Source: an uncultured Paracoccaceae bacterium (lineage in GTDB: Bacteria; Pseudomonadota; Alphaproteobacteria; Rhodobacterales; Rhodobacteraceae). From it: a stretch of 64,000 bases of DNA. The stretch covers positions 124,001 to 188,000 of the forward strand of contig CANNCO010000005.1 of NCBI GenBank assembly GCA_947503175.1, written 5' to 3'. Shown piece by piece: positions 1 to 64,000 of the stretch. How positions within the stretch are numbered: position 1 is the stretch's first letter; every line of letters begins with the position of its first letter. Below the pieces are notes generated by a model, which saw only the letters and a list, made by a program, of their open reading frames with translations, was not told the DNA's origin and searched no databases. The translations under genes and the position numbers were made by a program.

Positions 1-2421
1 GTAATTCGACATCTCGCGCACCCGCGCGACGTCAAGGCCGGTGGCCCGCTCGGTCTGATCCATCATCGCAACGACGGTGCCCATGGTGGCTTGGCTGGTA
101 TTGCCCGACAGCGCGTCCATCGCGCAATCGACGGCATCCACGCCTGCCTCGGACGCGGCAAGGATCGTGGCACAGGCGACACCGGCGGTATCGTGCGTGT
201 GGAAATGGATCGGGATGTCGATCTCTTCCTTCAGCGCCTTGAACAGAACGCTCGCCGCGCGCGGCTTCAGAACGCCCGACATGTCCTTGATACAAAGGAT
301 ATGCGATCCGGCTTTCTCAAGCTCCTTGGCCATGTCCACATAGTATTTCAGATCGTATTTCGACCGGTCCGGATCCAGCAGATCACCGGTATAACAGATC
401 GACGCCTCCAGAACCTTGCCGCTCTCCAGCACCGCATCCATCGCGACGCGCATCTGCTCGGTCCAGTTCAGCGCATCGAAGATGCGGAAGATATCGACGC
501 CGGACGCGGCGGCCTGCTGCACGAAGAAAGCCACCACATTGTCGGGATAGCGGCTATATCCCACACCGTTCGACGACCGGAACAGCATCTGGGTAAGCAC
601 ATTCGGCATCGCCTCGCGCAGATCGCGCAAACGCTGCCAAGGGCATTCCTGCAGGAACCGGTAGGATACATCGAAGGTCGCGCCGCCCCAGCACTCGACG
701 CTGAAAAGCTCGGGCAGGTTGGCGGCATAGGCCGGTGCCGCCCGGATCATGTCGATCGACCGCATCCGCGTCGCCAAGAGCGACTGGTGCCCGTCGCGCA
801 TGGTGGTGTCGGTGATCAGAAGGCGCTTCTGTTCGCCCATCCACTTCGCAAGACCTTCGGCGCCCTCGCGCTCAAGGATTTGGCGGGTGCCGTCGGGCGG
901 GGTGTCGACCGCCAGGTCCGGCGCACGCGGATCGCGGACATCCGCCGCCGGGCGCGGGCGGCCCTCGGTCTCGGGATGCCCGTTCACCGTGATATCCGCG
1001 ATATAGGTCAGGATCTTCGTGGCCCGGTCGCGGCGCTTGCGGAACTGGAACAGTTCCGGCGTCTGGTCGATGAACTTGGTGTGGTATTCGTTCGACAGGA
1101 AAGTCGGGTGCTTCAGCAGGTTCTCGACAAAGGCGATATTCGTGCTGACCCCGCGAATACGGAACTCGCGCAAGGCCCGGTCCATCCGCGCAATCGCCGC
1201 CTCTGGCGTCGGCGCCCATGCGGTGACCTTTTCCAGAAGGCTGTCATAATACCGCGTGATGACCGCGCCGGAATAGGCCGTCCCGCCATCCAGCCGGATG
1301 CCCATCCCCGTTGCCCCCCGATAGGCGGTGATCCGGCCGTAGTCGGGGATGAAGTTGTTCTGCGGATCCTCGGTGGTGATCCGGCACTGGATCGCGTGAC
1401 CGTCAAGCTGAACATCATACTGGCTGGCCGTTCCCGTGGCCTCGACCAGCGACTTGCCCTCGGCAATCAGGATCTGGGCGCGCACGATATCGATGCCGGT
1501 GACTTCTTCGGTCACTGTATGCTCGACCTGCACGCGGGGGTTTACCTCGATGAAGTAGAACTCACCGGTTTCCATATCCATCAGGAACTCGATGGTCCCT
1601 GCACATTCGTAATCCACCGCCTCGGCGATCTTCTTGCCAAGGTTACAGATCTTCTCGCGCTGGGCGCCCGACAGATACGGGGCAGGGGCGCGTTCCACGA
1701 CCTTCTGGTTCCGGCGCTGGACCGAACAGTCCCGTTCCCAGAGGTGATAGATATTGCCCTGCTTGTCGCCGATGATCTGCACTTCCACGTGGCGCGCGCG
1801 CAGAATCATCTTCTCTAGATATCCCTCGCCATTGCCGAACGCCGCCTCGGCCTCGCGCCGCCCCTCGCGCACCTTGTCTTCCAACTCGTCAGGCCCCTCG
1901 ATGGGCCGCATCCCGCGGCCGCCCCCGCCCCAGGACGCCTTGAGCATCAGCGGATAGCCGATTTCACCCGCCTCCTTCGCGATGACGGTCATGTCATCGC
2001 CCAGAACCTCGGTTGCCGGGATCACCGGCACGCCCGCCTTGATCGCGACCTTCCGGGCGCTGGCCTTGTCACCCAATGCCCGCATCGTCTCGGCACGCGG
2101 GCCGATGAACGTAATCCCCGCCTTCACACAGGCATCCACGAAATCGGGGTTCTCCGACAACAGCCCATAGCCCGGGTGGATCGCATCCGCACCGCACATC
2201 TTGGCCACGCGGATCACCTCTTCGATCGACAGGTAGGCGGCCACCGGCCCCAACCCCTCACCAATCTTATAGGCTTCGTCCGCCTTGAACCGGTGCAGGC
2301 TCAGCTTGTCCTCTTCCGCATAGACCGCAACCGTCCTCTTGCCCAGTTCATTGGCCGCGCGCATCACGCGGATTGCGATCTCCCCCCGGTTCGCAATCAG
2401 GATCTTCTTGAATTCTGGCAT
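1..2421 (-). CDS. pyc: Pyruvate carboxylase (3' end beyond the window)
   Basis: Biotin-dependent anaplerotic enzyme that makes oxaloacetate from pyruvate, bicarbonate and ATP. It starts at the ATG complementary to 2419-2421, behind an AAGAAGG ribosome site, and reads MPEFKKILIANRGEIAIR, the classic biotin carboxylase opening. The 807 visible residues cover the biotin carboxylase and ATP-grasp part (roughly 1-460, with a glycine-rich loop near 1915-1935) and most of the pyruvate carboxyltransferase domain, with DTTMRDGHQS near residue 540. The allosteric linker and C-terminal biotinyl domain (family total about 1,150 residues) lie to the left of base 1. The combined BC and CT order separates it from acetyl- or propionyl-CoA carboxylase alpha subunits. 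It lies about 70 bp downstream of the lactate oxidase gene on the same strand. Confidence 0.96.
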   Translation of the reverse strand, partial: MPEFKKILIANRGEIAIRVMRAANELGKRTVAVYAEEDKLSLHRFKADEAYKIGEGLGPVAAYLSIEEVIRVAKMCGADAIHPGYGLLSENPDFVDACVKAGITFIGPRAETMRALGDKASARKVAIKAGVPVIPATEVLGDDMTVIAKEAGEIGYPLMLKASWGGGGRGMRPIEGPDELEDKVREGRREAEAAFGNGEGYLEKMILRARHVEVQIIGDKQGNIYHLWERDCSVQRRNQKVVERAPAPYLSGAQREKICNLGKKIAEAVDYECAGTIEFLMDMETGEFYFIEVNPRVQVEHTVTEEVTGIDIVRAQILIAEGKSLVEATGTASQYDVQLDGHAIQCRITTEDPQNNFIPDYGRITAYRGATGMGIRLDGGTAYSGAVITRYYDSLLEKVTAWAPTPEAAIARMDRALREFRIRGVSTNIAFVENLLKHPTFLSNEYHTKFIDQTPELFQFRKRRDRATKILTYIADITVNGHPETEGRPRPAADVRDPRAPDLAVDTPPDGTRQILEREGAEGLAKWMGEQKRLLITDTTMRDGHQSLLATRMRSIDMIRAAPAYAANLPELFSVECWGGATFDVSYRFLQECPWQRLRDLREAMPNVLTQMLFRSSNGVGYSRYPDNVVAFFVQQAAASGVDIFRIFDALNWTEQMRVAMDAVLESGKVLEASICYTGDLLDPDRSKYDLKYYVDMAKELEKAGSHILCIKDMSGVLKPRAASVLFKALKEEIDIPIHFHTHDTAGVACATILAASEAGVDAVDCAMDALSGNTSQATMGTVVAMMDQTERATGLDVARVREMSNY

Positions 2422-2489
2422 TGGACGGCTCGCCTTCTTTGCAGGTGCAGCAAAGTTCTAGGGTGGCTCTGCCCCAAGGTAAACCAATT

Positions 2490-3626
2490 TCAGGCCAGAC
2501 GGGCCTTTGCCGCATGGGGCGTGGTCAATCCCATCTGGCCCATATCGCAGGTCATGCTGTCGGTCAGCATTTGCACGACATGCGCCGCACCTTTCGCGCC
2601 AAACGCGGCCACGCCGTAGTGAAACGCGCGCCCCAGCATCACGAAATCCGCGCCCAGCGCCAGCGCCCGCAGAATGTCGGTTCCCGACCGGACACCGCTG
2701 TCAAAGATCAGCGGCACATCCGGCCCCACCGCGTCCCGCACCGCCGGCAAGGCTTCGATTGCGGGCGGTGCGGCATCAAGCTGCCGGCCGCCATGGTTCG
2801 ACACCCACAGCGCATCGACCCCCATATCGACCATCCGCTGCGCCGGGGCCGGGTCAAGCACCCCCTTGGCCACCAGCGGGCCGTCCCATTCGTCTCGAAG
2901 TGCCTTTAGGTAATCCCAGTCGGGCCGCGTCCTAAGCACGTATCCGATATGGTCCGTGCCGGGGCGCGGGCTTTTCACATCCGCATACTTCGCGAGCGAG
3001 GCCAGCGTCGGCATCCCGCGCTGCAGGCGCAGGAGGCTCCAACGGGGCCGCAACGCGCATTGCAACGCGATCCTTGGAGTGATCACCGCCGGTTGGCGAA
3101 TATCGGCGCGGCGCTGGCGTTCCCGGCGGCTTGCCACGGGCACATCAATGGTCACCACAAGAACCTTGAACCCCGCATCCCGCGCACGGGCAATCATGTC
3201 GCGCCGGATGTCCGGGTCTCCGGGCGTATAAAGCTGGTACCAGCCGTTCTCGCCCAGATGGCCGGCCATATCCTCGGGGGCCTGCGTCGCCATGGATGAC
3301 AGGCAGAAGGGAATGTTTGCCTCAACGGCCGCACGGGCCAGCATATGCTCCGCCCCCGGCCACATCAGGCCCGACATGCCCACCGGCGCGATCCCGAAGG
3401 GCAGGGCATAGTCCCGGCCCAGAAGCGGGCTCGTCATGTCCAGCTCGGCCTCTCCCCCAAGAACGTCGGGCATCATCTGCACCGCGTCCAGCGCGGTCTG
3501 ATTCCGCTGATGGGCAAGGTCTTCACCGGTCCCGCTGTCAAGGTATTCCCAGACGAAATGGGGAATGCGCCGCTTGGCACGCCGCTTCAGATCGTCAAGC
3601 GAAGGGTGGCTCATCTCTATATCCAT
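2490..3626 (-). CDS. lldD: FMN-dependent alpha-hydroxy-acid oxidase, L-lactate dehydrogenase type
   Basis: A 378-residue TIM-barrel flavoprotein of the glycolate oxidase / L-lactate dehydrogenase family, which oxidises a 2-hydroxy acid to the keto acid. The active-site stretch SNHGGRQLD is present, with the catalytic base at His278, followed by DSGVRSG and ALGADFVMLGR for flavin phosphate binding. The length matches LldD (about 380). A second ATG four codons in (3614) is an alternative start. The next gene on the same strand is pyruvate carboxylase, so lactate to pyruvate to oxaloacetate is a sensible local logic (inference). The substrate could instead be another hydroxy acid such as glycolate or mandelate. 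Confidence 0.85.
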   Translation of the reverse strand: MDIEMSHPSLDDLKRRAKRRIPHFVWEYLDSGTGEDLAHQRNQTALDAVQMMPDVLGGEAELDMTSPLLGRDYALPFGIAPVGMSGLMWPGAEHMLARAAVEANIPFCLSSMATQAPEDMAGHLGENGWYQLYTPGDPDIRRDMIARARDAGFKVLVVTIDVPVASRRERQRRADIRQPAVITPRIALQCALRPRWSLLRLQRGMPTLASLAKYADVKSPRPGTDHIGYVLRTRPDWDYLKALRDEWDGPLVAKGVLDPAPAQRMVDMGVDALWVSNHGGRQLDAAPPAIEALPAVRDAVGPDVPLIFDSGVRSGTDILRALALGADFVMLGRAFHYGVAAFGAKGAAHVVQMLTDSMTCDMGQMGLTTPHAAKARLA

Positions 3627-3782
3627 GCGTCACTTCTAGACCGCGGACGGGCGGGTGCAAGCCGCTTTGCCGTAGGTCCCGATGACGGCACCGCCAGCCC
3701 CGGAACGGCGCGAACCGGCGCAGGCGGAACATTAGGCGAACAATGCTTTATCTTCCCGCCCCTCCGCGCTAGGTTATCTGCC

Positions 3783-6131
3783 ATGAGCAGTTATGATGAA
3801 AGCGATGCGTTCGAGGCGGCCGTGCCGCTCAGCCAGCGGGCCATGGTCGCGCCGACAGGCCGTTATCTCGAGGGCCTGAACCCGGCGCAGCGTGAAGCGG
3901 TCGAAACGCTCGACGGACCCGTCCTCATGCTGGCGGGCGCTGGAACGGGCAAGACCCGCGCCCTCACCGCCCGCATCGCCCACCTGCTCGCCACTCATAC
4001 CGCGCGTCCCAACGAAATCCTCGCCGTGACCTTCACCAACAAGGCCGCGCGCGAGATGAAAACCCGCGTGGCCCGTCTGCTGGGGGCCGAGGTCGAAGGC
4101 ATGCCCTGGCTCGGCACCTTCCACGCGATCTGCGTGAAACTCCTGCGCCGCCATGCCGAACTGGTCGGCCTCAAGACCAATTTCACGATCCTAGATACCG
4201 ACGATCAAGTCCGGCTCCTGAAACAGCTTATCGTCGCGGCGGATATCGACGAAAAACGATGGCCGGCGCGCCAGTTGGTCTCGATCATCGACGGCTGGAA
4301 GAACCGCGCCATTACGCCCGACCGCATTCCGGCGGCAGATGCGGGTGCCTTCAATCACGAAGGCCCGGCACTCTACGCCGCTTATCAGGAGCGCCTGAAA
4401 TCCCTCAACGCCGTCGATTTCGGCGACCTCCTTCTCCATGTGGTCTGGATATTCCAGAACCACGCCGATGTGCTCGAACAGTATCAGCGGTGGTTCCGCT
4501 ACATCCTCGTCGACGAGTATCAGGACACCAACGTGGCCCAGTACATGTGGCTGCGGCTTCTCGCGGGCGGGCACAAGAACATCTGCTGCGTCGGCGATGA
4601 CGACCAGTCGATCTATGGCTGGCGCGGGGCCGAAGTCGGCAACATCCTGCGGTTCGAAAAGGACTTCCCGGGCGCCAAGGTCGTGCGCCTTGAACAGAAC
4701 TACCGCTCGACCCCGCACATCCTTGCCGCAGCATCGGGCGTGATCTCGGCCAACAAGGGCCGCCTTGGCAAGACGCTCTGGACCGACGCCGATGATGGCG
4801 AGCAGGTTCGCCTGATCGGCCATTGGGATGGAGAGGAAGAGGCCCGCTGGATCGGAGAAGAACTTGAGGCCATGGGGCAGGGCACCCGTGGCATGCGACC
4901 CATGTCGTTGAACGAGGCCGCCATCCTCGTCCGCGCCTCCCACCAGATGCGCGCTTTCGAGGACAGGTTCCTGACCATCGGTCTGCCCTATCGTGTGATC
5001 GGCGGCCCGCGCTTCTATGAACGGATGGAGATCCGCGATGCCATGGCCTATTTCCGCCTCGCGGTCAGTGCCGATGACGATCTGGCGTTCGAGCGGATCG
5101 TGAACACTCCGAAGCGCGGGCTAGGTCCCAAGGCGATCGAAAAGATCCAGACCAGCGCGCGCGCAAACGGGCTGAGCCTCGTGGAAGGCGCGCGGCTTCT
5201 TGTCACCTCTGGTGGTCTCGGCGGCAAGGGCGGTACCGAATTGCGTGCGCTCGTGGAGGGCGTCGACCGCTGGGGCGCAGCCATACGAAATACACATCAA
5301 ATACATACGGAAACCGCACAACATATATTGGACGAATCCGGCTACACAGAGATGTGGCAGAACGACAAGACGCCCGAGGCTCCGGGGCGTTTGGAAAATC
5401 TCAAGGAACTCGTGAAGGCGCTGGAGGAGTTCGAGAACATTCAGGGCTTTCTCGAACATGTCTCGCTGATCATGGATAACGAAACCGAGGACGCGACCGA
5501 AAAGGTCTCGATCATGACCCTTCACGCCGCCAAGGGCCTCGAATTTCCTGCCGTGTTCCTGCCGGGATGGGAGGACGGGCTGTTCCCCTCCCAACGGTCG
5601 ATGGATGAAAGCGGCCTCAAGGGTTTGGAGGAAGAACGCCGTCTCGCTTATGTGGGCATCACCCGCGCCGAAGAGGTCTGCACCATATCTTTTGCAGCAA
5701 ACCGAAGGGTTTACGGCCAATGGCAATCCGCCCTCCCGTCGCGCTTCGTGGATGAATTGCCCGAGGAACATGTGGAGGTGCTGACACCGCCCGGCCTCTA
5801 CGGTGGCGGTCAGGCGGCGATCTCATCGGGTCTCGAAGAGGCCGCGACCCGGGCCAATGTCTATAACTCCCCGGGCTGGCGACGCCTACAGGAGCGCAGC
5901 GGCAATCGCTCGATGAGCCAGCCGCGCGAAAGCCGCAACACGGTGATCGACCTTGACGCGGTCTCCGCCTTCACCCAGGGCGACCGCGTCTTTCACACGA
6001 AATTCGGTTATGGCTACGTGATGGGGATCGAAGGCGACAAGCTCGATATCGAATTCGAGAAAGCCGGTTCGAAAAAGGTCGTCGCCAAGTTCATCCTCCC
6101 CGCCGACCGCGCCGATGACACCCCGTTCTAA
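3783..6131 (+). CDS. uvrD: ATP-dependent DNA helicase UvrD/PcrA
   Basis: A 782-residue superfamily 1A helicase for nucleotide-excision and mismatch repair. It shows the Q-motif region LNPAQREAV, Walker A AGAGTGKT (51-58), motif Ia TFTNKAAREM, DEYQDTN (Walker B), GDDDQSIYGWRGA, LEQNYRS, TLHAAKGLEF and VGITRAEE, ending in a PcrA-type C-terminal domain (GDRVFHTKFGYGYV). The open frame extends upstream to 3345, but that part is antisense to lldD, and ATG 3783 gives the family N-terminus. No strong ribosome site precedes it. One short AT-rich stretch (about 5281-5345) breaks the otherwise GC-rich coding pattern; see findings. Confidence 0.95.
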   Translation: MSSYDESDAFEAAVPLSQRAMVAPTGRYLEGLNPAQREAVETLDGPVLMLAGAGTGKTRALTARIAHLLATHTARPNEILAVTFTNKAAREMKTRVARLLGAEVEGMPWLGTFHAICVKLLRRHAELVGLKTNFTILDTDDQVRLLKQLIVAADIDEKRWPARQLVSIIDGWKNRAITPDRIPAADAGAFNHEGPALYAAYQERLKSLNAVDFGDLLLHVVWIFQNHADVLEQYQRWFRYILVDEYQDTNVAQYMWLRLLAGGHKNICCVGDDDQSIYGWRGAEVGNILRFEKDFPGAKVVRLEQNYRSTPHILAAASGVISANKGRLGKTLWTDADDGEQVRLIGHWDGEEEARWIGEELEAMGQGTRGMRPMSLNEAAILVRASHQMRAFEDRFLTIGLPYRVIGGPRFYERMEIRDAMAYFRLAVSADDDLAFERIVNTPKRGLGPKAIEKIQTSARANGLSLVEGARLLVTSGGLGGKGGTELRALVEGVDRWGAAIRNTHQIHTETAQHILDESGYTEMWQNDKTPEAPGRLENLKELVKALEEFENIQGFLEHVSLIMDNETEDATEKVSIMTLHAAKGLEFPAVFLPGWEDGLFPSQRSMDESGLKGLEEERRLAYVGITRAEEVCTISFAANRRVYGQWQSALPSRFVDELPEEHVEVLTPPGLYGGGQAAISSGLEEAATRANVYNSPGWRRLQERSGNRSMSQPRESRNTVIDLDAVSAFTQGDRVFHTKFGYGYVMGIEGDKLDIEFEKAGSKKVVAKFILPADRADDTPF

Positions 6132-6264
6132 AGGCGTTTCTTGGCCGATGTAGCCGTTGGACGCGGATTGTTTCCTGTCAGTCCGTCTCCGGATAGCCCA
6201 GCAACAATCCGTTTCCGAAATCGGAAAACCAGCTTTTGGTTCGGCGCGGCAATCCGTGCTACAC

Positions 6265-6498
6265 TTAACTGGTTAATTCTTCCGTTAAGATTTTGTTTAC
6301 CATTTCAATGGCTTGGATAGAGGCTGAGCGTGGGGCGAAGACTCTCAACCTGTTTCCGGGCCCGTGTCCCAACCGTAAAACGTGCCCGGATGGCCCGTCA
6401 GAATCAGAGACTTGCAAGATTTCGCCGGTATGAACCTCTTTTGCGATCCGAACCGCCCTTATAGTGAACCCGTCTTTGGCGAGTCTGTCTCGGGCCAT
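6265..6498 (-). CDS. Possible small hypothetical protein (77 residues)
   Basis: A minus-strand reading frame from ATG 6498 to TAA 6265 sits in the gap between uvrD and the Hint gene. It starts MARDRLAKDGF and ends in a charged helix-like tail (QAIEMVNKILTEELTS). The composition looks protein-like and no gene overlaps it, but third-position GC is low for this genome and no clear ribosome site is seen. I recognise no family. It may be real or a chance frame. Confidence 0.3.
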   Translation of the reverse strand: MARDRLAKDGFTIRAVRIAKEVHTGEILQVSDSDGPSGHVLRLGHGPGNRLRVFAPRSASIQAIEMVNKILTEELTS

Positions 6499-6565
6499 GT
6501 TGGCCGGGTTGAGCAGGCATCGCGTGTAACCAGTGTAAATGCCCTTACGGGCGGGAGTATGTGAC

Positions 6566-7060
6566 GTGGGGACGACACAACAAACATCGACTCCGGTGAG
6601 CGGCAAAGTGCCCGCCCGGCAGGAGGCACTCAAGTGGAGCCTTCCGGGCTTTGGGCCCATGACCCGGATCTCAACTTCGTTCGGCGAGATGCATGCGCAG
6701 ACCCTGCGCGAGCGTGACGTCATTCGAACCGCGACAGGGCGCCTGGTGCCGGTGCAGTGGGTCGACCGAATGCTGCTCGATACCGAGTTTCTGTCGGTCG
6801 TGACCGATGCGCATGCGATCATGATCCGTGCGGGGTCACTGGGCGGCGGTCTTCCGAAGGCGGATGTCGTCGTCTCGCCCTGTCAGAAAATCGCGCTGGG
6901 CCGTCAGCCGGGCGATTCTCAGTTCGTAGAAGCGGGTAAACTGGTCGGTCGCCCCGGCGTTCTGCGCAAACCCGAGGATATGCTGACCTACACCCTGTTC
7001 CATTGCGGAGAGCCGGTGTCGGTGCGGATGGAAGGCATCTGGGCGCTGGTCGAACCCTGA
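6566..7060 (+). CDS. Hint-domain (hedgehog/intein-like) protein
   Basis: About 164 residues resembling the Hint domains common in Rhodobacteraceae: a strand pattern with VIRTATGRLVPVQWVDR, then MIRAGSLGGGLPKADVVVSP. I chose GTG 6566 because GGGAG lies 8 bases upstream; an ATG at 6539 in the same frame is possible. In self-splicing Hint proteins the domain begins with a catalytic Cys and ends His-Asn. Here the expected Cys position reads Ser/Thr (RISTSFGEMHAQ) and no terminal HN is seen, so autoproteolysis is unlikely and the protein may be a degenerate stand-alone domain. It is monocistronic and followed by a strong terminator. Confidence 0.7.
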   Translation: MGTTQQTSTPVSGKVPARQEALKWSLPGFGPMTRISTSFGEMHAQTLRERDVIRTATGRLVPVQWVDRMLLDTEFLSVVTDAHAIMIRAGSLGGGLPKADVVVSPCQKIALGRQPGDSQFVEAGKLVGRPGVLRKPEDMLTYTLFHCGEPVSVRMEGIWALVEP

Positions 7061-7089
7061 TCCCGGACAAACACCGTAAGAGTTGAAAA

Positions 7090-7120
7090 GGGCGCCCGGA
7101 TCATCCGGGCGCCCTTTTTA
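7090..7120 (+). terminator. Intrinsic terminator after the Hint-domain gene
   Basis: A perfect 10-bp GC-rich stem (7090-7099 with 7105-7114, loop ATCAT) followed directly by five T. It lies 30 bp past the Hint stop codon. The T tract abuts the end of the oppositely oriented small RNA. Confidence 0.9.
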
Positions 7121-7200
7121 AAAAAAGCGGTGACACCAGGGAGGAGGAGAGGTGCCACCGCCTATCTCAGACAACCCAGGGAGGAGGAGGGGCCATCTGA
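7120..7200 (-). ncRNA. Candidate cuckoo/CcsR-type small RNA with two anti-Shine-Dalgarno hairpin loops
   Basis: On the minus strand two consecutive hairpins each have an 11-bp stem. Hairpin 1 pairs 7190-7200 with 7167-7177 and its 12-nt loop is CUCCUCCUCCCU. Hairpin 2 pairs 7151-7161 with 7127-7137 and its 13-nt loop is UCUCCUCCUCCCU. A GAUAG linker separates them. Hairpin 2 is followed at once by seven U (7126-7120), making it the terminator. Three G-U wobbles in stem 1 and one in stem 2 pair only in minus-strand RNA; the plus-strand copy would have A-C mismatches, so the minus strand is the sense. Known Rhodobacterales cuckoo RNAs and rhizobial alpha-r14 RNAs share this anti-SD-loop design and act by pairing near ribosome sites. 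The 5' end is not defined. Confidence 0.8.
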
Positions 7201-7283
7201 ATTCGTTGATACCGGAACCGGTACCGCTATCATTAGAATAGGGTTTTGCTGCACGTGCACAACGATTTCCGACGCAATGCTGC

Positions 7284-7300
7284 TATGCAGAAAATGCATA
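7284..7300. promoter_or_regulatory. 17-bp palindromic element matching the cuyA/LysR intergenic palindrome
   Basis: TATGCAGAAAATGCATA matches 15 of 17 bases of TATGCAGAATCTGCATA at 55328-55344. It lies about 85 bp upstream of the small RNA on its sense strand, so it could be an operator for that promoter. The regulator is unknown. Confidence 0.35.
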
Positions 7301-7640
7301 TGAAAAGACCGCCCGTTCTTTAGGCAACTTGCGGACATCTTTGGCGTTTCTACACTCGGTTTCGCGGATCCCGAAGCCCGTGCCTGCAAACACCGCTTCA
7401 CTGCCTACCAAATACACGGATTGCGTTCGGCCTGCGATTTCGACCCATCGAGACGCAAACGCTCCCGGCGCCGGTCCGATCCGAAATCCGGTGAATCGGA
7501 CGGGTCATGGGAATTTCTGGGACTGTCTAAGATTCGCTTGTTTCTAACTATGGATCACTGCCGAAACCGGCGACTGAAGCGGAATTAAGGCGGCCTGCAC
7601 GCCAGATATCTCAGATATATGGTATTACATGGGAGTTCGC

Positions 7641-7683
7641 GGGTACTTGCAGGCTCCGACTGTATTTGGGTATACAAGTACCC
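7641..7683. promoter_or_regulatory. Perfect 9-bp inverted repeat in the mraZ upstream region
   Basis: GGGTACTTG (7641-7649) and CAAGTACCC (7675-7683) are exact reverse complements 25 bases apart. The right arm is followed by TTGTTTC. This could be a spaced operator or an RNA stem in a long mraZ leader. No family is recognised. Confidence 0.35.
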
Positions 7684-8061
7684 TTGTTTCTATATGTAGT
7701 ATGTATTTCCATCCCCATGGTTAACGATCTGTCGACTCACATGGTGAAATTCAGAGAAAGGTCGTGATACCGAAATTTTTTTGTTGTTTCCCGTAAGATC
7801 CCATGCCATACCTGTAGCTGCGATGAACGGGACAACGAGGCGTTAGACCTCAAACCCCCCAAGCAGGTTTCATACAGGCACCCCGCTCATCGAAGACGAG
7901 ATCCGGCGCGCGAGCGAGCAGACATCCCCCCAGGTGGCGCGCGCAGTCGGACATACACCCGGCAACGGGACGAGGGCGGCGGGTTGAGCAGTGGCAGCAG
8001 CTCAATCCGCCGTTTTCGGTTCAAGGGGCCGGTAACGGGACAATAAAGGAGCGGCCGGGCA

Positions 8062-8562
8062 GTGCTGCGCAGGTTCAGAGGTGAATTCCACCAGAAGGTG
8101 GATGGGAAGGGCCGGGTATCGATCCCGGCTGATTTCCGTCGCGTTCTTGAATCCGGTGACCCCTCCTGGACCGAAGGACTGAACCCCGAGTTCGTAGTCG
8201 TCTTTGGCGGTCCCAAGCGGGACTATCTTGAATGCTACACGATCGAGGCCGCGGCAGAGGTCGACGCCCAGATCGCCGAACTGCCACGCGGTTCGACCGA
8301 ACGGCGGCTTCTTGAGCGTCTGTTTAACGGCCAGTCGCTGAAAACTTCCGTGGACGAGACCGGGCGGATCGTCCTGCCCGCCAAGCTGCGCACGAAAATC
8401 GGGCTGGATGACGCGGCTTACTTCATCGCGACCGGCGACACATTCCAGATCTGGAAACCCGAGACCTTCGAGGCCGACGAGGCCAAGTTCGAGGCCCTGT
8501 TGGATCAGTACCCCGAGGATTTCGATCCGCTGGTCCTGCTCGACAAGAACCGGGACGGTTGA
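8062..8562 (+). CDS. mraZ: Transcriptional regulator MraZ
   Basis: A 166-residue protein with two SpoVT-AbrB-like MraZ repeats. It opens [26 protein letters not shown], and the second repeat contains [14 protein letters not shown]. MraZ heads dcw operons and binds its own promoter region. GTG start with AAGGAG 10 bases upstream. The length is somewhat above the about 145-150 residues of E. coli MraZ, with a tail after the second repeat. It ends 2 bp before rsmH. Three AACGGGAC copies upstream could be its sites, but known MraZ sites in other bacteria are TGGG-type direct repeats, so this is only a suggestion. Confidence 0.95.
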
Positions 8563-8564
8563 CC

Positions 8565-9563
8565 ATGGTTGCGGCGGCAGGGGCCCTTTCCTCCGATCCA
8601 CCGCACATCCCCGTATTGCTGGGGCCGCTTCTTGACGCGGTCGCGCCCGTATCGGGAATCTGGATCGATGGTACATTCGGCGCCGGCGGCTATGCGCGCG
8701 GTATTCTGGCGGCAGGGGCCGAACGGGTGATAGGGATCGACCGCGACCCGGATGTCTTTGAAATGGCGGCGGAATGGGTAGACGAGTATAACGATAGACT
8801 GGTCCTGAAACAAGGCACGTTCAGTACGCTCGACGAGGTCGCCGAAGGCCCCGTTGACGGCGTGGTCCTGGACCTTGGTGTCTCTTCGATGCAGCTTGAC
8901 CGGCCCGAGCGCGGGTTTTCGTTCGCTTCCGACGGACCGCTCGACATGCGGATGAGCCGCGAAGGCCTGTCTGCCGCGGATCTGGTGAACACGGCGGATG
9001 AGGCGGACCTTGCCGACATCATCTATCATTATGGCGAAGAGCGTGCGTCGCGCCGGATTGCGCGGGCTATCGTGGCGGCTCGCGCCAGCGTTCCCATCGT
9101 GACAACCGCGCAACTGGCACAGATCGTCGAAAGCTGCCTGCCGCCGCGTAAACCGGGCCAAAGCCACCCCGCGACCCGCACGTTTCAGGCCATTCGCATC
9201 GCGGTGAACGATGAGTTCGGAGAGTTGATCGGCGGGTTGGAGGCGGCAGAGCGTGCCCTGCGCCCCGGAGGCAAGCTGGCTGTCGTCAGTTTCCATTCGC
9301 TCGAAGACCGGGTTGTAAAGCGTTTCTTTCAGCATGGCTCGGGCGGTGCCGGGCGGGCAAACCGCTATGCGCCCGAGGCTCCCGAAGACACCCCGCGCTG
9401 GAAAGCGCGCAACAAGGGTATAACGGCCGATGCCGCCGAACTGCGCGCCAATCCGCGTGCGCGGTCGGCGACGCTGCGTCTGGGCCTGCGCACAGCTGCT
9501 CCGGCGCGCCGGTCGGATCGCGCCGCGCTTGGCCTTCCCAAACCTGTACTAACGAGGGGATGA
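8565..9563 (+). CDS. rsmH: 16S rRNA (cytosine-1402-N4)-methyltransferase RsmH
   Basis: A 332-residue SAM-dependent methyltransferase (MraW). [27 protein letters not shown] and VIGIDRDP form the SAM-binding start, followed by [19 protein letters not shown] and the C-terminal [13 protein letters not shown], all family signatures. ATG 8565 was chosen; a TTG two codons earlier overlaps the mraZ stop. Modifies C1402 in the ribosomal P site. It is second in the dcw operon, and ftsL follows after 4 bp. Confidence 0.97.
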
Positions 9564-9567
9564 GTGC

Positions 9568-9918
9568 ATGAAATCAGTGATTTACGGGTTGATCGCCATT
9601 TTCGTTCTGGGTCTCGGGTTCTGGGCTTACCAACAGAATTACACGACCCAGACGGTGCTGAAGGAAAACGCCCGCCTCCAGAGCGATATCGCGGGTCTGC
9701 GCGAGCGTCTGGCGGTGCTGCGCGCGGAATGGGCGTATCTCAACCGTCCCGACCGCCTGCGCGATCTGGCCGATCTGAATTTCGACCGGTTGCAGCTCTT
9801 TCCACTCTCGCCCACGCAGTTCGGAACCGTCGATCAGGTCGCCTATCCCCGCCCGCCCGAGTTGGAGGTGACCGGCGTCTATGATGTCCGCGGCGCCGTT
9901 GAAGAGGTGACAGAATGA
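9568..9918 (+). CDS. ftsL: Cell division protein FtsL
   Basis: A 116-residue bitopic membrane protein: a transmembrane segment (about residues 4-20, VIYGLIAIFVLGLGFWAY), then a leucine-zipper-like helix (QTVLKENARLQSDIAGLRERLAVL). The sequence is poorly conserved between phyla, so position (between rsmH and ftsI) and architecture make the call. FtsL forms the FtsQLB complex that activates FtsWI. The 4-bp ATGA overlap with ftsI indicates translational coupling. Confidence 0.92.
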   Translation: MKSVIYGLIAIFVLGLGFWAYQQNYTTQTVLKENARLQSDIAGLRERLAVLRAEWAYLNRPDRLRDLADLNFDRLQLFPLSPTQFGTVDQVAYPRPPELEVTGVYDVRGAVEEVTE

Positions 9919-11696
9919 CCCGCACACCGTTGCGCCCCCTTGCCCGTATCCTCGAGGCCCGCGCACGCGGCCTGAACCCGGACGCTATCGAGCGCGAGAA
10001 TCTCAGAAAGCGCCACGAAGAAACCCGCGATGGCGAACGCCAGCGCGCCGAAGGCCGCCTTCTTGTCATCGGCATCGTTTTTCTCTGCGCCTTTGTTCTT
10101 GTCGGCGGGCGCATGGGGATTCTCGCGGCGACCGACCCGGCGGAGCCGCGTGTCGCGTCGTCGGGCAACTCGATCCTCGCCCAGCGGGCCGACATCGTCG
10201 ATCGCAACGGTCGCATTCTCGCTACCAACCTGACCACGCATTCGCTTTACGCCCAGCCGCCGATCATGATCGATCCCCTGCGCGCGGCCCGCGATCTGGC
10301 CGATATCTTCCCGGATCTGGATGAGGAACGGCTGGTCAGGGACTTCACCGGCAAGCGCAAGTTTCTGTGGATCAAAAGAAAAATCACGCCGGTGCAGAAA
10401 CAGGCCGTCCACGATATGGGCGAGCCGGGGCTGATGTTCGGGCCGCGTGAGATGCGGCTTTATCCCAATGGCAGCCTCGCCAGCCACGTCCTTGGCGGGG
10501 CGGGCTTCGGTCGCGAAGGCGTGCACTCCGCCGAAGTCATCGGTGTCGCTGGCGTCGAGAAAACCTTCGACGACTGGCTGCGCGATCCGGCCCATGACGG
10601 TGCGCCGCTGCAGCTTTCGCTTGATCTGTCGGTGCAGGCAGCGACCGAGCGTGTGCTTCTGGGCGGTATGCGGCTGATGAACGCCAAGGGCGCCTCGGCG
10701 GTCCTGATGGATGTTCATACCGGCGAGATCATCAGCCTTGTCAGCCTGCCCGATTTCGACCCGAACGATCGTCCCGTCCCGCTGACCGAGGGGGATGCGG
10801 GCGACAGCCCGCTGTTCAACCGCGCGGTGCAAGGCGTCTACGAACTGGGCTCGACCTTCAAGATATTCACGGCCGCCCAGGCAATCGAGACGAACCTCGT
10901 CAACACGTCGACGATCATCGACACCAAGGGGCCGCTCCGTTGGGGCAGGCACCGGATCAGCGATTTCCGCAACTACGGGGATGCGCTTTCGGTTGAAGAT
11001 GTGATCGTCAAGTCCTCGAATATCGGCACCGCCCGGATGGCGATGGACATCGGCGCGGACCGTCAACGCGCCTTCCTCGACTCACTGGGTTTCATGAAGC
11101 CGACGCCGGTCGAACTGGTCGAAGCCGCGGGCGCACGTCCGCTTCTGCCCTCGCGCTGGTCCGAGATTTCGACGATGACGATCTCCTATGGTCACGGGCT
11201 GTCGGCAAGCCCGCTGCATCTGGCGACGGGGTATGCCTCGCTCTTGAACGGCGGCACCCGTGTGACACCGACATTGATAAAGCGAAAGGCGCCCGTCATC
11301 GGCCCGCGCGTGATCAGCGAACAGACATCGGCCATCGCGCGCGATCTTCTGCGCAAGGTCGTCACCGAAGGCACGGCGTCCTTCGGCGAGGTCGCGGGCT
11401 ATCAGGTCGCAGGTAAAACCGGGACGGCGGACAAGCCCAACTCCAGCGGCGGGTATTACGAAGACAAGGTCATCGCGGTTTTTGCCTCGGTGTTCCCGGC
11501 ATCCGATCCGCGCTATGTTCTGGTCGTGGCGCTCGACGAAGCGGTCGAAACCTCGGGCGAGGAACCGCGCCGGACCGCGGGCTGGACGGCCGTTCCGGTT
11601 GCTGCCGAGATCATCCGGCGGACGGCACCCTTGCTTGGACTGCCGCCGATCATTGAAGCCGACGTTAAAAGCGCGGTAACACTGGCATCGAACTGA
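9915..11696 (+). CDS. ftsI: Septal peptidoglycan transpeptidase FtsI (PBP3)
   Basis: A 593-residue class B penicillin-binding protein. A cytoplasmic N-terminus precedes one transmembrane segment (about 49-66) and the pedestal domain with RADIVDRNGRILA. The transpeptidase motifs are S313-T-F-K316 (nucleophile Ser313), S367-S-N369 and K501-T-G-T504. It cross-links septal peptidoglycan with FtsW. The cytoplasmic tail, about 48 residues and basic, is slightly long. It overlaps ftsL by 4 bp; murE starts 18 bp later. Confidence 0.97.
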   Translation: MTRTPLRPLARILEARARGLNPDAIERENLRKRHEETRDGERQRAEGRLLVIGIVFLCAFVLVGGRMGILAATDPAEPRVASSGNSILAQRADIVDRNGRILATNLTTHSLYAQPPIMIDPLRAARDLADIFPDLDEERLVRDFTGKRKFLWIKRKITPVQKQAVHDMGEPGLMFGPREMRLYPNGSLASHVLGGAGFGREGVHSAEVIGVAGVEKTFDDWLRDPAHDGAPLQLSLDLSVQAATERVLLGGMRLMNAKGASAVLMDVHTGEIISLVSLPDFDPNDRPVPLTEGDAGDSPLFNRAVQGVYELGSTFKIFTAAQAIETNLVNTSTIIDTKGPLRWGRHRISDFRNYGDALSVEDVIVKSSNIGTARMAMDIGADRQRAFLDSLGFMKPTPVELVEAAGARPLLPSRWSEISTMTISYGHGLSASPLHLATGYASLLNGGTRVTPTLIKRKAPVIGPRVISEQTSAIARDLLRKVVTEGTASFGEVAGYQVAGKTGTADKPNSSGGYYEDKVIAVFASVFPASDPRYVLVVALDEAVETSGEEPRRTAGWTAVPVAAEIIRRTAPLLGLPPIIEADVKSAVTLASN

Positions 11697-11714
11697 CACT
11701 GGGTTGGGGCGAGC

Positions 11715-13205
11715 ATGAGAACCCGGGACGATGCAAGATCACTAGGTGAACTGGGCCTGACGGTGCCGGGCTCCGGCGATGTCCGGGTCACGGGGCTGGC
11801 AGTGGACAGCCGCGACGTCATCAAGGGCAGCCTGTTCGCGGCTCTGCCGGGCACCAGGGTACATGGCGGAGAGTTCATCACATACGCAATCCGCATGGGC
11901 GCGGGGGCGATCCTGACCGACCGCGAGGGGGCGCGTATCGCGAAGGCCGAGATCGACGAAGCCGGCCTCCCCGTTGTCATCGCCGAGGACCCGCGACAGG
12001 CGCTGGCCTATGCCGCCGCGCTCTGGTTCGGCCAGCAGCCAGAGGTTGTCTGCGCAGTCACCGGCACCAATGGAAAGACCTCGGTTGCGACCTTCACCCG
12101 GCAGATTTGGATGGCGCTTGGCATCGAAGCCGTGAACATCGGCACGACCGGCGTCGAAGGCTGCTATTCCGCACCACTTCAGCATACGACGCCCGAACCG
12201 ATCACCCTGCACCGCGTTCTTCACGACGTGGCCGAGGCGGGGATCGACCATGCGGTGATGGAGGCCTCTTCGCATGGGCTGGAACAGCGCCGTGTCGATG
12301 GCGTGCGGCTGACGGCGGCGGGGTTCACGAATTTCAGCCAGGATCACCTGGATTACCACGAAACCTTCGAGGCGTATTTCGCCGCAAAGGCGGGCCTTTT
12401 TGACCGTGTCCTGCCCGAAGATGGAACCGCCGTGATCAATACGGACGATCCGATGGGGCCGGAAGTGGCGGCAATCGTCGAGGCCCGGGGCTGCGATATC
12501 CTGACCGTGGGCCGGGATTCAGCCGCTGCCCTGCGCCTTGTGAACCAGCGGTTCGATGCAACGGGGCAGGAATTGCGCTTCGAATGGAACGGACATGCAA
12601 AACAGGTGCGCCTGCCGCTGATCGGCGGGTTTCAGGCCGAAAATGCGCTTGTGGCGGCAGGTCTCGTGATCGCGTCGGGCTGTGCGCCGTCCGAAGTGTT
12701 CGAGGCGCTTCCGATGCTCACCACCGTTCGGGGCCGGATGCAGCTTGCCGCAAGCCGCGACAACGGCGGGGCGGTGTTCGTGGATTACTCCCACACGCCA
12801 GCGGCGCTGGAGACCGCCCTGCGCGCGCTCCGCCCCCATGTCATGGGGCGGCTGATCGTCGTCTTCGGTGCGGGCGGCGACCGGGATGCGGGCAAACGCC
12901 CGCTGATGGGCGAGGCAGCGGCGAAACACGCCGACATCGCCATCGTGACCGACGATAACCCGCGTTCCGAAGATCCGGCGGCAATCAGGGCGGCGATCCT
13001 TGCCGCCTGTCCCGAAGCCAACGAATACGGCGACCGGGCCGAGGCGATCCTGCGCGGTGTCGATATGCTCGAGTCCGGCGACGCCCTGCTGATTGCGGGC
13101 AAGGGCCATGAGACCGGTCAGACCGTGGGGGACACCGTTTACCCTTTCGATGATGCGGAACAGGCCAGCGTCGCGGTCGCAGCCCTCGACGGGCGGATCG
13201 CATGA
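11715..13205 (+). CDS. murE: UDP-MurNAc-tripeptide ligase MurE (meso-diaminopimelate adding)
   Basis: A 496-residue Mur ligase that adds the third stem residue to UDP-MurNAc-L-Ala-D-Glu. The P-loop is GTNGKTS (117-123). The DNPRSEDP motif (414-421) marks meso-diaminopimelate specificity, as expected for a Gram-negative. ATG 11715 is preceded by a GGGGCGAG-like stretch. It ends with the ATGA overlap into murF. Confidence 0.97.
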   Translation: MRTRDDARSLGELGLTVPGSGDVRVTGLAVDSRDVIKGSLFAALPGTRVHGGEFITYAIRMGAGAILTDREGARIAKAEIDEAGLPVVIAEDPRQALAYAAALWFGQQPEVVCAVTGTNGKTSVATFTRQIWMALGIEAVNIGTTGVEGCYSAPLQHTTPEPITLHRVLHDVAEAGIDHAVMEASSHGLEQRRVDGVRLTAAGFTNFSQDHLDYHETFEAYFAAKAGLFDRVLPEDGTAVINTDDPMGPEVAAIVEARGCDILTVGRDSAAALRLVNQRFDATGQELRFEWNGHAKQVRLPLIGGFQAENALVAAGLVIASGCAPSEVFEALPMLTTVRGRMQLAASRDNGGAVFVDYSHTPAALETALRALRPHVMGRLIVVFGAGGDRDAGKRPLMGEAAAKHADIAIVTDDNPRSEDPAAIRAAILAACPEANEYGDRAEAILRGVDMLESGDALLIAGKGHETGQTVGDTVYPFDDAEQASVAVAALDGRIA

Positions 13206-14638
13206 CGGCGCTTTGGACAGCCAGCGATGCCGCCCGCGCCACAGGCGGGCAGGCGCGGGGTGACTGGCGCGCGATGGGGGTTTCGATAGACACCCGCACG
13301 ATCGAACCGGGCGATATGTTCGTCGCACTCAAGGATATTCGCGACGGCCATGACTTCGTGGCCGATGCACTTGCCAAAGGGGCCGCTGCCGCGCTTGTGT
13401 CGCATATCCCGTCTGATATCCCCGAAGACGCCCCGCTTCTGATCGTGGACGATGTTCTGGCGGCTCTGGCCGAACTGGGACGCGCCGCACGCGCCCGCTG
13501 CAATGCTCAGGTCGTGGCCATCACCGGCTCTGCCGGAAAAACCTCGACCAAGGAAATGCTGCGCGATGTGCTCGCCGGTCAGGGACGCGTCCATGCCGCC
13601 GAAGCAAGCTACAACAACCACTGGGGCGTGCCGCTGACACTGGCACGCATGCCCGCTGATATCGAATACGCCGTGATCGAGATCGGGATGAACGCACCTG
13701 GCGAAATTGCCCCGCTGTCCCGGCTGGCCCGTCCCCATGTGGCGGTCGTGACAACCGTCGCGCCCGCGCATCTTGCCGCATTCGAGAGTATCGCGGGGAT
13801 TGCCCACGAAAAGGCGTCGATCTTCGAGGGGCTGGAACCCGGCGGCATCGCGATCTTCAATGGCGATGTGGAGACGACCGACATCCTGCGGGAAACGGCT
13901 GCACGCCACGCCGGAACGCTGATCTCATTCGGCGAGACGGTCGGCGCAGACTACCACCTGACCGAGGTCGACATGACCCATGCCGGAACGGTGGTGCAGG
14001 CCCGGAAGGAAGGTCAACAGCTATTGTTCAAGATCGGCGCACCGGGGCGCCATTTCGCGATGAACGCGCTTGCGGTACTTGCCGCCGTAGATGCAATCGG
14101 TGCAGACGCCGCGGTCGCCGCCTGCGATCTGGGCCGCTGGTCGCCGCCCGCGGGTCGGGGCGTGCGCGAAACGCTCTCCCTCGATCCGGTCGAAGACCAC
14201 ATGACCGTGGAAATGATCGACGACGCGTTCAACGCCAACCCGGCCTCTGTCGACGCCGCGCTCGAAGTTCTCGCGGCGACGAAGCCGGTCAATGATATCG
14301 GTCGCGTGGCCCGGGGACGTCGGATCGCGATCTTGGGCGACATGCTGGAACTGGGTTCCGATGAGACGAAGATGCACCGCGCCATTGCCGACCATCCGGC
14401 GATGGAAAGCGTCGCGCTTGTCCATTGTGTCGGTCCCCTGATGGCCGAGCTTTGGGACGCACTTCCCGAACCGCGCCGTGGCGCGAAAGTCGACAAAGCC
14501 GAAGACCTCGCCTCCCGCGCCCACACGCTCGTGGATGCAGGCGATGTCGTTCTGATCAAGGGATCGAAAGGCAGCCGCGTCAGCCTTGTCGTTGATGCGT
14601 TGCGCAAACTGGGCCATCCGAGCCTGACCGCGAACTGA
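13202..14638 (+). CDS. murF: UDP-MurNAc-tripeptide D-Ala-D-Ala ligase MurF
   Basis: A 478-residue Mur ligase with P-loop GSAGKTS (109-115), [16 protein letters not shown] and [19 protein letters not shown], both typical of MurF, and [15 protein letters not shown]. It adds D-Ala-D-Ala, made by the Ddl encoded at 25992, to complete the pentapeptide. It overlaps murE by 4 bp and is 13 bp from mraY, so it belongs to the same transcript. Confidence 0.97.
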
Positions 14639-14651
14639 AGGGGGCGGGCCG

Positions 14652-15737
14652 ATGCTGTTCGAACTGACACGATTTTCCGACGGCGGGGACATCTTCAACC
14701 TGTTCCGCTACATCACGTTTCGGGCCGGGGGTGCGTTCTTCACCGCGCTGATCTTTGGCTTCATCTTCGGCAAACCCCTGATCAACCTCCTGCGCCGCCG
14801 CCAGAAACACGGGCAGCCGATCCGCAGCGACGGCCCCGAAAGCCACGTTACCGAAAAAGCCGGAACACCCACGATGGGGGGGCTTCTGATCCTTTCGGCA
14901 CTTCTCGTTTCAACGCTGCTCTGGGCGCGGCTCGACAACGGTTATGTCTGGATCGTGCTGTTCGTGACGGCCGGATTCGGTCTGATCGGTTTCGCCGATG
15001 ACTATGCCAAGGTCTCGAAGAACACGAATGCAGGCGTCCCGGGGAAGGTCCGCTTTTCGATCGGCCTCGTGATTGCGGCCATAGCGGCCTACTGGGCGTC
15101 GATGCTCCATCCCGACGCGCTAAGTTACAAGCTGGCGGTTCCCGTGTTCAAGGACGTCCTCTTGAACCTTGGGCTGATCTTCATCCCCTTTGCGATGATC
15201 GTGATCGTGGGGGCCGCGAATTCCGTGAACCTCACCGACGGTCTGGACGGACTTGCAATCATGCCGGTGATGATCGCCGCTGGTACCCTTGGGGTCATCG
15301 CCTACGCGGTGGGCCGCGTCGACTTCACCGAATATCTCGATGTGCATTACGTCCCCGGCACCGGCGAAATCCTGATCTTCACAGCGGGTCTGATCGGCGG
15401 CGGCCTCGGGTTTCTCTGGTACAACGCGCCCCCCGCGGCGGTGTTCATGGGAGATACCGGAAGCCTTGCACTGGGCGGCGCATTGGGCGCCATCGCAGTG
15501 GCAACGAAGCACGAAATCGTGCTGGCGATTGTCGGCGGTCTGTTCGTGGTCGAGGCCCTGAGTGTCATCATTCAGGTCGCCTATTTCAAGCGCACCGGAA
15601 AACGGGTCTTTTTGATGGCCCCGATCCACCATCACTTCGAAAAACAGGGCTGGGCGGAACCTCAGATCGTGATCCGGTTCTGGATCATCAGCCTGATCCT
15701 TGCCCTGATCGGTCTGGCCACGCTGAAGCTGCGCTAG
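14652..15737 (+). CDS. mraY: Phospho-N-acetylmuramoyl-pentapeptide transferase MraY
   Basis: A 361-residue polytopic membrane enzyme that transfers phospho-MurNAc-pentapeptide to undecaprenyl phosphate (lipid I). Visible motifs are [46 protein letters not shown] and the histidine loop [22 protein letters not shown]. The length equals the family norm (about 360). Confidence 0.98.
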
Positions 15738-15837
15738 ACCGGGCCGGCCTTGACGCCGGTGGTTTCCGCCCCCACACCCCCGGTGGGAGATTGGAAGGAA
15801 CAGAAGGGTCGACCCGGGTGAAGCACGAGGCGCAAGA

Positions 15838-17235
15838 ATGATCCCCGTTCAAGGTGTTGAGGGCCAGACAGTTGGTGTCCTCGGTCTGGGTCTGTCGGGG
15901 CGGTCCGCCGTGCGTGCACTTGTGGCCGGTGGGGCAAAGGTCGTTGCATGGGACGATGGCGAGATTGCGCGCAACGCGGCCGAGGAAGATGGGGTGATCC
16001 TTCTGGACGTCACACGCCCAGAGGCCATGGACGGTCTGTCGCTTCTGATCGTTTCTCCGGGCATCCCGCATCTCTACCCCGCACCCCATCCCGCAATTGC
16101 CGCTGCGCTTGTCGCGGGCGTGCCCATCGACAACGATGTCGGGCTTTTCTTCCGGTCACTGGCCCTTCGAGCCTGGGACCGGTTCGAGACCGCGCCCCGG
16201 GTGATCGCCATCACCGGGTCCAACGGAAAGTCCACGACTTCGGCCCTGATCCATCACATCCTGACCGCCGCAGGGCACGACGCGCAGCTTGCCGGAAACA
16301 TCGGGCGCGGTGTTCTGGACATCGATCCGCCGGACGATGGCGGTGTCGTGGTGCTGGAGCTTTCATCCTATCAGATCGATCTTGCCCGGGCGCTGACGCC
16401 GGATATCGCTGTTTTCACCAACCTGACGCCGGATCATCTGGATCGCCACGGCGGCATGGGCGGGTATTTCGCGGCCAAGCGCAGGCTGTTCTCCGAAGGC
16501 GGCCCCGACCGCGCGGTCATCGGTGTCGATGAAGACGAGGGGCGCTATCTGGCGGGCCAACTGGCGGAAGGACCCGCCGACACCCGGGTGATCCGTGTCT
16601 CGTCAGGTCGCAAGCTCGGCAGTCCGGGTTGGAACGTATTCGCCCGCAAGGGGTTTCTCGCTGAAACCCGCAATGGCCGTCAGGTGGGGTCAATCGACCT
16701 TCGGGAGATCCGGGGTCTCTCCGGCGCTCACAACCACCAGAATGCCTGTGCCGCCTATGCCGCCACCCGCGCGCTTGGCCTGGCCCCGCGGCTGATCGAG
16801 GACGCATTTGCAAGTTTCGAGGGCCTGCCCCACCGCAGCCAGGTGATCGCGGAGAGCAACGGCGTGGTGTTCGTCAACGATAGCAAGGCCACCAATCCCG
16901 ACAGCGCGTTAAAGGCACTGCAGGCCTTCGACCGGGTGCGCTGGGTCGTGGGCGGCCAGATGAAAGAGGGTGGGCTGGGCACCCTGCCGCAAGCCTTCGG
17001 CCATGTCGCGAAGGCCTATGTCATCGGTCGCCATGCGGCGGAGACAGCTCTCATGCTGGGTGATCTGCCGCATCAGGTATGCACGACCATGGCGGAAGCC
17101 GTTGCATGCGCCGCGGCCGAGGCGGAAAGCGGCGACACGGTCCTTCTGGCCCCCGCCGCGGCCAGTTTCGACCAATACGACAATTTCGAACGCCGGGGCG
17201 AGGATTTCATCGCCGAGGTATTGCGAGCCATATAG
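15838..17235 (+). CDS. murD: UDP-MurNAc-L-alanine:D-glutamate ligase MurD
   Basis: A 465-residue Mur ligase with an N-terminal Rossmann domain ([16 protein letters not shown]), P-loop GSNGKST (127-133), [17 protein letters not shown] and [16 protein letters not shown]. It adds D-Glu to UDP-MurNAc-L-Ala. A 100-bp gap separates it from mraY, the largest spacing so far in the cluster. Downstream the operon is broken: instead of ftsW, 304 bp without a gene and then a minus-strand AraC gene follow. Confidence 0.97.
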
Positions 17236-17539
17236 TTCGACCCCTGCGCGCCAGCTAAACCCGTTTTCCCCCGCCACCCGAAATCGGGATGAAGCGTCTT
17301 GATGCCCCTTTTTGACAGAAAGCTTACCCGTCAGCCTGGATTTCACCGAAAGCGGTCGCTTGCATCAGCTTGGTTGAAAGGCGGAACGCGGGACAAACCG
17401 GGCATTCGATACGTCTCGGGCTAAAGGCCGCTTGGAGGAACTGGTCAACAATGTGTGGCTTTCGCCGGTGCATAGACGTCGGTTGATTTTTACCGACTTT
17501 AACGTCGATCTATCTCAAGGTTTCCACTTCTACATCACT
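17236..17539. other. Gap after murD, left edge of the insertion in the dcw cluster
   Basis: No gene seen. It contains a small perfect hairpin, GTCGGT/ACCGAC (about 17477-17496), near the end of the converging AraC gene. No T-rich terminator clearly closes the murD transcript. No integrase, transposase or target duplication was recognised. A short frame around 17335-17420 resembles nothing I know. Confidence 0.45.
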
Positions 17540-18394
17540 TCACCGCATAGCACCTGGCGTGTATCCGAAGGTGGCCCTAAAGCGGCGGATCATATGGCTT
17601 TGAGATGAAAAACCACAGGCTTCGGCAACATCCATTGCTTGGCGTCCCTGATCAAGCATGGTGCGTGCCGCATCGAGGCGGCGTCGCAATACCCATTCGT
17701 AAGGGGGCATGCCATAGCTGACCGGGAAGGCCCGTGAGAGTTGCCGGGAACTCAAACCTGCAATTTCCGCAAGGTCCGCCACGGTGATCCGATCATCAAG
17801 CGAAGCCGCCACCGCATCTTCTAAGGCTTGGCATTGTGCCCCGGTCAAACCACCGTTCGGAGCACGGAACGTAGCAGTCGTCCGCTCGATCTCCAATGAT
17901 CGCGCGAGGAGCGCATAAAGGGCATGATCAAGGGCGAGACGGTCATTCGGAGCTGTCCAATCCAAAGCGAGTACAAAACGTTCCGCCATCTCGCGAAAAG
18001 CAGGGTCGCACCCGAACACAAGCTCCGTGGGGCTGTCTGTCATCCCTGACGTGGCCTGTTGCATGTGCTCGTCTCGAAAATAGATGTGTAGCCATCTGAC
18101 ATACCCTCGGTTGTCCCACTGCGTCTCGCATCCGCCGGGCATGATGCAGATGGCACCGGGGCTACCAGACACATTGGATTTTCCGCTCTGGCCTGTGCCG
18201 TCTGCGATGTGACGCACATAATTTCCGCCACGCAAATAAAGGCTGATCGTGTGGTGGTTGGGGCGGCGATAACTCAGATCACGCCCGCCACGCCTTTCCC
18301 ACAGCGCCAAGCCGATCCCAGCAGGTGAGGTCACGCTACGCAGCGCGTTTGCAGAGCCTGTGAGTGATTTGGCGATGGAATAATCTAGGTTCAT
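17540..18394 (-). CDS. AraC-family transcriptional regulator
   Basis: A 284-residue regulator with an N-terminal cupin-like sensing half (HHTISLYLRGG, PGAICIMPGG) and a C-terminal double helix-turn-helix (about 190-284: ITVADLAEIAGLSSRQLSRAF, ACGFSSQSHMIRRFRATFGYTPGAMR). It is divergent from the cyclase/MFS pair with about 107 bp between starts, so it probably controls that pair. It sits inside the dcw cluster on the opposite strand, which is foreign to that context. Effector unknown. Confidence 0.9.
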   Translation of the reverse strand: MNLDYSIAKSLTGSANALRSVTSPAGIGLALWERRGGRDLSYRRPNHHTISLYLRGGNYVRHIADGTGQSGKSNVSGSPGAICIMPGGCETQWDNRGYVRWLHIYFRDEHMQQATSGMTDSPTELVFGCDPAFREMAERFVLALDWTAPNDRLALDHALYALLARSLEIERTTATFRAPNGGLTGAQCQALEDAVAASLDDRITVADLAEIAGLSSRQLSRAFPVSYGMPPYEWVLRRRLDAARTMLDQGRQAMDVAEACGFSSQSHMIRRFRATFGYTPGAMR

Positions 18395-18501
18395 GAATCT
18401 CTTTTCTTGGCAGGATCGTACCAGACGCGGCGAGATTGTCCAAGAATACTATCCGCCATCATGACACAAGCGGCCGAAACTCGATCAGAAAGACCACGGC
18501 T

Positions 18502-19179
18502 ATGCTTATAGATCTTTCCCACACTTTCGCCGATGCAATGCCCGGCTTCACCATGCGCACACCGGAAGGGCGCGAAGAGACTTTTAGTGCATCGATCAAG
18601 CCTTTCCTGACGCACGAAGCCTCCGCGCCCTTCTACCAGGGCAAAGCCTCGTTTGAACTGACCGAGATCACGTTTCGAACTCCAATTGGCACGTATCTTG
18701 ATGCACCGGCACACCGGTTTCATGGCAAGCGGGACATCTCGGGCCTGCGTCTGGACGAAGTCGTGCTTGATGGTGTGGTCGTGCATGTTCCGAATGCCCA
18801 AGCAGGACGTGCGGTCGGCATCGAGGATTGCACACTGCCAGATGACATCGAAGGTAAGGCCGTGCTGTTTCGGTTCGACTGGGATCAACATTGGGGGACC
18901 AGCGTGTATGAAACCTACCCCTTCGTTGGCCCGGACATCATCGACTGGCTGATTGCCGGCGGTGCAAAGCTGGTCGCAATGGACACGTTTAACGCCGATG
19001 ACCGGACCGATCCTGTCCGCCCCGTGCACACCGAGCTGTTGTGGCGCGACATATTGATCGTCGAGAACCTTACGAACCTCGCCGCCTTACCTGAAGGACC
19101 GTTCAGGTTCTTCGCGGTCCCGATCAAAGCACAGGATGCGGCAGCCATGACCGTGCGCGCCTTTGCAGACGCGCCATGA
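18502..19179 (+). CDS. Cyclase-family (kynurenine-formamidase-like fold) hydrolase
   Basis: A 225-residue protein opening MLIDLSHTFADAMPGF, a COG1878 signature. Canonical kynurenine formamidases carry HxGTHxDxPxH. Here the stretch reads PIGTYLDAPAH: Asp and the last His are kept, but the first two metal-ligand histidines are Pro and Tyr, so the standard metal site is altered and the substrate is not predictable. ATG 18502 was chosen over a TTG at 18436, which adds residues unlike the family. The stop overlaps the MFS start (ATGA), so the two are translated together, perhaps for uptake and hydrolysis of one compound (inference). Confidence 0.82.
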   Translation: MLIDLSHTFADAMPGFTMRTPEGREETFSASIKPFLTHEASAPFYQGKASFELTEITFRTPIGTYLDAPAHRFHGKRDISGLRLDEVVLDGVVVHVPNAQAGRAVGIEDCTLPDDIEGKAVLFRFDWDQHWGTSVYETYPFVGPDIIDWLIAGGAKLVAMDTFNADDRTDPVRPVHTELLWRDILIVENLTNLAALPEGPFRFFAVPIKAQDAAAMTVRAFADAP

Positions 19180-20348
19180 AAGGGCTGACGCTTCATGATA
19201 TCGGCCTGCTCGCGCTTCTCTGGGCGATAGGTCTGTTCCTTCGCATCCCGGTGCTAGCAGCACCGGCGTTGTCGGGCGATATTGCGACAGATCTGGATCT
19301 GTCGACGGCACAGACCGGCGCGCTGACCATGCTCCCCGTGGTTGTCCTTGCACTGGCAGCCCCCTTCGCGGCGCTTCTCGTCACACGTTTGGGCATCGGT
19401 CGCACAATTGCGATTGGTCTTGTCCTCGGGTCCGCGTTTTCAGCTGCACGCGGATGGGCTCCGTCAGCGGTTACGATCCTTGCGGCACCAACAGGGATGG
19501 GCCTTGGCATTGTGATGTTTCAGACGGCATTGCCCTCTGCCGTGCGGTCCTGGTTGCCGACGCGCGCCGCCCTTGGCAGCGCAGTTTATCTCAATGGTAT
19601 GATGGTGGGAGAACTGGCCGGTGCGGGCTTGACCTTGCCGGTCATCTTGCCGCTTGCAGATGGCGACTGGCGGCGCGCATTTCTGATCTGGGCGTTGCCT
19701 GCGATCATCGTCGCCGTGTTGGCCCTGATCCCGAGAGACAAAGGCGAGCCATCGCCGCCCGGCCCATGGAGGCCCGATTGGCGAGAGCCGTTGACATGGG
19801 AGCTTGGCCTTTGGCTAGCGATTTCGATTGCCGTGTTCTTTTCTATCAACGCGTATATGAAAACGACGCTTGATGCGCACGGCAGCGCGCCTCAGTTCGC
19901 ACCCCTTCTGCTGGTCTACAATACAACACCATTGCTGGCGTCTTTCTTGCTCTTGTGGCTTGGGAACTCGTTCATCGGGCGACGCGGACCCGTCGTTGCC
20001 ACATGCATCGCCGGGGTCATCGGCATGGCTGGGTTTGCGCTGCTGCCCGGTGCCATGGGATTTGGATCCGCGCTGCTGGCGGGTTTCGCCTCCACAGTGC
20101 AACTGATCCTGATCATGTCGCTGCCCCCAATCGTCAGATCGGGAAGTGCCGTGGCAAGATTGACGGGCGGCATCACGCTCATCGGCTATGCGCTTGCGTT
20201 TGTGCTGCCAATGATCGGTGGCGTGCTGGCTGAAGCCTATGACTTGGTTGCTTTGTTGTTCGCACCCATGATCTTGTCCGCAGTGATCCTCGCGGTACTC
20301 TCGCCTCGGACAGGGCCATACAGCGGATCGGAAAAGGCCGTCGCGTAG
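19176..20348 (+). CDS. MFS transporter (CynX/NimT-like)
   Basis: A 390-residue protein with about 12 hydrophobic segments, a central cytoplasmic loop (IPRDKGEPSPPGPWRP) and the pattern of MFS members related to CynX/NimT: LWAIGLFLRIPVLAAPALSGDIATDLDLSTAQTGAL is the typical opening. It overlaps the cyclase gene by 4 bp and is probably co-regulated by the divergent AraC protein. It is the last gene of the insertion before ftsW. Substrate unknown; a small anionic metabolite is plausible for the subfamily. Confidence 0.85.
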   Translation: MKGLTLHDIGLLALLWAIGLFLRIPVLAAPALSGDIATDLDLSTAQTGALTMLPVVVLALAAPFAALLVTRLGIGRTIAIGLVLGSAFSAARGWAPSAVTILAAPTGMGLGIVMFQTALPSAVRSWLPTRAALGSAVYLNGMMVGELAGAGLTLPVILPLADGDWRRAFLIWALPAIIVAVLALIPRDKGEPSPPGPWRPDWREPLTWELGLWLAISIAVFFSINAYMKTTLDAHGSAPQFAPLLLVYNTTPLLASFLLLWLGNSFIGRRGPVVATCIAGVIGMAGFALLPGAMGFGSALLAGFASTVQLILIMSLPPIVRSGSAVARLTGGITLIGYALAFVLPMIGGVLAEAYDLVALLFAPMILSAVILAVLSPRTGPYSGSEKAVA

Positions 20349-20797
20349 TATTCGTGACATCTCGTATATTATGTAACAGAACCGCTTGTTGATGGGCGAG
20401 GGCGGCAGTTTGATACAGTTTCGCCGACGTCGTATTCACTCAGAGAGTATTGACCGGCAAAAAAGAAATAGAAGCAGACATTAGTGCACTTTGCAGCATC
20501 GGGGACTTTGAGCTCTTCGGTATCATTCGCCGCAGCCTGCGCGAACGTCTGCATTCACCACGATCGCTCAGCCTCTCCGTCGCGAAAACCGGTCTGTGTG
20601 GCGAAAAGGGTCAGGGTGCTGGCCAAAAGGATCAAACGATGAGGCGCGTTGAACCAGGTCGCCAAACTCACCGATTACCGGGCGCAATGACCCGCCAATC
20701 CCTGCAGCTTTCTCTGGCGCATCGCGGGGTGATTCGTTAAGCTTGTCCACAGACCCGGCAAACGGGCGACTTGAGGCAGATATCTGGCGGTACTCCC
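20349..20797. other. Gap before ftsW, right edge of the insertion
   Basis: About 450 bp without a convincing gene. A 96-codon plus-strand frame (20450-20740) has odd composition and no recognised family. TTGTCCACA (20743-20751) is one base from a DnaA box. The ftsW promoter must lie here, because the upstream genes do not belong to the division operon, but I could not fix the -35 and -10 boxes. Confidence 0.5.
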
Positions 20798-21967
20798 ATG
20801 ACTGAAATGGTCCATGGCAGGATTCCCTTGGGGGATGGCGAACCGATCCTTCCGCGCTGGTGGCGGACGGTGGATCGGTGGTCCTTGGCCTGCGTTCTGA
20901 TGCTTTTTGCGGTTGGCATGCTTCTGGGCTTTGCGGCCTCGCCCCCGCTTGCCGCGCGAAACGGGCTGTCGGCATTTCACTATGTCGAACGTCAGGCGAT
21001 GTTCGGCGGTCTGGCGCTTTTTACCATGGTCGTGATCTCCATGCTGCCGCCGATGCAGGTACGACGGCTTGCAGTGATCGGCTTCGTGATCTCGTTCGTT
21101 GCGCTCGCATTTCTGCCGGTTTTCGGCACCGATTTCGGCAAGGGCGCGACCCGCTGGTACTCGATCGGGTTCGGTTCTGTACAACCATCCGAGTTTCTTA
21201 AGCCCGGCTTCATCGTGGTCGCGGGCTGGCTGATCGCAGCCGGTCAGGACTTGCAGGGACCGCCGGGCAAACGGTTGTCGCTTCTCTTGGCGCTCGTCGT
21301 CTGCTTGCTTCTGGCTTTGCAGCCCGATTTCGGACAGGCCGCGCTGATCCTGTTCGCGTGGGGTGTGATGTATTTCGTGGCAGGGGCGCCCTTCATCGTC
21401 CTCGGCGCATTGGCGGTGCTGACCGTTTTCGCGGGCTCGGTCGCCTATAACAACTCCGATCACTTCGCGCGCCGGATCGACGGGTTCCTCTCGCCCGAGG
21501 TCGATCCGACGACCCAGCTTGGCTATGCCACCGGCGCGATCCGCGAGGGCGGGTTTCTGGGCGTCGGTGTCGGCGAAGGCCGGGTCAAGTGGTCCCTGCC
21601 GGACGCCCATACCGATTTCATCATCGCCGTCGCGGCCGAGGAATACGGGCTGATCCTCGTCCTCTTCATCATCGGCCTTTTCGGCACCATCGTCCTTCGG
21701 TCGCTGATCCGCCTGATGCGCGAGCGCGATCCGTTTATCCGGCTGGCAGGCGCCGGTCTGGCCTGTGCTTTCGGCGTTCAGGCGATGATCAACATCTCGG
21801 TCGCCGTCCGTCTCTTGCCCGCAAAGGGCATGACATTGCCCTTCGTCAGCTATGGCGGCTCGTCTCTTCTGGCGATGGGCATCGCCATGGGTATCCTTCT
21901 CAGCTTCACCCGGTCGCGTCCCCAAGGTGAGATCAGCGACATCCTGTCGGGCAGGGGGCGGGGATGA
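20798..21967 (+). CDS. ftsW: Septal peptidoglycan polymerase FtsW
   Basis: A 389-residue SEDS-family glycosyltransferase with about ten membrane segments. Motifs are [69 protein letters not shown] and [15 protein letters not shown]. It polymerises lipid II at the septum with FtsI. ATG 20798 was chosen; an upstream TTG (20771) is possible. It overlaps murG by 4 bp. Confidence 0.96.
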
Positions 21968-23064
21968 CCAAGGCCCCCCTCTGCGTCATCGCCGCGGGCG
22001 GCACGGGCGGGCATATGTTCCCGGCCCAGGCGCTGGCCGAGGCGCTGATCGCACAGGGGTGGCGGGTCAAGCTGTCGACCGATGTGCGCGGTGCGCGTTA
22101 CGCAGGCGGCTTTCCCGACGCGGTTGAACGCAGCCAGATTGCCTCGGCCACCTTCGCCCGTGGCGGCATCGGCGCGAAGCTGGCCGCACCTTTCGTCATT
22201 GCGGGCGGCATCGCGATGGCCAAGGCACGGATGCTTGCCGACCGTCCGGCGGTCGTCGTGGGCTTCGGCGGCTATCCGACGATCCCTGCCCTCACGGCTG
22301 CTTACGTCCTTCGCATCCCCTGCATGATCCACGAACAGAACGGCATCCTGGGCAAGGTGAACCGGCTTTTCGCCCGCCGCGTGAATGCGGTGGCCTGCGG
22401 GGCTTGGCCCACGGCACTGCCCGCCGGTGTTCTGGGCCATCACACCGGCAACCCGGTGCGTCAGGCGGTCCGCGAACGCGCGGGCGCAGGCTATATCGCC
22501 CCGGGCGACTATCCGATGGAGCTTCTGGTGATCGGCGGCAGCCAGGGCGCGCGCATCCTGTCCGATGTCGTGCCCGAAGCTGTCGCCCTTCTGCCCAGCA
22601 GTCTCACGTCGAACATCCGGCTGGCCCATCAGGCCCGGGCCGAAGATGTGGATCGCGTCACCGGCTACTACGCCGAGATCGGCATAAAGGCGGACGTTCA
22701 GCCCTTCTTCGACGATGTCCCAAGGCGCATTGCCGAGGCGCAACTGGTGATCAGCCGCGCGGGGGCCTCATCGGTCGCCGACCTCAGCGTCATCGGCCGT
22801 CCGTCGATCCTTGTGCCCTTCGCCGCCGCCACCGCCGACCACCAGACCGCCAACGCGCGCGGGCTGGTCGAGGCCGAGGCCGCGATCCTGATCCCCGAAC
22901 GAAAGCTTGCACCGGAAACGCTTGCAAGCGAAATAGAGCGCATTCTCACGAATCCGCAGGCCGCAGACGCCATGGCCCGCAACGCACTGACCGCAGGACG
23001 CCCGGATGCAACCGAGCGGCTGGTAGAAATGGTCGATGGACTAAGAGGAACAGAGCACCGATGA
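21964..23064 (+). CDS. murG: Lipid II synthase MurG
   Basis: A 366-residue GT-B glycosyltransferase adding GlcNAc to lipid I. It shows the glycine-rich loop [61 protein letters not shown] and [23 protein letters not shown]. It is coupled by ATGA overlaps to ftsW before and murC after. Confidence 0.97.
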
Positions 23065-24479
23065 ACGCCGCAGCCGCAACCAAGCTTCCGACCGAAATGG
23101 GCCCGATCCACTTTGTGGGGATCGGCGGCATCGGGATGTCCGGGATTGCCGAGGTTCTTCTGAACCACGGCTACATCGTTCAGGGCTCCGATCTGAAAGC
23201 CTCGAAAATCACCGACCGTCTGCGCGATCTCGGGGCCAAGATATTCTTGGGCCAGCGCGGTGAAAACCTCGTGGATGCCGAGGTTGTCGTCATCTCCTCG
23301 GCCATCAAACGTGGGAACCCGGAACTGGATGCCGCCCGCGCCATGGGTCTGCCGGTCGTCCGCCGGGCCGAGATGCTGGCCGAACTGATGCGGCTCAAAT
23401 CCAACATCGCCGTGGCCGGAACCCACGGAAAGACGACGACGACGACCATGGTCGCCACCCTTCTGGATGCCGGCGGCGTTGACCCGACCGTGATCAACGG
23501 CGGGATCATCCACGCCTATGGCTCGAACGCCCGGATGGGGCAGGGCGAGTGGATGGTGGTCGAGGCCGACGAAAGCGACGGCACCTTCAACCGTCTGCCC
23601 GCGACCATCGCCATCGTCACGAATATCGACCCCGAACATATGGAGCACTGGGGCACGATCGAAAACCTGCGGCAGGGCTTCACCGATTTCGTCTCGAACA
23701 TCCCGTTTTACGGTCTTGCCGTCCTCTGCACCGACCACCCCGAGGTTCAATCGCTTCTGGGCCGGGTGACGGATCGTCGGGTGATCACATTCGGCTTCAA
23801 CGCGCAGGCCGATGTCCGGGCGGTGAACCTGACCTACAAAAAGGGGGTGGCGCATTTCGACATCGCACTTTCCGCCGAAGAGATGCTGATCGAGAACTGC
23901 ACCTTGCCGATGCCCGGCGACCATAACGTCTCGAACGCATTGTCCGCCGTCGCAGTCGCCCGCCATCTGGGCATGAAAGCCTCGGAAATCCGCGATGCGT
24001 TGGCCAACTTCGCCGGAGTCAACCGCCGCTTCACGAAAGTGGCTGAAGTCGATGGGGTCACGATCATCGACGATTACGGTCACCACCCGGTCGAGATTGC
24101 CGCCGTCCTGCGCGCCGCGCGCCAGTCCGTCGAACCGGGCGCACGTGTAATCGCCGTCCACCAGCCACACCGCTATTCGCGCCTGTCGGGCCTGTTCGAA
24201 GACTTCTGTGCCTGTTTCAACGATGCCGACATCGTGGGGATCGCGGATGTCTTTGCCGCCGGCGAAGACCCCATTCCCGGCGCCAGCCGCGATGATCTTG
24301 TGGCCGGGCTGATCCGTCACGGGCACCGCCATGCCATGGCGGTCGAAAGCGATACCGACCTTGAAGCACTGGTGCGGACCCAAGCGCGCCCCGGCGATAT
24401 GCTGGTCTGCCTTGGCGCGGGTACGATTTCGACCTGGGCCCATGATTTGCCTGCGAAACTCACGAAAGGGGCTGCATGA
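23061..24479 (+). CDS. murC: UDP-MurNAc:L-alanine ligase MurC
   Basis: A 472-residue Mur ligase with [17 protein letters not shown]-loop [30 protein letters not shown] and [12 protein letters not shown]. It catalyses the first stem-peptide addition. The frame is open far upstream inside murG, but ATG 23061, overlapping the murG stop, gives the family N-terminus. It overlaps the next small gene by 4 bp. Confidence 0.97.
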
Positions 24480-24742
24480 ACGGTCTGATCGTTGCGGGAT
24501 GTCTTTGGGTGGTGGCCTCGGCAATCGTGGCCCTTCTGCCCATGCGTCTGCAATATGCGCCGGGCATCGTCCTTCTGTTGGCCGCGCCGGTCCTGATCGT
24601 CTGGATGGGCGTCGAACTTGGATGGATCGCGGCTGCAGTTGCCTTGGCCGCATTCGTCTCTATGTTCCGCAATCCTCTGATCTACCTTTATAAGAAGGCG
24701 CGCGGTCTGCCGGTCTCCCGTCCAGAGGAGCGCGCCAAGTGA
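24476..24742 (+). CDS. DUF2484-type small membrane protein, first copy
   Basis: An 88-residue protein with two or three hydrophobic helices and a basic tail ([16 protein letters not shown]). It opens [22 protein letters not shown], closely like the next gene ([16 protein letters not shown]), so the two are tandem paralogues. Proteins of this kind lie between murC and murB in Rhodobacteraceae. Function unknown; placement and 4-bp couplings on both sides argue for a cell-wall role. Confidence 0.85.
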
Positions 24743-24999
24743 GCGCTTCGCTGACCCTCGCCTGTCTTTGGGTTGTCGTGGCCTGCGTCATCGCGATGTT
24801 CCCCTCGAAGCGCAGCCATTGGCCCGCGGCCTATGTGCTGATCGCCATCGGTGTACCGATCCTTGGCTTCGTCACCTATCAGCACGGTCCCTGGATCGGG
24901 TTGTTCGTGATGCTCGCCGGGGCGTCGATCCTGCGCTGGCCGGTCCGTTACCTGTGGCGCTGGATGCGCAAACGTATGTCGGGCGGCGACGAGGTATAG
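24739..24999 (+). CDS. DUF2484-type small membrane protein, second copy
   Basis: An 86-residue membrane protein starting at GTG 24739, which overlaps the stop of the first copy. It shares the CLWVV.A..IAM.P pattern and the helix layout of its neighbour and ends with a basic, tryptophan-rich tail ([17 protein letters not shown]). murB starts 2 bp after its stop. Function unknown. Confidence 0.85.
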
Positions 25000-25001
25000 T
25001 C

Positions 25002-25931
25002 ATGGCCCAAACGCTGCCCAAGACGCGCGGCGCATTGACGCCCGACCGCCCCCTGGCCGATCTGACATGGTTGCGTGTCGGCGGACCCGCGGACTGGCTC
25101 TTTCAACCCGCCGATGCCGAGGACCTTGCAGCATTCCTCGCCGAACTCGACCCGGGCATTCCGGTCTTCCCGATGGGCGTCGGCTCGAACCTGATCGTCC
25201 GCGATGGCGGTATTCGGGGCGTCGTGATCCGGCTTGGCCGCGGGTTCAACGACATCCGGGTCGAGGGTGACCACGTGATTGCGGGGGCCGCCGCACTCGA
25301 TGCCCATGTGGCCCGCAAGGCCGCCGATGCCGGGCTTGATCTGACATTCCTGCGCACCATACCCGGTGCTATCGGCGGCGCGGTCCGGATGAATGCAGGC
25401 TGCTATGGCAGCTATGTGGCCGACCATCTGATCGAAGTGCGTGTGGTCGATCATGCGCATGGTATGCGCATGGTTTCCGCATCGGATCTGCATTTCGGAT
25501 ATCGGCGCTCTGACCTGCCCGAACGCACCGTAATAACCGAGGCGATTTTCAGGGCAGAACGCGCTGACCCGGAAGCCCTTCACGCCAAAATGGAAGACCA
25601 GCTCCGCCGCCGCGACGAAAGCCAGCCGACAAAGGACCGGACCGCCGGCTCCACTTTCCGCAACCCCGCCGGTTTCTCCAGCACGGGCCAGGTCGATGAT
25701 ACCCACGACCTGAAAGCGTGGAAGGTCATCGACGATGCCGGGTTGCGGGGCGCCACGCTGGGTGGAGCGGTTATGAACCCCAAACATCCGAACTTTCTGA
25801 CCAACGCCGGTGGCGCAACCGCCGCAGAACTTGAAGAATTGGGTGAGAAGGTTCGCGAAAAGGTATTCCAAAACAGCGGAATACGGTTAGAATGGGAAAT
25901 CATGCGGGTCGGAGAGCCCGACACGGGCTAA
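25002..25931 (+). CDS. murB: UDP-N-acetylenolpyruvoylglucosamine reductase MurB
   Basis: A 309-residue FAD flavoprotein reducing the enolpyruvyl ether to UDP-MurNAc. Motifs: [58 protein letters not shown] and [19 protein letters not shown] 25002 is chosen although the frame is open upstream through the previous gene. At 25453-25471 a small direct repeat, ATGCGCAT with 11-base period, encodes HAHGMRM where relatives vary; see findings. Confidence 0.96.
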
Positions 25932-25991
25932 ACCGGCCCGGAACAACGAAAAATGGGGCCGGTAACGGTCTCGGCGGAAAGAGTGGCGGGT

Positions 25992-26906
25992 ATGTCGAGC
26001 AGGGCATCCCCCAAGGTGGCGGTTCTGATGGGCGGACCCTCGGCTGAGCGCGAGGTGTCTTTATCGTCGGGGCGCGAATGCGCAGCGGCCTTGCGGGCGA
26101 CGGGCTATGAAGTAGCGGAGTTGGATGCAGGGCCGGATCTGGTCCAGCAGTTGCGCGCGCTTGCCCCGGACGTTGCCTTCAACGCGCTTCATGGCCGTTG
26201 GGGAGAAGACGGCTGTGTCCAGGGCATGCTTGAATGGCTGCGCATCCCGTACACGCATTCCGGCGTTCTCGCCTCGGCCCTCGCGATGGACAAGGCCCGC
26301 ACCAAGGATTTCTTTCGCACTGCCGGCCTGCCGGTCGTCGACAGCATTCTGGCCCCGCGCGACAAGATTGCCGCCGCGCATCAGTTGGACCCGCCCTATG
26401 TGGTCAAACCCAATAACGAAGGCTCTTCCGTCGGCATCTACATCGTCCATGAGGCGGCGAACGGTCCGCCCAAGCTTTCGCAGGACCTGCCCGATATCTT
26501 GATGGTCGAGACCTATGCACCTGGGCGCGAACTGACCACGACCGTCATGGGCGACCGCCCGCTGGGTGTAACCGACATCATCACCGATGGTTGGTACGAC
26601 TATGATGCCAAATATCGACCCGGCGGATCGCGCCACGAGGTTCCGGCCGATATCCCGAAAGAGATCGAGGTTCTGTGTAATGCGTATGCCCTGCGTGCCC
26701 ATGGTCTGCTCGGGTGCCGGGGTGTCAGCCGCACCGATTTCCGCTGGGACGAGACGCGGGGCTCCGATGGTCTGATCCTGCTCGAGATCAATACGCAGCC
26801 GGGCATGACGCCGACCTCTCTCGTCCCCGAACAGGCGGCATATCATGGCATGGATTTCCCCGCGCTCTGCCGCTGGATCACGGAGGATGCGTCATGCGAC
26901 CGATAG
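25992..26906 (+). CDS. ddl: D-alanine--D-alanine ligase
   Basis: A 304-residue ATP-grasp ligase (family about 306) making D-Ala-D-Ala for MurF. Motifs: VAVLMGGPSAEREVSLSSG, ALHGRWGEDGCVQG, YVVKPNNEGSSVGI, GCRGVSRTDFRWDE and LLEINTQPGMTPTSLVPEQA. ATG 25992 follows a GGAAAGAG site; an ATG at 25953 would add 13 residues. It overlaps ftsQ by 13 bp. Confidence 0.96.
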   Translation: MSSRASPKVAVLMGGPSAEREVSLSSGRECAAALRATGYEVAELDAGPDLVQQLRALAPDVAFNALHGRWGEDGCVQGMLEWLRIPYTHSGVLASALAMDKARTKDFFRTAGLPVVDSILAPRDKIAAAHQLDPPYVVKPNNEGSSVGIYIVHEAANGPPKLSQDLPDILMVETYAPGRELTTTVMGDRPLGVTDIITDGWYDYDAKYRPGGSRHEVPADIPKEIEVLCNAYALRAHGLLGCRGVSRTDFRWDETRGSDGLILLEINTQPGMTPTSLVPEQAAYHGMDFPALCRWITEDASCDR

Positions 26907-27769
26907 GCCGGTTCCGCGATCCCGCGCCGTCGCGCTGGTCCTACCGGCTGCATCGTCTGATGCTGACGCCCGGTTTCCGGCTGTTCCTGCGGGCCGGTCT
27001 GCCCGCGCTTTGCGTTTTTGGTCTCGTTTCGGGTTACCTTGCCGATCCCGACCGCCGCCAGATGCTGGTGGACTACGGCACCGATCTGCGGGTCCAGATC
27101 GAACAGCGGCCTGAATTCATGGTCAAACTCATGGCAATCGAAGGCGCTTCCGACGAGGTCGCGGAAGACCTGCGCGAAATCATCCCGATCGACTTTCCCA
27201 TCTCGTCGTTCGATCTGGAGCTTGAACAGATCCGCGTCAGGGCGGAAGAAATCGACGCGGTGGCCAATGCTGCCGTGCGGATCAAGCCCGGCGGCGTCCT
27301 CACGGTGACCGTGATCGAGCGCGAACCTTCGGTCGTCTGGCGTGGGCGCGACGGGCTGGAGCTTCTGGATGCCGAAGGGCACCGGGTTGCGTCGCTCGAT
27401 CGGCGCGCAACCCGGTCCGACCTGCCGCTTCTGGCCGGTGACGGGGCCGATGCGGCGGTTCCCGAGGCGCTTGAACTGTTTGAAGTGTCCGAACTGATCG
27501 CCCCGCGCATTCGCGGGCTTCTGAGGGTCGGCGCGCGCCGCTGGGATGTGATCCTTGACCGCGACCAGCGCATCCTGCTGCCCGAGGACGATGCTGTCTC
27601 TGCACTGCAACGAGTGATCGGTCTCGATCAGGTCCAGGATCTCCTCGCCCGCGACCTCACCGTGGTCGACATGCGCAATCCAGACCGTCCGACCCTGCGC
27701 ATGACAACGGACGCCGCCGAAAGTTTCCGAGAAACCAGCATGTCTATCTGGGAGCCCGCGTCACGATGA
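26894..27769 (+). CDS. ftsQ: Cell division protein FtsQ
   Basis: A 291-residue bitopic divisome protein. A basic N-terminal tail leads to one transmembrane segment (about 32-52), a POTRA domain (QRPEFMVKLMAIEGASDEVAEDLREII) and the FtsQ beta domain (VTVIEREPSVVWRGRDGLELLDAEGHRV). ATG 26894 was chosen. It is coupled by ATGA to ftsA. FtsQ recruits FtsL and FtsB. Confidence 0.95.
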   Translation: MRPIGRFRDPAPSRWSYRLHRLMLTPGFRLFLRAGLPALCVFGLVSGYLADPDRRQMLVDYGTDLRVQIEQRPEFMVKLMAIEGASDEVAEDLREIIPIDFPISSFDLELEQIRVRAEEIDAVANAAVRIKPGGVLTVTVIEREPSVVWRGRDGLELLDAEGHRVASLDRRATRSDLPLLAGDGADAAVPEALELFEVSELIAPRIRGLLRVGARRWDVILDRDQRILLPEDDAVSALQRVIGLDQVQDLLARDLTVVDMRNPDRPTLRMTTDAAESFRETSMSIWEPASR

Positions 27770-29100
27770 CCGATCTTTATCAAAGCCAAAGAACCATGCG
27801 GGCGATGCGGCGGGCAGCCCTGCAACGCGGTGTGGTCGCCGTTCTCGATATCGGCACATCCAAGATTGCCTGTCTGATCTTGCGGTTCGACGGCCCCGAC
27901 CGGCTTTTGCTGACCGAAGGTGTTGGATCGCTCGCCGGCCAATCCTCGTTCCGCGTGATCGGTGCCGCCACGACCCGCGCGCGCGGCATGAGGATCGGCG
28001 AGATCGACACCATGCCTGAAACCGAGCGCGCGATCCGTACTGCCGTTCAGGCGGCCCAGAAGATGGCGATGGTCCGCGTCGATCATGCGATTGTCTGCAT
28101 GTCGGGTGGCCAGCCTCGGTCTTACGGGCTTGCGGGCGAGGCCGAGATCGAGGCAGATCACGTGACCGAGGCCGATGTGGCCCGCGTGCTTGCGGCCTGC
28201 GACGTGCCCGACTATGGCGACGGACGCGAGGTGTTGCACGCACAGCCGGTGAACTTCGCGCTCGACCATCGGACCGGCATGGGCGATCCGCGCGGTCAGA
28301 TCGGCAACAGGCTGGCCTGCGACATGCATATGCTGACGGTCGACACCGCGCTGATCCAGAACCTTCTGTATTGCATCAAACGTTGCGATCTGGAGCTCGC
28401 CGGGCTTGCGTCCTCGGCCTATGTCTCGGGCATTTCAAGCCTTGTCGAGGACGAGCAGGAACTGGGCGCGGCCTGTATCGATATGGGCGGCGGCGCCACC
28501 GGCCTCTCGATCTTTATCAAGAAACACATGATCTTTGCCGATACCGTGCGGCTTGGCGGAGACCACGTCACACTGGATATATCGAAGGGGCTGCAAATCC
28601 CGCTTTCGGTGGCCGAACGGATCAAGACCTTCCACGGCGGTGTCGTCGCGACTGGTATGGACGATCGCGACATGATCGAGCTGGGCGGCGATACGGGCGA
28701 CTGGGACCATGACCGCCGCACCGTCAGCCGGGCCGAGCTGATCGGGATCATCCGGCCAAGGATGGAAGAACTCCTGGAGGACGTGCGCGAACGGCTCGAT
28801 GCCGCCGGCTTCGATCACCTGCCCAGCCAGCAGATCGTCCTCACCGGCGGGGCCAGCCAGATGCCCGGGCTTGACGTCCTCGCGCCAAAGATATTGGGCC
28901 AGCAGGTGCGGATCGGACGCCCCATGCGGGTCCATGGGCTGCCGCAGGCCGCAACGGGCGCTGCGTTTTCGTCCGCCGTCGGCCTGTGCCTCTTTGCGGC
29001 GAACCCGCAGGATGAGTGGTGGGACTTCGAGATTCCGGCGGACCGCTATCCGACCCGATCGCTCAAACGTGCGGTGAAATGGTTCAAGGACAACTGGTAG
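27766..29100 (+). CDS. ftsA: Cell division protein FtsA
   Basis: A 444-residue actin-like ATPase that ties FtsZ filaments to the membrane. Signature stretches: VAVLDIGTSKIACLI (phosphate 1), GIGEIDTMPE-like 1C domain, IDMGGGATGLSIF (phosphate 2), VLTGGASQMPGL (adenosine) and a C-terminal amphipathic helix (SLKRAVKWFKDNW) for membrane binding. A 415-bp gap follows before ftsZ, so ftsZ has its own promoter as well. Confidence 0.97.
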   Translation: MTDLYQSQRTMRAMRRAALQRGVVAVLDIGTSKIACLILRFDGPDRLLLTEGVGSLAGQSSFRVIGAATTRARGMRIGEIDTMPETERAIRTAVQAAQKMAMVRVDHAIVCMSGGQPRSYGLAGEAEIEADHVTEADVARVLAACDVPDYGDGREVLHAQPVNFALDHRTGMGDPRGQIGNRLACDMHMLTVDTALIQNLLYCIKRCDLELAGLASSAYVSGISSLVEDEQELGAACIDMGGGATGLSIFIKKHMIFADTVRLGGDHVTLDISKGLQIPLSVAERIKTFHGGVVATGMDDRDMIELGGDTGDWDHDRRTVSRAELIGIIRPRMEELLEDVRERLDAAGFDHLPSQQIVLTGGASQMPGLDVLAPKILGQQVRIGRPMRVHGLPQAATGAAFSSAVGLCLFAANPQDEWWDFEIPADRYPTRSLKRAVKWFKDNW

Positions 29101-29515
29101 GGCAGTGACAAGCGCAGGCTGATCCCTGCCCAGAGAAGAGTTTTCAGGCGACGAAGCCCGGCGAATCTGTTAAGTTATCCACAATGTCCGGCACAGGACG
29201 AAGACAGGCGGAGCAGTCGCCTTAAAATTGTATCGCACTGATGTGTTTGCGGGTTGAACCCCGCGAGCAGTTGTCTCTGTACGTGAAGTTTTTGTGCTAT
29301 GTCATTGGCCATACGCAATATCTTGGTATAGATTCAAGATAAGGGAGGTTTGGACAAAAAAATGCCATATTTTGTGGTTTATGCGTGATTTTTGAGTGAC
29401 CTTGGGGCCGGTTAACAGTAGTGTGACGGCCATATCGAGATATTCGCCCGGGACAGGGCGCAACGAGAACCGCCTCGCCCGGGGCGGACCAGAAAACGGA
29501 CAGGCGGATTGATCC
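29101..29515 (+). promoter_or_regulatory. ftsZ upstream region with a perfect DnaA box and two GANTC sites
   Basis: A 415-bp non-coding stretch. TTATCCACA (29175-29183) is an exact consensus DnaA box. GAATC (29163-29167) and GATTC (29331-29335) are GANTC motifs, targets of the alphaproteobacterial cell-cycle methylase CcrM. AT-rich tracts at 29280-29400 are the likely promoter area; no single -35/-10 pair stands out. In Caulobacter, DnaA, CtrA and GANTC methylation control ftsZ, so cell-cycle input here is plausible (inference). Confidence 0.55.
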
Positions 29516-31081
29516 ATGACTTTGAATTTGATGATGCCCCAGAGTAACGACCTGAAGCCGCGGATTACGGTTTTCGGTGTCGGCGGTGCAGGCGGCAACG
29601 CCGTGAACAACATGATCGAGAAGCAACTCGACGGGGTCGAGTTCGTGGTTGCGAACACCGATGCACAGGCATTGTCGCAGTCCTCGGCTGGCAGCCGCAT
29701 CCAGATGGGCGTGAAGGTCACCGAAGGTCTTGGGGCGGGGGCACGCCCTTCGGTTGGCGCAGCCGCCGCCGAAGAGACCATCGAAGAGATCGTAGATCAC
29801 CTGGCCGGTGCGCATATGTGCTTCATCACCGCGGGCATGGGTGGCGGAACCGGCACGGGCGCCGCTCCGATCATCGCGCAGGCCGCGCGGGAACTTGGCG
29901 TTCTTACCGTCGGCGTCGTGACCAAGCCCTTCCAGTTCGAAGGCGCAAAGCGGATGCGGCAGGCCGAGGATGGCGTTGATATCCTTCAGAAGATGGTCGA
30001 CACGCTGATCATCATTCCGAACCAGAACCTGTTCCGTCTGGCGAATGAAAAGACCACGTTCACCGAAGCCTTCTCGATGGCCGATGACGTCCTCTATCAG
30101 GGGGTGAAGGGTGTCACCGACCTGATGGTTCGCCCCGGCCTGATCAACCTCGACTTCGCCGATGTGCGTGCAGTGATGGACGAGATGGGCAAGGCGATGA
30201 TGGGAACCGGCGAGGGCGAGGGCGAGGATCGCGCGATCCAGGCCGCCGAAAAGGCCATCGCAAACCCGCTTCTCGACGAGATCAGTCTGAAGGGCGCGAA
30301 GGGTGTCCTGATCAACATCACCGGTGGCACGGACCTTACCCTGTTCGAACTGGACGAGGCAGCGAACCGGATCCGCGAAGAGGTGGACCCGGATGCAAAC
30401 ATCATCGTCGGCTCCACGCTCGACACGGCCATGGGTGGCGGAATGCGCGTCAGCGTTGTCGCAACCGGCATCGACGCCTCCGTCTCTGCACATGATGCGC
30501 CGGTGCCGCGTCGTTCGATGGCCGAACCGTTGACCCAGTCACCGGCAATCGAGGCGCCGGAGGAAGAAACCCAGTTGGTTGCACAGGAGGAAGCTCCCGA
30601 GGCCGCCGCCACAGCCGCCGAAGAACCCTCGTTCTTCGATACCCCCGCCGTGCCACAGCCAGAGGCGCAGCCGGAATCGACCTTTTTCCGCTCACGCCGT
30701 CCGACCGAAGAAGACGAACTTCCGGAACCGGCCTATCGTGCCGAACCGGTCGCACAGCCGGGCATGCCGTCACCTGAAGCAATGGCGCGCCTTCAAGCCG
30801 CAGTACGCAAGTCGCCAGAACCCAGTGACGACGCCACCGCGCAGCGCGTCGTGGCTCAGCCACGCCCCGAAGCGATCGATACAGCTGGTTCAGAGCGGCC
30901 ACGTTTTGGGATCAATTCCCTCATCAACCGGATGACTGGCCACAATGGAGAAACAGCGGAACGCCCGGTTCAGCAGGTTCGAAGACAGCCGCCGGTACAG
31001 GCTGAGCCGGACGAACCAGAGCTTTCAGCGGATGATGAAAGAATAGAAATTCCGGCGTTCCTGCGGCGTCAAGCGAACTGA
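29516..31081 (+). CDS. ftsZ: Tubulin-like cell division GTPase FtsZ
   Basis: A 521-residue protein with the N-terminal GTPase ([16 protein letters not shown], tubulin signature [23 protein letters not shown]-like [14 protein letters not shown]), a long acidic, Pro/Ala/Glu-rich linker (about 330-500) and the conserved C-terminal peptide [11 protein letters not shown] that binds FtsA. The linker is much longer than in E. coli (383 residues in total), as usual in alphaproteobacteria. ATG 29516 was chosen. A terminator follows the stop. Confidence 0.98.
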
Positions 31082-31104
31082 ACGCCCTCACGTTTCTGTT
31101 TCAA

Positions 31105-31131
31105 AGGGCCGGCGTCAGCCGGCTCTTTTTC
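31105..31131 (+). terminator. Intrinsic terminator after ftsZ
   Basis: Stem 31105-31113 with 31118-31126 (core GCCGGC, one G-T pair), loop GTCA, followed by a T-rich run (TTTTTCTTT). It lies 24 bp past the ftsZ stop and separates ftsZ from lpxC. Confidence 0.88.
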
Positions 31132-31307
31132 TTTGTTATCAATGCGTTCAAGGGGGCCATGCTGAAAAAAGGCGGATTATTGCCGATGGCCATTCATGAT
31201 GTTTCAGCACGTTACAAAGATTGAGTTGAGCTTTTCACCCCCCACTCATAGTTCACCTCTAGCTTCTCCGCGCAGAATGCGTGGTTAAAAAAGAGAGTGG
31301 GCAAATC

Positions 31308-32231
31308 GTGCAGACGACCTTGAAATCAGCTATCCGTTTCGACGGTGTCGGCCTTCATTCCGGCCAAAAGGTGCGGATGACCCTGCGGCCCGCTTCGGCG
31401 GAATACGGAATCTGGTTCCGCCGGATGGACGTGCACGACCGCGATCCGATGATCCCGGCCCGCTGGGATGCCGTCTCCTCTGCCACGCTCTGCACAAAGA
31501 TCACCAACGCGGACGGCGTTTCCGTCTCGACCATCGAGCATGTGATGGCGGCGATTGCCGGCACCGGGCTGTCCAATGTCGTTGTCGAGGTCGATGGCCC
31601 CGAGGTTCCGATCGTTGATGGCAGTGCTGCCCCATTCGTTTCGGCTATCCTGGCCCGCGGTCTCGTGCAGCTTGCCGCGCCGGTCCGTGCACTCGAGGTT
31701 CTGGACCGGATCGAAGTGCGCAACGGACCGGCCTATGCGCGCCTCGATCCTTCGGACACGCTCGAGATCGATTTCAAGATCGAGTTCGACGACGCCGCGA
31801 TCGGGCGTCAGGAAAAACACCTTAACATGGCGAACGGTGCCTTCGTTCATGAACTCTGCGACAGTCGCACATTCTGCCGGAACGAAGACGTCGCCGGCAT
31901 GCGCGCCCGCGGTCTTGCCCAAGGCGGCAATCTCGAAAACGCGGTCGTGGTTGAGGGCAGCAGGGTTTTGACACCCGGCGGTCTGCGTCACTCGGACGAA
32001 GCCGTGCGTCACAAGATGCTGGATGCGCTAGGCGATCTTGCCTTGGCCGGATGCCCGCTTCTGGCGCGGTATTCCGGTTTCCGCGCGGGCCACGCGATGA
32101 CGAACGCAGTCTTGCGCGCACTTTTCGCGCGGCCCGAAGCATTCCGGATGGTGGAATGCGATGGCGCGCAGTTGGCCCGTCTTCCCGGTGCAGGTCTGAC
32201 GCTTAACGATGCGCCGGCAATTGCAGCCTGA
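31308..32231 (+). CDS. lpxC: UDP-3-O-acyl-N-acetylglucosamine deacetylase LpxC
   Basis: A 307-residue zinc enzyme for the committed step of lipid A synthesis. Signatures: QTTLKSAIRFDGVGLHSG at the N-terminus, TIEHVMAAIAGTGLSNVVVEVDGPEVPIVDGSA, and SDEAVRHKMLDALGDLALAG with zinc ligands. GTG 31308 gives the family start; GTG 31281 in frame would add nine residues. Its own promoter must lie in 31132-31300. Confidence 0.96.
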   Translation: MQTTLKSAIRFDGVGLHSGQKVRMTLRPASAEYGIWFRRMDVHDRDPMIPARWDAVSSATLCTKITNADGVSVSTIEHVMAAIAGTGLSNVVVEVDGPEVPIVDGSAAPFVSAILARGLVQLAAPVRALEVLDRIEVRNGPAYARLDPSDTLEIDFKIEFDDAAIGRQEKHLNMANGAFVHELCDSRTFCRNEDVAGMRARGLAQGGNLENAVVVEGSRVLTPGGLRHSDEAVRHKMLDALGDLALAGCPLLARYSGFRAGHAMTNAVLRALFARPEAFRMVECDGAQLARLPGAGLTLNDAPAIAA

Positions 32232-32328
32232 CACACATTCCGGTAACTCACCCGAAGATCGTTTTGCACGGGAAATTTCTGTGCTAGGGCTGACCCGTGG
32301 GTGTGGGAACTGTTAGAAGAGCGGTGTT

Positions 32329-33165
32329 GTGGCGGGATTTCGACCATCGGTGATCTTAGTCTTTGCGCTGGTTGGCCTGTCCGCCTGCGGCGGTCGGTTT
32401 GCCACGCGCGAGCAACCGCTTGAGACATTCACGGCGGAAGAAATCTACCGTCGCGGTGAGTTCGAACTCAATGACGAGCAATACGATGACGCGGCCCGCT
32501 TTTTCGGCGAGGTCGAGCGGCTTTACCCCTATTCGGAATGGGCCAAGCGCGCGCTGATCATGCAGGCGTTCGCCTTTCACCGTGACCGCGATTATGAAAA
32601 CAGCCGCGCCGCAGCGCAGCGCTATATCGATTTCTTTCCCGCCGATGAAGATGCCGCTTATGCACAGTACCTTATGGCCCTCAGCTACTACGATCAGATC
32701 GATGACGTGGGCCGCGATCAGGGCCTGACCTTTCAGGCGCTACAGTCTCTGCGAACGGTCATCGAACGCTATCCCGACAGCGAATATGCCAGATCTTCGA
32801 TCCTGAAATTCGATCTGGCCTTCGACCATCTTGCCGCGAAAGAGATGGAAGTGGGACGGTATTATCTGAAGCGTGGGAATTACGGCGCCGCCATCAACCG
32901 GTTCCGCGTTGTGGTCGAGGATTTCCAGACCACGACCCAGACGCCCGAGGCACTGCACAGGCTGGTGGAAAGCTATCTGGCACTTGGCCTGACGGACGAG
33001 GCCCAGACGGCTGCAGCCATCCTTGGCTACAACTTCCAGTCGACCGAATGGTATCAGGACAGTTTCGCACTTCTGACCGGTCAAGGCCTGCGGCCCGAAG
33101 CGGGGGGCCGGGACGGATGGCTGGCGCGTCTTTACCGTCAGACCGTCAGGGGCGAGTGGCTCTGA
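32329..33165 (+). CDS. bamD: Outer-membrane assembly lipoprotein BamD
   Basis: A 278-residue lipoprotein: signal peptide ending in lipobox LSAC (about 17-20), then five tetratricopeptide-like repeats (FELNDEQYDDAARFFGEVERLYPYSEWAKRA is the first). BamD is the essential partner of BamA in beta-barrel assembly. GTG start with an AGAAGAG site upstream. It lies about 20 bp before recN, a conserved pair in alphaproteobacteria. Confidence 0.94.
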   Translation: MAGFRPSVILVFALVGLSACGGRFATREQPLETFTAEEIYRRGEFELNDEQYDDAARFFGEVERLYPYSEWAKRALIMQAFAFHRDRDYENSRAAAQRYIDFFPADEDAAYAQYLMALSYYDQIDDVGRDQGLTFQALQSLRTVIERYPDSEYARSSILKFDLAFDHLAAKEMEVGRYYLKRGNYGAAINRFRVVVEDFQTTTQTPEALHRLVESYLALGLTDEAQTAAAILGYNFQSTEWYQDSFALLTGQGLRPEAGGRDGWLARLYRQTVRGEWL

Positions 33166-33184
33166 TCAGGGGGCGGGTGCGTCC

Positions 33185-34837
33185 GTGCTGACACATCTTG
33201 AGATTCACGATCTGTTGATCATCGACCGTCTGGAGCTTGCGTTCCAGCCCGGCCTGAACGTGCTCACAGGAGAGACAGGCGCGGGCAAATCGATCCTGCT
33301 CGATGCGCTTGGCTTTGTCCTAGGATGGCGCGGGCGGGCGGAGCTTGTACGTGCCGGAGCGAAGCAGGGCGAGGTGACGGCGGTGTTCGACCTTGCCGCC
33401 GATCATCCGGCGAATGCGGTTCTGGAAGAGGCCGGATTGCCGGTTGCGCAAGAACTGATCCTGCGCCGGGTGAACACCGCCGATGGCCGCAAGACCGCAT
33501 GGGTCAACGACCGACGGGTCTCTGGCGACGTGCTGCGCGCCCTGTCAGAGCGGCTGGTTGAACTTCATGGCCAGCATGATGACCGGGGGCTTCTGAATGC
33601 GGCCGGACACCGCGCGCTGCTGGACGATTTCGGCGGGTATTCCGCGCTGTTGTCGGCCGTTCGTGATGCTTGGTCGGCACGCGGTCTGGCGAAAAAGTCA
33701 CTGATATCCGCCGAAACCAAGGTGCGGGAACTGCGGGCCGAAGAGGATTTTCTGCGCCACGCGGTGGCGGAGCTCGATGACCTTGCCCCCGAACCCGGTG
33801 AAGAAGCCGCACTCGATGCCCGGCGCCGTCTTATGCAGGGGGCCGAGCGTATTCGCGAGGATGTGGCGAAGGCCTTTGAAGCCCTTGGAACAAACGGGGC
33901 AGAAGGCCTTCTGAGCGATGCGGGCCGCTGGCTGGAAGGCGTGTCCGACCGGGCCGAGGGAACGCTTGACGGCGCAATAGATGCCATCGGGCGGGCGCAG
34001 GCCGAACTGGGCGAGGCGCAGGATGGCGTGATGCGCGCGATAGACGCACTGGCCTTCAATCCCGATGCGCTTGAGATAGCCGAAGAACGGTTGTTCGCAA
34101 TCCGCGCCCTCGCACGAAAGCATGATGTGCTGGCCGACGATCTGAGCACCTTTGCTGACGACTTAAGGGCCCGGTTGCAGGCGCTGGAGGCTGGGGACGC
34201 AGATCTTTCGCGCCTGACTTCCGAGTTGAAGCAGGCCGAAGCTGCATACGATGCGGCGGCCCAGAAACTCTGCGACGCCCGTCGGGATGCAGCGACCCGG
34301 CTGGACAAGGCGATGGCCAAAGAACTCGCCCCCCTGAAAATGGAGCGGGCGGTTTTCAACACGGCCTTCGGCATATCCGAACCGGGCCCGGAGGGAACGG
34401 ACACGGTGACCTTCACCGTTGCGACTAACCCCGGCGCGCCAGCAGGGCCACTCTCAAAAATCGCGTCGGGAGGAGAACTGAGCCGGTTTCTTCTGGCGCT
34501 CAAAGTTTGCCTGACGGCTGATGCCGAGGGTCTGACCATGATCTTTGACGAGATTGACCGGGGTGTTGGCGGCGCGACCGCCGATGCTGTCGGGCGTCGT
34601 CTGTCGTCGCTTTCCGATGGAACGCAGGTTCTGGTCGTCACCCATTCGCCGCAGGTCGCGGCACTTGGAGCCCATCACTGGCGCGTGGAGAAATCGGTAG
34701 CGCGCGATGTCACGACCAGCAGCGTCACAGCGCTTGATCCGCAAGACAGGGTGGACGAAATCGCGCGGATGCTGGCCGGGGACACAGTGACGGATGAGGC
34801 GCGGGGAGCTGCCCGCGCGCTTCTGGGCGCAATCTGA
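33185..34837 (+). CDS. recN: DNA repair protein RecN
   Basis: A 550-residue SMC-like ATPase of double-strand-break repair. N-terminal MLTHLEIHDLLIIDRLEL and Walker A GETGAGKS (about 30-37), VELHGQHDD, central coiled coils, then ASGGELSRFLLALK (signature), IFDEIDRGVGGATA (Walker B) and VTHSPQVAALGAHHW. GTG start. Convergent with the next gene, whose stop is 9 bp away. Confidence 0.96.
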   Translation: MLTHLEIHDLLIIDRLELAFQPGLNVLTGETGAGKSILLDALGFVLGWRGRAELVRAGAKQGEVTAVFDLAADHPANAVLEEAGLPVAQELILRRVNTADGRKTAWVNDRRVSGDVLRALSERLVELHGQHDDRGLLNAAGHRALLDDFGGYSALLSAVRDAWSARGLAKKSLISAETKVRELRAEEDFLRHAVAELDDLAPEPGEEAALDARRRLMQGAERIREDVAKAFEALGTNGAEGLLSDAGRWLEGVSDRAEGTLDGAIDAIGRAQAELGEAQDGVMRAIDALAFNPDALEIAEERLFAIRALARKHDVLADDLSTFADDLRARLQALEAGDADLSRLTSELKQAEAAYDAAAQKLCDARRDAATRLDKAMAKELAPLKMERAVFNTAFGISEPGPEGTDTVTFTVATNPGAPAGPLSKIASGGELSRFLLALKVCLTADAEGLTMIFDEIDRGVGGATADAVGRRLSSLSDGTQVLVVTHSPQVAALGAHHWRVEKSVARDVTTSSVTALDPQDRVDEIARMLAGDTVTDEARGAARALLGAI

Positions 34838-34846
34838 AGCGCGAGA

Positions 34847-35566
34847 TCAGTCGCCAAGCTTTCCCTGCCGGCCCATCAGATGCACCAGCCGGATGAAGTT
34901 CGAGGCGCTGATTTCCATCCGCCCGTCTAGTTCGGCGCCGATCCGGCCGTCGCCGATGTCGCGAAAGCCGCCTCCAGTTATCTCGGCATCGAAGGCCCGG
35001 AACTCATCTGGCATATCGATACAGTTGTCGTCGTCGCGAAGGGCGGCGTCCAGCCGTGCTTCAAGGTCGCGGTTCAGCCGTCCGGTGAAGCCGCTGAGAT
35101 TCATAAGCGCACCCGTCAACCCGTCGGGCCGCACATCGGTAGAGACGACCCGCATCACAAGACAGCCATCTTCGATCCTGCCGCCCAGCACCGTTTCGAC
35201 CCGCGCCGTCTGGCGCAGCATCTCGGCCCCGCGTGTGCCGTTATTGCAAAGCCAGCGATAGGCCTGAAGCTGACCTTTGAGCTTGATCTGCGTTCCTTCG
35301 GCGGTGACATCGGTGACCGCAATCGAGGTGCGCCTGTCGCACTCGTAATCGATATGCCGCGACAAAACTGCAGGCAGGATGTCCTGAACAACGCCCAGAT
35401 CCCCCGTGATCTTCAAAGACAGTCCGGTTGCCGTTTCGGCAGTCATCGACACCGCCATCGGGATACGCACGGTCACGCCTTCGATCTCGGTTTCTTCGAC
35501 GAAGCGGACGGGGTCGGCGGCGGCCTGCCCGGTCAGGAGGGCGGCGAAGAGGATCATCCTGATCAT
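34847..35566 (-). CDS. Exported hypothetical protein
   Basis: A 239-residue protein with a short signal peptide (MIRMILFAALLTGQAAA, cleavage near residue 17). The mature part is rich in beta-strand patterns, with four cysteines (near residues 75, 106, 134 and 182) that could form disulfides in the periplasm. I recognise no domain. It is transcribed in the same direction as the MFS gene upstream, 31 bp away, so they may share a transcript. Confidence 0.75.
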   Translation of the reverse strand: MIRMILFAALLTGQAAADPVRFVEETEIEGVTVRIPMAVSMTAETATGLSLKITGDLGVVQDILPAVLSRHIDYECDRRTSIAVTDVTAEGTQIKLKGQLQAYRWLCNNGTRGAEMLRQTARVETVLGGRIEDGCLVMRVVSTDVRPDGLTGALMNLSGFTGRLNRDLEARLDAALRDDDNCIDMPDEFRAFDAEITGGGFRDIGDGRIGAELDGRMEISASNFIRLVHLMGRQGKLGD

Positions 35567-35597
35567 CTGATTGATCTAGGCCGCATGGGAAGTGCAA

Positions 35598-36827
35598 TCA
35601 ACGCTTCTCGTCCCTAAACCGGCTGAGCAGTCGCCCGATTGTGAAGGTTGTGCGCGGCGCATAGATGTAAGGGGTTCGGTCCTGCTGTGCCGCGGGCCGC
35701 GCGCGCATCCGGATCAGACCGAACAAGATCAGCACGATATGGGCGAAGGACATGAAGACCAGCATCGCATTGGGGCCGTAGGCCGCAATCAGAAGGGACG
35801 CTACATAGGGCGAGCCGATGGCGCCCAGAGCATAAAGAAACATCAGCGCCGCCGACAGGTCGATCCGCTGATCCGAAGTGGCGAAATCATGGGCATGGGC
35901 GGCAGAGACCGAATAGATCGGGAAGGTCGCGAAGCCGAAAATGCCCGAGGCCAGGATCACCGCTCCGGCCCCATTGCCTGACAGAACCACCGTCAATCCA
36001 CAAGCCACAATAGCGCCCGCAGACAGCCAGATGAGAACCCAGCGTCGATCATACCGATCCGCGAACCAGCCCGCAGGGTATTGGCACAATGCGCCGCCCA
36101 GAACGAACGCGGCGAGAAACCAGGCGATCTGATCTATGCTCAACCCGACCTCGGCACCATAGACCGGACCCATCATACGAAAGGCGGATGTCGTCAGACC
36201 CGCAACCACAACGCCCGCTGCGGCGAGGGGTGACATGGCAAAGGCAAGCGCGGGTCTCAGCCGTGGGGATTCAGGCACCTCCGGTTCGGGAACCCGGGTC
36301 AGCGCTATCGGCAGAAGCGCTGCGCAACAAATGATCGCAAGGATGTTGTAGGCGACATAGGATGCGGGTTCGAGCACACCGATGATCAACTGCGCGCCCA
36401 GCGATCCGCCGATATCGACGACACGGTAGATACCCATCGTCCGCCCGCGCGTCTCGTTCGACACTTTGGCCTGAAGCCAGCTTTCGACGATCGTATAACA
36501 GCCAGCGAGGCAGATGCCGGACAGAACCCGAAACCCGGCCCAGGCCAGCGGGTGTATCAGCATCATATGCGCAAGAATGCCAATCGTTCCGGCGGCGATG
36601 AAAGCAGCGAAGGCGCGGGAATGGCCGACGCTGCCAACCAGCCTTGGCGCCCACCAGCAGCCGATGAAGAACCCGCCGAAATGGGCCGAACCGAGAATGC
36701 CGATTTCGGCCGCCGAAAACCCAAGCGCAAGCCCCGATATTGCGTCAAGGGGCGCAACACCGCCTGATCCGAGTTGCAACAGGACTATCGCAACGAACAG
36801 CGCAGCAAAGGAAATCAGGGTACGCAT
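35598..36827 (-). CDS. MFS transporter, YcaD-like
   Basis: A 409-residue, 12-segment transporter. The N-half shows LLQLGSGGVAPLDAISGLALGFSAAEIGILGSAHFGGFFIGCWWAPRLVGSVGHSRAF and RVLSGICLAGCYTIVESWLQAKVSNETRGRTMGIYRVV, the pattern of the YcaD / UMF2 subgroup. Substrate unknown. It ends in a charged cytoplasmic tail. It probably leads a two-gene unit with the exported hypothetical protein. Confidence 0.85.
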   Translation of the reverse strand: MRTLISFAALFVAIVLLQLGSGGVAPLDAISGLALGFSAAEIGILGSAHFGGFFIGCWWAPRLVGSVGHSRAFAAFIAAGTIGILAHMMLIHPLAWAGFRVLSGICLAGCYTIVESWLQAKVSNETRGRTMGIYRVVDIGGSLGAQLIIGVLEPASYVAYNILAIICCAALLPIALTRVPEPEVPESPRLRPALAFAMSPLAAAGVVVAGLTTSAFRMMGPVYGAEVGLSIDQIAWFLAAFVLGGALCQYPAGWFADRYDRRWVLIWLSAGAIVACGLTVVLSGNGAGAVILASGIFGFATFPIYSVSAAHAHDFATSDQRIDLSAALMFLYALGAIGSPYVASLLIAAYGPNAMLVFMSFAHIVLILFGLIRMRARPAAQQDRTPYIYAPRTTFTIGRLLSRFRDEKR

Positions 36828-36924
36828 GGGCTCCAGACCGCAGATGCGCGGCCCACAATGGCCGCTTCAGACGCCCGGTCTGGCAGTTATTCGACGTTCT
36901 GGGGTCGTTTTCAGCGGCTCGCGT

Positions 36925-37722
36925 TCAGCAACTGACTGTCGGCCCCTTATCCAGCCGCCAGACAAATCCGCTTGTTCCATCGGTCGGGAACCTTTTGGTG
37001 ATCAGCGGATCGTGGCCGGGAATGACCCGGGCATCGGTGCCTGCAAGCCTCCGGATTGTCGCGAAGCCCTCCAGCATGTCCTCGAGATCGGCGACAATGG
37101 GGAACGGTTTGCCGGACATGAAATTCTCATAGTAATGGGCGGCGTCCGAGGCGAGGCAAATCGGTCCGTCCGCCGTCTGAACTTCGACGACCTGAAGCCC
37201 TCGCGAATGACCACCGGTCCGGTGCACCCGAACACCCGGTGCGACCTCGCCACTGCCGCGATGAAAGACGACGCGGCCGGAATAGACGTGCCGCACCATT
37301 TCGCAGACGTGATCGACGGTGAACGGTATCTGCAACACCGAATGGCACATGCAGGGTCCCGTCGCATAGACCATCTCCGACTCCTGCATGTGGAACTGGG
37401 CCATTGGATAGCGGTCCAGCCCGCCTGCGTGGTCATAGTGCAGATGCGTGATGATGACCGTGTCGATCTTGTCTGCTTGCACGTCCAAGGCTTCCAGCGC
37501 CTGTGCCGGATCGCGCAGGATCGGGCGGTCGCGCCGCACAGCCTCGGCGGCATCGTAGCCGGTATCCACAAGGATCCGGTGCGTGCCATTGGTCAGAAGC
37601 CAGACGAAGTAGTCCATGCCATGGGGGTCGGCGGGGTGATCGTCGAAAATGAAACTGTCACGACGGGTTCGGGTGTTTCGGTCCGCGTATTTGATCGCAT
37701 GCACCTGCCAGTGATCCGTCAT
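36925..37722 (-). CDS. Metallo-beta-lactamase-fold hydrolase, N-acyl-homoserine lactonase-like
   Basis: A 265-residue enzyme with the dinuclear zinc motif H93-L-H95-Y-D97-H98, a later HSRG (RTGGHSRGLQ), an SDAAHYY aspartate and a C-terminal GHDP histidine. The layout is that of the AttM/AiiA-like AHL lactonase group, which opens quorum-sensing lactones, but other lactones or esters are possible. ATG 37722 follows an AAAGGA site; the longer frame start (37830) would run into the neighbouring pseudogene. Confidence 0.78.
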   Translation of the reverse strand: MTDHWQVHAIKYADRNTRTRRDSFIFDDHPADPHGMDYFVWLLTNGTHRILVDTGYDAAEAVRRDRPILRDPAQALEALDVQADKIDTVIITHLHYDHAGGLDRYPMAQFHMQESEMVYATGPCMCHSVLQIPFTVDHVCEMVRHVYSGRVVFHRGSGEVAPGVRVHRTGGHSRGLQVVEVQTADGPICLASDAAHYYENFMSGKPFPIVADLEDMLEGFATIRRLAGTDARVIPGHDPLITKRFPTDGTSGFVWRLDKGPTVSC

Positions 37723-37813
37723 GGCTCGTCCTTTCGTTTTTGTGCTGGTACCATCACCGGCGCAGGGCCTTCGGGTCAACGGGGATCGGTTGCCGGACGA
37801 TGGCCGACCGTTA

Positions 37814-38340
37814 CTACTCGCGGAACGCACGCTTCAGATAGATGGCCAAAGGTTGCGCCAGAAAGGCAATTGGCGTTCTCTCTTCGGTCCGAAGAAGCAC
37901 TTGAACAGGCATCCCCGGGACCAACGTGAAATCATCCCGTTCCGCCAGACCGGCCTCGTCAATGGTTACAACCGCCTCGTAATAGGCCCATTCAATGGCG
38001 TCATCCCGCACCGCGCCTGCCGATACACGGGCCACGGTTTCGGGGATCTTCGGCATCTTGTGTCGGTCTGCAGTTGTCTGTCCAACGCATCCGACTGGGT
38101 CGCCACAACCCTGATCTGCTCGTCGATCTGTTTGTGCTGGTCCGAGAGTCGGTCGAGCTCTTGCGGGAACGATCAGCGGCGCACCTCAAACAGGGCTTTC
38201 TGTCCGTCGATCTGAGCTTTGGTCCAATCGCGACCGACCGCCTCCGGGCTGTCCAACAGTGAACCGCCGTGTAACGAAACTCGATCCCGGAATTGACCTT
38301 TTCGGTGGTCGCGATGACAGTTGGCGCGTTGATCAACAAA
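37814..38340 (-). pseudogene. Remnant of a type I secretion membrane-fusion protein (HlyD family)
   Basis: The frame ending at 37814 encodes about 78 residues typical of an HlyD/PrtE C-terminus: KIPETVARVSAGAVRDDA, LVPGMPVQVLLRTEER and PLAIYLKRAFRE. Upstream on the same strand a different frame encodes coiled-coil-domain residues (LLDSPEAVGRDWTKAQIDGQKALFEVRR, then after a stop FPQELDRLSDQHKQIDEQI). The parts are in different frames, are cut by a stop, and lack the roughly 170 residues normally between them. The gene has therefore lost its middle and carries frameshifts. The 5' boundary is uncertain and no ABC partner remains here. Confidence 0.75.
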
Positions 38341-38473
38341 GGAAGGCGGATCGGGAAATGGCGAGCTTCGCGATGCCATCGGCGTCTGGCCCGTCCTCCG
38401 GATCGGCCGCCGCGGGGGCAAAGCTCTTTTTGGTGGGGCGCGAACGAGGCACCGCCGAAAGCTGCGCGCTTCG

Positions 38474-39343
38474 ATGGTAGGGCAGGGCCGGGCGGTCTGG
38501 CTGGCCTTCCTGGCAGCGGTTCTTTGGGGTCTTTGGTGGATGCCTGTACGCGGTCTCGAGGCGCTGGGCCTTCCCGGTCTGTGGGCCAGCCTTGTCATGA
38601 ATGCAGGCGCCTTGGTCGTCGCGGGCTCATGGATGTACCTGCGACGACTGCCTGTTCATGTAAGTGCCCGGTCGGCGTTCGGTGCGTTCCTGCTTGGCTT
38701 CGCCGTGACGTCGTTTTCCACGGGTCTCGTCCTGTCGGATGTGGTCCGGGTGATCCTGCTTTTCTATCTCGCGCCGGCATGGAGCAAGATCATCGAGAGC
38801 GTCTTTCTGGGCCATCGCTGGGGATGGGGCGCGACACTTGCCTTGCTCATGTCGTTCTCCGGCGCTTTTTTGATTCTAGGCGGCGGCCTTTCGACCGAAG
38901 GCTTGCGTCTGGGCGACGCACTGGCGCTTCTTGCCGGAATGTCATGGTCTGCGGGTGCCGCTTTGATCTTTGTGGATGGGCGGGGCGACGCCTTGCCGCT
39001 GAGTGCGATCACGGCCGGCGCCGCGATGGTTGCGGCCCTGCCGTTTCTCTGGCTTGGACCGGCGACGACGGTCGCACCGGGTGTCATTGCGGCCGGTCTG
39101 GGTGCGGGCGCCCTCTATGTCCTGCCGATCCTCGTCATGACGCTGTGGAGCGCGCGCCGCCTTGCGCCCGCCGCGCTGAGTTTTCTTCTGACGGCCGAGA
39201 TCGTCTCGGGCGTCGGTTCGGGCGTCCTGTTTCTGAACGAACCGTTCAGCGGTATGCAGGTTGTAGGGGCGGCTTTGATCATTCTGGGGGCAATGGTCGA
39301 GATCATTCAGGCCCTGACGCGCAGTCACGAGCTGCGCCAATAG
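38474..39343 (+). CDS. EamA/DMT-family transporter
   Basis: A 289-residue protein with ten hydrophobic segments in two EamA repeats (first LAAVLWGLWWMPVRGLEAL, second GDALALLAGMSWSAGAALIF). Such drug/metabolite exporters move amino acids or related small molecules; the substrate is not predictable. It starts 134 bp from the HlyD remnant and converges on ugd. Confidence 0.85.
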   Translation: MVGQGRAVWLAFLAAVLWGLWWMPVRGLEALGLPGLWASLVMNAGALVVAGSWMYLRRLPVHVSARSAFGAFLLGFAVTSFSTGLVLSDVVRVILLFYLAPAWSKIIESVFLGHRWGWGATLALLMSFSGAFLILGGGLSTEGLRLGDALALLAGMSWSAGAALIFVDGRGDALPLSAITAGAAMVAALPFLWLGPATTVAPGVIAAGLGAGALYVLPILVMTLWSARRLAPAALSFLLTAEIVSGVGSGVLFLNEPFSGMQVVGAALIILGAMVEIIQALTRSHELRQ

Positions 39344-39417
39344 GGTTTGTCCGGCGGGCGCTTCCCGTCCCATATCCCTGACCACGATTGCCCGCCGCGG
39401 GCACAGTGGCCGGGAAA

Positions 39418-40725
39418 TCAGCTTCTTCCGACAGCCACATAGGCCTTGAAACCCGCCGCGCGCGCTATTGCCGGGTCATAGATGTTCCGCAGATCGGCCA
39501 TGCGTGGCGTGGCCATGCCTTTGGCCAGTGCTTCCAGATCAAGGGCGCGAAACTCGTTCCACTCCGTCAGTATCACCAGAACATCGGCCCCTTTGGCGGC
39601 TTCATAAGGATCGTCGAACCAGTTCACACCGGGCAGGAGCGCCGCACCCTCGGCCTTGCCCTCGGGGTCGACGACGTTCACGTCGGCACCGCCGCCAACA
39701 AGGGCCGGCACGATCGTCAGGCTGGGCGCGTCTCGCATGTCGTCCGTGTTGGGTTTGAACGTGACGCCCAATACGGCAACGCGCTTGCCGTTGACCGAAT
39801 CGTCGCAGAGTTCGGTGATCTTGTCGATCATCCGCCGTTTGACCTGTTCGTTGACCGAAATCACCGCTTCGGTAATCCGCATCGGTACCCCGTGTTCCTG
39901 CCCGATCCGCGCCAGCGCGCTGGTATCCTTCGGAAAGCAGGACCCGCCAAAACCAGGGCCTGCATGCAGGAACTTGGCTCCGATCCGACCGTCCAGTCCC
40001 ATACCGCGGGCCACTTCCTTGATGTCTGCCCCGACCCGCTCGCACAGCATCGCGATTTCGTTCACGAAGGTGATCTTGGTGGCCAGAAACGCGTTCGAGG
40101 CATATTTGATCATTTCAGCGGACTCCATGTCGGTGATGACCACCGGAAAGTCCCGCAGATAAAGCGGACGGTAAACATCCTTGATCACCTGCGCCGCCCG
40201 TTCGCTTGAGACGCCTACGATAACACGGTCAGGCTTCATGAAATCCTCGATGGCCGAGCCTTCACGCAGGAATTCAGGATTCGAGACGACGTCGAACTCG
40301 GCGTCTGGGCTTGTCTCGGCAAGTATCTCCGCCACCCGCGCATTCGTGCCAAGCGGAACCGTCGATTTGGTCACAACGACGGTATAGCCGTCGATGGCAT
40401 TGCCGATCTGCCGCGCTGCATCATAGACATAGGTCAGATCCGCATGCCCGTCCCCGCGTCGCGTCGGCGTTCCCACCGCTATGAACACAGCATCTGCCGC
40501 CGCGACGGCCTTTGCTAGATCGCGTGAGAAGGACAGACGCCCCGCCGCGACATTCCGGGCAAGCAGGGCCTCAAGACCCGGTTCATAGATCGGAACCTCG
40601 CCCTCGCGCAGCATGTCGATCTTTTCGGCATTGCTGTCGACACAGACGACTTCATGCCCGAAATCCGAGAAACAAACGCCCGAAACAAGGCCAACATAGC
40701 CCGTTCCGATCACTGCAATCTTCAT
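39418..40725 (-). CDS. ugd: UDP-glucose 6-dehydrogenase
   Basis: A 435-residue NAD-dependent four-electron oxidase making UDP-glucuronate for surface polysaccharide. N-terminal Rossmann MKIAVIGTGYVGLVSGVCFSDFGHEV, VGTPTRRGDGHADL, STVPLGTN, central GAKFLHAGPGFGGSCFPKD with catalytic Cys263, and C-terminal GVTFKPNTDDMRDAPSL. ATG 40725 gives the family start. It is monocistronic; no exopolysaccharide genes are adjacent. Confidence 0.96.
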   Translation of the reverse strand: MKIAVIGTGYVGLVSGVCFSDFGHEVVCVDSNAEKIDMLREGEVPIYEPGLEALLARNVAAGRLSFSRDLAKAVAAADAVFIAVGTPTRRGDGHADLTYVYDAARQIGNAIDGYTVVVTKSTVPLGTNARVAEILAETSPDAEFDVVSNPEFLREGSAIEDFMKPDRVIVGVSSERAAQVIKDVYRPLYLRDFPVVITDMESAEMIKYASNAFLATKITFVNEIAMLCERVGADIKEVARGMGLDGRIGAKFLHAGPGFGGSCFPKDTSALARIGQEHGVPMRITEAVISVNEQVKRRMIDKITELCDDSVNGKRVAVLGVTFKPNTDDMRDAPSLTIVPALVGGGADVNVVDPEGKAEGAALLPGVNWFDDPYEAAKGADVLVILTEWNEFRALDLEALAKGMATPRMADLRNIYDPAIARAAGFKAYVAVGRS

Positions 40726-41034
40726 GGTGGCCGATGTCCTTTCGATACGCGATCGAAGCTCGTGCTGCGGCATCGACCGCTCTTTGTCAACGCTGCACGG
40801 CCAGCGCACCCGTGTCCCGGCCGGGACTGTGTTTTTCGCCGAGCGCGTGAATATGTCTTGCATTGGCGGCCAAATCGTTCCCAATGAACATGCAAAAATC
40901 CCGGTCTCGTCCATGTTTCGACATCTGATCATCAAATCGCTGAACCGCCGCGAGACCGGCTGCGATCTGGTGCCCAGTTTCTCTGAACGTCACGCCGCAA
41001 CCCTCTGCTGCAATGCCGAATTTCAGAGAAAACG
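40726..41034. other. Divergent promoter region between ugd and the hyuA operon
   Basis: 309 bp without a gene. It should hold both promoters. CCCGGCCGGGAC (about 40814-40825) is a short GC palindrome. An AGAGAA stretch sits just ahead of the hyuA ATG. No riboswitch or regulator gene is seen. Confidence 0.5.
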
Positions 41035-43125
41035 ATGCCCGATCCCATACCCCTGCGCCTTGCCGTCGATATCGGCGGAACGTTCACAGATACGGTCCTG
41101 AGCGGACCTGACAAGCGTGTCCTCGCCTCGTCCAAGACGCTGACCACCCATGATGCCCCGGCCAAGGGCGCGCTTGCGGGTGCGCGCCGGGCGATGGATG
41201 CCGCCAACATGCCGCTTTCCGCCGTCACAGGGTTTATCCACGGAACAACGCTTGCCACGAATGCCCTGATCGAAAAGCGTGGTGCGCGGGTTGCCACGAT
41301 CACGACCGAAGGGTTCCGCGATGTTCTGGAAATCGCCTATGAGCGGCGCCACATGCAATACGATCTTGATCTGGAAAAGACCGATTTCCTCGTCCCGCGC
41401 GACCGGTCTTTCACCGTCCCGGAACGCATGGGCGCGGATGGATCCATCCTTCTGCCGCTGGACCAAGCAGCGGTGCCAAGGCTTCTTGCTTCGCTTGGCG
41501 CCTGCAGGGCAGAGGCCGTCGCGATCTGCCTGCTTCACAGCTACGCCAATCCCGCGCACGAACAGCGGCTTCGCGATCTGTTACGGGCGGAGCGGCCTGA
41601 TCTGGAGATTTCGATCTCTTCCGATGTTTCGCCTGAAGCGCGCGAGTTCGACCGGCTCTGCACCACGGTCGCAAATGCCTATGTCCAGCCGCTGATGGCG
41701 GGTTATCTGGGTGCACTGGAAACCCTGTTCACCGAAGAGGACCTGTCCTGCCCAATCCTGATGATGACGGCCTCGGGCGGCATGACGACGTTGAAGACGG
41801 CCGCCCGGTTTCCGATCCGGCTGGTGGAATCCGGTCCCGCGGGTGGCGCGATACTTGCCGCCCATATGGCTGCGCGATGCGGTCTGGACGAGGTACTGTC
41901 CTTCGATATGGGCGGAACAACGGCGAAGCTGTGTTTGATCGACCGGCACACACCCCAGACATCGCGCACATTCGAGATCGCGCGGGCGGCGCGCTTCGTC
42001 AAGGGTTCCGGCATGCCGGTGCGTATTCCGGTGATCGAGATGATCGAGATCGGGGCGGGCGGCGGTTCGATCGCGGCGGTGGATCGGCTCGGCCGTCTCA
42101 CGGTGGGTCCGCAAAGCGCCGGTTCGGAACCCGGCCCGGTGGCCTTCGGACGGGGCGGGACCGAGCCGACCGTGACCGATGCCGATGTGGTTCTGGGATA
42201 CATCCGTCCGGAGAGCTTTGCCGAGGGGCAGTTTCAGCTCCGCCCGGGTGATGCGGCAGTGGCAATCGCGGGCAAGATCGGCGCTCCGCTTGATCTGACC
42301 GCAGAACGCGCCGCCGACGGTATCTCGCGCATCGTCGATGAAAGCATGGCCAGCGCAGGCCGGATGCATGCCGTCGAATCCGGCAAGGACCTTGATGCGC
42401 GCACGATGATCGCCTTTGGCGGGAATGGCCCGCTCCATGCCTGCCGGGTGGCGCGCAGCGCGGGCGTCAGCCGCATCACGATACCGGAAAATCCCGGTGT
42501 GGGATCGGCAGTGGGATTTCTCTTCGCCCCGGTCTCATTCGAGATCGTTCGCAGTTGGTATGCACGTCTGGAAACTCTGGATGTGGAGAAGCTGAACGCA
42601 CGGCTGGACGCGATGGAACGTGAAGCCACCGAAATCGTTCGTCTCGGGGCGCCGACCGAAGACCTGACAGTCCGGCGCAGCGCCTACATGCGTTATCACG
42701 GGCAAGGTCATGAAATCGAGATCGAATTACCAACGGAAAGTTTGACCGAAGGTGATGTTCCCTTTCTGATCCGGGCGTTCGAGACCGCGTATTCAGGCCA
42801 GTTCTCGCGCCCCGTTCCGGGCATGTCGATCGAGATCCTGAATTGGGTCGTGCGCGTGGCGGCGGCACCGGATCCGGTCTCCGGGACCCTCCCGACACCC
42901 TCTGGATCACCTGCCCAGGCGACCGATTGCGCCACGATCCTGTGCGATGTTTCGGGACAGCCGTGCCGTGCAGCCGTCATCGACCGGGCGATGCTTGAAC
43001 CGGGACGGACCCTTGCTGGACCCGCCCTGATCACCGAGCCGCAGACAACCACCTTCGTCGGTGCCGATTTCACCTTACAGGTCGACAGTGCCCGCAACCT
43101 GATCCTTACCCGGAAGGAGGCCTGA
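41035..43125 (+). CDS. hyuA: Hydantoinase/oxoprolinase subunit A
   Basis: A 696-residue ATP-dependent amidohydrolase subunit of the HyuA / N-methylhydantoinase A / acetone carboxylase beta family. N-terminal LAVDIGGTFTDTVL, then GFIHGTTLATNALIEKRGARVATITTEGFRDVLEI, MTASGGM, ESGPAGGAILAA, SFDMGGTTAKLCLI (ATP site) and FGGNGPLHACRVARSAGV. It works with subunit B, whose gene starts 3 bp later. It leads a four-gene operon; the substrate may be a hydantoin, lactam or oxoproline-like ring. Confidence 0.92.
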   Translation: MPDPIPLRLAVDIGGTFTDTVLSGPDKRVLASSKTLTTHDAPAKGALAGARRAMDAANMPLSAVTGFIHGTTLATNALIEKRGARVATITTEGFRDVLEIAYERRHMQYDLDLEKTDFLVPRDRSFTVPERMGADGSILLPLDQAAVPRLLASLGACRAEAVAICLLHSYANPAHEQRLRDLLRAERPDLEISISSDVSPEAREFDRLCTTVANAYVQPLMAGYLGALETLFTEEDLSCPILMMTASGGMTTLKTAARFPIRLVESGPAGGAILAAHMAARCGLDEVLSFDMGGTTAKLCLIDRHTPQTSRTFEIARAARFVKGSGMPVRIPVIEMIEIGAGGGSIAAVDRLGRLTVGPQSAGSEPGPVAFGRGGTEPTVTDADVVLGYIRPESFAEGQFQLRPGDAAVAIAGKIGAPLDLTAERAADGISRIVDESMASAGRMHAVESGKDLDARTMIAFGGNGPLHACRVARSAGVSRITIPENPGVGSAVGFLFAPVSFEIVRSWYARLETLDVEKLNARLDAMEREATEIVRLGAPTEDLTVRRSAYMRYHGQGHEIEIELPTESLTEGDVPFLIRAFETAYSGQFSRPVPGMSIEILNWVVRVAAAPDPVSGTLPTPSGSPAQATDCATILCDVSGQPCRAAVIDRAMLEPGRTLAGPALITEPQTTTFVGADFTLQVDSARNLILTRKEA

Positions 43126-43128
43126 GCC

Positions 43129-44781
43129 ATGACCGATCAAAGCGCGGCCGTGCTGCAGGTGATGTGGAACCGGCTTCTGGCGGTTGTCGAGGAACAGGGT
43201 CAGACCCTGATCCGCGCCGCGTTTTCGCCGATTGTCCGCGAGTGTGGGGACATCTCGGCAGGCATCTTCGATGCCCGTGGTCGGATGCTTGCCCAAGCCG
43301 TTACCGGAACGCCCGGTCATATCAACACGATGGCCGAGGCGGTACGGTCGCTTCACGCGCGGTTTCCGACGCAAGAGATGCGACCCGGCGATATCTATAT
43401 GACGAACGATCCATGGCTGGCATCGGGGCACCTGAACGACTTTCTGCTGATGATGCCTGTCTTCCGTGATGGGGTGGTGGTGGGCTACACCTCCTGCACC
43501 TCACATCTGGTCGATCTGGGTGGGCAGGGCATGGGACCGGAAGGGTCCGACATCTATGACGAGGGGCTGTTGATCCCACCCTGCAAGCTCGTGGACGAGG
43601 GGCGGATCAACACGCTACTGATGGAGATCGTCAAGGCGAATTCCCGCGAACCCATTGCGAATGAGGGCGATATCTATGCGCTCGTTGCGTGCTGCGAGGC
43701 AGGCGCGGCGCGGCTTCTGGCGATGATGGACGAGTTTGGGTTGGACCGGCTTGATCGGCTCGCGGATCATATCATCGACACGTCCCGTTGGGGAACGCTT
43801 CAGGCGATTTCAGAAATAGAATCAGGAGTTTATTGCAATGTCCTCAGGGTCGATGGATATGAGGGAGAGCTGGAGCTTCATGCCGCGTTAACCATCTCTA
43901 AAGACGCAGTTGACCTCGATTTCACCGGCACCTCGCCCTGTTCGTCCAAGGGCATCAATGTGCCCCTGAACTATGCCGCCGCCTATTCGGTCTTTGCGCT
44001 GCGCTGTCTGATCGGGCCGGATATCCCAAACAACGCAGGCTCGCTTGAACCGTTTCGGGTCTCGGGGCCGCCGGGCTGCATCCTGAATGCCCAGCACCCG
44101 GCACCCGTCGCCATGCGGCACACGCTGGGCCAGATGACGCCCGATCTTGTCTTCGGCTGCCTGCATCAGGCGATACCGGACCGGGTGCCTGCAGAAGGGG
44201 CCTCCTGCATGTTCGATCTGCCCTTGCGGCATACGGCAGCGGCGGCGCGGTCGGGTGGGCGGCAGTTTGCCGTCGAACTGGTGCATAACGGCGGAACCGG
44301 TGCGCGTCCTCGGTCGGATGGCTTGTCGGCGACGGCGTTTCCGTCCGGTGTCTTCGGCAGTCAGGTCGAGGTCACCGAAGCCACGGCCCCCGTCACGATC
44401 TGGCGGCGTGAACTGTTGCCCGATAGCGGCGGGGCGGGGCAGTTTCGCGGTGGTCTGGGCCAGCGGATCGAAATGACCTCTGCGATCGAAGAGCCGTTCA
44501 TGGTGTTCTTGTCGGTGGAAAGGATTAAAAACCCGGCAAAGGGCCGTGCCGGCGGTTTGCCGGGGGCACCGGGACGGATCCGGGTGACCGGTCGCGCTGA
44601 GGACATCCCGGGGAAAAGCGAGTTGACCGTTCAAACTGGTGAGAAGCTGATCTTCGATACGCCCGGCGGAGGCGGCTTCGGTCCACCCGAGGCCCGCGCA
44701 CCGGATATGCTGGCGCGTGATGTGGCGCAGGGGCTGGTATCGCAAGAGGCGGCGGATCGGGATTACGAGGGCAAGACATGA
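43129..44781 (+). CDS. hyuB: Hydantoinase/oxoprolinase subunit B
   Basis: A 550-residue HyuB-family subunit. Signatures: SPIVRECGDISAGIFDARGRMLAQAVTGTPGHINTM, GDIYMTNDPWLASGHLNDFLLMMPVF, HLVDLGGQG, NVPLNYAAAYSVFALR and PGGGGFGPP. It forms the catalytic complex with HyuA. A Shine-Dalgarno-like GGAGG lies at the end of hyuA. Its stop overlaps the aminotransferase start by 4 bp (ATGA). Confidence 0.92.
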   Translation: MTDQSAAVLQVMWNRLLAVVEEQGQTLIRAAFSPIVRECGDISAGIFDARGRMLAQAVTGTPGHINTMAEAVRSLHARFPTQEMRPGDIYMTNDPWLASGHLNDFLLMMPVFRDGVVVGYTSCTSHLVDLGGQGMGPEGSDIYDEGLLIPPCKLVDEGRINTLLMEIVKANSREPIANEGDIYALVACCEAGAARLLAMMDEFGLDRLDRLADHIIDTSRWGTLQAISEIESGVYCNVLRVDGYEGELELHAALTISKDAVDLDFTGTSPCSSKGINVPLNYAAAYSVFALRCLIGPDIPNNAGSLEPFRVSGPPGCILNAQHPAPVAMRHTLGQMTPDLVFGCLHQAIPDRVPAEGASCMFDLPLRHTAAAARSGGRQFAVELVHNGGTGARPRSDGLSATAFPSGVFGSQVEVTEATAPVTIWRRELLPDSGGAGQFRGGLGQRIEMTSAIEEPFMVFLSVERIKNPAKGRAGGLPGAPGRIRVTGRAEDIPGKSELTVQTGEKLIFDTPGGGGFGPPEARAPDMLARDVAQGLVSQEAADRDYEGKT

Positions 44782-45845
44782 TCCGGGCGCGCGCGCATGT
44801 GACTGCGATGGGGCCCTATGCGCTGGCCGACTCGGCTAACCGTCTGCTGTCGCTTGCGCAGAATGAAAGTGCGTTTCCGCCGAGTCCGAAGGCCGTGCAG
44901 GCGGGGCAGCGCGCGGTGTCGGAAGGAACGCTTTACCCAGATCCCGACTGGAGCGATCTGAGGGCGGCGGTTGCGGCGGTTCACGGGCTGGATCAGGCGA
45001 ACATCCTGTGCGGGGCAGGGTCAATGGAACTGATCGGCGCCATGATCAATGCCTTTGCCGGGCCGGGAGATGAAGTCATTGGAAACGCTTACGGATATCT
45101 CTTTGCCGCAACGGCCTGCGCCCAGTCGCAAGCGACCTATGTGACGGTCCCGGAGACCGATTTCACCGTCTCGGTTGATGCGATGCTGACCGCTGTTACA
45201 CGCCGGACGCGGATCGTCTTTTTGTGCAATCCGGGGAACCCGACGGGTACATGTGTAAAGCATGCGCATATCATGCGCATACGATGCGCATTGCCCGCAG
45301 ATGTGATCCTTGCCGTCGATCAGGCTTATGGCGAGTTCGACACGCAGGATCCGGCGGAAATCTTCGGCCTCGTGGCCCGCGGCGACACGGTTGTGTTCCG
45401 AACATTCTCCAAGGCCTATGCGCTGGCCGCGGCGCGGGTCGGATGGTGTTACGCGCCGCCCGGGATCGGTGCCGAAATGAGAAAGCTTCTGAACCCGAAC
45501 AACGTGTCGGGCGTCAGTCAGGCCATGGCGGCGGCGGCGATGCGCGATCAGGACCATATGCGCGCACTCGTTGCCCGCACGGCGGCGATCCGCGAGGTCT
45601 TTCGCGACAGGCTCTTCGCGGCTGGCTTTCGCATTCCCGAAAGCCATACGAATTTTGTTCTGATCCCGTTTGCGGACGGTGAGGCAGTGGCGCGCGCCGA
45701 CCGCCGTCTGCGCGATGCGGGGTATCTGGTGCGCGGCATGGCCGGCTATGGGCTGGCCCACTGTCTACGGGCGACCATCGGCGCGCAGGATGCGATGACC
45801 GCAGTGGCCGATCTGTTATGCGAGGGAGGCCCAGATGCGACCTGA
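44778..45845 (+). CDS. PLP-dependent aminotransferase, histidinol-phosphate aminotransferase-like
   Basis: A 355-residue fold-type I aminotransferase. LAQNESAFPPSPKAVQA is the HisC-type substrate and phosphate region, CNPGNPTGT binds PLP, DQAYGEF the pyridine N, and FSKAYALAAARVGW contains the Schiff-base Lys212. Its place in a degradation operon, not a his operon, argues for catabolic transamination (inference). An unusual tract at 45262-45291, three ATGCGCAT copies with 11-base period, encodes KHAHIMRIRC between conserved segments. Confidence 0.88.
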   Translation: MIRARAHVTAMGPYALADSANRLLSLAQNESAFPPSPKAVQAGQRAVSEGTLYPDPDWSDLRAAVAAVHGLDQANILCGAGSMELIGAMINAFAGPGDEVIGNAYGYLFAATACAQSQATYVTVPETDFTVSVDAMLTAVTRRTRIVFLCNPGNPTGTCVKHAHIMRIRCALPADVILAVDQAYGEFDTQDPAEIFGLVARGDTVVFRTFSKAYALAAARVGWCYAPPGIGAEMRKLLNPNNVSGVSQAMAAAAMRDQDHMRALVARTAAIREVFRDRLFAAGFRIPESHTNFVLIPFADGEAVARADRRLRDAGYLVRGMAGYGLAHCLRATIGAQDAMTAVADLLCEGGPDAT

Positions 45846-46581
45846 CCCGCGATCCGGATCAAAGATTGGCGTTCTGGTGCCCTATACGAACGTCAACCTA
45901 GAACCCGATCTGACGCTGATGCCGCCCGAGGGGGCGACGCTGCATTTCGAACGGCTGGGCGATTATGACATCGACGCGGTTCCGGGTACGGATCAGATGG
46001 CGCGCCTTGGGGCGTCCGATATTAGCGAAAGCCTTCGTCTGATATGCGGCGTGCGTCCTGCAGCGGTCCTTTATGGCTGTACCTCGGCCACGCTGACCCA
46101 TGGCCCGGAGTTTGACCGCGATCTGGCCAGACGTGTGAAAGCCGCGTCGGGGGCCGTCAGCATCACCGCCGCAGGTGCGCTGATCGCCGCCATTCAGGCG
46201 CTGGGCGTCACAAAAGTTGGCTTTTCCTCGCCCTATCTCGGCGAAATCAACGATCAGGCCGTGGCCTTTCTGGCCGGTTCGGGGATTGAAACAATCAAGC
46301 GTCACGATATCGGTCGCGCCCTGGGGAACTACGGTCAGGGGAAACTGGCCCCGGACGAGGTGTTTGATCTGGCGCTGGGTGCGGATGGGGCAGAAGCGGA
46401 GGCCATCGTATTGTCCTGCACCGATATGCGAGCGGTCGAAGCTGTGGACCGGATCGAGGCCGCGACCGGCAAGCCGGTGGTGACATCCAATCAGGCGATG
46501 GTTTTTGTGCTGTGCCGCGCGCTCGGGCTTTGCCGGCCGAAAGGCGCGCCGGGGCGGTTGTTCGACCTGCTCACGTCTTGA
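45835..46581 (+). CDS. Asp/Glu/hydantoin racemase superfamily enzyme (maleate isomerase / arylmalonate decarboxylase type)
   Basis: A 248-residue protein with IGVLVPYTNVNLEPDL near the N-terminus (maleate isomerase-like) and the two active-site cysteines of the superfamily, Cys82 in YGCTSATL and Cys195 in LSCTDMRA. Two cysteines allow racemase or cis-trans isomerase chemistry; arylmalonate decarboxylase has only one, so maleate isomerase-like or racemase activity is more likely. It overlaps the aminotransferase gene by 11 bp and is last in the operon. Confidence 0.85.
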   Translation: MRPDPRSGSKIGVLVPYTNVNLEPDLTLMPPEGATLHFERLGDYDIDAVPGTDQMARLGASDISESLRLICGVRPAAVLYGCTSATLTHGPEFDRDLARRVKAASGAVSITAAGALIAAIQALGVTKVGFSSPYLGEINDQAVAFLAGSGIETIKRHDIGRALGNYGQGKLAPDEVFDLALGADGAEAEAIVLSCTDMRAVEAVDRIEAATGKPVVTSNQAMVFVLCRALGLCRPKGAPGRLFDLLTS

Positions 46582-46823
46582 TGAGCGAACTGGACAGGAT
46601 GCGCGCAAATCTGTAGGTATTTAGCGCCGCCACACTGCGCACGACACCCAAAAGGGCCGTTCGAGCCAGTGCAGGACGGAGGACTTGCTCAATCCTTCGG
46701 GCAACCGGGCCTTCGGGCGACCGGCCGATTGAACAAGGTGAAGGACCCCGCGGGCCGGGGTAAGCCATATTCAGCGCGGGGGGGCACGGAATCCCGCGCA
46801 GTTTACCTTCTGGAGGACCAGCA
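46582..46823. other. Gap between the hyu operon and hppD
   Basis: 242 bp without a gene. It holds an imperfect 16-bp tandem repeat (CCTTCGGGCAACCGGG at 46694, then CCTTCGGGCGACCGG) and a 6-bp stem with loop CGGGC (46745-46761). The hppD promoter probably lies here; TCTGGAGGA just before the ATG is its ribosome site. Confidence 0.5.
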
Positions 46824-47927
46824 ATGGGACCTTTTCCGCATGACGCGCCTAAAGCCAAGATAGATGACAGCAACATTGCCGGGACCGATGGGTTCGAATT
46901 CGTTGAGTTTGCCCACCCGGAGGCAGGCGTTCTGGAAGACCTGTTCACCAGGATGGGCTATGTCGAAGTGGCCCGTCACAAGACCAAGGATATCTCGCTT
47001 TATCGGCAGGGGCGGGTGAATTACGTCCTGAACCGCGAGCCGAATACCCATGCGTCCCGGTTCGTGGAAGATCATGGACCGTGCGCGCCGTCGATGGCGT
47101 GGCGCGTGGTGGACGCAAAGCACGCCCTGAAATGCGCGGTGGATTACGGGGCCGAAGAGTATACCGGCACCGACAAGACGCTGGATGTGCCCGCCGTGAT
47201 CGGGATTGGCGGATCGCTTTTGTACTTTGTCGAGGAATACGACGAGGGCCGGTCGCCCTATGACCGCGACTTTGACTGGGTCGGCGCGCGTGATCCGCAG
47301 CCCGTGGGGGCGGGGTTCTATTACCTCGACCACCTGACCCACAACGTGATGCGCGGCAATATGGACACCTGGTACAAGTTCTACGCCACGGCGTTCAATT
47401 TCCGCGAGATCAAGTTCTTTGACATCAAGGGCAAGATGACGGGCCTGACGAGCCGCGCGCTGACCTCGCCCTGTAGCAAGATCCGCATTCCGATCAACGA
47501 GAGCGCGGACGAGAACAGCCAGATCGAGGAATACCTGAAGGCCTATAAGGGCGAGGGGATCCAGCATATCGCGGTGGGTAGCGACGACATCTATGCCTCG
47601 ACCGATCTGATCGGCGATAACGGGCTGGAGTTCATGCCGGGGCCGCCGGCGATCTATTACGACAAGTCGTTTGATCGCGTGAAAGGCCATCAGGAACCCA
47701 TTGAGAAGATGAAAAAACACGGGATTCTTATCGATGGCGAGGGTGTTGTCGGTGGCGGGGAAACCCGCATTCTGTTGCAGATCTTCTCAAAGACCGTGAT
47801 CGGCCCGATCTTCTTTGAGTTCATCCAGCGCAAGGGGGATGACGGGTTCGGCGAGGGCAACTTCAAGGCGCTCTTTGAGTCGATCGAGGAAGATCAGATC
47901 CAGCGTGGCGTTCTGACGGTCGACTGA
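46824..47927 (+). CDS. hppD: 4-Hydroxyphenylpyruvate dioxygenase
   Basis: A 367-residue Fe(II) dioxygenase turning 4-hydroxyphenylpyruvate into homogentisate in tyrosine and phenylalanine breakdown. Vicinal oxygen chelate halves: GFEFVEFAHP at the N-terminus; YYLDHLTHNV (first iron His), GIQHIAVGSDDI (second His) and GPIFFEFIQRKGDDGFGEGNF (Glu ligand and C-terminal helix). Strong ribosome site. It probably forms a unit with the Rieske gene 5 bp downstream. Homogentisate dioxygenase is not in the window. Confidence 0.96.
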   Translation: MGPFPHDAPKAKIDDSNIAGTDGFEFVEFAHPEAGVLEDLFTRMGYVEVARHKTKDISLYRQGRVNYVLNREPNTHASRFVEDHGPCAPSMAWRVVDAKHALKCAVDYGAEEYTGTDKTLDVPAVIGIGGSLLYFVEEYDEGRSPYDRDFDWVGARDPQPVGAGFYYLDHLTHNVMRGNMDTWYKFYATAFNFREIKFFDIKGKMTGLTSRALTSPCSKIRIPINESADENSQIEEYLKAYKGEGIQHIAVGSDDIYASTDLIGDNGLEFMPGPPAIYYDKSFDRVKGHQEPIEKMKKHGILIDGEGVVGGGETRILLQIFSKTVIGPIFFEFIQRKGDDGFGEGNFKALFESIEEDQIQRGVLTVD

Positions 47928-47932
47928 GCATC

Positions 47933-48295
47933 GTGACTGTCGACGCATGGAAAAGCTATTCGGGTGCGCCTGCCGAGGGGCACCCGATTTGCGTGTTGGA
48001 CGATATCGCCGATGGCGGGGCATTGTGTCTTGAGATCGACGGGTTTCCGGTTCTTCTCGTCCGGAAGGGCAATACCGTGCGCGCCTTCGTCAATGCCTGT
48101 CCGCATCAGTATCTGCCTCTAAACCACCGAGGCGAGCGGGTGATCTCGGCCGATGGCGCGGTGTTGCGCTGCACCAACCACGGCGCCGGGTTTTCGGCTG
48201 AGACTGGCGAGGGCGTCGAGGGGGTTGGCATTGGCACCTGTCTTGATGCGATCCCGGTTGCGGTTGGCCCCGATCGTAAGGTCGTCATCTGCTGA
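47933..48295 (+). CDS. Rieske [2Fe-2S] ferredoxin-like protein
   Basis: A 120-residue single Rieske domain. Cluster ligands are ACPHQYLPL (Cys-x-His) and LRCTNHGAGF (Cys-x2-His); spacing and length match stand-alone Rieske ferredoxins. GTG start 5 bp after hppD. HPPD itself needs no ferredoxin, so the partner is unknown; it may serve an oxygenase elsewhere or have a regulatory or assembly role. Confidence 0.9.
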   Translation: MTVDAWKSYSGAPAEGHPICVLDDIADGGALCLEIDGFPVLLVRKGNTVRAFVNACPHQYLPLNHRGERVISADGAVLRCTNHGAGFSAETGEGVEGVGIGTCLDAIPVAVGPDRKVVIC

Positions 48296-48356
48296 TATCG
48301 GGGGCTAGGTGCCTGCGATCATTCCCGCTAAGCTTCGTTGCCGAAGGGGATGTGCC

Positions 48357-50291
48357 ATGCCGAACAAACTGATCTCACCCGAAGCAGCTGCCGCGCTCGT
48401 ATCAGCCGGTGATACGCTGACCACATCGGGGTTCGTCGGGATCGGTGTGCCCGAGACGCTGTTGAAGGCCTTGGGGAGCAGGTTTGCGGAAACCGGCGCG
48501 CCGGAGGGCCTGACCCTCTTCTTTGCCGCCGGGCAGGGGGACGGGAAGGATCGAGGCCTGAACCATCTGGCGCATAAGGGTCTGCTCTCCCGGGTCGTTG
48601 GCGGGCATTGGGGGTTGATCCCGAAGGTCGCGAGGCTGGCGGTGGAGGGAGAGATCGAGGCCTATAACCTGCCGCAGGGCGTGATCAGCCATCTGTATCG
48701 CGACATCGCGGCGGGAAAGCAGGGTACGCTGACCCATGTGGGGCTTGAGACCTTTGTCGATCCGCGAAAGGACGGCGGCAAGCTGAACGCGGTGACGACC
48801 GAGGATCTGGTGCAGCTTCTGGACGTGGACGGTGTGGAACAGCTTTTCTACAAGGGCTTTCCCGTGGACGTGGCGTTCCTGCGGGGGACGACGGCGGATA
48901 CGTTCGGCAATGTGTCGATGGAGAATGAGGCGCTGACCATCGACAATCTTGCGCAGGCGATGGCGGCGAAGAACTCGGGGGGCTTGGTGATCGTGCAGGT
49001 CGAGCATATGGTCGCGCGGGGGACGCTGAGCCCGCGTGACGTGGAGATACCGGGGGCGCTGGTCGATGCGGTCGTTCTGGCGGAGCCGGGTGACCACATG
49101 CAGACATTTCGGACGGCTTATGCCCCGGCATTTACGGGACGGTACAGGATCGCGACCGAGGATGCAGAGGTGATGGACCTGACGGCGCGCAAGGTGATCG
49201 CGCGGCGGGCTGCGTTCGAACTGCCGATCAACGGGGTGGTCAACCTGGGGATCGGCATGCCCGAGGGTGTGGCGGCTGTTGCGGCGGAAGAAAGGCTTTT
49301 GAGCCATCTGACGCTGACGGCCGAGCCGGGGGTGATCGGCGGCCAGCCTGCCTCGGGTCTGGATTTCGGGGCGGCGGTCAACACGGATGCGGTCATCGCG
49401 CAGAACCAGCAGTTCGATTTCTATGATGGTGGCGGTCTGGATATCGCGGTGCTGGGCATGGCGGAAGTCGACGCGCAGGGGTCGGTCAATGTTTCACGCT
49501 TCGGGCCACGTCTGGCGGGGGCGGGCGGGTTCATCAACATCTCGCAGAACGCGTGTCATGTTGTCTTCACGGGTACCTTCACCTCGGTCGCGTTTGACGT
49601 GGTGGTGGCCGATGGCGGCCTTTCGATCCGCTCAGAAGGTAAGGTGAGGAAGTTCGTCGAGGCTGTTGAGCACACGACGTTTTTTGGCCCGCGTGCGGCC
49701 CGGCTTGAGCAGCCTGTTCTGTTCGTGACCGAACGCTGTGTGTTCCGGCTGACCGAGGATGGGCTGGAGCTGATCGAGATCGCGCCGGGGGTCGATCTGG
49801 AGCGGGACATCCTGGCGCAGATGGCATTTCGCCCTGTGATCCGCGATGTGGCAGAGATGGACGCCCGGATCTTTCAGGACGCGCCCATGGGGCTGGATGT
49901 GGATCTGCTGTTTCTTGATCTCGACGACCGCATCGCGCTGGATGCCGGGGCTGAGCGGCTGTTCATCAATCTTGAGAAACTACGGATCCGGAACGCGGTG
50001 GATGTGGATATGATCTGTGACCGGGTGGTCGCGATTTGTGAGCCGCTCGACCACAAGGTGGATGCCATCGTGAATTACGATCACACGGTCATCTATCCGG
50101 AAATCGAGGATGCCTATGCCGCGCGGGTTCGTGAGCTTGAAGAGCGGTTCTATCGCACGACGACGCGCTATTCGGCCTCGGCTTTCATGCGGATGAAGCT
50201 GGGCAAGGTCTTTGCCCGGTCGCAGGGGTCGCATATCTTTGAGACGGCGGATCATGCCCGCCGGTTTCTGGAGAGCCAAAGCGGGAACTGA
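48357..50291 (+). CDS. Acyl-CoA:acetate/3-ketoacid CoA transferase with a C-terminal extension
   Basis: A 644-residue fused alpha-beta CoA transferase of the YdiF / propionate CoA-transferase type. The alpha half has LISPEAAAALVSAGDTLTTSGFVGIGVPETLL, the beta half NGVVNLGIGMPEGVAAVAAEE and TAEPGVIGGQPASGLDFG with the likely catalytic Glu, then GAGGFINISQNA. Ordinary members are about 520-530 residues; here about 120 more follow (from roughly 520; DVDLLFLDLDDRIALDAG to the end), a segment I do not recognise. ATG 48357 follows AAGGGGA; an in-frame GTG at 48309 is less likely. It lies 61 bp after the Rieske gene, same strand. Confidence 0.88.
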   Translation: MPNKLISPEAAAALVSAGDTLTTSGFVGIGVPETLLKALGSRFAETGAPEGLTLFFAAGQGDGKDRGLNHLAHKGLLSRVVGGHWGLIPKVARLAVEGEIEAYNLPQGVISHLYRDIAAGKQGTLTHVGLETFVDPRKDGGKLNAVTTEDLVQLLDVDGVEQLFYKGFPVDVAFLRGTTADTFGNVSMENEALTIDNLAQAMAAKNSGGLVIVQVEHMVARGTLSPRDVEIPGALVDAVVLAEPGDHMQTFRTAYAPAFTGRYRIATEDAEVMDLTARKVIARRAAFELPINGVVNLGIGMPEGVAAVAAEERLLSHLTLTAEPGVIGGQPASGLDFGAAVNTDAVIAQNQQFDFYDGGGLDIAVLGMAEVDAQGSVNVSRFGPRLAGAGGFINISQNACHVVFTGTFTSVAFDVVVADGGLSIRSEGKVRKFVEAVEHTTFFGPRAARLEQPVLFVTERCVFRLTEDGLELIEIAPGVDLERDILAQMAFRPVIRDVAEMDARIFQDAPMGLDVDLLFLDLDDRIALDAGAERLFINLEKLRIRNAVDVDMICDRVVAICEPLDHKVDAIVNYDHTVIYPEIEDAYAARVRELEERFYRTTTRYSASAFMRMKLGKVFARSQGSHIFETADHARRFLESQSGN

Positions 50292-50321
50292 CCGGGCAGC
50301 GGTGCCGCCCGGTTACAATCG

Positions 50322-51890
50322 CTATCTCTGATCGGCCCGCTTGAACGCGCCCTGCACGATCCGGTCGATGACCATCGCAACAAAGAGGATCGCGAACCCG
50401 CCCAGAAGACCGGGGCCCTTGGCCGCGAATTGCAGGGCTTCGAGGATCACCTTGCCCAGACCCCCGCCACCGATCAGCGAGATGATCACCACCATGGACA
50501 GGCACATCAGGATCGTCTGGTTTACCCCGGTCATGATCGAGGGCAGGGCGAGCGGCAGTTCCACGTCCTTCAAAAGCTGCCATCGCGACGCGCCGAACGC
50601 CGTCGCGGCCTCCTTGATGCTTTCGGGGACACCCCGCATGCCCAAGGCTGTCAGGCGGATCACCGGCGGCATTCCGAAGATGATCGTGGCCAGAATGCCC
50701 GGCGGGTTGCCGGTGCCGAAGAACGCGATGATCGGGATCAGATAGACGAAGGCGGGGAGCGTCTGCATCAGGTCCAGGACCGGCTCGGCAAAGCGATACG
50801 CGCGCTCGGACTTGCCGAACCAGATGCCCAGCGGGATGCCCATGATCACGCAGAGAACCACCGCCGCGCCGACAAGCGCCACTGTTTCCATCGCGATCTC
50901 CCAGTAGCCGAGGAACGCGATATAGGCGAGCGCGGCGCCGGTGAAGATCGCCACGCGCGGACCGGCGGACCGCCACGCGATGACACAGATCACCACCATG
51001 AGCACCGGCCACGGCGTTCCGATCAGGGCGACCGAGATGGTATCCAGCACCTGCCGGACGCCCAGTACGATGCCGTCGAACATCCCCGCACCGTTCCGGG
51101 CGGCAGAGTCGATTGCGCCCTCAAGCCAGCGGGCGGTGGAGGCATAGTGATCGGGGTTCGCGGGGAAGGAGGTGATCCAGTCGCTGACGCCCTCGACGGT
51201 GAAACGATAGACCGTTAGCGGCAGCACCATGAGACCCAAAATGATGCCGAACGCCATGTTGGCGGGCTTGCGGCCGGAAGTCACCGAGTTCGGGTCGACG
51301 CGCCATTTCGCATACTGTTTTTCATAGGCAATGTTGGCCCAGACGCCCTGAATCAGACGCAGCACGATCAGCAATGCAAGGCCCGACAGAAGGATCATCA
51401 TCGCGTCGCCCGCAGCGGCCTCGGCGGTTTCCCGGCTGCGTTCGGCGGCGCGCATCAGGTTGTTGCCGAGCGTCTCGAACCGGCTGCCATCCTCGCCGTT
51501 TGCCGTCGCTTCGGCGGCGCGGTCGAGGAACTCCTGCGCCCGCGCGGCCTGACGTTCGGCCTGTTCTAGGTCTGATGCGCCAAGTTCGCCCCATGTGCCC
51601 CGTCCGATCTGGACCCATGCGACAATCTCAAGGATCAGGAAGCCCCAGAAGAAGCCCCAGATGCCGCGCGCTGCAGCCCAGAACGGGCCAAACATGGCCG
51701 CTGCCCAGTTGAAGACGCGGGGGATGCCGCTGCGTGTGTCATGGATCGTGTGAAAGGACTTTGCATAGGCTTCTGCGTTCGGACCCGCGAACTCGGCGAT
51801 GGAGGTGTCCAGCGCCGCCCTGTCGACCACGATGTCCTTGACCGAGGATGTCCTGGGTTCGGCTTTGGTGTTTTCGAGCATGCTCATCAC
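50322..51890 (-). CDS. Quaternary-amine/TMAO-type ABC transporter permease with an extended N-terminus
   Basis: A 522-residue membrane protein. The C-terminal part (about 280-522) is a ProW/OpuAB permease: EPVLDLMQTLPAFVYLIPIIAFFGTGNPPGILATIIFGMPPVIRLT is the classic EAA-loop neighbourhood, followed by GASRWQLLKDVELPLALPSIM. The first about 210 residues are extra: a DUF2628-like stretch (FNWAAAMFGPFWAAARGIWGFFWGF, later GVWANIAYEKQYAKWR) split by an Ala/Glu/Arg-rich helix (DLEQAERQAARAQEFLDRAAEA). Roseobacter TmoW-type permeases are of similar size (from memory, not checked). It overlaps the ATPase gene by 4 bp. Confidence 0.88.
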   Translation of the reverse strand: MMSMLENTKAEPRTSSVKDIVVDRAALDTSIAEFAGPNAEAYAKSFHTIHDTRSGIPRVFNWAAAMFGPFWAAARGIWGFFWGFLILEIVAWVQIGRGTWGELGASDLEQAERQAARAQEFLDRAAEATANGEDGSRFETLGNNLMRAAERSRETAEAAAGDAMMILLSGLALLIVLRLIQGVWANIAYEKQYAKWRVDPNSVTSGRKPANMAFGIILGLMVLPLTVYRFTVEGVSDWITSFPANPDHYASTARWLEGAIDSAARNGAGMFDGIVLGVRQVLDTISVALIGTPWPVLMVVICVIAWRSAGPRVAIFTGAALAYIAFLGYWEIAMETVALVGAAVVLCVIMGIPLGIWFGKSERAYRFAEPVLDLMQTLPAFVYLIPIIAFFGTGNPPGILATIIFGMPPVIRLTALGMRGVPESIKEAATAFGASRWQLLKDVELPLALPSIMTGVNQTILMCLSMVVIISLIGGGGLGKVILEALQFAAKGPGLLGGFAILFVAMVIDRIVQGAFKRADQR

Positions 51891-52921
51891 TGGCCCCCCT
51901 GAATGCCGCGCAGAAGCGTCGTCTTGGTGACGATCCCCACGTCGCGGCCATTTTCCTGCACGACCAGCGGCTGGTCGGTTCCGACCGAGATGTTGATCAG
52001 CGCGTCAAGATCGCTTTCGCCATCGACGCGCATCGCATGCTCGGACGGTGCGCCATGGCCGTTGCCAAGCGGCTCCATGATCGTATGGGCCCGGACCAGT
52101 TTCAGGCGTGAAATTCCCTGGACGAATTCACGCACATATTCGTCGGCGGGCTCGGTGACGATTTGTTCCGGCGTGCCGATCTGGACGATCACGCCGTCTT
52201 TCATGATCGCGATGCGGTGGCCGATGCGGATCGCCTCGTCCAGATCGTGGGTGATGAACAGGGTCGATTTGTTCAGATCGCGCACCAGCGCCTTGAACTG
52301 ATCCTGCAATTGCAGGCGGATCAGCGGGTCGAGGGCCGAAAACGGCTCGTCCATCAGCAAGATCTCCGGGTCGCTGGCCAGCGCGCGGGCGATGCCCACA
52401 CGCTGCTGCATCCCGCCGGACAGTTCCTTGGGAAGCCGGTCTTCATAGCCGGTCAGGTCGACAAGGCCCAACGTGTGCTCGGAAATTGCCCAGCGTTTCG
52501 ATTTGGGAATGTTCCGGATTTCAAGCGGATAGGCCACGTTGTCGCGCACCGACCGGTGCGGCATCAGGGCCATGTGCTGAAACACCATGCCGATATGGCT
52601 GGCGCGCAACTGGCGCAGCTCGGTCGGGTTCATCGCGCCCACATCCTGCCCTAGAACCTTGATCGTTCCCGCGCTGGGTTCGATCAGCCGGTTCACATGG
52701 CGGACAAGGGTGGATTTTCCCGATCCGGACAGGCCCATGATGCAGAAAATCTCGCCGCGCGCGACCGCGAAACTGGCATCGCGGACGCCGATGACCGTCT
52801 CGTATTTCTCAAGCGCCTCGGCCTTGGACAGGTTGGAGTTTTGTGCGTCCTCGATGGTTTCGGCGGCACGCGCCCCGAAGACCTTCCAGACATTTGACAA
52901 CTCAACGACATTTTCGGTCAT
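51887..52921 (-). CDS. Quaternary-amine/TMAO-type ABC transporter ATPase
   Basis: A 344-residue ProV/OpuAA-type ATPase. Walker A GLSGSGKST, Q-loop FQHMALMPHRSV, signature LSGGMQQR, Walker B ILLMDEPF, switch THDLDEA. A C-terminal CBS-like segment (LDALINISVGTDQPLVVQENGRDVGIVTKTTLL) may sense ionic strength as in OpuA. Near residues 13-40 it carries the KVFG...LSKAEALEKYETVIGV insertion found in the ProV group. It is middle gene of the importer operon. Confidence 0.93.
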   Translation of the reverse strand: MTENVVELSNVWKVFGARAAETIEDAQNSNLSKAEALEKYETVIGVRDASFAVARGEIFCIMGLSGSGKSTLVRHVNRLIEPSAGTIKVLGQDVGAMNPTELRQLRASHIGMVFQHMALMPHRSVRDNVAYPLEIRNIPKSKRWAISEHTLGLVDLTGYEDRLPKELSGGMQQRVGIARALASDPEILLMDEPFSALDPLIRLQLQDQFKALVRDLNKSTLFITHDLDEAIRIGHRIAIMKDGVIVQIGTPEQIVTEPADEYVREFVQGISRLKLVRAHTIMEPLGNGHGAPSEHAMRVDGESDLDALINISVGTDQPLVVQENGRDVGIVTKTTLLRGIQGGQ

Positions 52922-52997
52922 GGCAACTCACGTCCAGCAATAAAAATGCATCGCGGGGCAGAGGTGCCCCGCGACTTGATTTGCCTGATCGTGCGGA

Positions 52998-53960
52998 TCA
53001 GTTGGTCAGCCAGCCAATGATGACTTCCTGGTTCGCATCGACCCATTCACGTGCGAACTCTTCCACATCCTGATCCTCGACCGACAGCTTGTAGCCGGCC
53101 TGGCTGAGAACTTCGGGCGGGATCGAGTAGTTGTCGAGCATGGCGGCCACTTCCGGGAAGTTGTCGCGGATGTTGGCGGCATAGTGCAGGTGCAGGGTTG
53201 CACCTTTCCATGCGGTCGATGCTTCGGATTTCGCCAGCCAGTCCGGGTCATCGGTGGGCTGCACGATGGTCCATGTGTCCGGATCATGGGGCGGCTCGTC
53301 CAGATAGGTCAGGTCATAGGCCACGAAGATGAAGTGCGGCTCATAACAAAAGCCGATCCACGGCTCATCTGCTGCTGCCGCGGCGCCAAGTTCGCCCCAG
53401 GCAACCGTGCCGTCATATTCCTGCAGGTCCATGACCTGATCGTAGCCATAGGACTTGGCGCGGATGCGCTCGATCGCGGTCGAGGCCCAGCCGGGCGCGC
53501 CGATCCAGACCTCGGGCTTGCCGTTCCCGTCCTTGTCGAAGATCGCCATCTTTTCGGGATCGGTCAGGTCCTCGATCGACGTGATGCCGTACGTTTCCGC
53601 TGTCGCAGTGGTCACGCACATGCCCTGAACCGCCTGAACGGGGTTCTCGTTCATGATCACGGTCTTGTTTTTCTGAACGAATTTCTGATTCAGGTTGACC
53701 TGGTTGGGCAGCCACACCTCGGGATGCAGGTGCATCGAGCCGGAATCCATCGCCTCGAAGATGATGGGGTTCGTGCCGTTCTGAAGCTCGACATCAAGGC
53801 CGAAATTCTCTTCAATCACGATCTTGAGGATGTTCGACGTCGCATTCGCGGCAGGCCAGTTCGGTACGCCAAGCACCAGATCGGCGGCTGCGGCACCCGT
53901 GACAGAGATCGCGACGAGTGCGGATGAGGCGAGCAGATTACGCGTTGCCTTTTTCAGCAT
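52998..53960 (-). CDS. Quaternary-amine/TMAO-type ABC transporter substrate-binding protein
   Basis: A 320-residue periplasmic protein of the OpuAC/ProX class, with a signal peptide (cleavage near AAA-ADL, residue 25). Tryptophan-bearing stretches GVPNWPAANATSNIL, HPEVWLPNQ, IGAPGWAST and WIGFCYEPH fit an aromatic cage for methylated ammonium compounds such as glycine betaine, choline or TMAO. I lean to a TMAO or betaine importer; the substrate is not proven. It is the first gene of the three, 76 bp ahead of the ATPase. Confidence 0.88.
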   Translation of the reverse strand: MLKKATRNLLASSALVAISVTGAAAADLVLGVPNWPAANATSNILKIVIEENFGLDVELQNGTNPIIFEAMDSGSMHLHPEVWLPNQVNLNQKFVQKNKTVIMNENPVQAVQGMCVTTATAETYGITSIEDLTDPEKMAIFDKDGNGKPEVWIGAPGWASTAIERIRAKSYGYDQVMDLQEYDGTVAWGELGAAAAADEPWIGFCYEPHFIFVAYDLTYLDEPPHDPDTWTIVQPTDDPDWLAKSEASTAWKGATLHLHYAANIRDNFPEVAAMLDNYSIPPEVLSQAGYKLSVEDQDVEEFAREWVDANQEVIIGWLTN

Positions 53961-54083
53961 ATTGTAAGTCCTTCTCCTGTTGGTCGGTTGGTTTTTTCAT
54001 CCGATGCCCACTGCGACCTCAGCAGGGCATGCGGCGATTTGTGTTCCCGTAAGGGCGCCGATGTTCGGTTCCGAAACCGGCCC

Positions 54084-54107
54084 TTCTGACAGACGGTTCT
54101 GTCAGAA
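54084..54107. promoter_or_regulatory. Perfect 10-bp inverted repeat upstream of the ABC importer
   Basis: TTCTGACAGA (54084-54093) and TCTGTCAGAA (54098-54107) are exact reverse complements around a CGGT centre. TTCGG-TT-CCGAA (54064-54075) lies just beside it. No T-run follows on either strand, so an operator is more likely than a terminator. It lies about 125 bp before the binding-protein start. Confidence 0.55.
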
Positions 54108-54225
54108 TTAGATCGAATTGAGTCGAGCTCCCGTTGAAAGCCTTTGGAGCCCGGCCGCGTGGCGGTTGTTCCCCCGCCGTTCCGGATGGCCGTGGCGGCG
54201 CGATGGGGACGTGCGGTCATTGCCT

Positions 54226-55251
54226 TCACTCGGCAGCCTGTGCGGCGGGCGCATCGTATCCGAACACCGCATTGTATCCGAACAGGGCGGTCGATCCGCC
54301 GGTATGCAGAAAGACGATGTTTTCGTCGTCCGCGAATTCGCCCTTGCGGGTCAAGTCGATCAGGCCCGCCGCGCCCTTGCCGGAATAGACCGGATCCAGA
54401 AGGATGCCTTCGAGACGGGCAAAAAGCTCGATCGCGGCAATGCAGGCGTCGGTGGGAATGCCATAGCCTTCGCCCACATAGTCGGTGTTCGCGACCACGT
54501 CTTCGCGCTGGACCACGCCCGGGCAGCCCAGCTTCTCTGCCGTCGCCAAGGCGAGGTTATAGACGTTTTCTTCCTGCTTCGGCTTCGGTGCGCGCACCCC
54601 GATGCCCAAAAGCGGGATCTGCGCGTTGATCGCCTTCAACCCGACGATCAGTCCGGCCTGCGTGCCCGCGCTGCCCGTCGCATGGATCAGCCGGTCGATG
54701 CGCAGGCCCATATCGTCGGCCTGGCTGACCAGTTCCATCGCGCAATTCGCATAGCCCAAGGCGCCCGTCGCGTTCGAACCACCGCCGGGGATAGTATAGA
54801 CCTTGCGGCCCTTGGCGCGGAAGTTTTCGGCCACGGTTTCCATCTCGGCGTTCATGTCACCGCCGCCGGCCCGCGTCTCTGTCGTCGCGCCGTGCAGGTT
54901 GTCGAGAAACACGTTGCCATTGAACTTATAGGCCGGATCGTTCGATCCGGTCCGGTCCTCCAGCAGGATATGACAGTCCATGCCAAGCTTTGCAGCGCAG
55001 GCTGCGGTCTGGCGCGCGTGGTTCGATTGGGTGGCCCCTTGGGTGATCACCATATCGGCGCCCTGTTCGATGGCCTCGGCCATCAGAAATTCAAGCTTCC
55101 TGGTCTTGTTCCCGCCGGTGGACATGCCCGTGCAGTCATCGCGCTTGATCCAGATACGTGGCCCGCTCAGTTCGGCGGACAGCCGGTCCATCGGTTCGAG
55201 AGCGGTGGGAAGATGCGCGGCGCGCCAGCGGGGGAAACGGGAAAAATGCAC
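54226..55251 (-). CDS. cuyA: L-cysteate sulfo-lyase / D-cysteine desulfhydrase family enzyme
   Basis: A 341-residue PLP enzyme of the ACC deaminase / D-cysteine desulfhydrase group. [21 protein letters not shown] opens the family; Lys49 in [13 protein letters not shown] is the PLP lysine, then [19 protein letters not shown] and [15 protein letters not shown], with [13 protein letters not shown] near the end. In roseobacters this type with a divergent LysR gene is CuyA, which desulfonates L-cysteate to pyruvate, ammonia and sulfite (known in Ruegeria pomeroyi). D-cysteine desulfhydrase remains the alternative. No cuyZ-like sulfite exporter is visible here. Confidence 0.85.
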
Positions 55252-55327
55252 GGAACCTCCAAAATCGCGAGTCGCGAGAGGGTGCCGCCTGTCGGGACAT
55301 CTTTCAAATGCAAAATTCGGTGTGTAA

Positions 55328-55344
55328 TATGCAGAATCTGCATA
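55328..55344. promoter_or_regulatory. LysR-type operator between cuyA and its divergent regulator
   Basis: TATGCAGAATCTGCATA is a perfect 7+3+7 palindrome that contains the LysR T-N11-A pattern. It sits 13 bp before the LysR ATG and about 77 bp before the cuyA start, the normal place for autoregulation and activation of the divergent gene. Confidence 0.7.
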
Positions 55345-55356
55345 AAGTGGTGGATC

Positions 55357-56268
55357 ATGCGTATTGACTGGCTGGACGACTTGATCGCCCTGATCGATGC
55401 GGGAAGCGTGAGCGACGCAGCCCGTTTTCGCAACGTGACACAGCCCGCTTTTTCACGCCGTATCAAGGCCCTGGAAGATTTGCTGGGGTTTGAGATTCTG
55501 GATCGATCGTCGAAACCCAGCCGGCCCTCTGCCGTTCTGCTGAGTTATGAAAGCGGGTTGCGAAAGTCCTCATATGACATAAAGCAGGTCATCTTGCTGA
55601 TGCGGCAGCAAAGCCGGACTGGCGCGCGGAAGGTCGTGATCGCCAGTCAGCATGCCATTACCGCTGCTCTGGGGCCGGAGATCGTAAAGGCAATCTCGGA
55701 CAGTGGACGGACGCATATCCGCTTGCGCTCGGCCAATCTGGACGAATGTCAGGCGCTGATCCTGAGTGGCGAGGCGGATTTTTCGCTCACCTACCGTTTA
55801 CCGGGCGACGCCCCACCATTCGACAATGGGCTGATCGAAGAGAGCCTTGTAAGCGACGAGGTGCTGATCCCGGTCTTTGCGCGCGAACAGGTGCGGAACC
55901 TTCTGTGGCGGTTCCATAACGGCGAGTTGCCGGTGGTGGGGTATCCGTCGGATGTGTTTCTGGGGATGGCGTTCGGTAACCATATTCTGCCGACGCTCGA
56001 AAGCCGGTGCGCGATCACGGTCGTCGCGGAAACCGCGCTTACCCTGGCCGCCCTTCAGATGAGCCGGGCGGGGGCGGGCGTGGCCTGGGTTCCGGCGGCC
56101 CTTGCCGCCCATGACATTGCCGCAAATACACTGATCGATTTGCGCGATGAACTGGGAATGCTGCCGATGCAGCTGGTCGCAAGCCGCATTCGCGGGGCGA
56201 AGAACCAACTGGCCGAAGCAATCTGGCCCGACCTGCAGGATCTGAGCGGTACCCTGACCCGCCCATGA
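55357..56268 (+). CDS. cuyR: LysR-family regulator (CuyR-like)
   Basis: A 303-residue LTTR: N-terminal winged helix-turn-helix (about 1-60: [40 protein letters not shown]) and a substrate-binding half with [22 protein letters not shown] 55357 gives the family start; the same frame is open far upstream only because it is antisense to cuyA. Divergence from cuyA supports the name CuyR (inference by context). Confidence 0.87.
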
Positions 56269-56271
56269 AAA

Positions 56272-56299
56272 CAGGGCGCCGAATCCGGCGCCCTGCTGT
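56272..56299 (-). terminator. Intrinsic terminator of the iron-binding protein gene, between convergent genes
   Basis: A perfect 10-bp stem (56272-56281 with 56286-56295, loop AATC). On the minus strand it is followed by TTTT, so it ends the transcript of the minus-strand gene and may also stop the LysR transcript. Confidence 0.8.
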
Positions 56300-56315
56300 C
56301 CGATACCGGGTTGCC

Positions 56316-57344
56316 TTACTCCCAGCCGACCTCGTTAAAGATCTTTTGGGCGGCCGCGATGTTCGACGCAATCGCCGAGGCATCCAGATCGTCCGGCTTG
56401 AAGAAGCCGAGCTGTGCCACCGATGGGCTGAGCGCGACACCAGGCACGGCCGGGTATTCGTCATTACCGGCCGAGAAGTATTCCTGCGCCTGATCCGAGG
56501 CGAGATACTCCAGGAACCTGATCGCGTTTTCCTTGTTCGGAGCGTTTGCGGCAACGCCGCCGCCCGACAGGTTCATGTGCGCGCCGATCGAATCCTGGTT
56601 GGGGAAGACCCAGCCGAACATATCAAGGCTGTCTGACACGCCATCGACGGGGGTTCTGATCGCCCGGCCGAAATAGTAGGTGTTGGACATGGAGATGTCG
56701 CATTCACCCGAGACGATGCCGCGCAGCTGGTCGGTATCGCCGCCTTGCGGATCGCGCGCGAAGTTGTCCTTGACCGCTGCCGCCCAGTCGCGCGCCGCAT
56801 CTTCTCCCAGATGCTCGATCAGCGCGGCAAGGATCGTCTGGCTATAGACGTTGCTGGATGACCGGATACAGATCTGACCGGCATATTTCGGATCGGCGAG
56901 ATCCTGATAGGTCATCGGCGGTTCAGTCACATCGTTCTTGTCATAGAACAGGATACGCGCCCGCTGCGAAAAGCCGAACCACTGGTTTTCCTCATCCTGA
57001 AGATAGGAGGGGATGCGTGTCTCCAGCACTGCGCTTTCGATCGGTTGCAGCAGGCCTGCGTCCTTCGCGCGCTCAAGCCGTGAGGTATCGACCGTCAGCA
57101 GAATGTCCGCAGGGCTGTTGGCGCCCTCGGCCTCCATCCGTGCGATCAGTTCGTCCGCATTGCCTTCGATCCGGTTGATCGTGATGCCGGTCATCTCTTC
57201 GAAGTCGGAATACAGACGTTCATCGGTATCGTAGTGGCGCGACGAATAGAGGTTCAACTCACCGTTTGCCAGCGCAAGCGTCGGCGTCGAAATAATCGCA
57301 CCGCCCGCTATGGCAAGCACGGATACAGCCGTGATTTTGTTCAT
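56316..57344 (-). CDS. Periplasmic Fe(3+)-binding protein of an ABC importer (FbpA/FutA-like)
   Basis: A 342-residue solute-binding protein with signal peptide (MNKITAVSVLAIAGGAIISTPTLALA). LNLYSSRHYDTDERLYSDFEEMTGI opens the mature FbpA-type fold; the paired tyrosines in MSNTYYFGRA are the ferric-iron ligands. Ribosome site CGGGAG precedes the ATG. No permease or ATPase gene is adjacent, so its partners are elsewhere. The promoter carries two mirrored copies of a 10-bp site, likely iron control. Confidence 0.88.
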   Translation of the reverse strand: MNKITAVSVLAIAGGAIISTPTLALANGELNLYSSRHYDTDERLYSDFEEMTGITINRIEGNADELIARMEAEGANSPADILLTVDTSRLERAKDAGLLQPIESAVLETRIPSYLQDEENQWFGFSQRARILFYDKNDVTEPPMTYQDLADPKYAGQICIRSSSNVYSQTILAALIEHLGEDAARDWAAAVKDNFARDPQGGDTDQLRGIVSGECDISMSNTYYFGRAIRTPVDGVSDSLDMFGWVFPNQDSIGAHMNLSGGGVAANAPNKENAIRFLEYLASDQAQEYFSAGNDEYPAVPGVALSPSVAQLGFFKPDDLDASAIASNIAAAQKIFNEVGWE

Positions 57345-57362
57345 TGATCGTCTCCCGATTTT

Positions 57363-57435
57363 AATTCTTACTGTTTCTATCGGATACTGTGTTTTGCAGC
57401 AGGGTCAAGAGTTTCCGAGTAATTTAGTAAGAATT
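57363..57435 (-). promoter_or_regulatory. Promoter of the iron-binding protein gene with paired operator-like sites
   Basis: On the minus strand TTGACC (57408-57403) and TATCCG (57386-57381), 16 bases apart, form a plausible -35/-10 pair. AATTCTTACT (57363-57372) and its exact reverse complement AGTAAGAATT (57426-57435) flank it, one near the transcript start and one upstream of -35. A Fur-, Irr- or RirA/IscR-type iron regulator is the likely reader (inference). Confidence 0.55.
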
Positions 57436-57669
57436 TTTCATGACGGGCTCTGCATCGGGGTGGCGTCAGCCGTTTGCGCTTTTGGAAGGTCATGTCGCGA
57501 GGCAAGAGGTCGTGCCCCGTCGGGCGGTGCGACGCAGCGGGATCCCGCCGCGGATCCCGTGATAACCGGCGTGCGACGGGGGAATCGTCTGGACTGAACC
57601 GAGTTCTATTTCATAGCCTCTGAAGCGACGTACCAGCCAACGCAGCTTTGCCGAATATGGATACTCCGA

Positions 57670-58548
57670 TTGCCGCGCCGTTACGAAGAGATCTATCCTT
57701 CCCTTCCATTGCTCAACAGCGATGAACTGGAGCACACCTCGGCGGCGGCACTGATGTCGGTCCGTTACTTTCAAGCCGAGCCGGACCGTATGCCGGAAGA
57801 AGTGTTTTCAGAACATCATGTGCTTCTCAACCTGCAAGACCAGCCGCATCGCGTACAAAACATGCGGGATGGAGAGATGCGCGATTTCACCTTTCGAAAG
57901 AACGATATCGTCGTCACACCGGCGGGCATGCGGTCGGGGTGGCGCTGGTTCGCCAAGTCGGACGTGATCGTCGTGACGCTTGATCCGGAGAAGGTGGAAC
58001 GTTTCGCCCAGACGGAACTATCGATGTTGCTGGATGCGCAGCAATTCCGCGATCTGCCGCTTTTCTCGGATGCCGACCTGTGCGCGGCTGGCGTAATGCT
58101 GCGTGATGCGCTTGAGAGCGATGACATATCCTCCGGCGTGATGTTCGAGGCAATGAGCCGCGTGCTTCTGGTAAAGCTGTTGCAAAGATACGGTCAGCGG
58201 CGCCCGGAAGACGTGGCGCTGAGCGCGCGGTTCACCTCGGCGCATTACAACCGTGTGCTTGCCCATATACGGGCGCGGCTGGACCGGACCATCCGGCTTG
58301 ACGATCTGGCCGCGGAAGCGGGCATGAGTTCTTCGCATTTTAGCCGCGTCTTCCGGGAAACGCTCGGGTCCAGCCCGATGCAATATGTCATGGCCTACCG
58401 GATAGAGCAGGCGATGAAGATGATGCAGGACACCGCGCGCCCGCTGGGTGATATCGCGCTGGCCTGTGGCTTTGCCGATCAGGCGCATTTCTCGCGCAGT
58501 TTCAAACAACTGACGGGGCAGACACCGCGGGGATATCGAAAGACGTAA
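57670..58548 (+). CDS. AraC-family transcriptional regulator
   Basis: A 292-residue regulator whose C-terminal about 100 residues form the AraC double helix-turn-helix (RTIRLDDLAAEAGMSSSHFSRVFRETLGSSPMQYVMAYRIEQAMKMM, then GDIALACGFADQAHFSRSFKQLTGQTPRGYRKT). The N-terminal half is an unclassified sensing domain. The TTG at 57670 starts the longest frame; the true start could be later (Met29 is the next Met). It lies upstream of and in line with the hydrolase-SDR-SnoaL genes, its likely targets. Confidence 0.87.
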   Translation: MPRRYEEIYPSLPLLNSDELEHTSAAALMSVRYFQAEPDRMPEEVFSEHHVLLNLQDQPHRVQNMRDGEMRDFTFRKNDIVVTPAGMRSGWRWFAKSDVIVVTLDPEKVERFAQTELSMLLDAQQFRDLPLFSDADLCAAGVMLRDALESDDISSGVMFEAMSRVLLVKLLQRYGQRRPEDVALSARFTSAHYNRVLAHIRARLDRTIRLDDLAAEAGMSSSHFSRVFRETLGSSPMQYVMAYRIEQAMKMMQDTARPLGDIALACGFADQAHFSRSFKQLTGQTPRGYRKT

Positions 58549-58686
58549 GCCGTCTGAACGGAGCTCCCGCAAAAAGCAGGATCTTTCAAATATCGGGCAG
58601 GCGCGGTCAATTAATCACTGTGCGCGACCTGTATCTCTTCTGTCATCGGGCAAGACGCCCATGGGATTTTGACGGGAGAGACCAAG

Positions 58687-59643
58687 ATGAGAACCTTCGC
58701 AATCACGACCGCCGCCACGCTGATGGCATCAACTGCCATCGCGGATGTCCAGACCCGCACCGTAACCTTCGAGAACGCGGGTGCGACCTTGTCCGGTACG
58801 CTCTATTTGCCAGAGGATCACGTCGGCTCGGCCCTGCCGACTGTCGTTGTCACCGGGGCCTGGACCTCTGTCGAGGAACAGATGCCCGCGACCTACGCCG
58901 AAGAGATGGTCGAACGCGGCTTTGCGGCATTCACTTTCGATTTCCGGGGCTGGGGCAAATCGGGCGACCTGCCGCAAGGCGTGCGTTTCGTTGAAAGCCC
59001 GGAAGCCAAGATCGACGATATCCGTGCTGCCTTTGAGTTCGTGGCCTCTTTGCCGGAGGTCGACGCCGACCGTATCAATGGCCTCGGGATCTGCGCCTCT
59101 GCCGGGTACATGATTGACGCCGTTGCCGGCAATGACCGTGTCCAGCGGATCGGCCTCGTTGCCCCGTGGCTTCAGAACGAAGAAATCGTGAATGCGGTTT
59201 ACGGCGGCCCAGAAAGCGTCTCGGGCCTGATCGATATGTCGCGCGCTGCCGCGGCCTCGGGCGGACAGATCATCCCGGCTGCAGGCCCGGCAGGTGCCGA
59301 AGGGGTGCTGATGCCCATCGGTGGCTACTATTACGAACCCGACCGCGGTGCGATCCCCGAATATGACAACCAGTGGAACAATGCAGGCTGGGAAGGCTGG
59401 CTGACCTATCATCCGGCTGACAATCCAGGGAGGCTGACGCAGCCACTGGCCGTCGTCCACTCCGAGGCCGCCGCGATTCCACAGGGCGTGCGCACCTTCC
59501 TTGAAGGGTTCGCCGGAGACGCGACGCTTAAGATGCTGGAAGACGTCACGCAGTTCGACTTCTACGACAACCCCGAGGATGTGAGCCGCGCCGCCGATAC
59601 CGTAGCGGCCCACTTTGCAGCCGGGCACCATCAGGGCAACTGA
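58687..59643 (+). CDS. Exported alpha/beta hydrolase
   Basis: A 318-residue alpha/beta-hydrolase-fold protein with a signal peptide (MRTFAITTAATLMASTAIA). AFTFDFRGWGKSGDLP is the strand before helix B; the nucleophile elbow reads G134-I-C136-A-S138-A-G140, so Cys136 or Ser138 could be the nucleophile, as in dienelactone-hydrolase-like relatives. GGGAGAG precedes ATG 58687. It is first of three genes spaced 46 and 24 bp apart. Substrate unknown. Confidence 0.83.
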   Translation: MRTFAITTAATLMASTAIADVQTRTVTFENAGATLSGTLYLPEDHVGSALPTVVVTGAWTSVEEQMPATYAEEMVERGFAAFTFDFRGWGKSGDLPQGVRFVESPEAKIDDIRAAFEFVASLPEVDADRINGLGICASAGYMIDAVAGNDRVQRIGLVAPWLQNEEIVNAVYGGPESVSGLIDMSRAAAASGGQIIPAAGPAGAEGVLMPIGGYYYEPDRGAIPEYDNQWNNAGWEGWLTYHPADNPGRLTQPLAVVHSEAAAIPQGVRTFLEGFAGDATLKMLEDVTQFDFYDNPEDVSRAADTVAAHFAAGHHQGN

Positions 59644-59689
59644 TCCGGTGCCGGTCATCACTCCCCCCTTCGACAAAGGACCAAATGCT

Positions 59690-60535
59690 ATGGGACAGAC
59701 ATGGTTTATCACGGGCGCCTCTTCCGGGTTTGGCGCCGCATTCGCCAGATATGCGTTGGCGCAGGGTCACAGCGTCGCCGTCACTGCGCGGAGCATGGAC
59801 AGGCTGCAGGCCATCGTGGCCATTGCGCCGAACCGGGTGCTGGCGCGGCAGATGGATGTCACCGATCCGTATCAGGTCAAGGATGCCGTCAAAGCGGCCG
59901 AAGAGCGGTTCGGCGGCATCGACGTTCTGATCAACAATGCAGGCTATGGCGTGGTCGGCGCTGTCGAGGAGACGTCCGAGGCAGAGCTTCGCGCCCTCAT
60001 GGAGACCAACTTTTTCGGTGCCGTCGCGGTAACGCAGGCCGCCCTGCCGATGATGCGCAAACGGCGCAGCGGTACCATTGTCATGATGTCCTCGATGGGC
60101 GGGCAGATGTCTTTCGCCGGGTTCGGGCCATACTCGGCCAGCAAATTCGCGATGGAAGGTCTGACCGAGGCTCTGGCGCAGGAAATCGCACCGTTCGGCC
60201 TGACGGCCATGATTGTTGAACCGGGCGCGTTCCGCACCGGTTTTGCAGATACCGCCCTGCGATACATGCCGAAGACCGACGCCTATGAAGACAGTGTCGG
60301 TGGCACAAGGACGTTCGCCCGGGAAATGCATGGCACGCAGGCGGGCGACCCGATGAAAGCCGCGGCCGCGATTGATGCGGCCCTGTCCAGCGACACGCCG
60401 CCCCTCCGTCTGGCTCTGGGCGACGATGCGGTCGACGCGATCCGTTCCCATTCCAACGATCTGCTGGCCGAGCTTGCCAGATGGGAGGCCGCAGCCCGCA
60501 ACGTCAACATCACCGGAAGCAATGTACCCACCTGA
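59690..60535 (+). CDS. Short-chain dehydrogenase/reductase
   Basis: A 281-residue classical SDR: cofactor loop TGASSGFG (8-15), NNAG near residue 82, catalytic Y148-S-A-S-K152. The residue pattern (TARSMDRL after beta-2) suggests NADP(H). ATG 59690 follows AAAGGA. It is in the middle of the small operon with an exported hydrolase and an exported SnoaL-like protein. Substrate unknown. Confidence 0.9.
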   Translation: MGQTWFITGASSGFGAAFARYALAQGHSVAVTARSMDRLQAIVAIAPNRVLARQMDVTDPYQVKDAVKAAEERFGGIDVLINNAGYGVVGAVEETSEAELRALMETNFFGAVAVTQAALPMMRKRRSGTIVMMSSMGGQMSFAGFGPYSASKFAMEGLTEALAQEIAPFGLTAMIVEPGAFRTGFADTALRYMPKTDAYEDSVGGTRTFAREMHGTQAGDPMKAAAAIDAALSSDTPPLRLALGDDAVDAIRSHSNDLLAELARWEAAARNVNITGSNVPT

Positions 60536-60559
60536 CCGAAATCCGAGAAAGGAAAGACG

Positions 60560-61123
60560 ATGAAAACGACCCTTACCGCACTTGCCGCTGTCACGACCTC
60601 GGCCATGTTTGCCTTTGCCGAGACGGATACTCCCGTCATCGGCGCGCCTCTGACCGCTGAGACCGTTCTGGATCACGCGGAAATCATACGCATCACGGAC
60701 GCGATCGACGTTGCCGTGGACCTGAAAGACTGGGATCTCGCCCGAAGCTTCTTTGCCGACGTGATCGACGTGGATTTCACGTCCTTGACCGGCGGCGAAC
60801 CGGCACGGATCCCTGCGGATGACCTGATCGCCGGCTGGGCGGGCAACCTCACCGGCGAGAAACAGAGCTTCCACCTGCGCGGCAATCATCAGGTGGTCTT
60901 CACCGCTTCGGATGCTGCCGTCGTTTACAGTCACGGCTACGCGTGGAACCGCATGGAAAGCGGGCTGTCCGCCGAAAACGGTGGCGAGGATCTCTGGGAG
61001 GTTTGGGGTCCTTACGAGCATCACCTGCAGCGCCTGGAAAGCGGATGGCTGGTGACGTCCATGACGTTCACGGCGACTGCGGAACGCGGCAGTGAATATG
61101 TCCGCAACACGCCCGGCGGCTGA
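60560..61123 (+). CDS. Exported SnoaL/NTF2-like protein
   Basis: A 187-residue protein with a signal peptide (MKTTLTALAAVTTSAMFAFA) and a cone-shaped NTF2-like fold: ITDAIDVAVDLKDWDLARSFFADVIDVDFTSL, then LIAGWAGNLTGEKQSFHLRGNHQVVF and a C-terminal strand. Such domains act as small hydrolases, isomerases or binding proteins. AGAAAGGA-like site upstream. It ends the operon. Confidence 0.82.
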   Translation: MKTTLTALAAVTTSAMFAFAETDTPVIGAPLTAETVLDHAEIIRITDAIDVAVDLKDWDLARSFFADVIDVDFTSLTGGEPARIPADDLIAGWAGNLTGEKQSFHLRGNHQVVFTASDAAVVYSHGYAWNRMESGLSAENGGEDLWEVWGPYEHHLQRLESGWLVTSMTFTATAERGSEYVRNTPGG

Positions 61124-61307
61124 TATCGGGGTCCGGTATCGATTTAGGGTGCCCGCCAAAAGGGTTGCGATATCGGACGATGGAAACCACGACAGGAGAC
61201 GGGCCGGGAAAGCATGTCCCGGCCGGAAACGATGGCTCTCTGATCCGGGATTGCACGGGCTGAAAGCGCCGGACCGGGCGAGCCCGAAAGCGCGGTCATT
61301 CTTTCTT

Positions 61308-61751
61308 TCAGCGATTCTCACCGAAACTTTCCGGCATGATCCGGACCAGAAGTCCCAGGAGAAATGCCGTGCTGATCCCGAAGGTCAGAAGGCCGGTAAC
61401 CGCCGCGAATGTCGCAACGATGCGCAAGTCCTCGCCCAGAACAATGTCGCCGTATCCAAGGGTCGTATAGGTCACCGTGGCGAAGTAAAAGCTCATGGCC
61501 ATCGTTTCGAACGCGCCCTGAAGCAGAAATGTCGCTGCCCATATCCAGATCTGAACCGTATGGGCGGCCACGATGCCGCAAATGCCCGCCGAAAGAAGGA
61601 TCGCTATCCGCAGGCGGGGCCGCCGGTCGGGGCCGAACCAGATGGCGAGCCGGGCAAGATAAGGAATGCACAGCACAACGGTGCCGACATGAACCAATGC
61701 ACAGAGTGCAAGCAACAGCGTTCCAAGACCCAGTTGGAGAAACAGCGACAT
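61308..61751 (-). CDS. Two-transmembrane potassium channel
   Basis: A 147-residue ion-channel protein with an extra N-terminal membrane segment pair, a pore helix and selectivity filter TTLGYGDI, then a last membrane helix (FAAVTGLLTFGISTAFLLGLL). No cytoplasmic RCK/TrkA domain follows, so gating is unclear. ATG 61751 was chosen; TTG 61778 would add nine residues. Convergent with the SnoaL-like gene and divergent from the efflux pair. Confidence 0.83.
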   Translation of the reverse strand: MSLFLQLGLGTLLLALCALVHVGTVVLCIPYLARLAIWFGPDRRPRLRIAILLSAGICGIVAAHTVQIWIWAATFLLQGAFETMAMSFYFATVTYTTLGYGDIVLGEDLRIVATFAAVTGLLTFGISTAFLLGLLVRIMPESFGENR

Positions 61752-61828
61752 GGGATGACCCGATACTATCAATGTCAAATGATCTTCGCTAACGTCTCCG
61801 GATTAAACAACACCCGAGGAGTGCAGGG

Positions 61829-63076
61829 ATGTATCGAGTTGCAAGTTCCGTCATAGGTCTCGCGATTTTCCTCGGAGTTGCCGGCGCCGCGCTGGCGCAG
61901 GAAGGCGTTCCGCGTCCGGCCAAGGTCTTTACCGTGATTGCGACCGAAGATGTCCTGCGCCGAACCTACCCGGCAACCGTCCTGCCATCGCGCGAGGTCG
62001 AGCTGTCGTTCCGTGTCTCGGGTCGTCTGATAGAACTGCCGATCAGGGCAGCGGTTTCGGTGGCTGAAGGAGACGTTATCGCGCGCCTCGACCCGCGTGA
62101 TTTTGAAAGTCAGATCGCCCAGACCCAAAGCCAGATCGCCCAGGCCGACGCGCAGTTGGACGCCCTTCGCGCGGGTGCCCGGACCGAGGAGATAGCAGCC
62201 CTCGAAGCAGCCGTGGCCTCTGCCGAGGCACAGCTGGAGCAGGCGCGGGATGAAGTTGAACGGACAAGGCAACTTGTCGATCGCGGCGTCGTAGCAACGG
62301 CGCAGCTCGAGGCGGCCGAAGCCCAGTTTCGCGTCGCCGATGCAAACCTGCGGGCGCAGCAGGAACAGCTGCGCATCGGCCAAAGCGGGGGCCGCCCCGA
62401 AGACATCCTGGCCGCCGAGGCGGCAATCGCTGGCCTTGACGCACAATTGAAAGTGGTACGCGACAATCTTGCCGATGCGACGCTGCGCGCCCCCTTCAGC
62501 GGCATCATCGCACGTCGCGATGTCGAGAACTTCTCGAACATTCAGGCCGGTCAGAGCATTGCACTTTTGCAGAAGCTCGAAGTCGTCGATCTGGCCTTCG
62601 ACATTCCCGGCCCGGACGTCACTGCGATGACCCGGAACGGACCACAGAGCATCACGAACACGGTCGTTTTCGATGCGCTTCCCGACATGATTTTCGAAGC
62701 CGAGTTTGTCGAGTTTTCGCTTCAGGCGGACTCGGTCACCCAGACCTATCGCGGCCGCCTTTCCGTTCAGGTGCCCGAGGGCGCTATGATCCTTCCCGGC
62801 ATGGTCGCCAACATCATTGCCACCACGCCGGGCGACGACATGAAGCTTGAGATTCCGTTAACCGCAGTGACCGCCAGCCCGGACGGTTCACCGCTCGTCT
62901 GGCGGGTCGATGACAGCGGCACGGTGGCGGGGCAGCCAGTCACGCTGGGCGAGGCGTCGGGCGCGATGGTTGCGATCCTCGAAGGTCTTGCGGAAGGCGA
63001 CACGGTCGTGTCTGCCGGCGTCGGCCAGATCATCGACGGGATGCAGGTTCGCCCGATCACGCAGGTCGGGAACTAG
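61829..63076 (+). CDS. RND efflux periplasmic adaptor (membrane-fusion protein)
   Basis: A 415-residue adaptor with a signal peptide (ends near AALAQ), barrel and lipoyl strands (PATVLPSREVELSFRVSGRLIELPI, VAEGDVIARLDPRDFESQIAQ), a long alpha-helical hairpin (about 90-195, QIAQADAQLDALRAG...), LRAPFSGIIARRDVENFSNIQAGQ and a C-terminal membrane-proximal domain. It is a Gln-rather than Cys-starting mature protein, so probably not lipidated. The RND pump gene follows after 3 bp. Confidence 0.92.
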   Translation: MYRVASSVIGLAIFLGVAGAALAQEGVPRPAKVFTVIATEDVLRRTYPATVLPSREVELSFRVSGRLIELPIRAAVSVAEGDVIARLDPRDFESQIAQTQSQIAQADAQLDALRAGARTEEIAALEAAVASAEAQLEQARDEVERTRQLVDRGVVATAQLEAAEAQFRVADANLRAQQEQLRIGQSGGRPEDILAAEAAIAGLDAQLKVVRDNLADATLRAPFSGIIARRDVENFSNIQAGQSIALLQKLEVVDLAFDIPGPDVTAMTRNGPQSITNTVVFDALPDMIFEAEFVEFSLQADSVTQTYRGRLSVQVPEGAMILPGMVANIIATTPGDDMKLEIPLTAVTASPDGSPLVWRVDDSGTVAGQPVTLGEASGAMVAILEGLAEGDTVVSAGVGQIIDGMQVRPITQVGN

Positions 63077-63079
63077 GAA

Positions 63080-64000
63080 ATGGATCTTGCACGTTTCGCT
63101 ATCGAGAAGCGGGTCATATCCGCTGTCTCAACGATCCTGATCCTCGTCGCGGGCTACTTTGCCTATATGTCCCTGCCGCGCTTCGAAGACCCCGAATTCG
63201 TCATCCGTCAGGCGCAGATCGTCACCCCGTATCCCGGGGCTTCAGCCGAAGAAGTCGCCGAGGAAGTGACAGAGGTTGTCGAGAACGCGCTTCAGCAGTT
63301 GCAGGGGGTCGACGAGGTCCGGTCAGTATCGCAGCCCGGCCTCAGCACGGTCACGGTCGAGTTCACCATCGCGTCGACGCCCGATTATCCCGAGCTGAAC
63401 CAGAAGTTTCAGCAGATGCGCGCCAAGATACTGGACGCACAGTCCCAGCTTCCGCCGAATGCGCTAGCCAGCCAGGTTTTCGACGATTTCGGCGACGTGT
63501 ATGCGCTTTACTTTGCGGTGGTCGGCGAAGGCTACACGCTCCCCGAGCTTTACGAATACGCCAAGGATCTGCAACGCGAGCTGGTGACCGTTGACGGCGT
63601 GTCAAAGGTGACGATGAATGGCGTTCAGGACGAGGTGATTTTTGTCGAGTATTCGCCAGCGCGGCTGGTGGAACTGGGTCTGGCGCCGCAACAGGTTCAG
63701 CAGTTACTGGAGGGTCAGAACCTTGTCGCTCCGGCGGGTTCGGTGGTTGCCGGGGCGACCCGGCTGACCGTCCGGCCGGTTTCCGCCGTCGACTCCGTCG
63801 AAGCCATCAGCCAATTGCTGCTGACCAACCCCCAAACCGGCGCATCCTACCGGCTTGGTGACATCGCGGATGTGTCGCGCGGCCTGAAAGATCCGCCCAG
63901 CACCCTGCTTTACCGTGGCGGGCGACCGGCCATTGGCATCGGCGTGTCCAACACGCTCGGCGGAAATGTCGTTACCATGGGCGAAGCCGTGAACGCGAAG
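63080..64000 (+). CDS. RND-family efflux pump (3' end beyond the window)
   Basis: The first 307 residues of an AcrB/HAE1-like transporter: MDLARFAIEKRVISAVSTILILVAGYFAYMSLPRFEDPEFVIRQAQI is the family opening with the first membrane helix, followed by VTPYPGASAEEVAEEVTEVVENALQQLQGVDEV and the periplasmic porter domain. It is in frame to the last base. Coupled to the adaptor gene. Substrate range unknown; no regulator is within view. Confidence 0.93.
   Translation, partial: MDLARFAIEKRVISAVSTILILVAGYFAYMSLPRFEDPEFVIRQAQIVTPYPGASAEEVAEEVTEVVENALQQLQGVDEVRSVSQPGLSTVTVEFTIASTPDYPELNQKFQQMRAKILDAQSQLPPNALASQVFDDFGDVYALYFAVVGEGYTLPELYEYAKDLQRELVTVDGVSKVTMNGVQDEVIFVEYSPARLVELGLAPQQVQQLLEGQNLVAPAGSVVAGATRLTVRPVSAVDSVEAISQLLLTNPQTGASYRLGDIADVSRGLKDPPSTLLYRGGRPAIGIGVSNTLGGNVVTMGEAVNAK

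Follow-up and report, generated by a model that had tools for sequence, protein, structure and literature searches.

Between a uvrD/pcrA helicase gene and mraZ, the first gene of the dcw cluster, lie a Hint_2 domain gene and, on the opposite strand, two adjacent hairpins, a run of seven Us, and a conserved promoter-like block upstream of them (Table 1). The window, by which we mean the whole stretch of 64,000 nucleotides that was analyzed, belongs to an uncultured Paracoccaceae bacterium (G000 in what follows), and all coordinates refer to it.

Table 1. Features of the uvrD-mraZ region in the window
Feature	Position	Strand	Sequence or remark
uvrD/pcrA helicase gene	3345-6131	+	conserved flank of the cuckoo locus
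Hint_2 domain gene	6539-7060	+	between uvrD and the sRNA; Pfam PF13403, E 1.2e-16
Convergent terminator hairpin of the Hint_2 gene	7086-7119		T5 on the + strand
U7 tract of the intrinsic terminator	7126-7120	-	seen in the sequence
Hairpin 2	7161-7127	-	GCGGUGGCACC / loop UCUCCUCCUCCCU / GGUGUCACCGC; 11 bp, one G-U pair
Hairpin 2 anti-SD motif	7147-7139	-	inside loop UCUCCUCCUCCCU; the stem is also the terminator stem
Hairpin 1	7200-7167	-	UCAGAUGGCCC / loop CUCCUCCUCCCU / GGGUUGUCUGA; 11 bp, three G-U pairs
Hairpin 1 anti-SD motif CCUCCUCCC	7187-7179	-	inside loop CUCCUCCUCCCU
Possible 5′ leader hairpin without anti-SD motif	7208-7225	-	from folding
RpoH-like -10 element CCCTATTCT	7235-7243	-	aligned position in relatives ~CC[CT][CT]AT[CTG]TT
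Conserved promoter-like block	7247-7299	-	TATGC..TTTCTGCATAGCAGCATTG-N11-TTGTGCACGTGCAGCA; TTG is -35-like
Very strong terminator hairpin	7973-8018	+	GGCGGCGGGTTGAGC...GCTCAATCCGCCGTTTTC; mraZ leader, ~44 nt before the start codon
mraZ, first dcw gene	8062-8562	+	conserved flank, other side of the cuckoo locus

Structure, conservation and family

A sequence-only reading of this DNA had described two 11-bp hairpins on the minus strand with U7 after the second, and the sequence from 7200 to 7120 is exactly as it claimed; hairpin 2, being followed by U7, doubles as the terminator, again as proposed. The same reading held that wobble pairs make both stems complete only in the minus-strand RNA, and the fold energies agree: -37.3 kcal/mol for the minus strand vs. 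-24.8 kcal/mol for the plus strand, where both stems are interrupted. The fold of the region 7230-7090 has z = -5.6, and none of 200 dinucleotide shuffles was as good. Where the possible leader hairpin lies, two relatives also form hairpins, unrelated to it in sequence.

For the evolutionary signal, we compared three solitary copies: that of the window, that of a congener (G001), and that of a member of a second genus (G065). All three have canonical pairing at 21 of the 22 stem pairs; compatible changes have occurred in five pairs, and in three of these both bases differ. As an example, alignment pair 47-70 of hairpin 1 is U-G, G-U, or A-U across the three sequences, and hairpin 2 has compensated changes in the relatives (U-A/C-G and G-U/G-C/A-U). 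The sole break is in G065, where hairpin 1 lacks its outermost pair; the hairpin 1 stem is intact in G001. Loss of the stems by uncompensated changes in close relatives was what the earlier reading had named as speaking against it, and in both G001 and G065 the stems are kept and compensated. These two relatives also keep intact loops, the T-rich tail, and the promoter block. The intergenic gaps of G000 and G001 cannot be aligned save for two islands, which are the hairpins and the block ~50-110 bp upstream of them.

A wider survey covered 40 fetched loci and the window. Here 269 of 295 occurrences of the motif CCTCCTCCC lie within a stem with 8 or more of 10 pairs, while the reversed motif does so in 21 of 66; 93% of the stem positions are paired (a value inflated by the pre-selection of such stems) vs. 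50% after shuffling arms between hairpins. The loop is fixed, and the stems use all pair types. A two-hairpin short regulatory RNA, with loops that mimic the mRNA-binding sequence of the ribosome, is almost certainly real.

Which family does it belong to? The covariance-model search that had been suggested as a check gave a divided answer. On the positive side, ar14 (RF02344) is the only Rfam match at gathering threshold in the whole window, with 64.9 bits over a cut-off of 58.8 (E = 1.9e-9 for the whole window), and it spans 7207-7084. On the negative side, the CcsR1 model (RF02791) aligns in full length (7204-7122, E = 1.4e-12) but reaches only 54.4 bits, under its cut-off of 65.3. That cut-off is also missed by nearly all of the Rhodobacteraceae copies sampled, the only sampled relative above it being G022 (86.7 bits), which has an array at the uvrD-mraZ place. 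The features that characterize the cuckoo family are all present: the hairpins are adjacent, both loops have the exact CCUCCUCCC, and the stems are variable but paired. Together, the exact loops and the ar14 score bear out the earlier assignment to the cuckoo/CcsR/ar14 type of anti-Shine-Dalgarno (anti-SD) sRNAs.

In NfeR1, the Sinorhizobium meliloti RNA that is the founder of ar14, each of three hairpins displays an ultraconserved CCUCCUCCC anti-SD loop, and antisense pairing to mRNAs has been predicted for it (PMC10746234). Like NfeR1, the window RNA is stand-alone, has anti-SD loops, and scores over the ar14 cut-off; unlike NfeR1, it has two anti-SD hairpins, not three, and sits at the Rhodobacteraceae dcw locus. 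The ar14 model places its third hairpin at 7119-7086, on a hairpin that the sequence-only reading had not mentioned; the loop there is three bases long and does not contain CCUCCUCCC, and thus the ar14 score is partly due to the terminator of the neighboring gene. Since this hairpin is the Hint_2 terminator, and NfeR1 has three hairpins that all bear the motif, the window RNA is, judging by its sequence, a two-hairpin cuckoo RNA whose form is closest to a single CcsR unit. With CcsR1-4 of Rhodobacter sphaeroides (RF02791; cuckoo family, CIN1 locus) it shares the two adjacent CCUCCUCCC-loop hairpins, and its hairpin 2 is very like the CcsR1 consensus. Where they form an array, it is a single unit; it also has no ccaF1 (DUF1127) gene upstream and scores under the CcsR1 cut-off. 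That the copy is solitary, as had been supposed, agrees with the single strong one in the 4.0-Mb genome. A second CcsR1 match there (G000:C1:1684802, 21.9 bits) has no CCTCCTCC and looks like an ordinary terminator.

The uvrD-mraZ locus and its promoter block

Proximity to the dcw cluster had been taken as the mark of an isolated copy, and this turned out to be wrong. In the fetched Rhodobacteraceae loci, the space from uvrD/pcrA to mraZ holds cuckoo arrays of ~1-8 units, oriented divergently from mraZ, and most of these arrays follow directly after a DUF1127 gene. We also collected 80 named loci (among them Rhodobacter viridis, Defluviimonas, Ruegeria, Yoonia, Gemmobacter, and Pseudorhodobacter, R. 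sphaeroides being absent), which were found via DUF1127 alone and so by design comprise only loci that retain it; 76 of the 80 have CCTCCTCCC loops, and in 62 of those 76 mraZ or mraW is within 6 kb. Because the order uvrD, cuckoo array, DUF1127, mraZ is common, we consider that the window has this same locus, in synteny, after deletion of DUF1127 and reduction of the array to one unit. In most Rhodobacteraceae loci examined, DUF1127-cuckoo arrays have their usual place at the dcw cluster, and the window sRNA is a new, reduced member of the known cuckoo/CcsR group at its syntenic locus. The Hint_2 gene is found between uvrD and the sRNA also in G001, and tblastn detected none in the other fetched uvrD-mraZ loci. 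A literature search found no report of the uvrD-mraZ synteny or of the block; Reinkensmeier 2015 and Billenkamp 2015, the main works on cuckoo and CcsR RNAs, lay outside that search, so the synteny and the block may already be known.

The window RNA thus has the uvrD-mraZ position of the CcsR/CIN1 type, and lacks the ccaF1-type DUF1127 gene that this type has directly upstream in the same transcript. In agreement with the sequence-only reading, there is no DUF1127 ORF in positions 1-16000 of the window, nor is there one in locus L061. The DUF1127 genes of the window's genome are on another contig, none with cuckoo loops downstream. The uvrD-mraZ locus of G001 is likewise without DUF1127, and G407 has another dcw-linked locus without it, with two units. 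In G065, the cuckoo RNA at uvrD-mraZ has the block and no DUF1127, and a DUF1127 gene at L134 (G065:C12, near 243853) has its own copy of the block and no cuckoo RNA; this arrangement suggests an operon that has split.

The block directly precedes the sRNA in the window, lies ~360 bp ahead of the array in relatives, and is common to DUF1127-cuckoo operons. Its general form is CTGCATRGCAGCATTG-N11/12-TTGTGCANNYGCAGC followed by an RpoH-like -10, and in relatives it reads TATGC-N2-TTGCTGCAT[AG]GCAGCATTG-N11/12-ATTGTGCANN[TC]GCAGCA, and then a -10 of the type C[CT]TAT or CCCAT. Of 395 family genomes, 132 have the exact pattern, almost always in a single copy, and none has the reversed pattern; block columns outside the search pattern are also near-invariant. 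From the block to the first loop the distance is ~340-440 bp where DUF1127 intervenes, and 103-113 bp in the window, G001, and G065, which is the result expected from deletion of the DUF1127 cistron with the promoter retained. 

The CcsR1-4 RNAs of R. sphaeroides arise from the ccaF1 operon, under an RpoHI/RpoHII promoter (PMC10253847). For these sigma factors, a TTG at -36 to -34 has been reported, together with C, T, and A around -14 to -12 (PMC3441632), and the window -10 is about one base off that spacing. The resemblance of the motifs is suggestive of an RpoH-type promoter, with a predicted transcription start near 7231-7228 on the minus strand. For comparison, NfeR1 has the RpoD signature CTTAGAC-N17-CTATAT (PMC10746234), unlike the RpoH-like -10 here, and a scan for sigma-70 promoters gave no minus-strand candidate ahead of the sRNA. 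The stretch 7310-7220, with the putative promoter, includes the sequence CTGCATAGCAGCATTG besides the TTG and the -10.

Palindromes of the form TGCTGC-N3-GCAGC also precede phasin genes in G000 and G001 (L123 and L124), with centers AAT and ACT. These centers fit the RNY of the published PhaR pattern TGCRNYGCASMA (PMC6201568), whereas those of the block are ATA or ATG in nearly all of its 62 distinct copies, and we do not claim PhaR as a regulator of the block. DUF1127 genes at L129 (G000:C1, near 556000) and L132 (G001:C11, near 188300) lie behind a palindrome, CTGCRTTGCAGAAAA, that resembles published PhaR sites.

Solitary two-hairpin cuckoo RNAs also make up a second group (L139-L141 and L143-L147, to which L148 can be added). 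Like the window RNA, they have a similar promoter block, two CCTCCTCCC hairpins within 30-60 nt, and no DUF1127. Unlike it, they have other stem sequences, and no uvrD or mraZ was detected in their 3-kb loci. One genome, G255, has three copies of this group, one of them with a mutated second loop (L148).

Proposed action and rival explanations

Very probably, the minus-strand region 7231-7120 specifies a stand-alone cuckoo-type sRNA of ~110 nt that would act in trans by occluding Shine-Dalgarno (SD) sequences. The proposal draws on structure, family match, synteny, compensatory changes, and the upstream block, as read from the DNA, and from these we infer transcription, sigma factor, SD occlusion, and targets. 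The RpoH-like promoter at 7299-7235 would start a short leader, followed by the two hairpins displaying CCUCCUCCC, and hairpin 2 with U7 would end transcription. At this counterpart of the Rhodobacteraceae DUF1127-CcsR array, DUF1127 would have been deleted and one unit left, and therefore a primary transcript is predicted, as opposed to a 3′-UTR product of RNase E processing; since there is no ccaF1 upstream, the 3′-UTR processing of CcsR1-4 is not expected here.

The motif CCUCCUCCC mimics the 3′ end of 16S rRNA, that is, the anti-SD. Because the loops copy it, occlusion of extended SD sequences is their likely action: the exposed loops would pair with GGAGGAGG/GGGAGGAGG in target mRNAs and so keep the 30S subunit from binding, which would probably happen under stress. 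This mode of action was put forward for NfeR1 (PMC10746234) and has also been discussed in the case of SmelA075/099 (PMC3927594). Perfect 9-nt SD complements just before an ATG are rare, with three in G000 and four in G001, and this scarcity counts against the proposal. One of the three in G000 begins a long acetyl-CoA-synthetase-like ORF, and those in G001 include PQQ-dehydrogenase-like and ABC-transporter permease-like ORFs (all names come from reading the sequences). The 8-nt pattern GGAGGAGG-N4-10-ATG has 23 sites in G000 vs. 2 with the reversed pattern, counts that ordinary strong SD sequences are expected to yield and which thus are not evidence of targeting. A GNAT-acetyltransferase-like ORF has an 8-nt site in both genomes. 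As candidate targets, these ORFs are predictions only.

Could the locus be a decaying relic, in which DUF1127 and most units have been lost and the remaining unit is non-functional? The absence of DUF1127, and the one unit left vs. several in relatives, are what a relic would have. But a relic would gather uncompensated changes, and the compensated hairpins of G001 and G065, with loops, tail, and block kept, make this very unlikely. Even less probable is that the hairpins only terminate two converging transcripts, as an elaborate bidirectional or double terminator in which the CCUCCUCCC loops are incidental. Such a terminator would leave unexplained why the same 9-nt loop motif is in both hairpins and is kept as the stems change, why the RNA has an Rfam family score, and why a conserved promoter block lies directly upstream with no intervening gene, even though hairpin 2 with U7 is a good terminator and the convergent Hint_2 terminator adjoins it.

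A StsR-like sRNA acting in cis or in trans on the neighboring mraZ 5′ leader is to us the least probable of the three. The sRNA is divergent from mraZ, whose leader has a strong terminator in an arrangement matching that of UpsM, as reported for Rhodobacteraceae (PMC5089854), and sections of PMC8307010 report binding of StsR, in R. sphaeroides, to both UpsM and the 5′ UTR of dcw. However, those sections describe StsR as a 72-nt RNA and mention no CCUCCUCCC loops, and the complement GGGAGGAGG is absent from the mraZ leader as read here.

For the stand-alone cuckoo-type sRNA, the comparison of loci brings up a further possibility, namely that the RNA has outlived its RNA-binding partner. A CcaF1-type DUF1127 gene would have been removed from the operon in several lineages, and the RNA would now be a primary transcript under its old promoter, a dedicated, near one-per-genome element bound by a putative regulator. 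We hold this view tentatively, finding it almost as easy to believe as to doubt.

These results place the DUF1127-CcsR locus of Rhodobacteraceae at a conserved position opposite the dcw cluster. The conserved, near one-per-genome block offers a concrete handle on the regulation of a candidate stress sRNA. And the lineages that have the sRNA but not DUF1127 are natural tests of whether a CcaF1-type protein is needed in the maturation or function of cuckoo RNAs.
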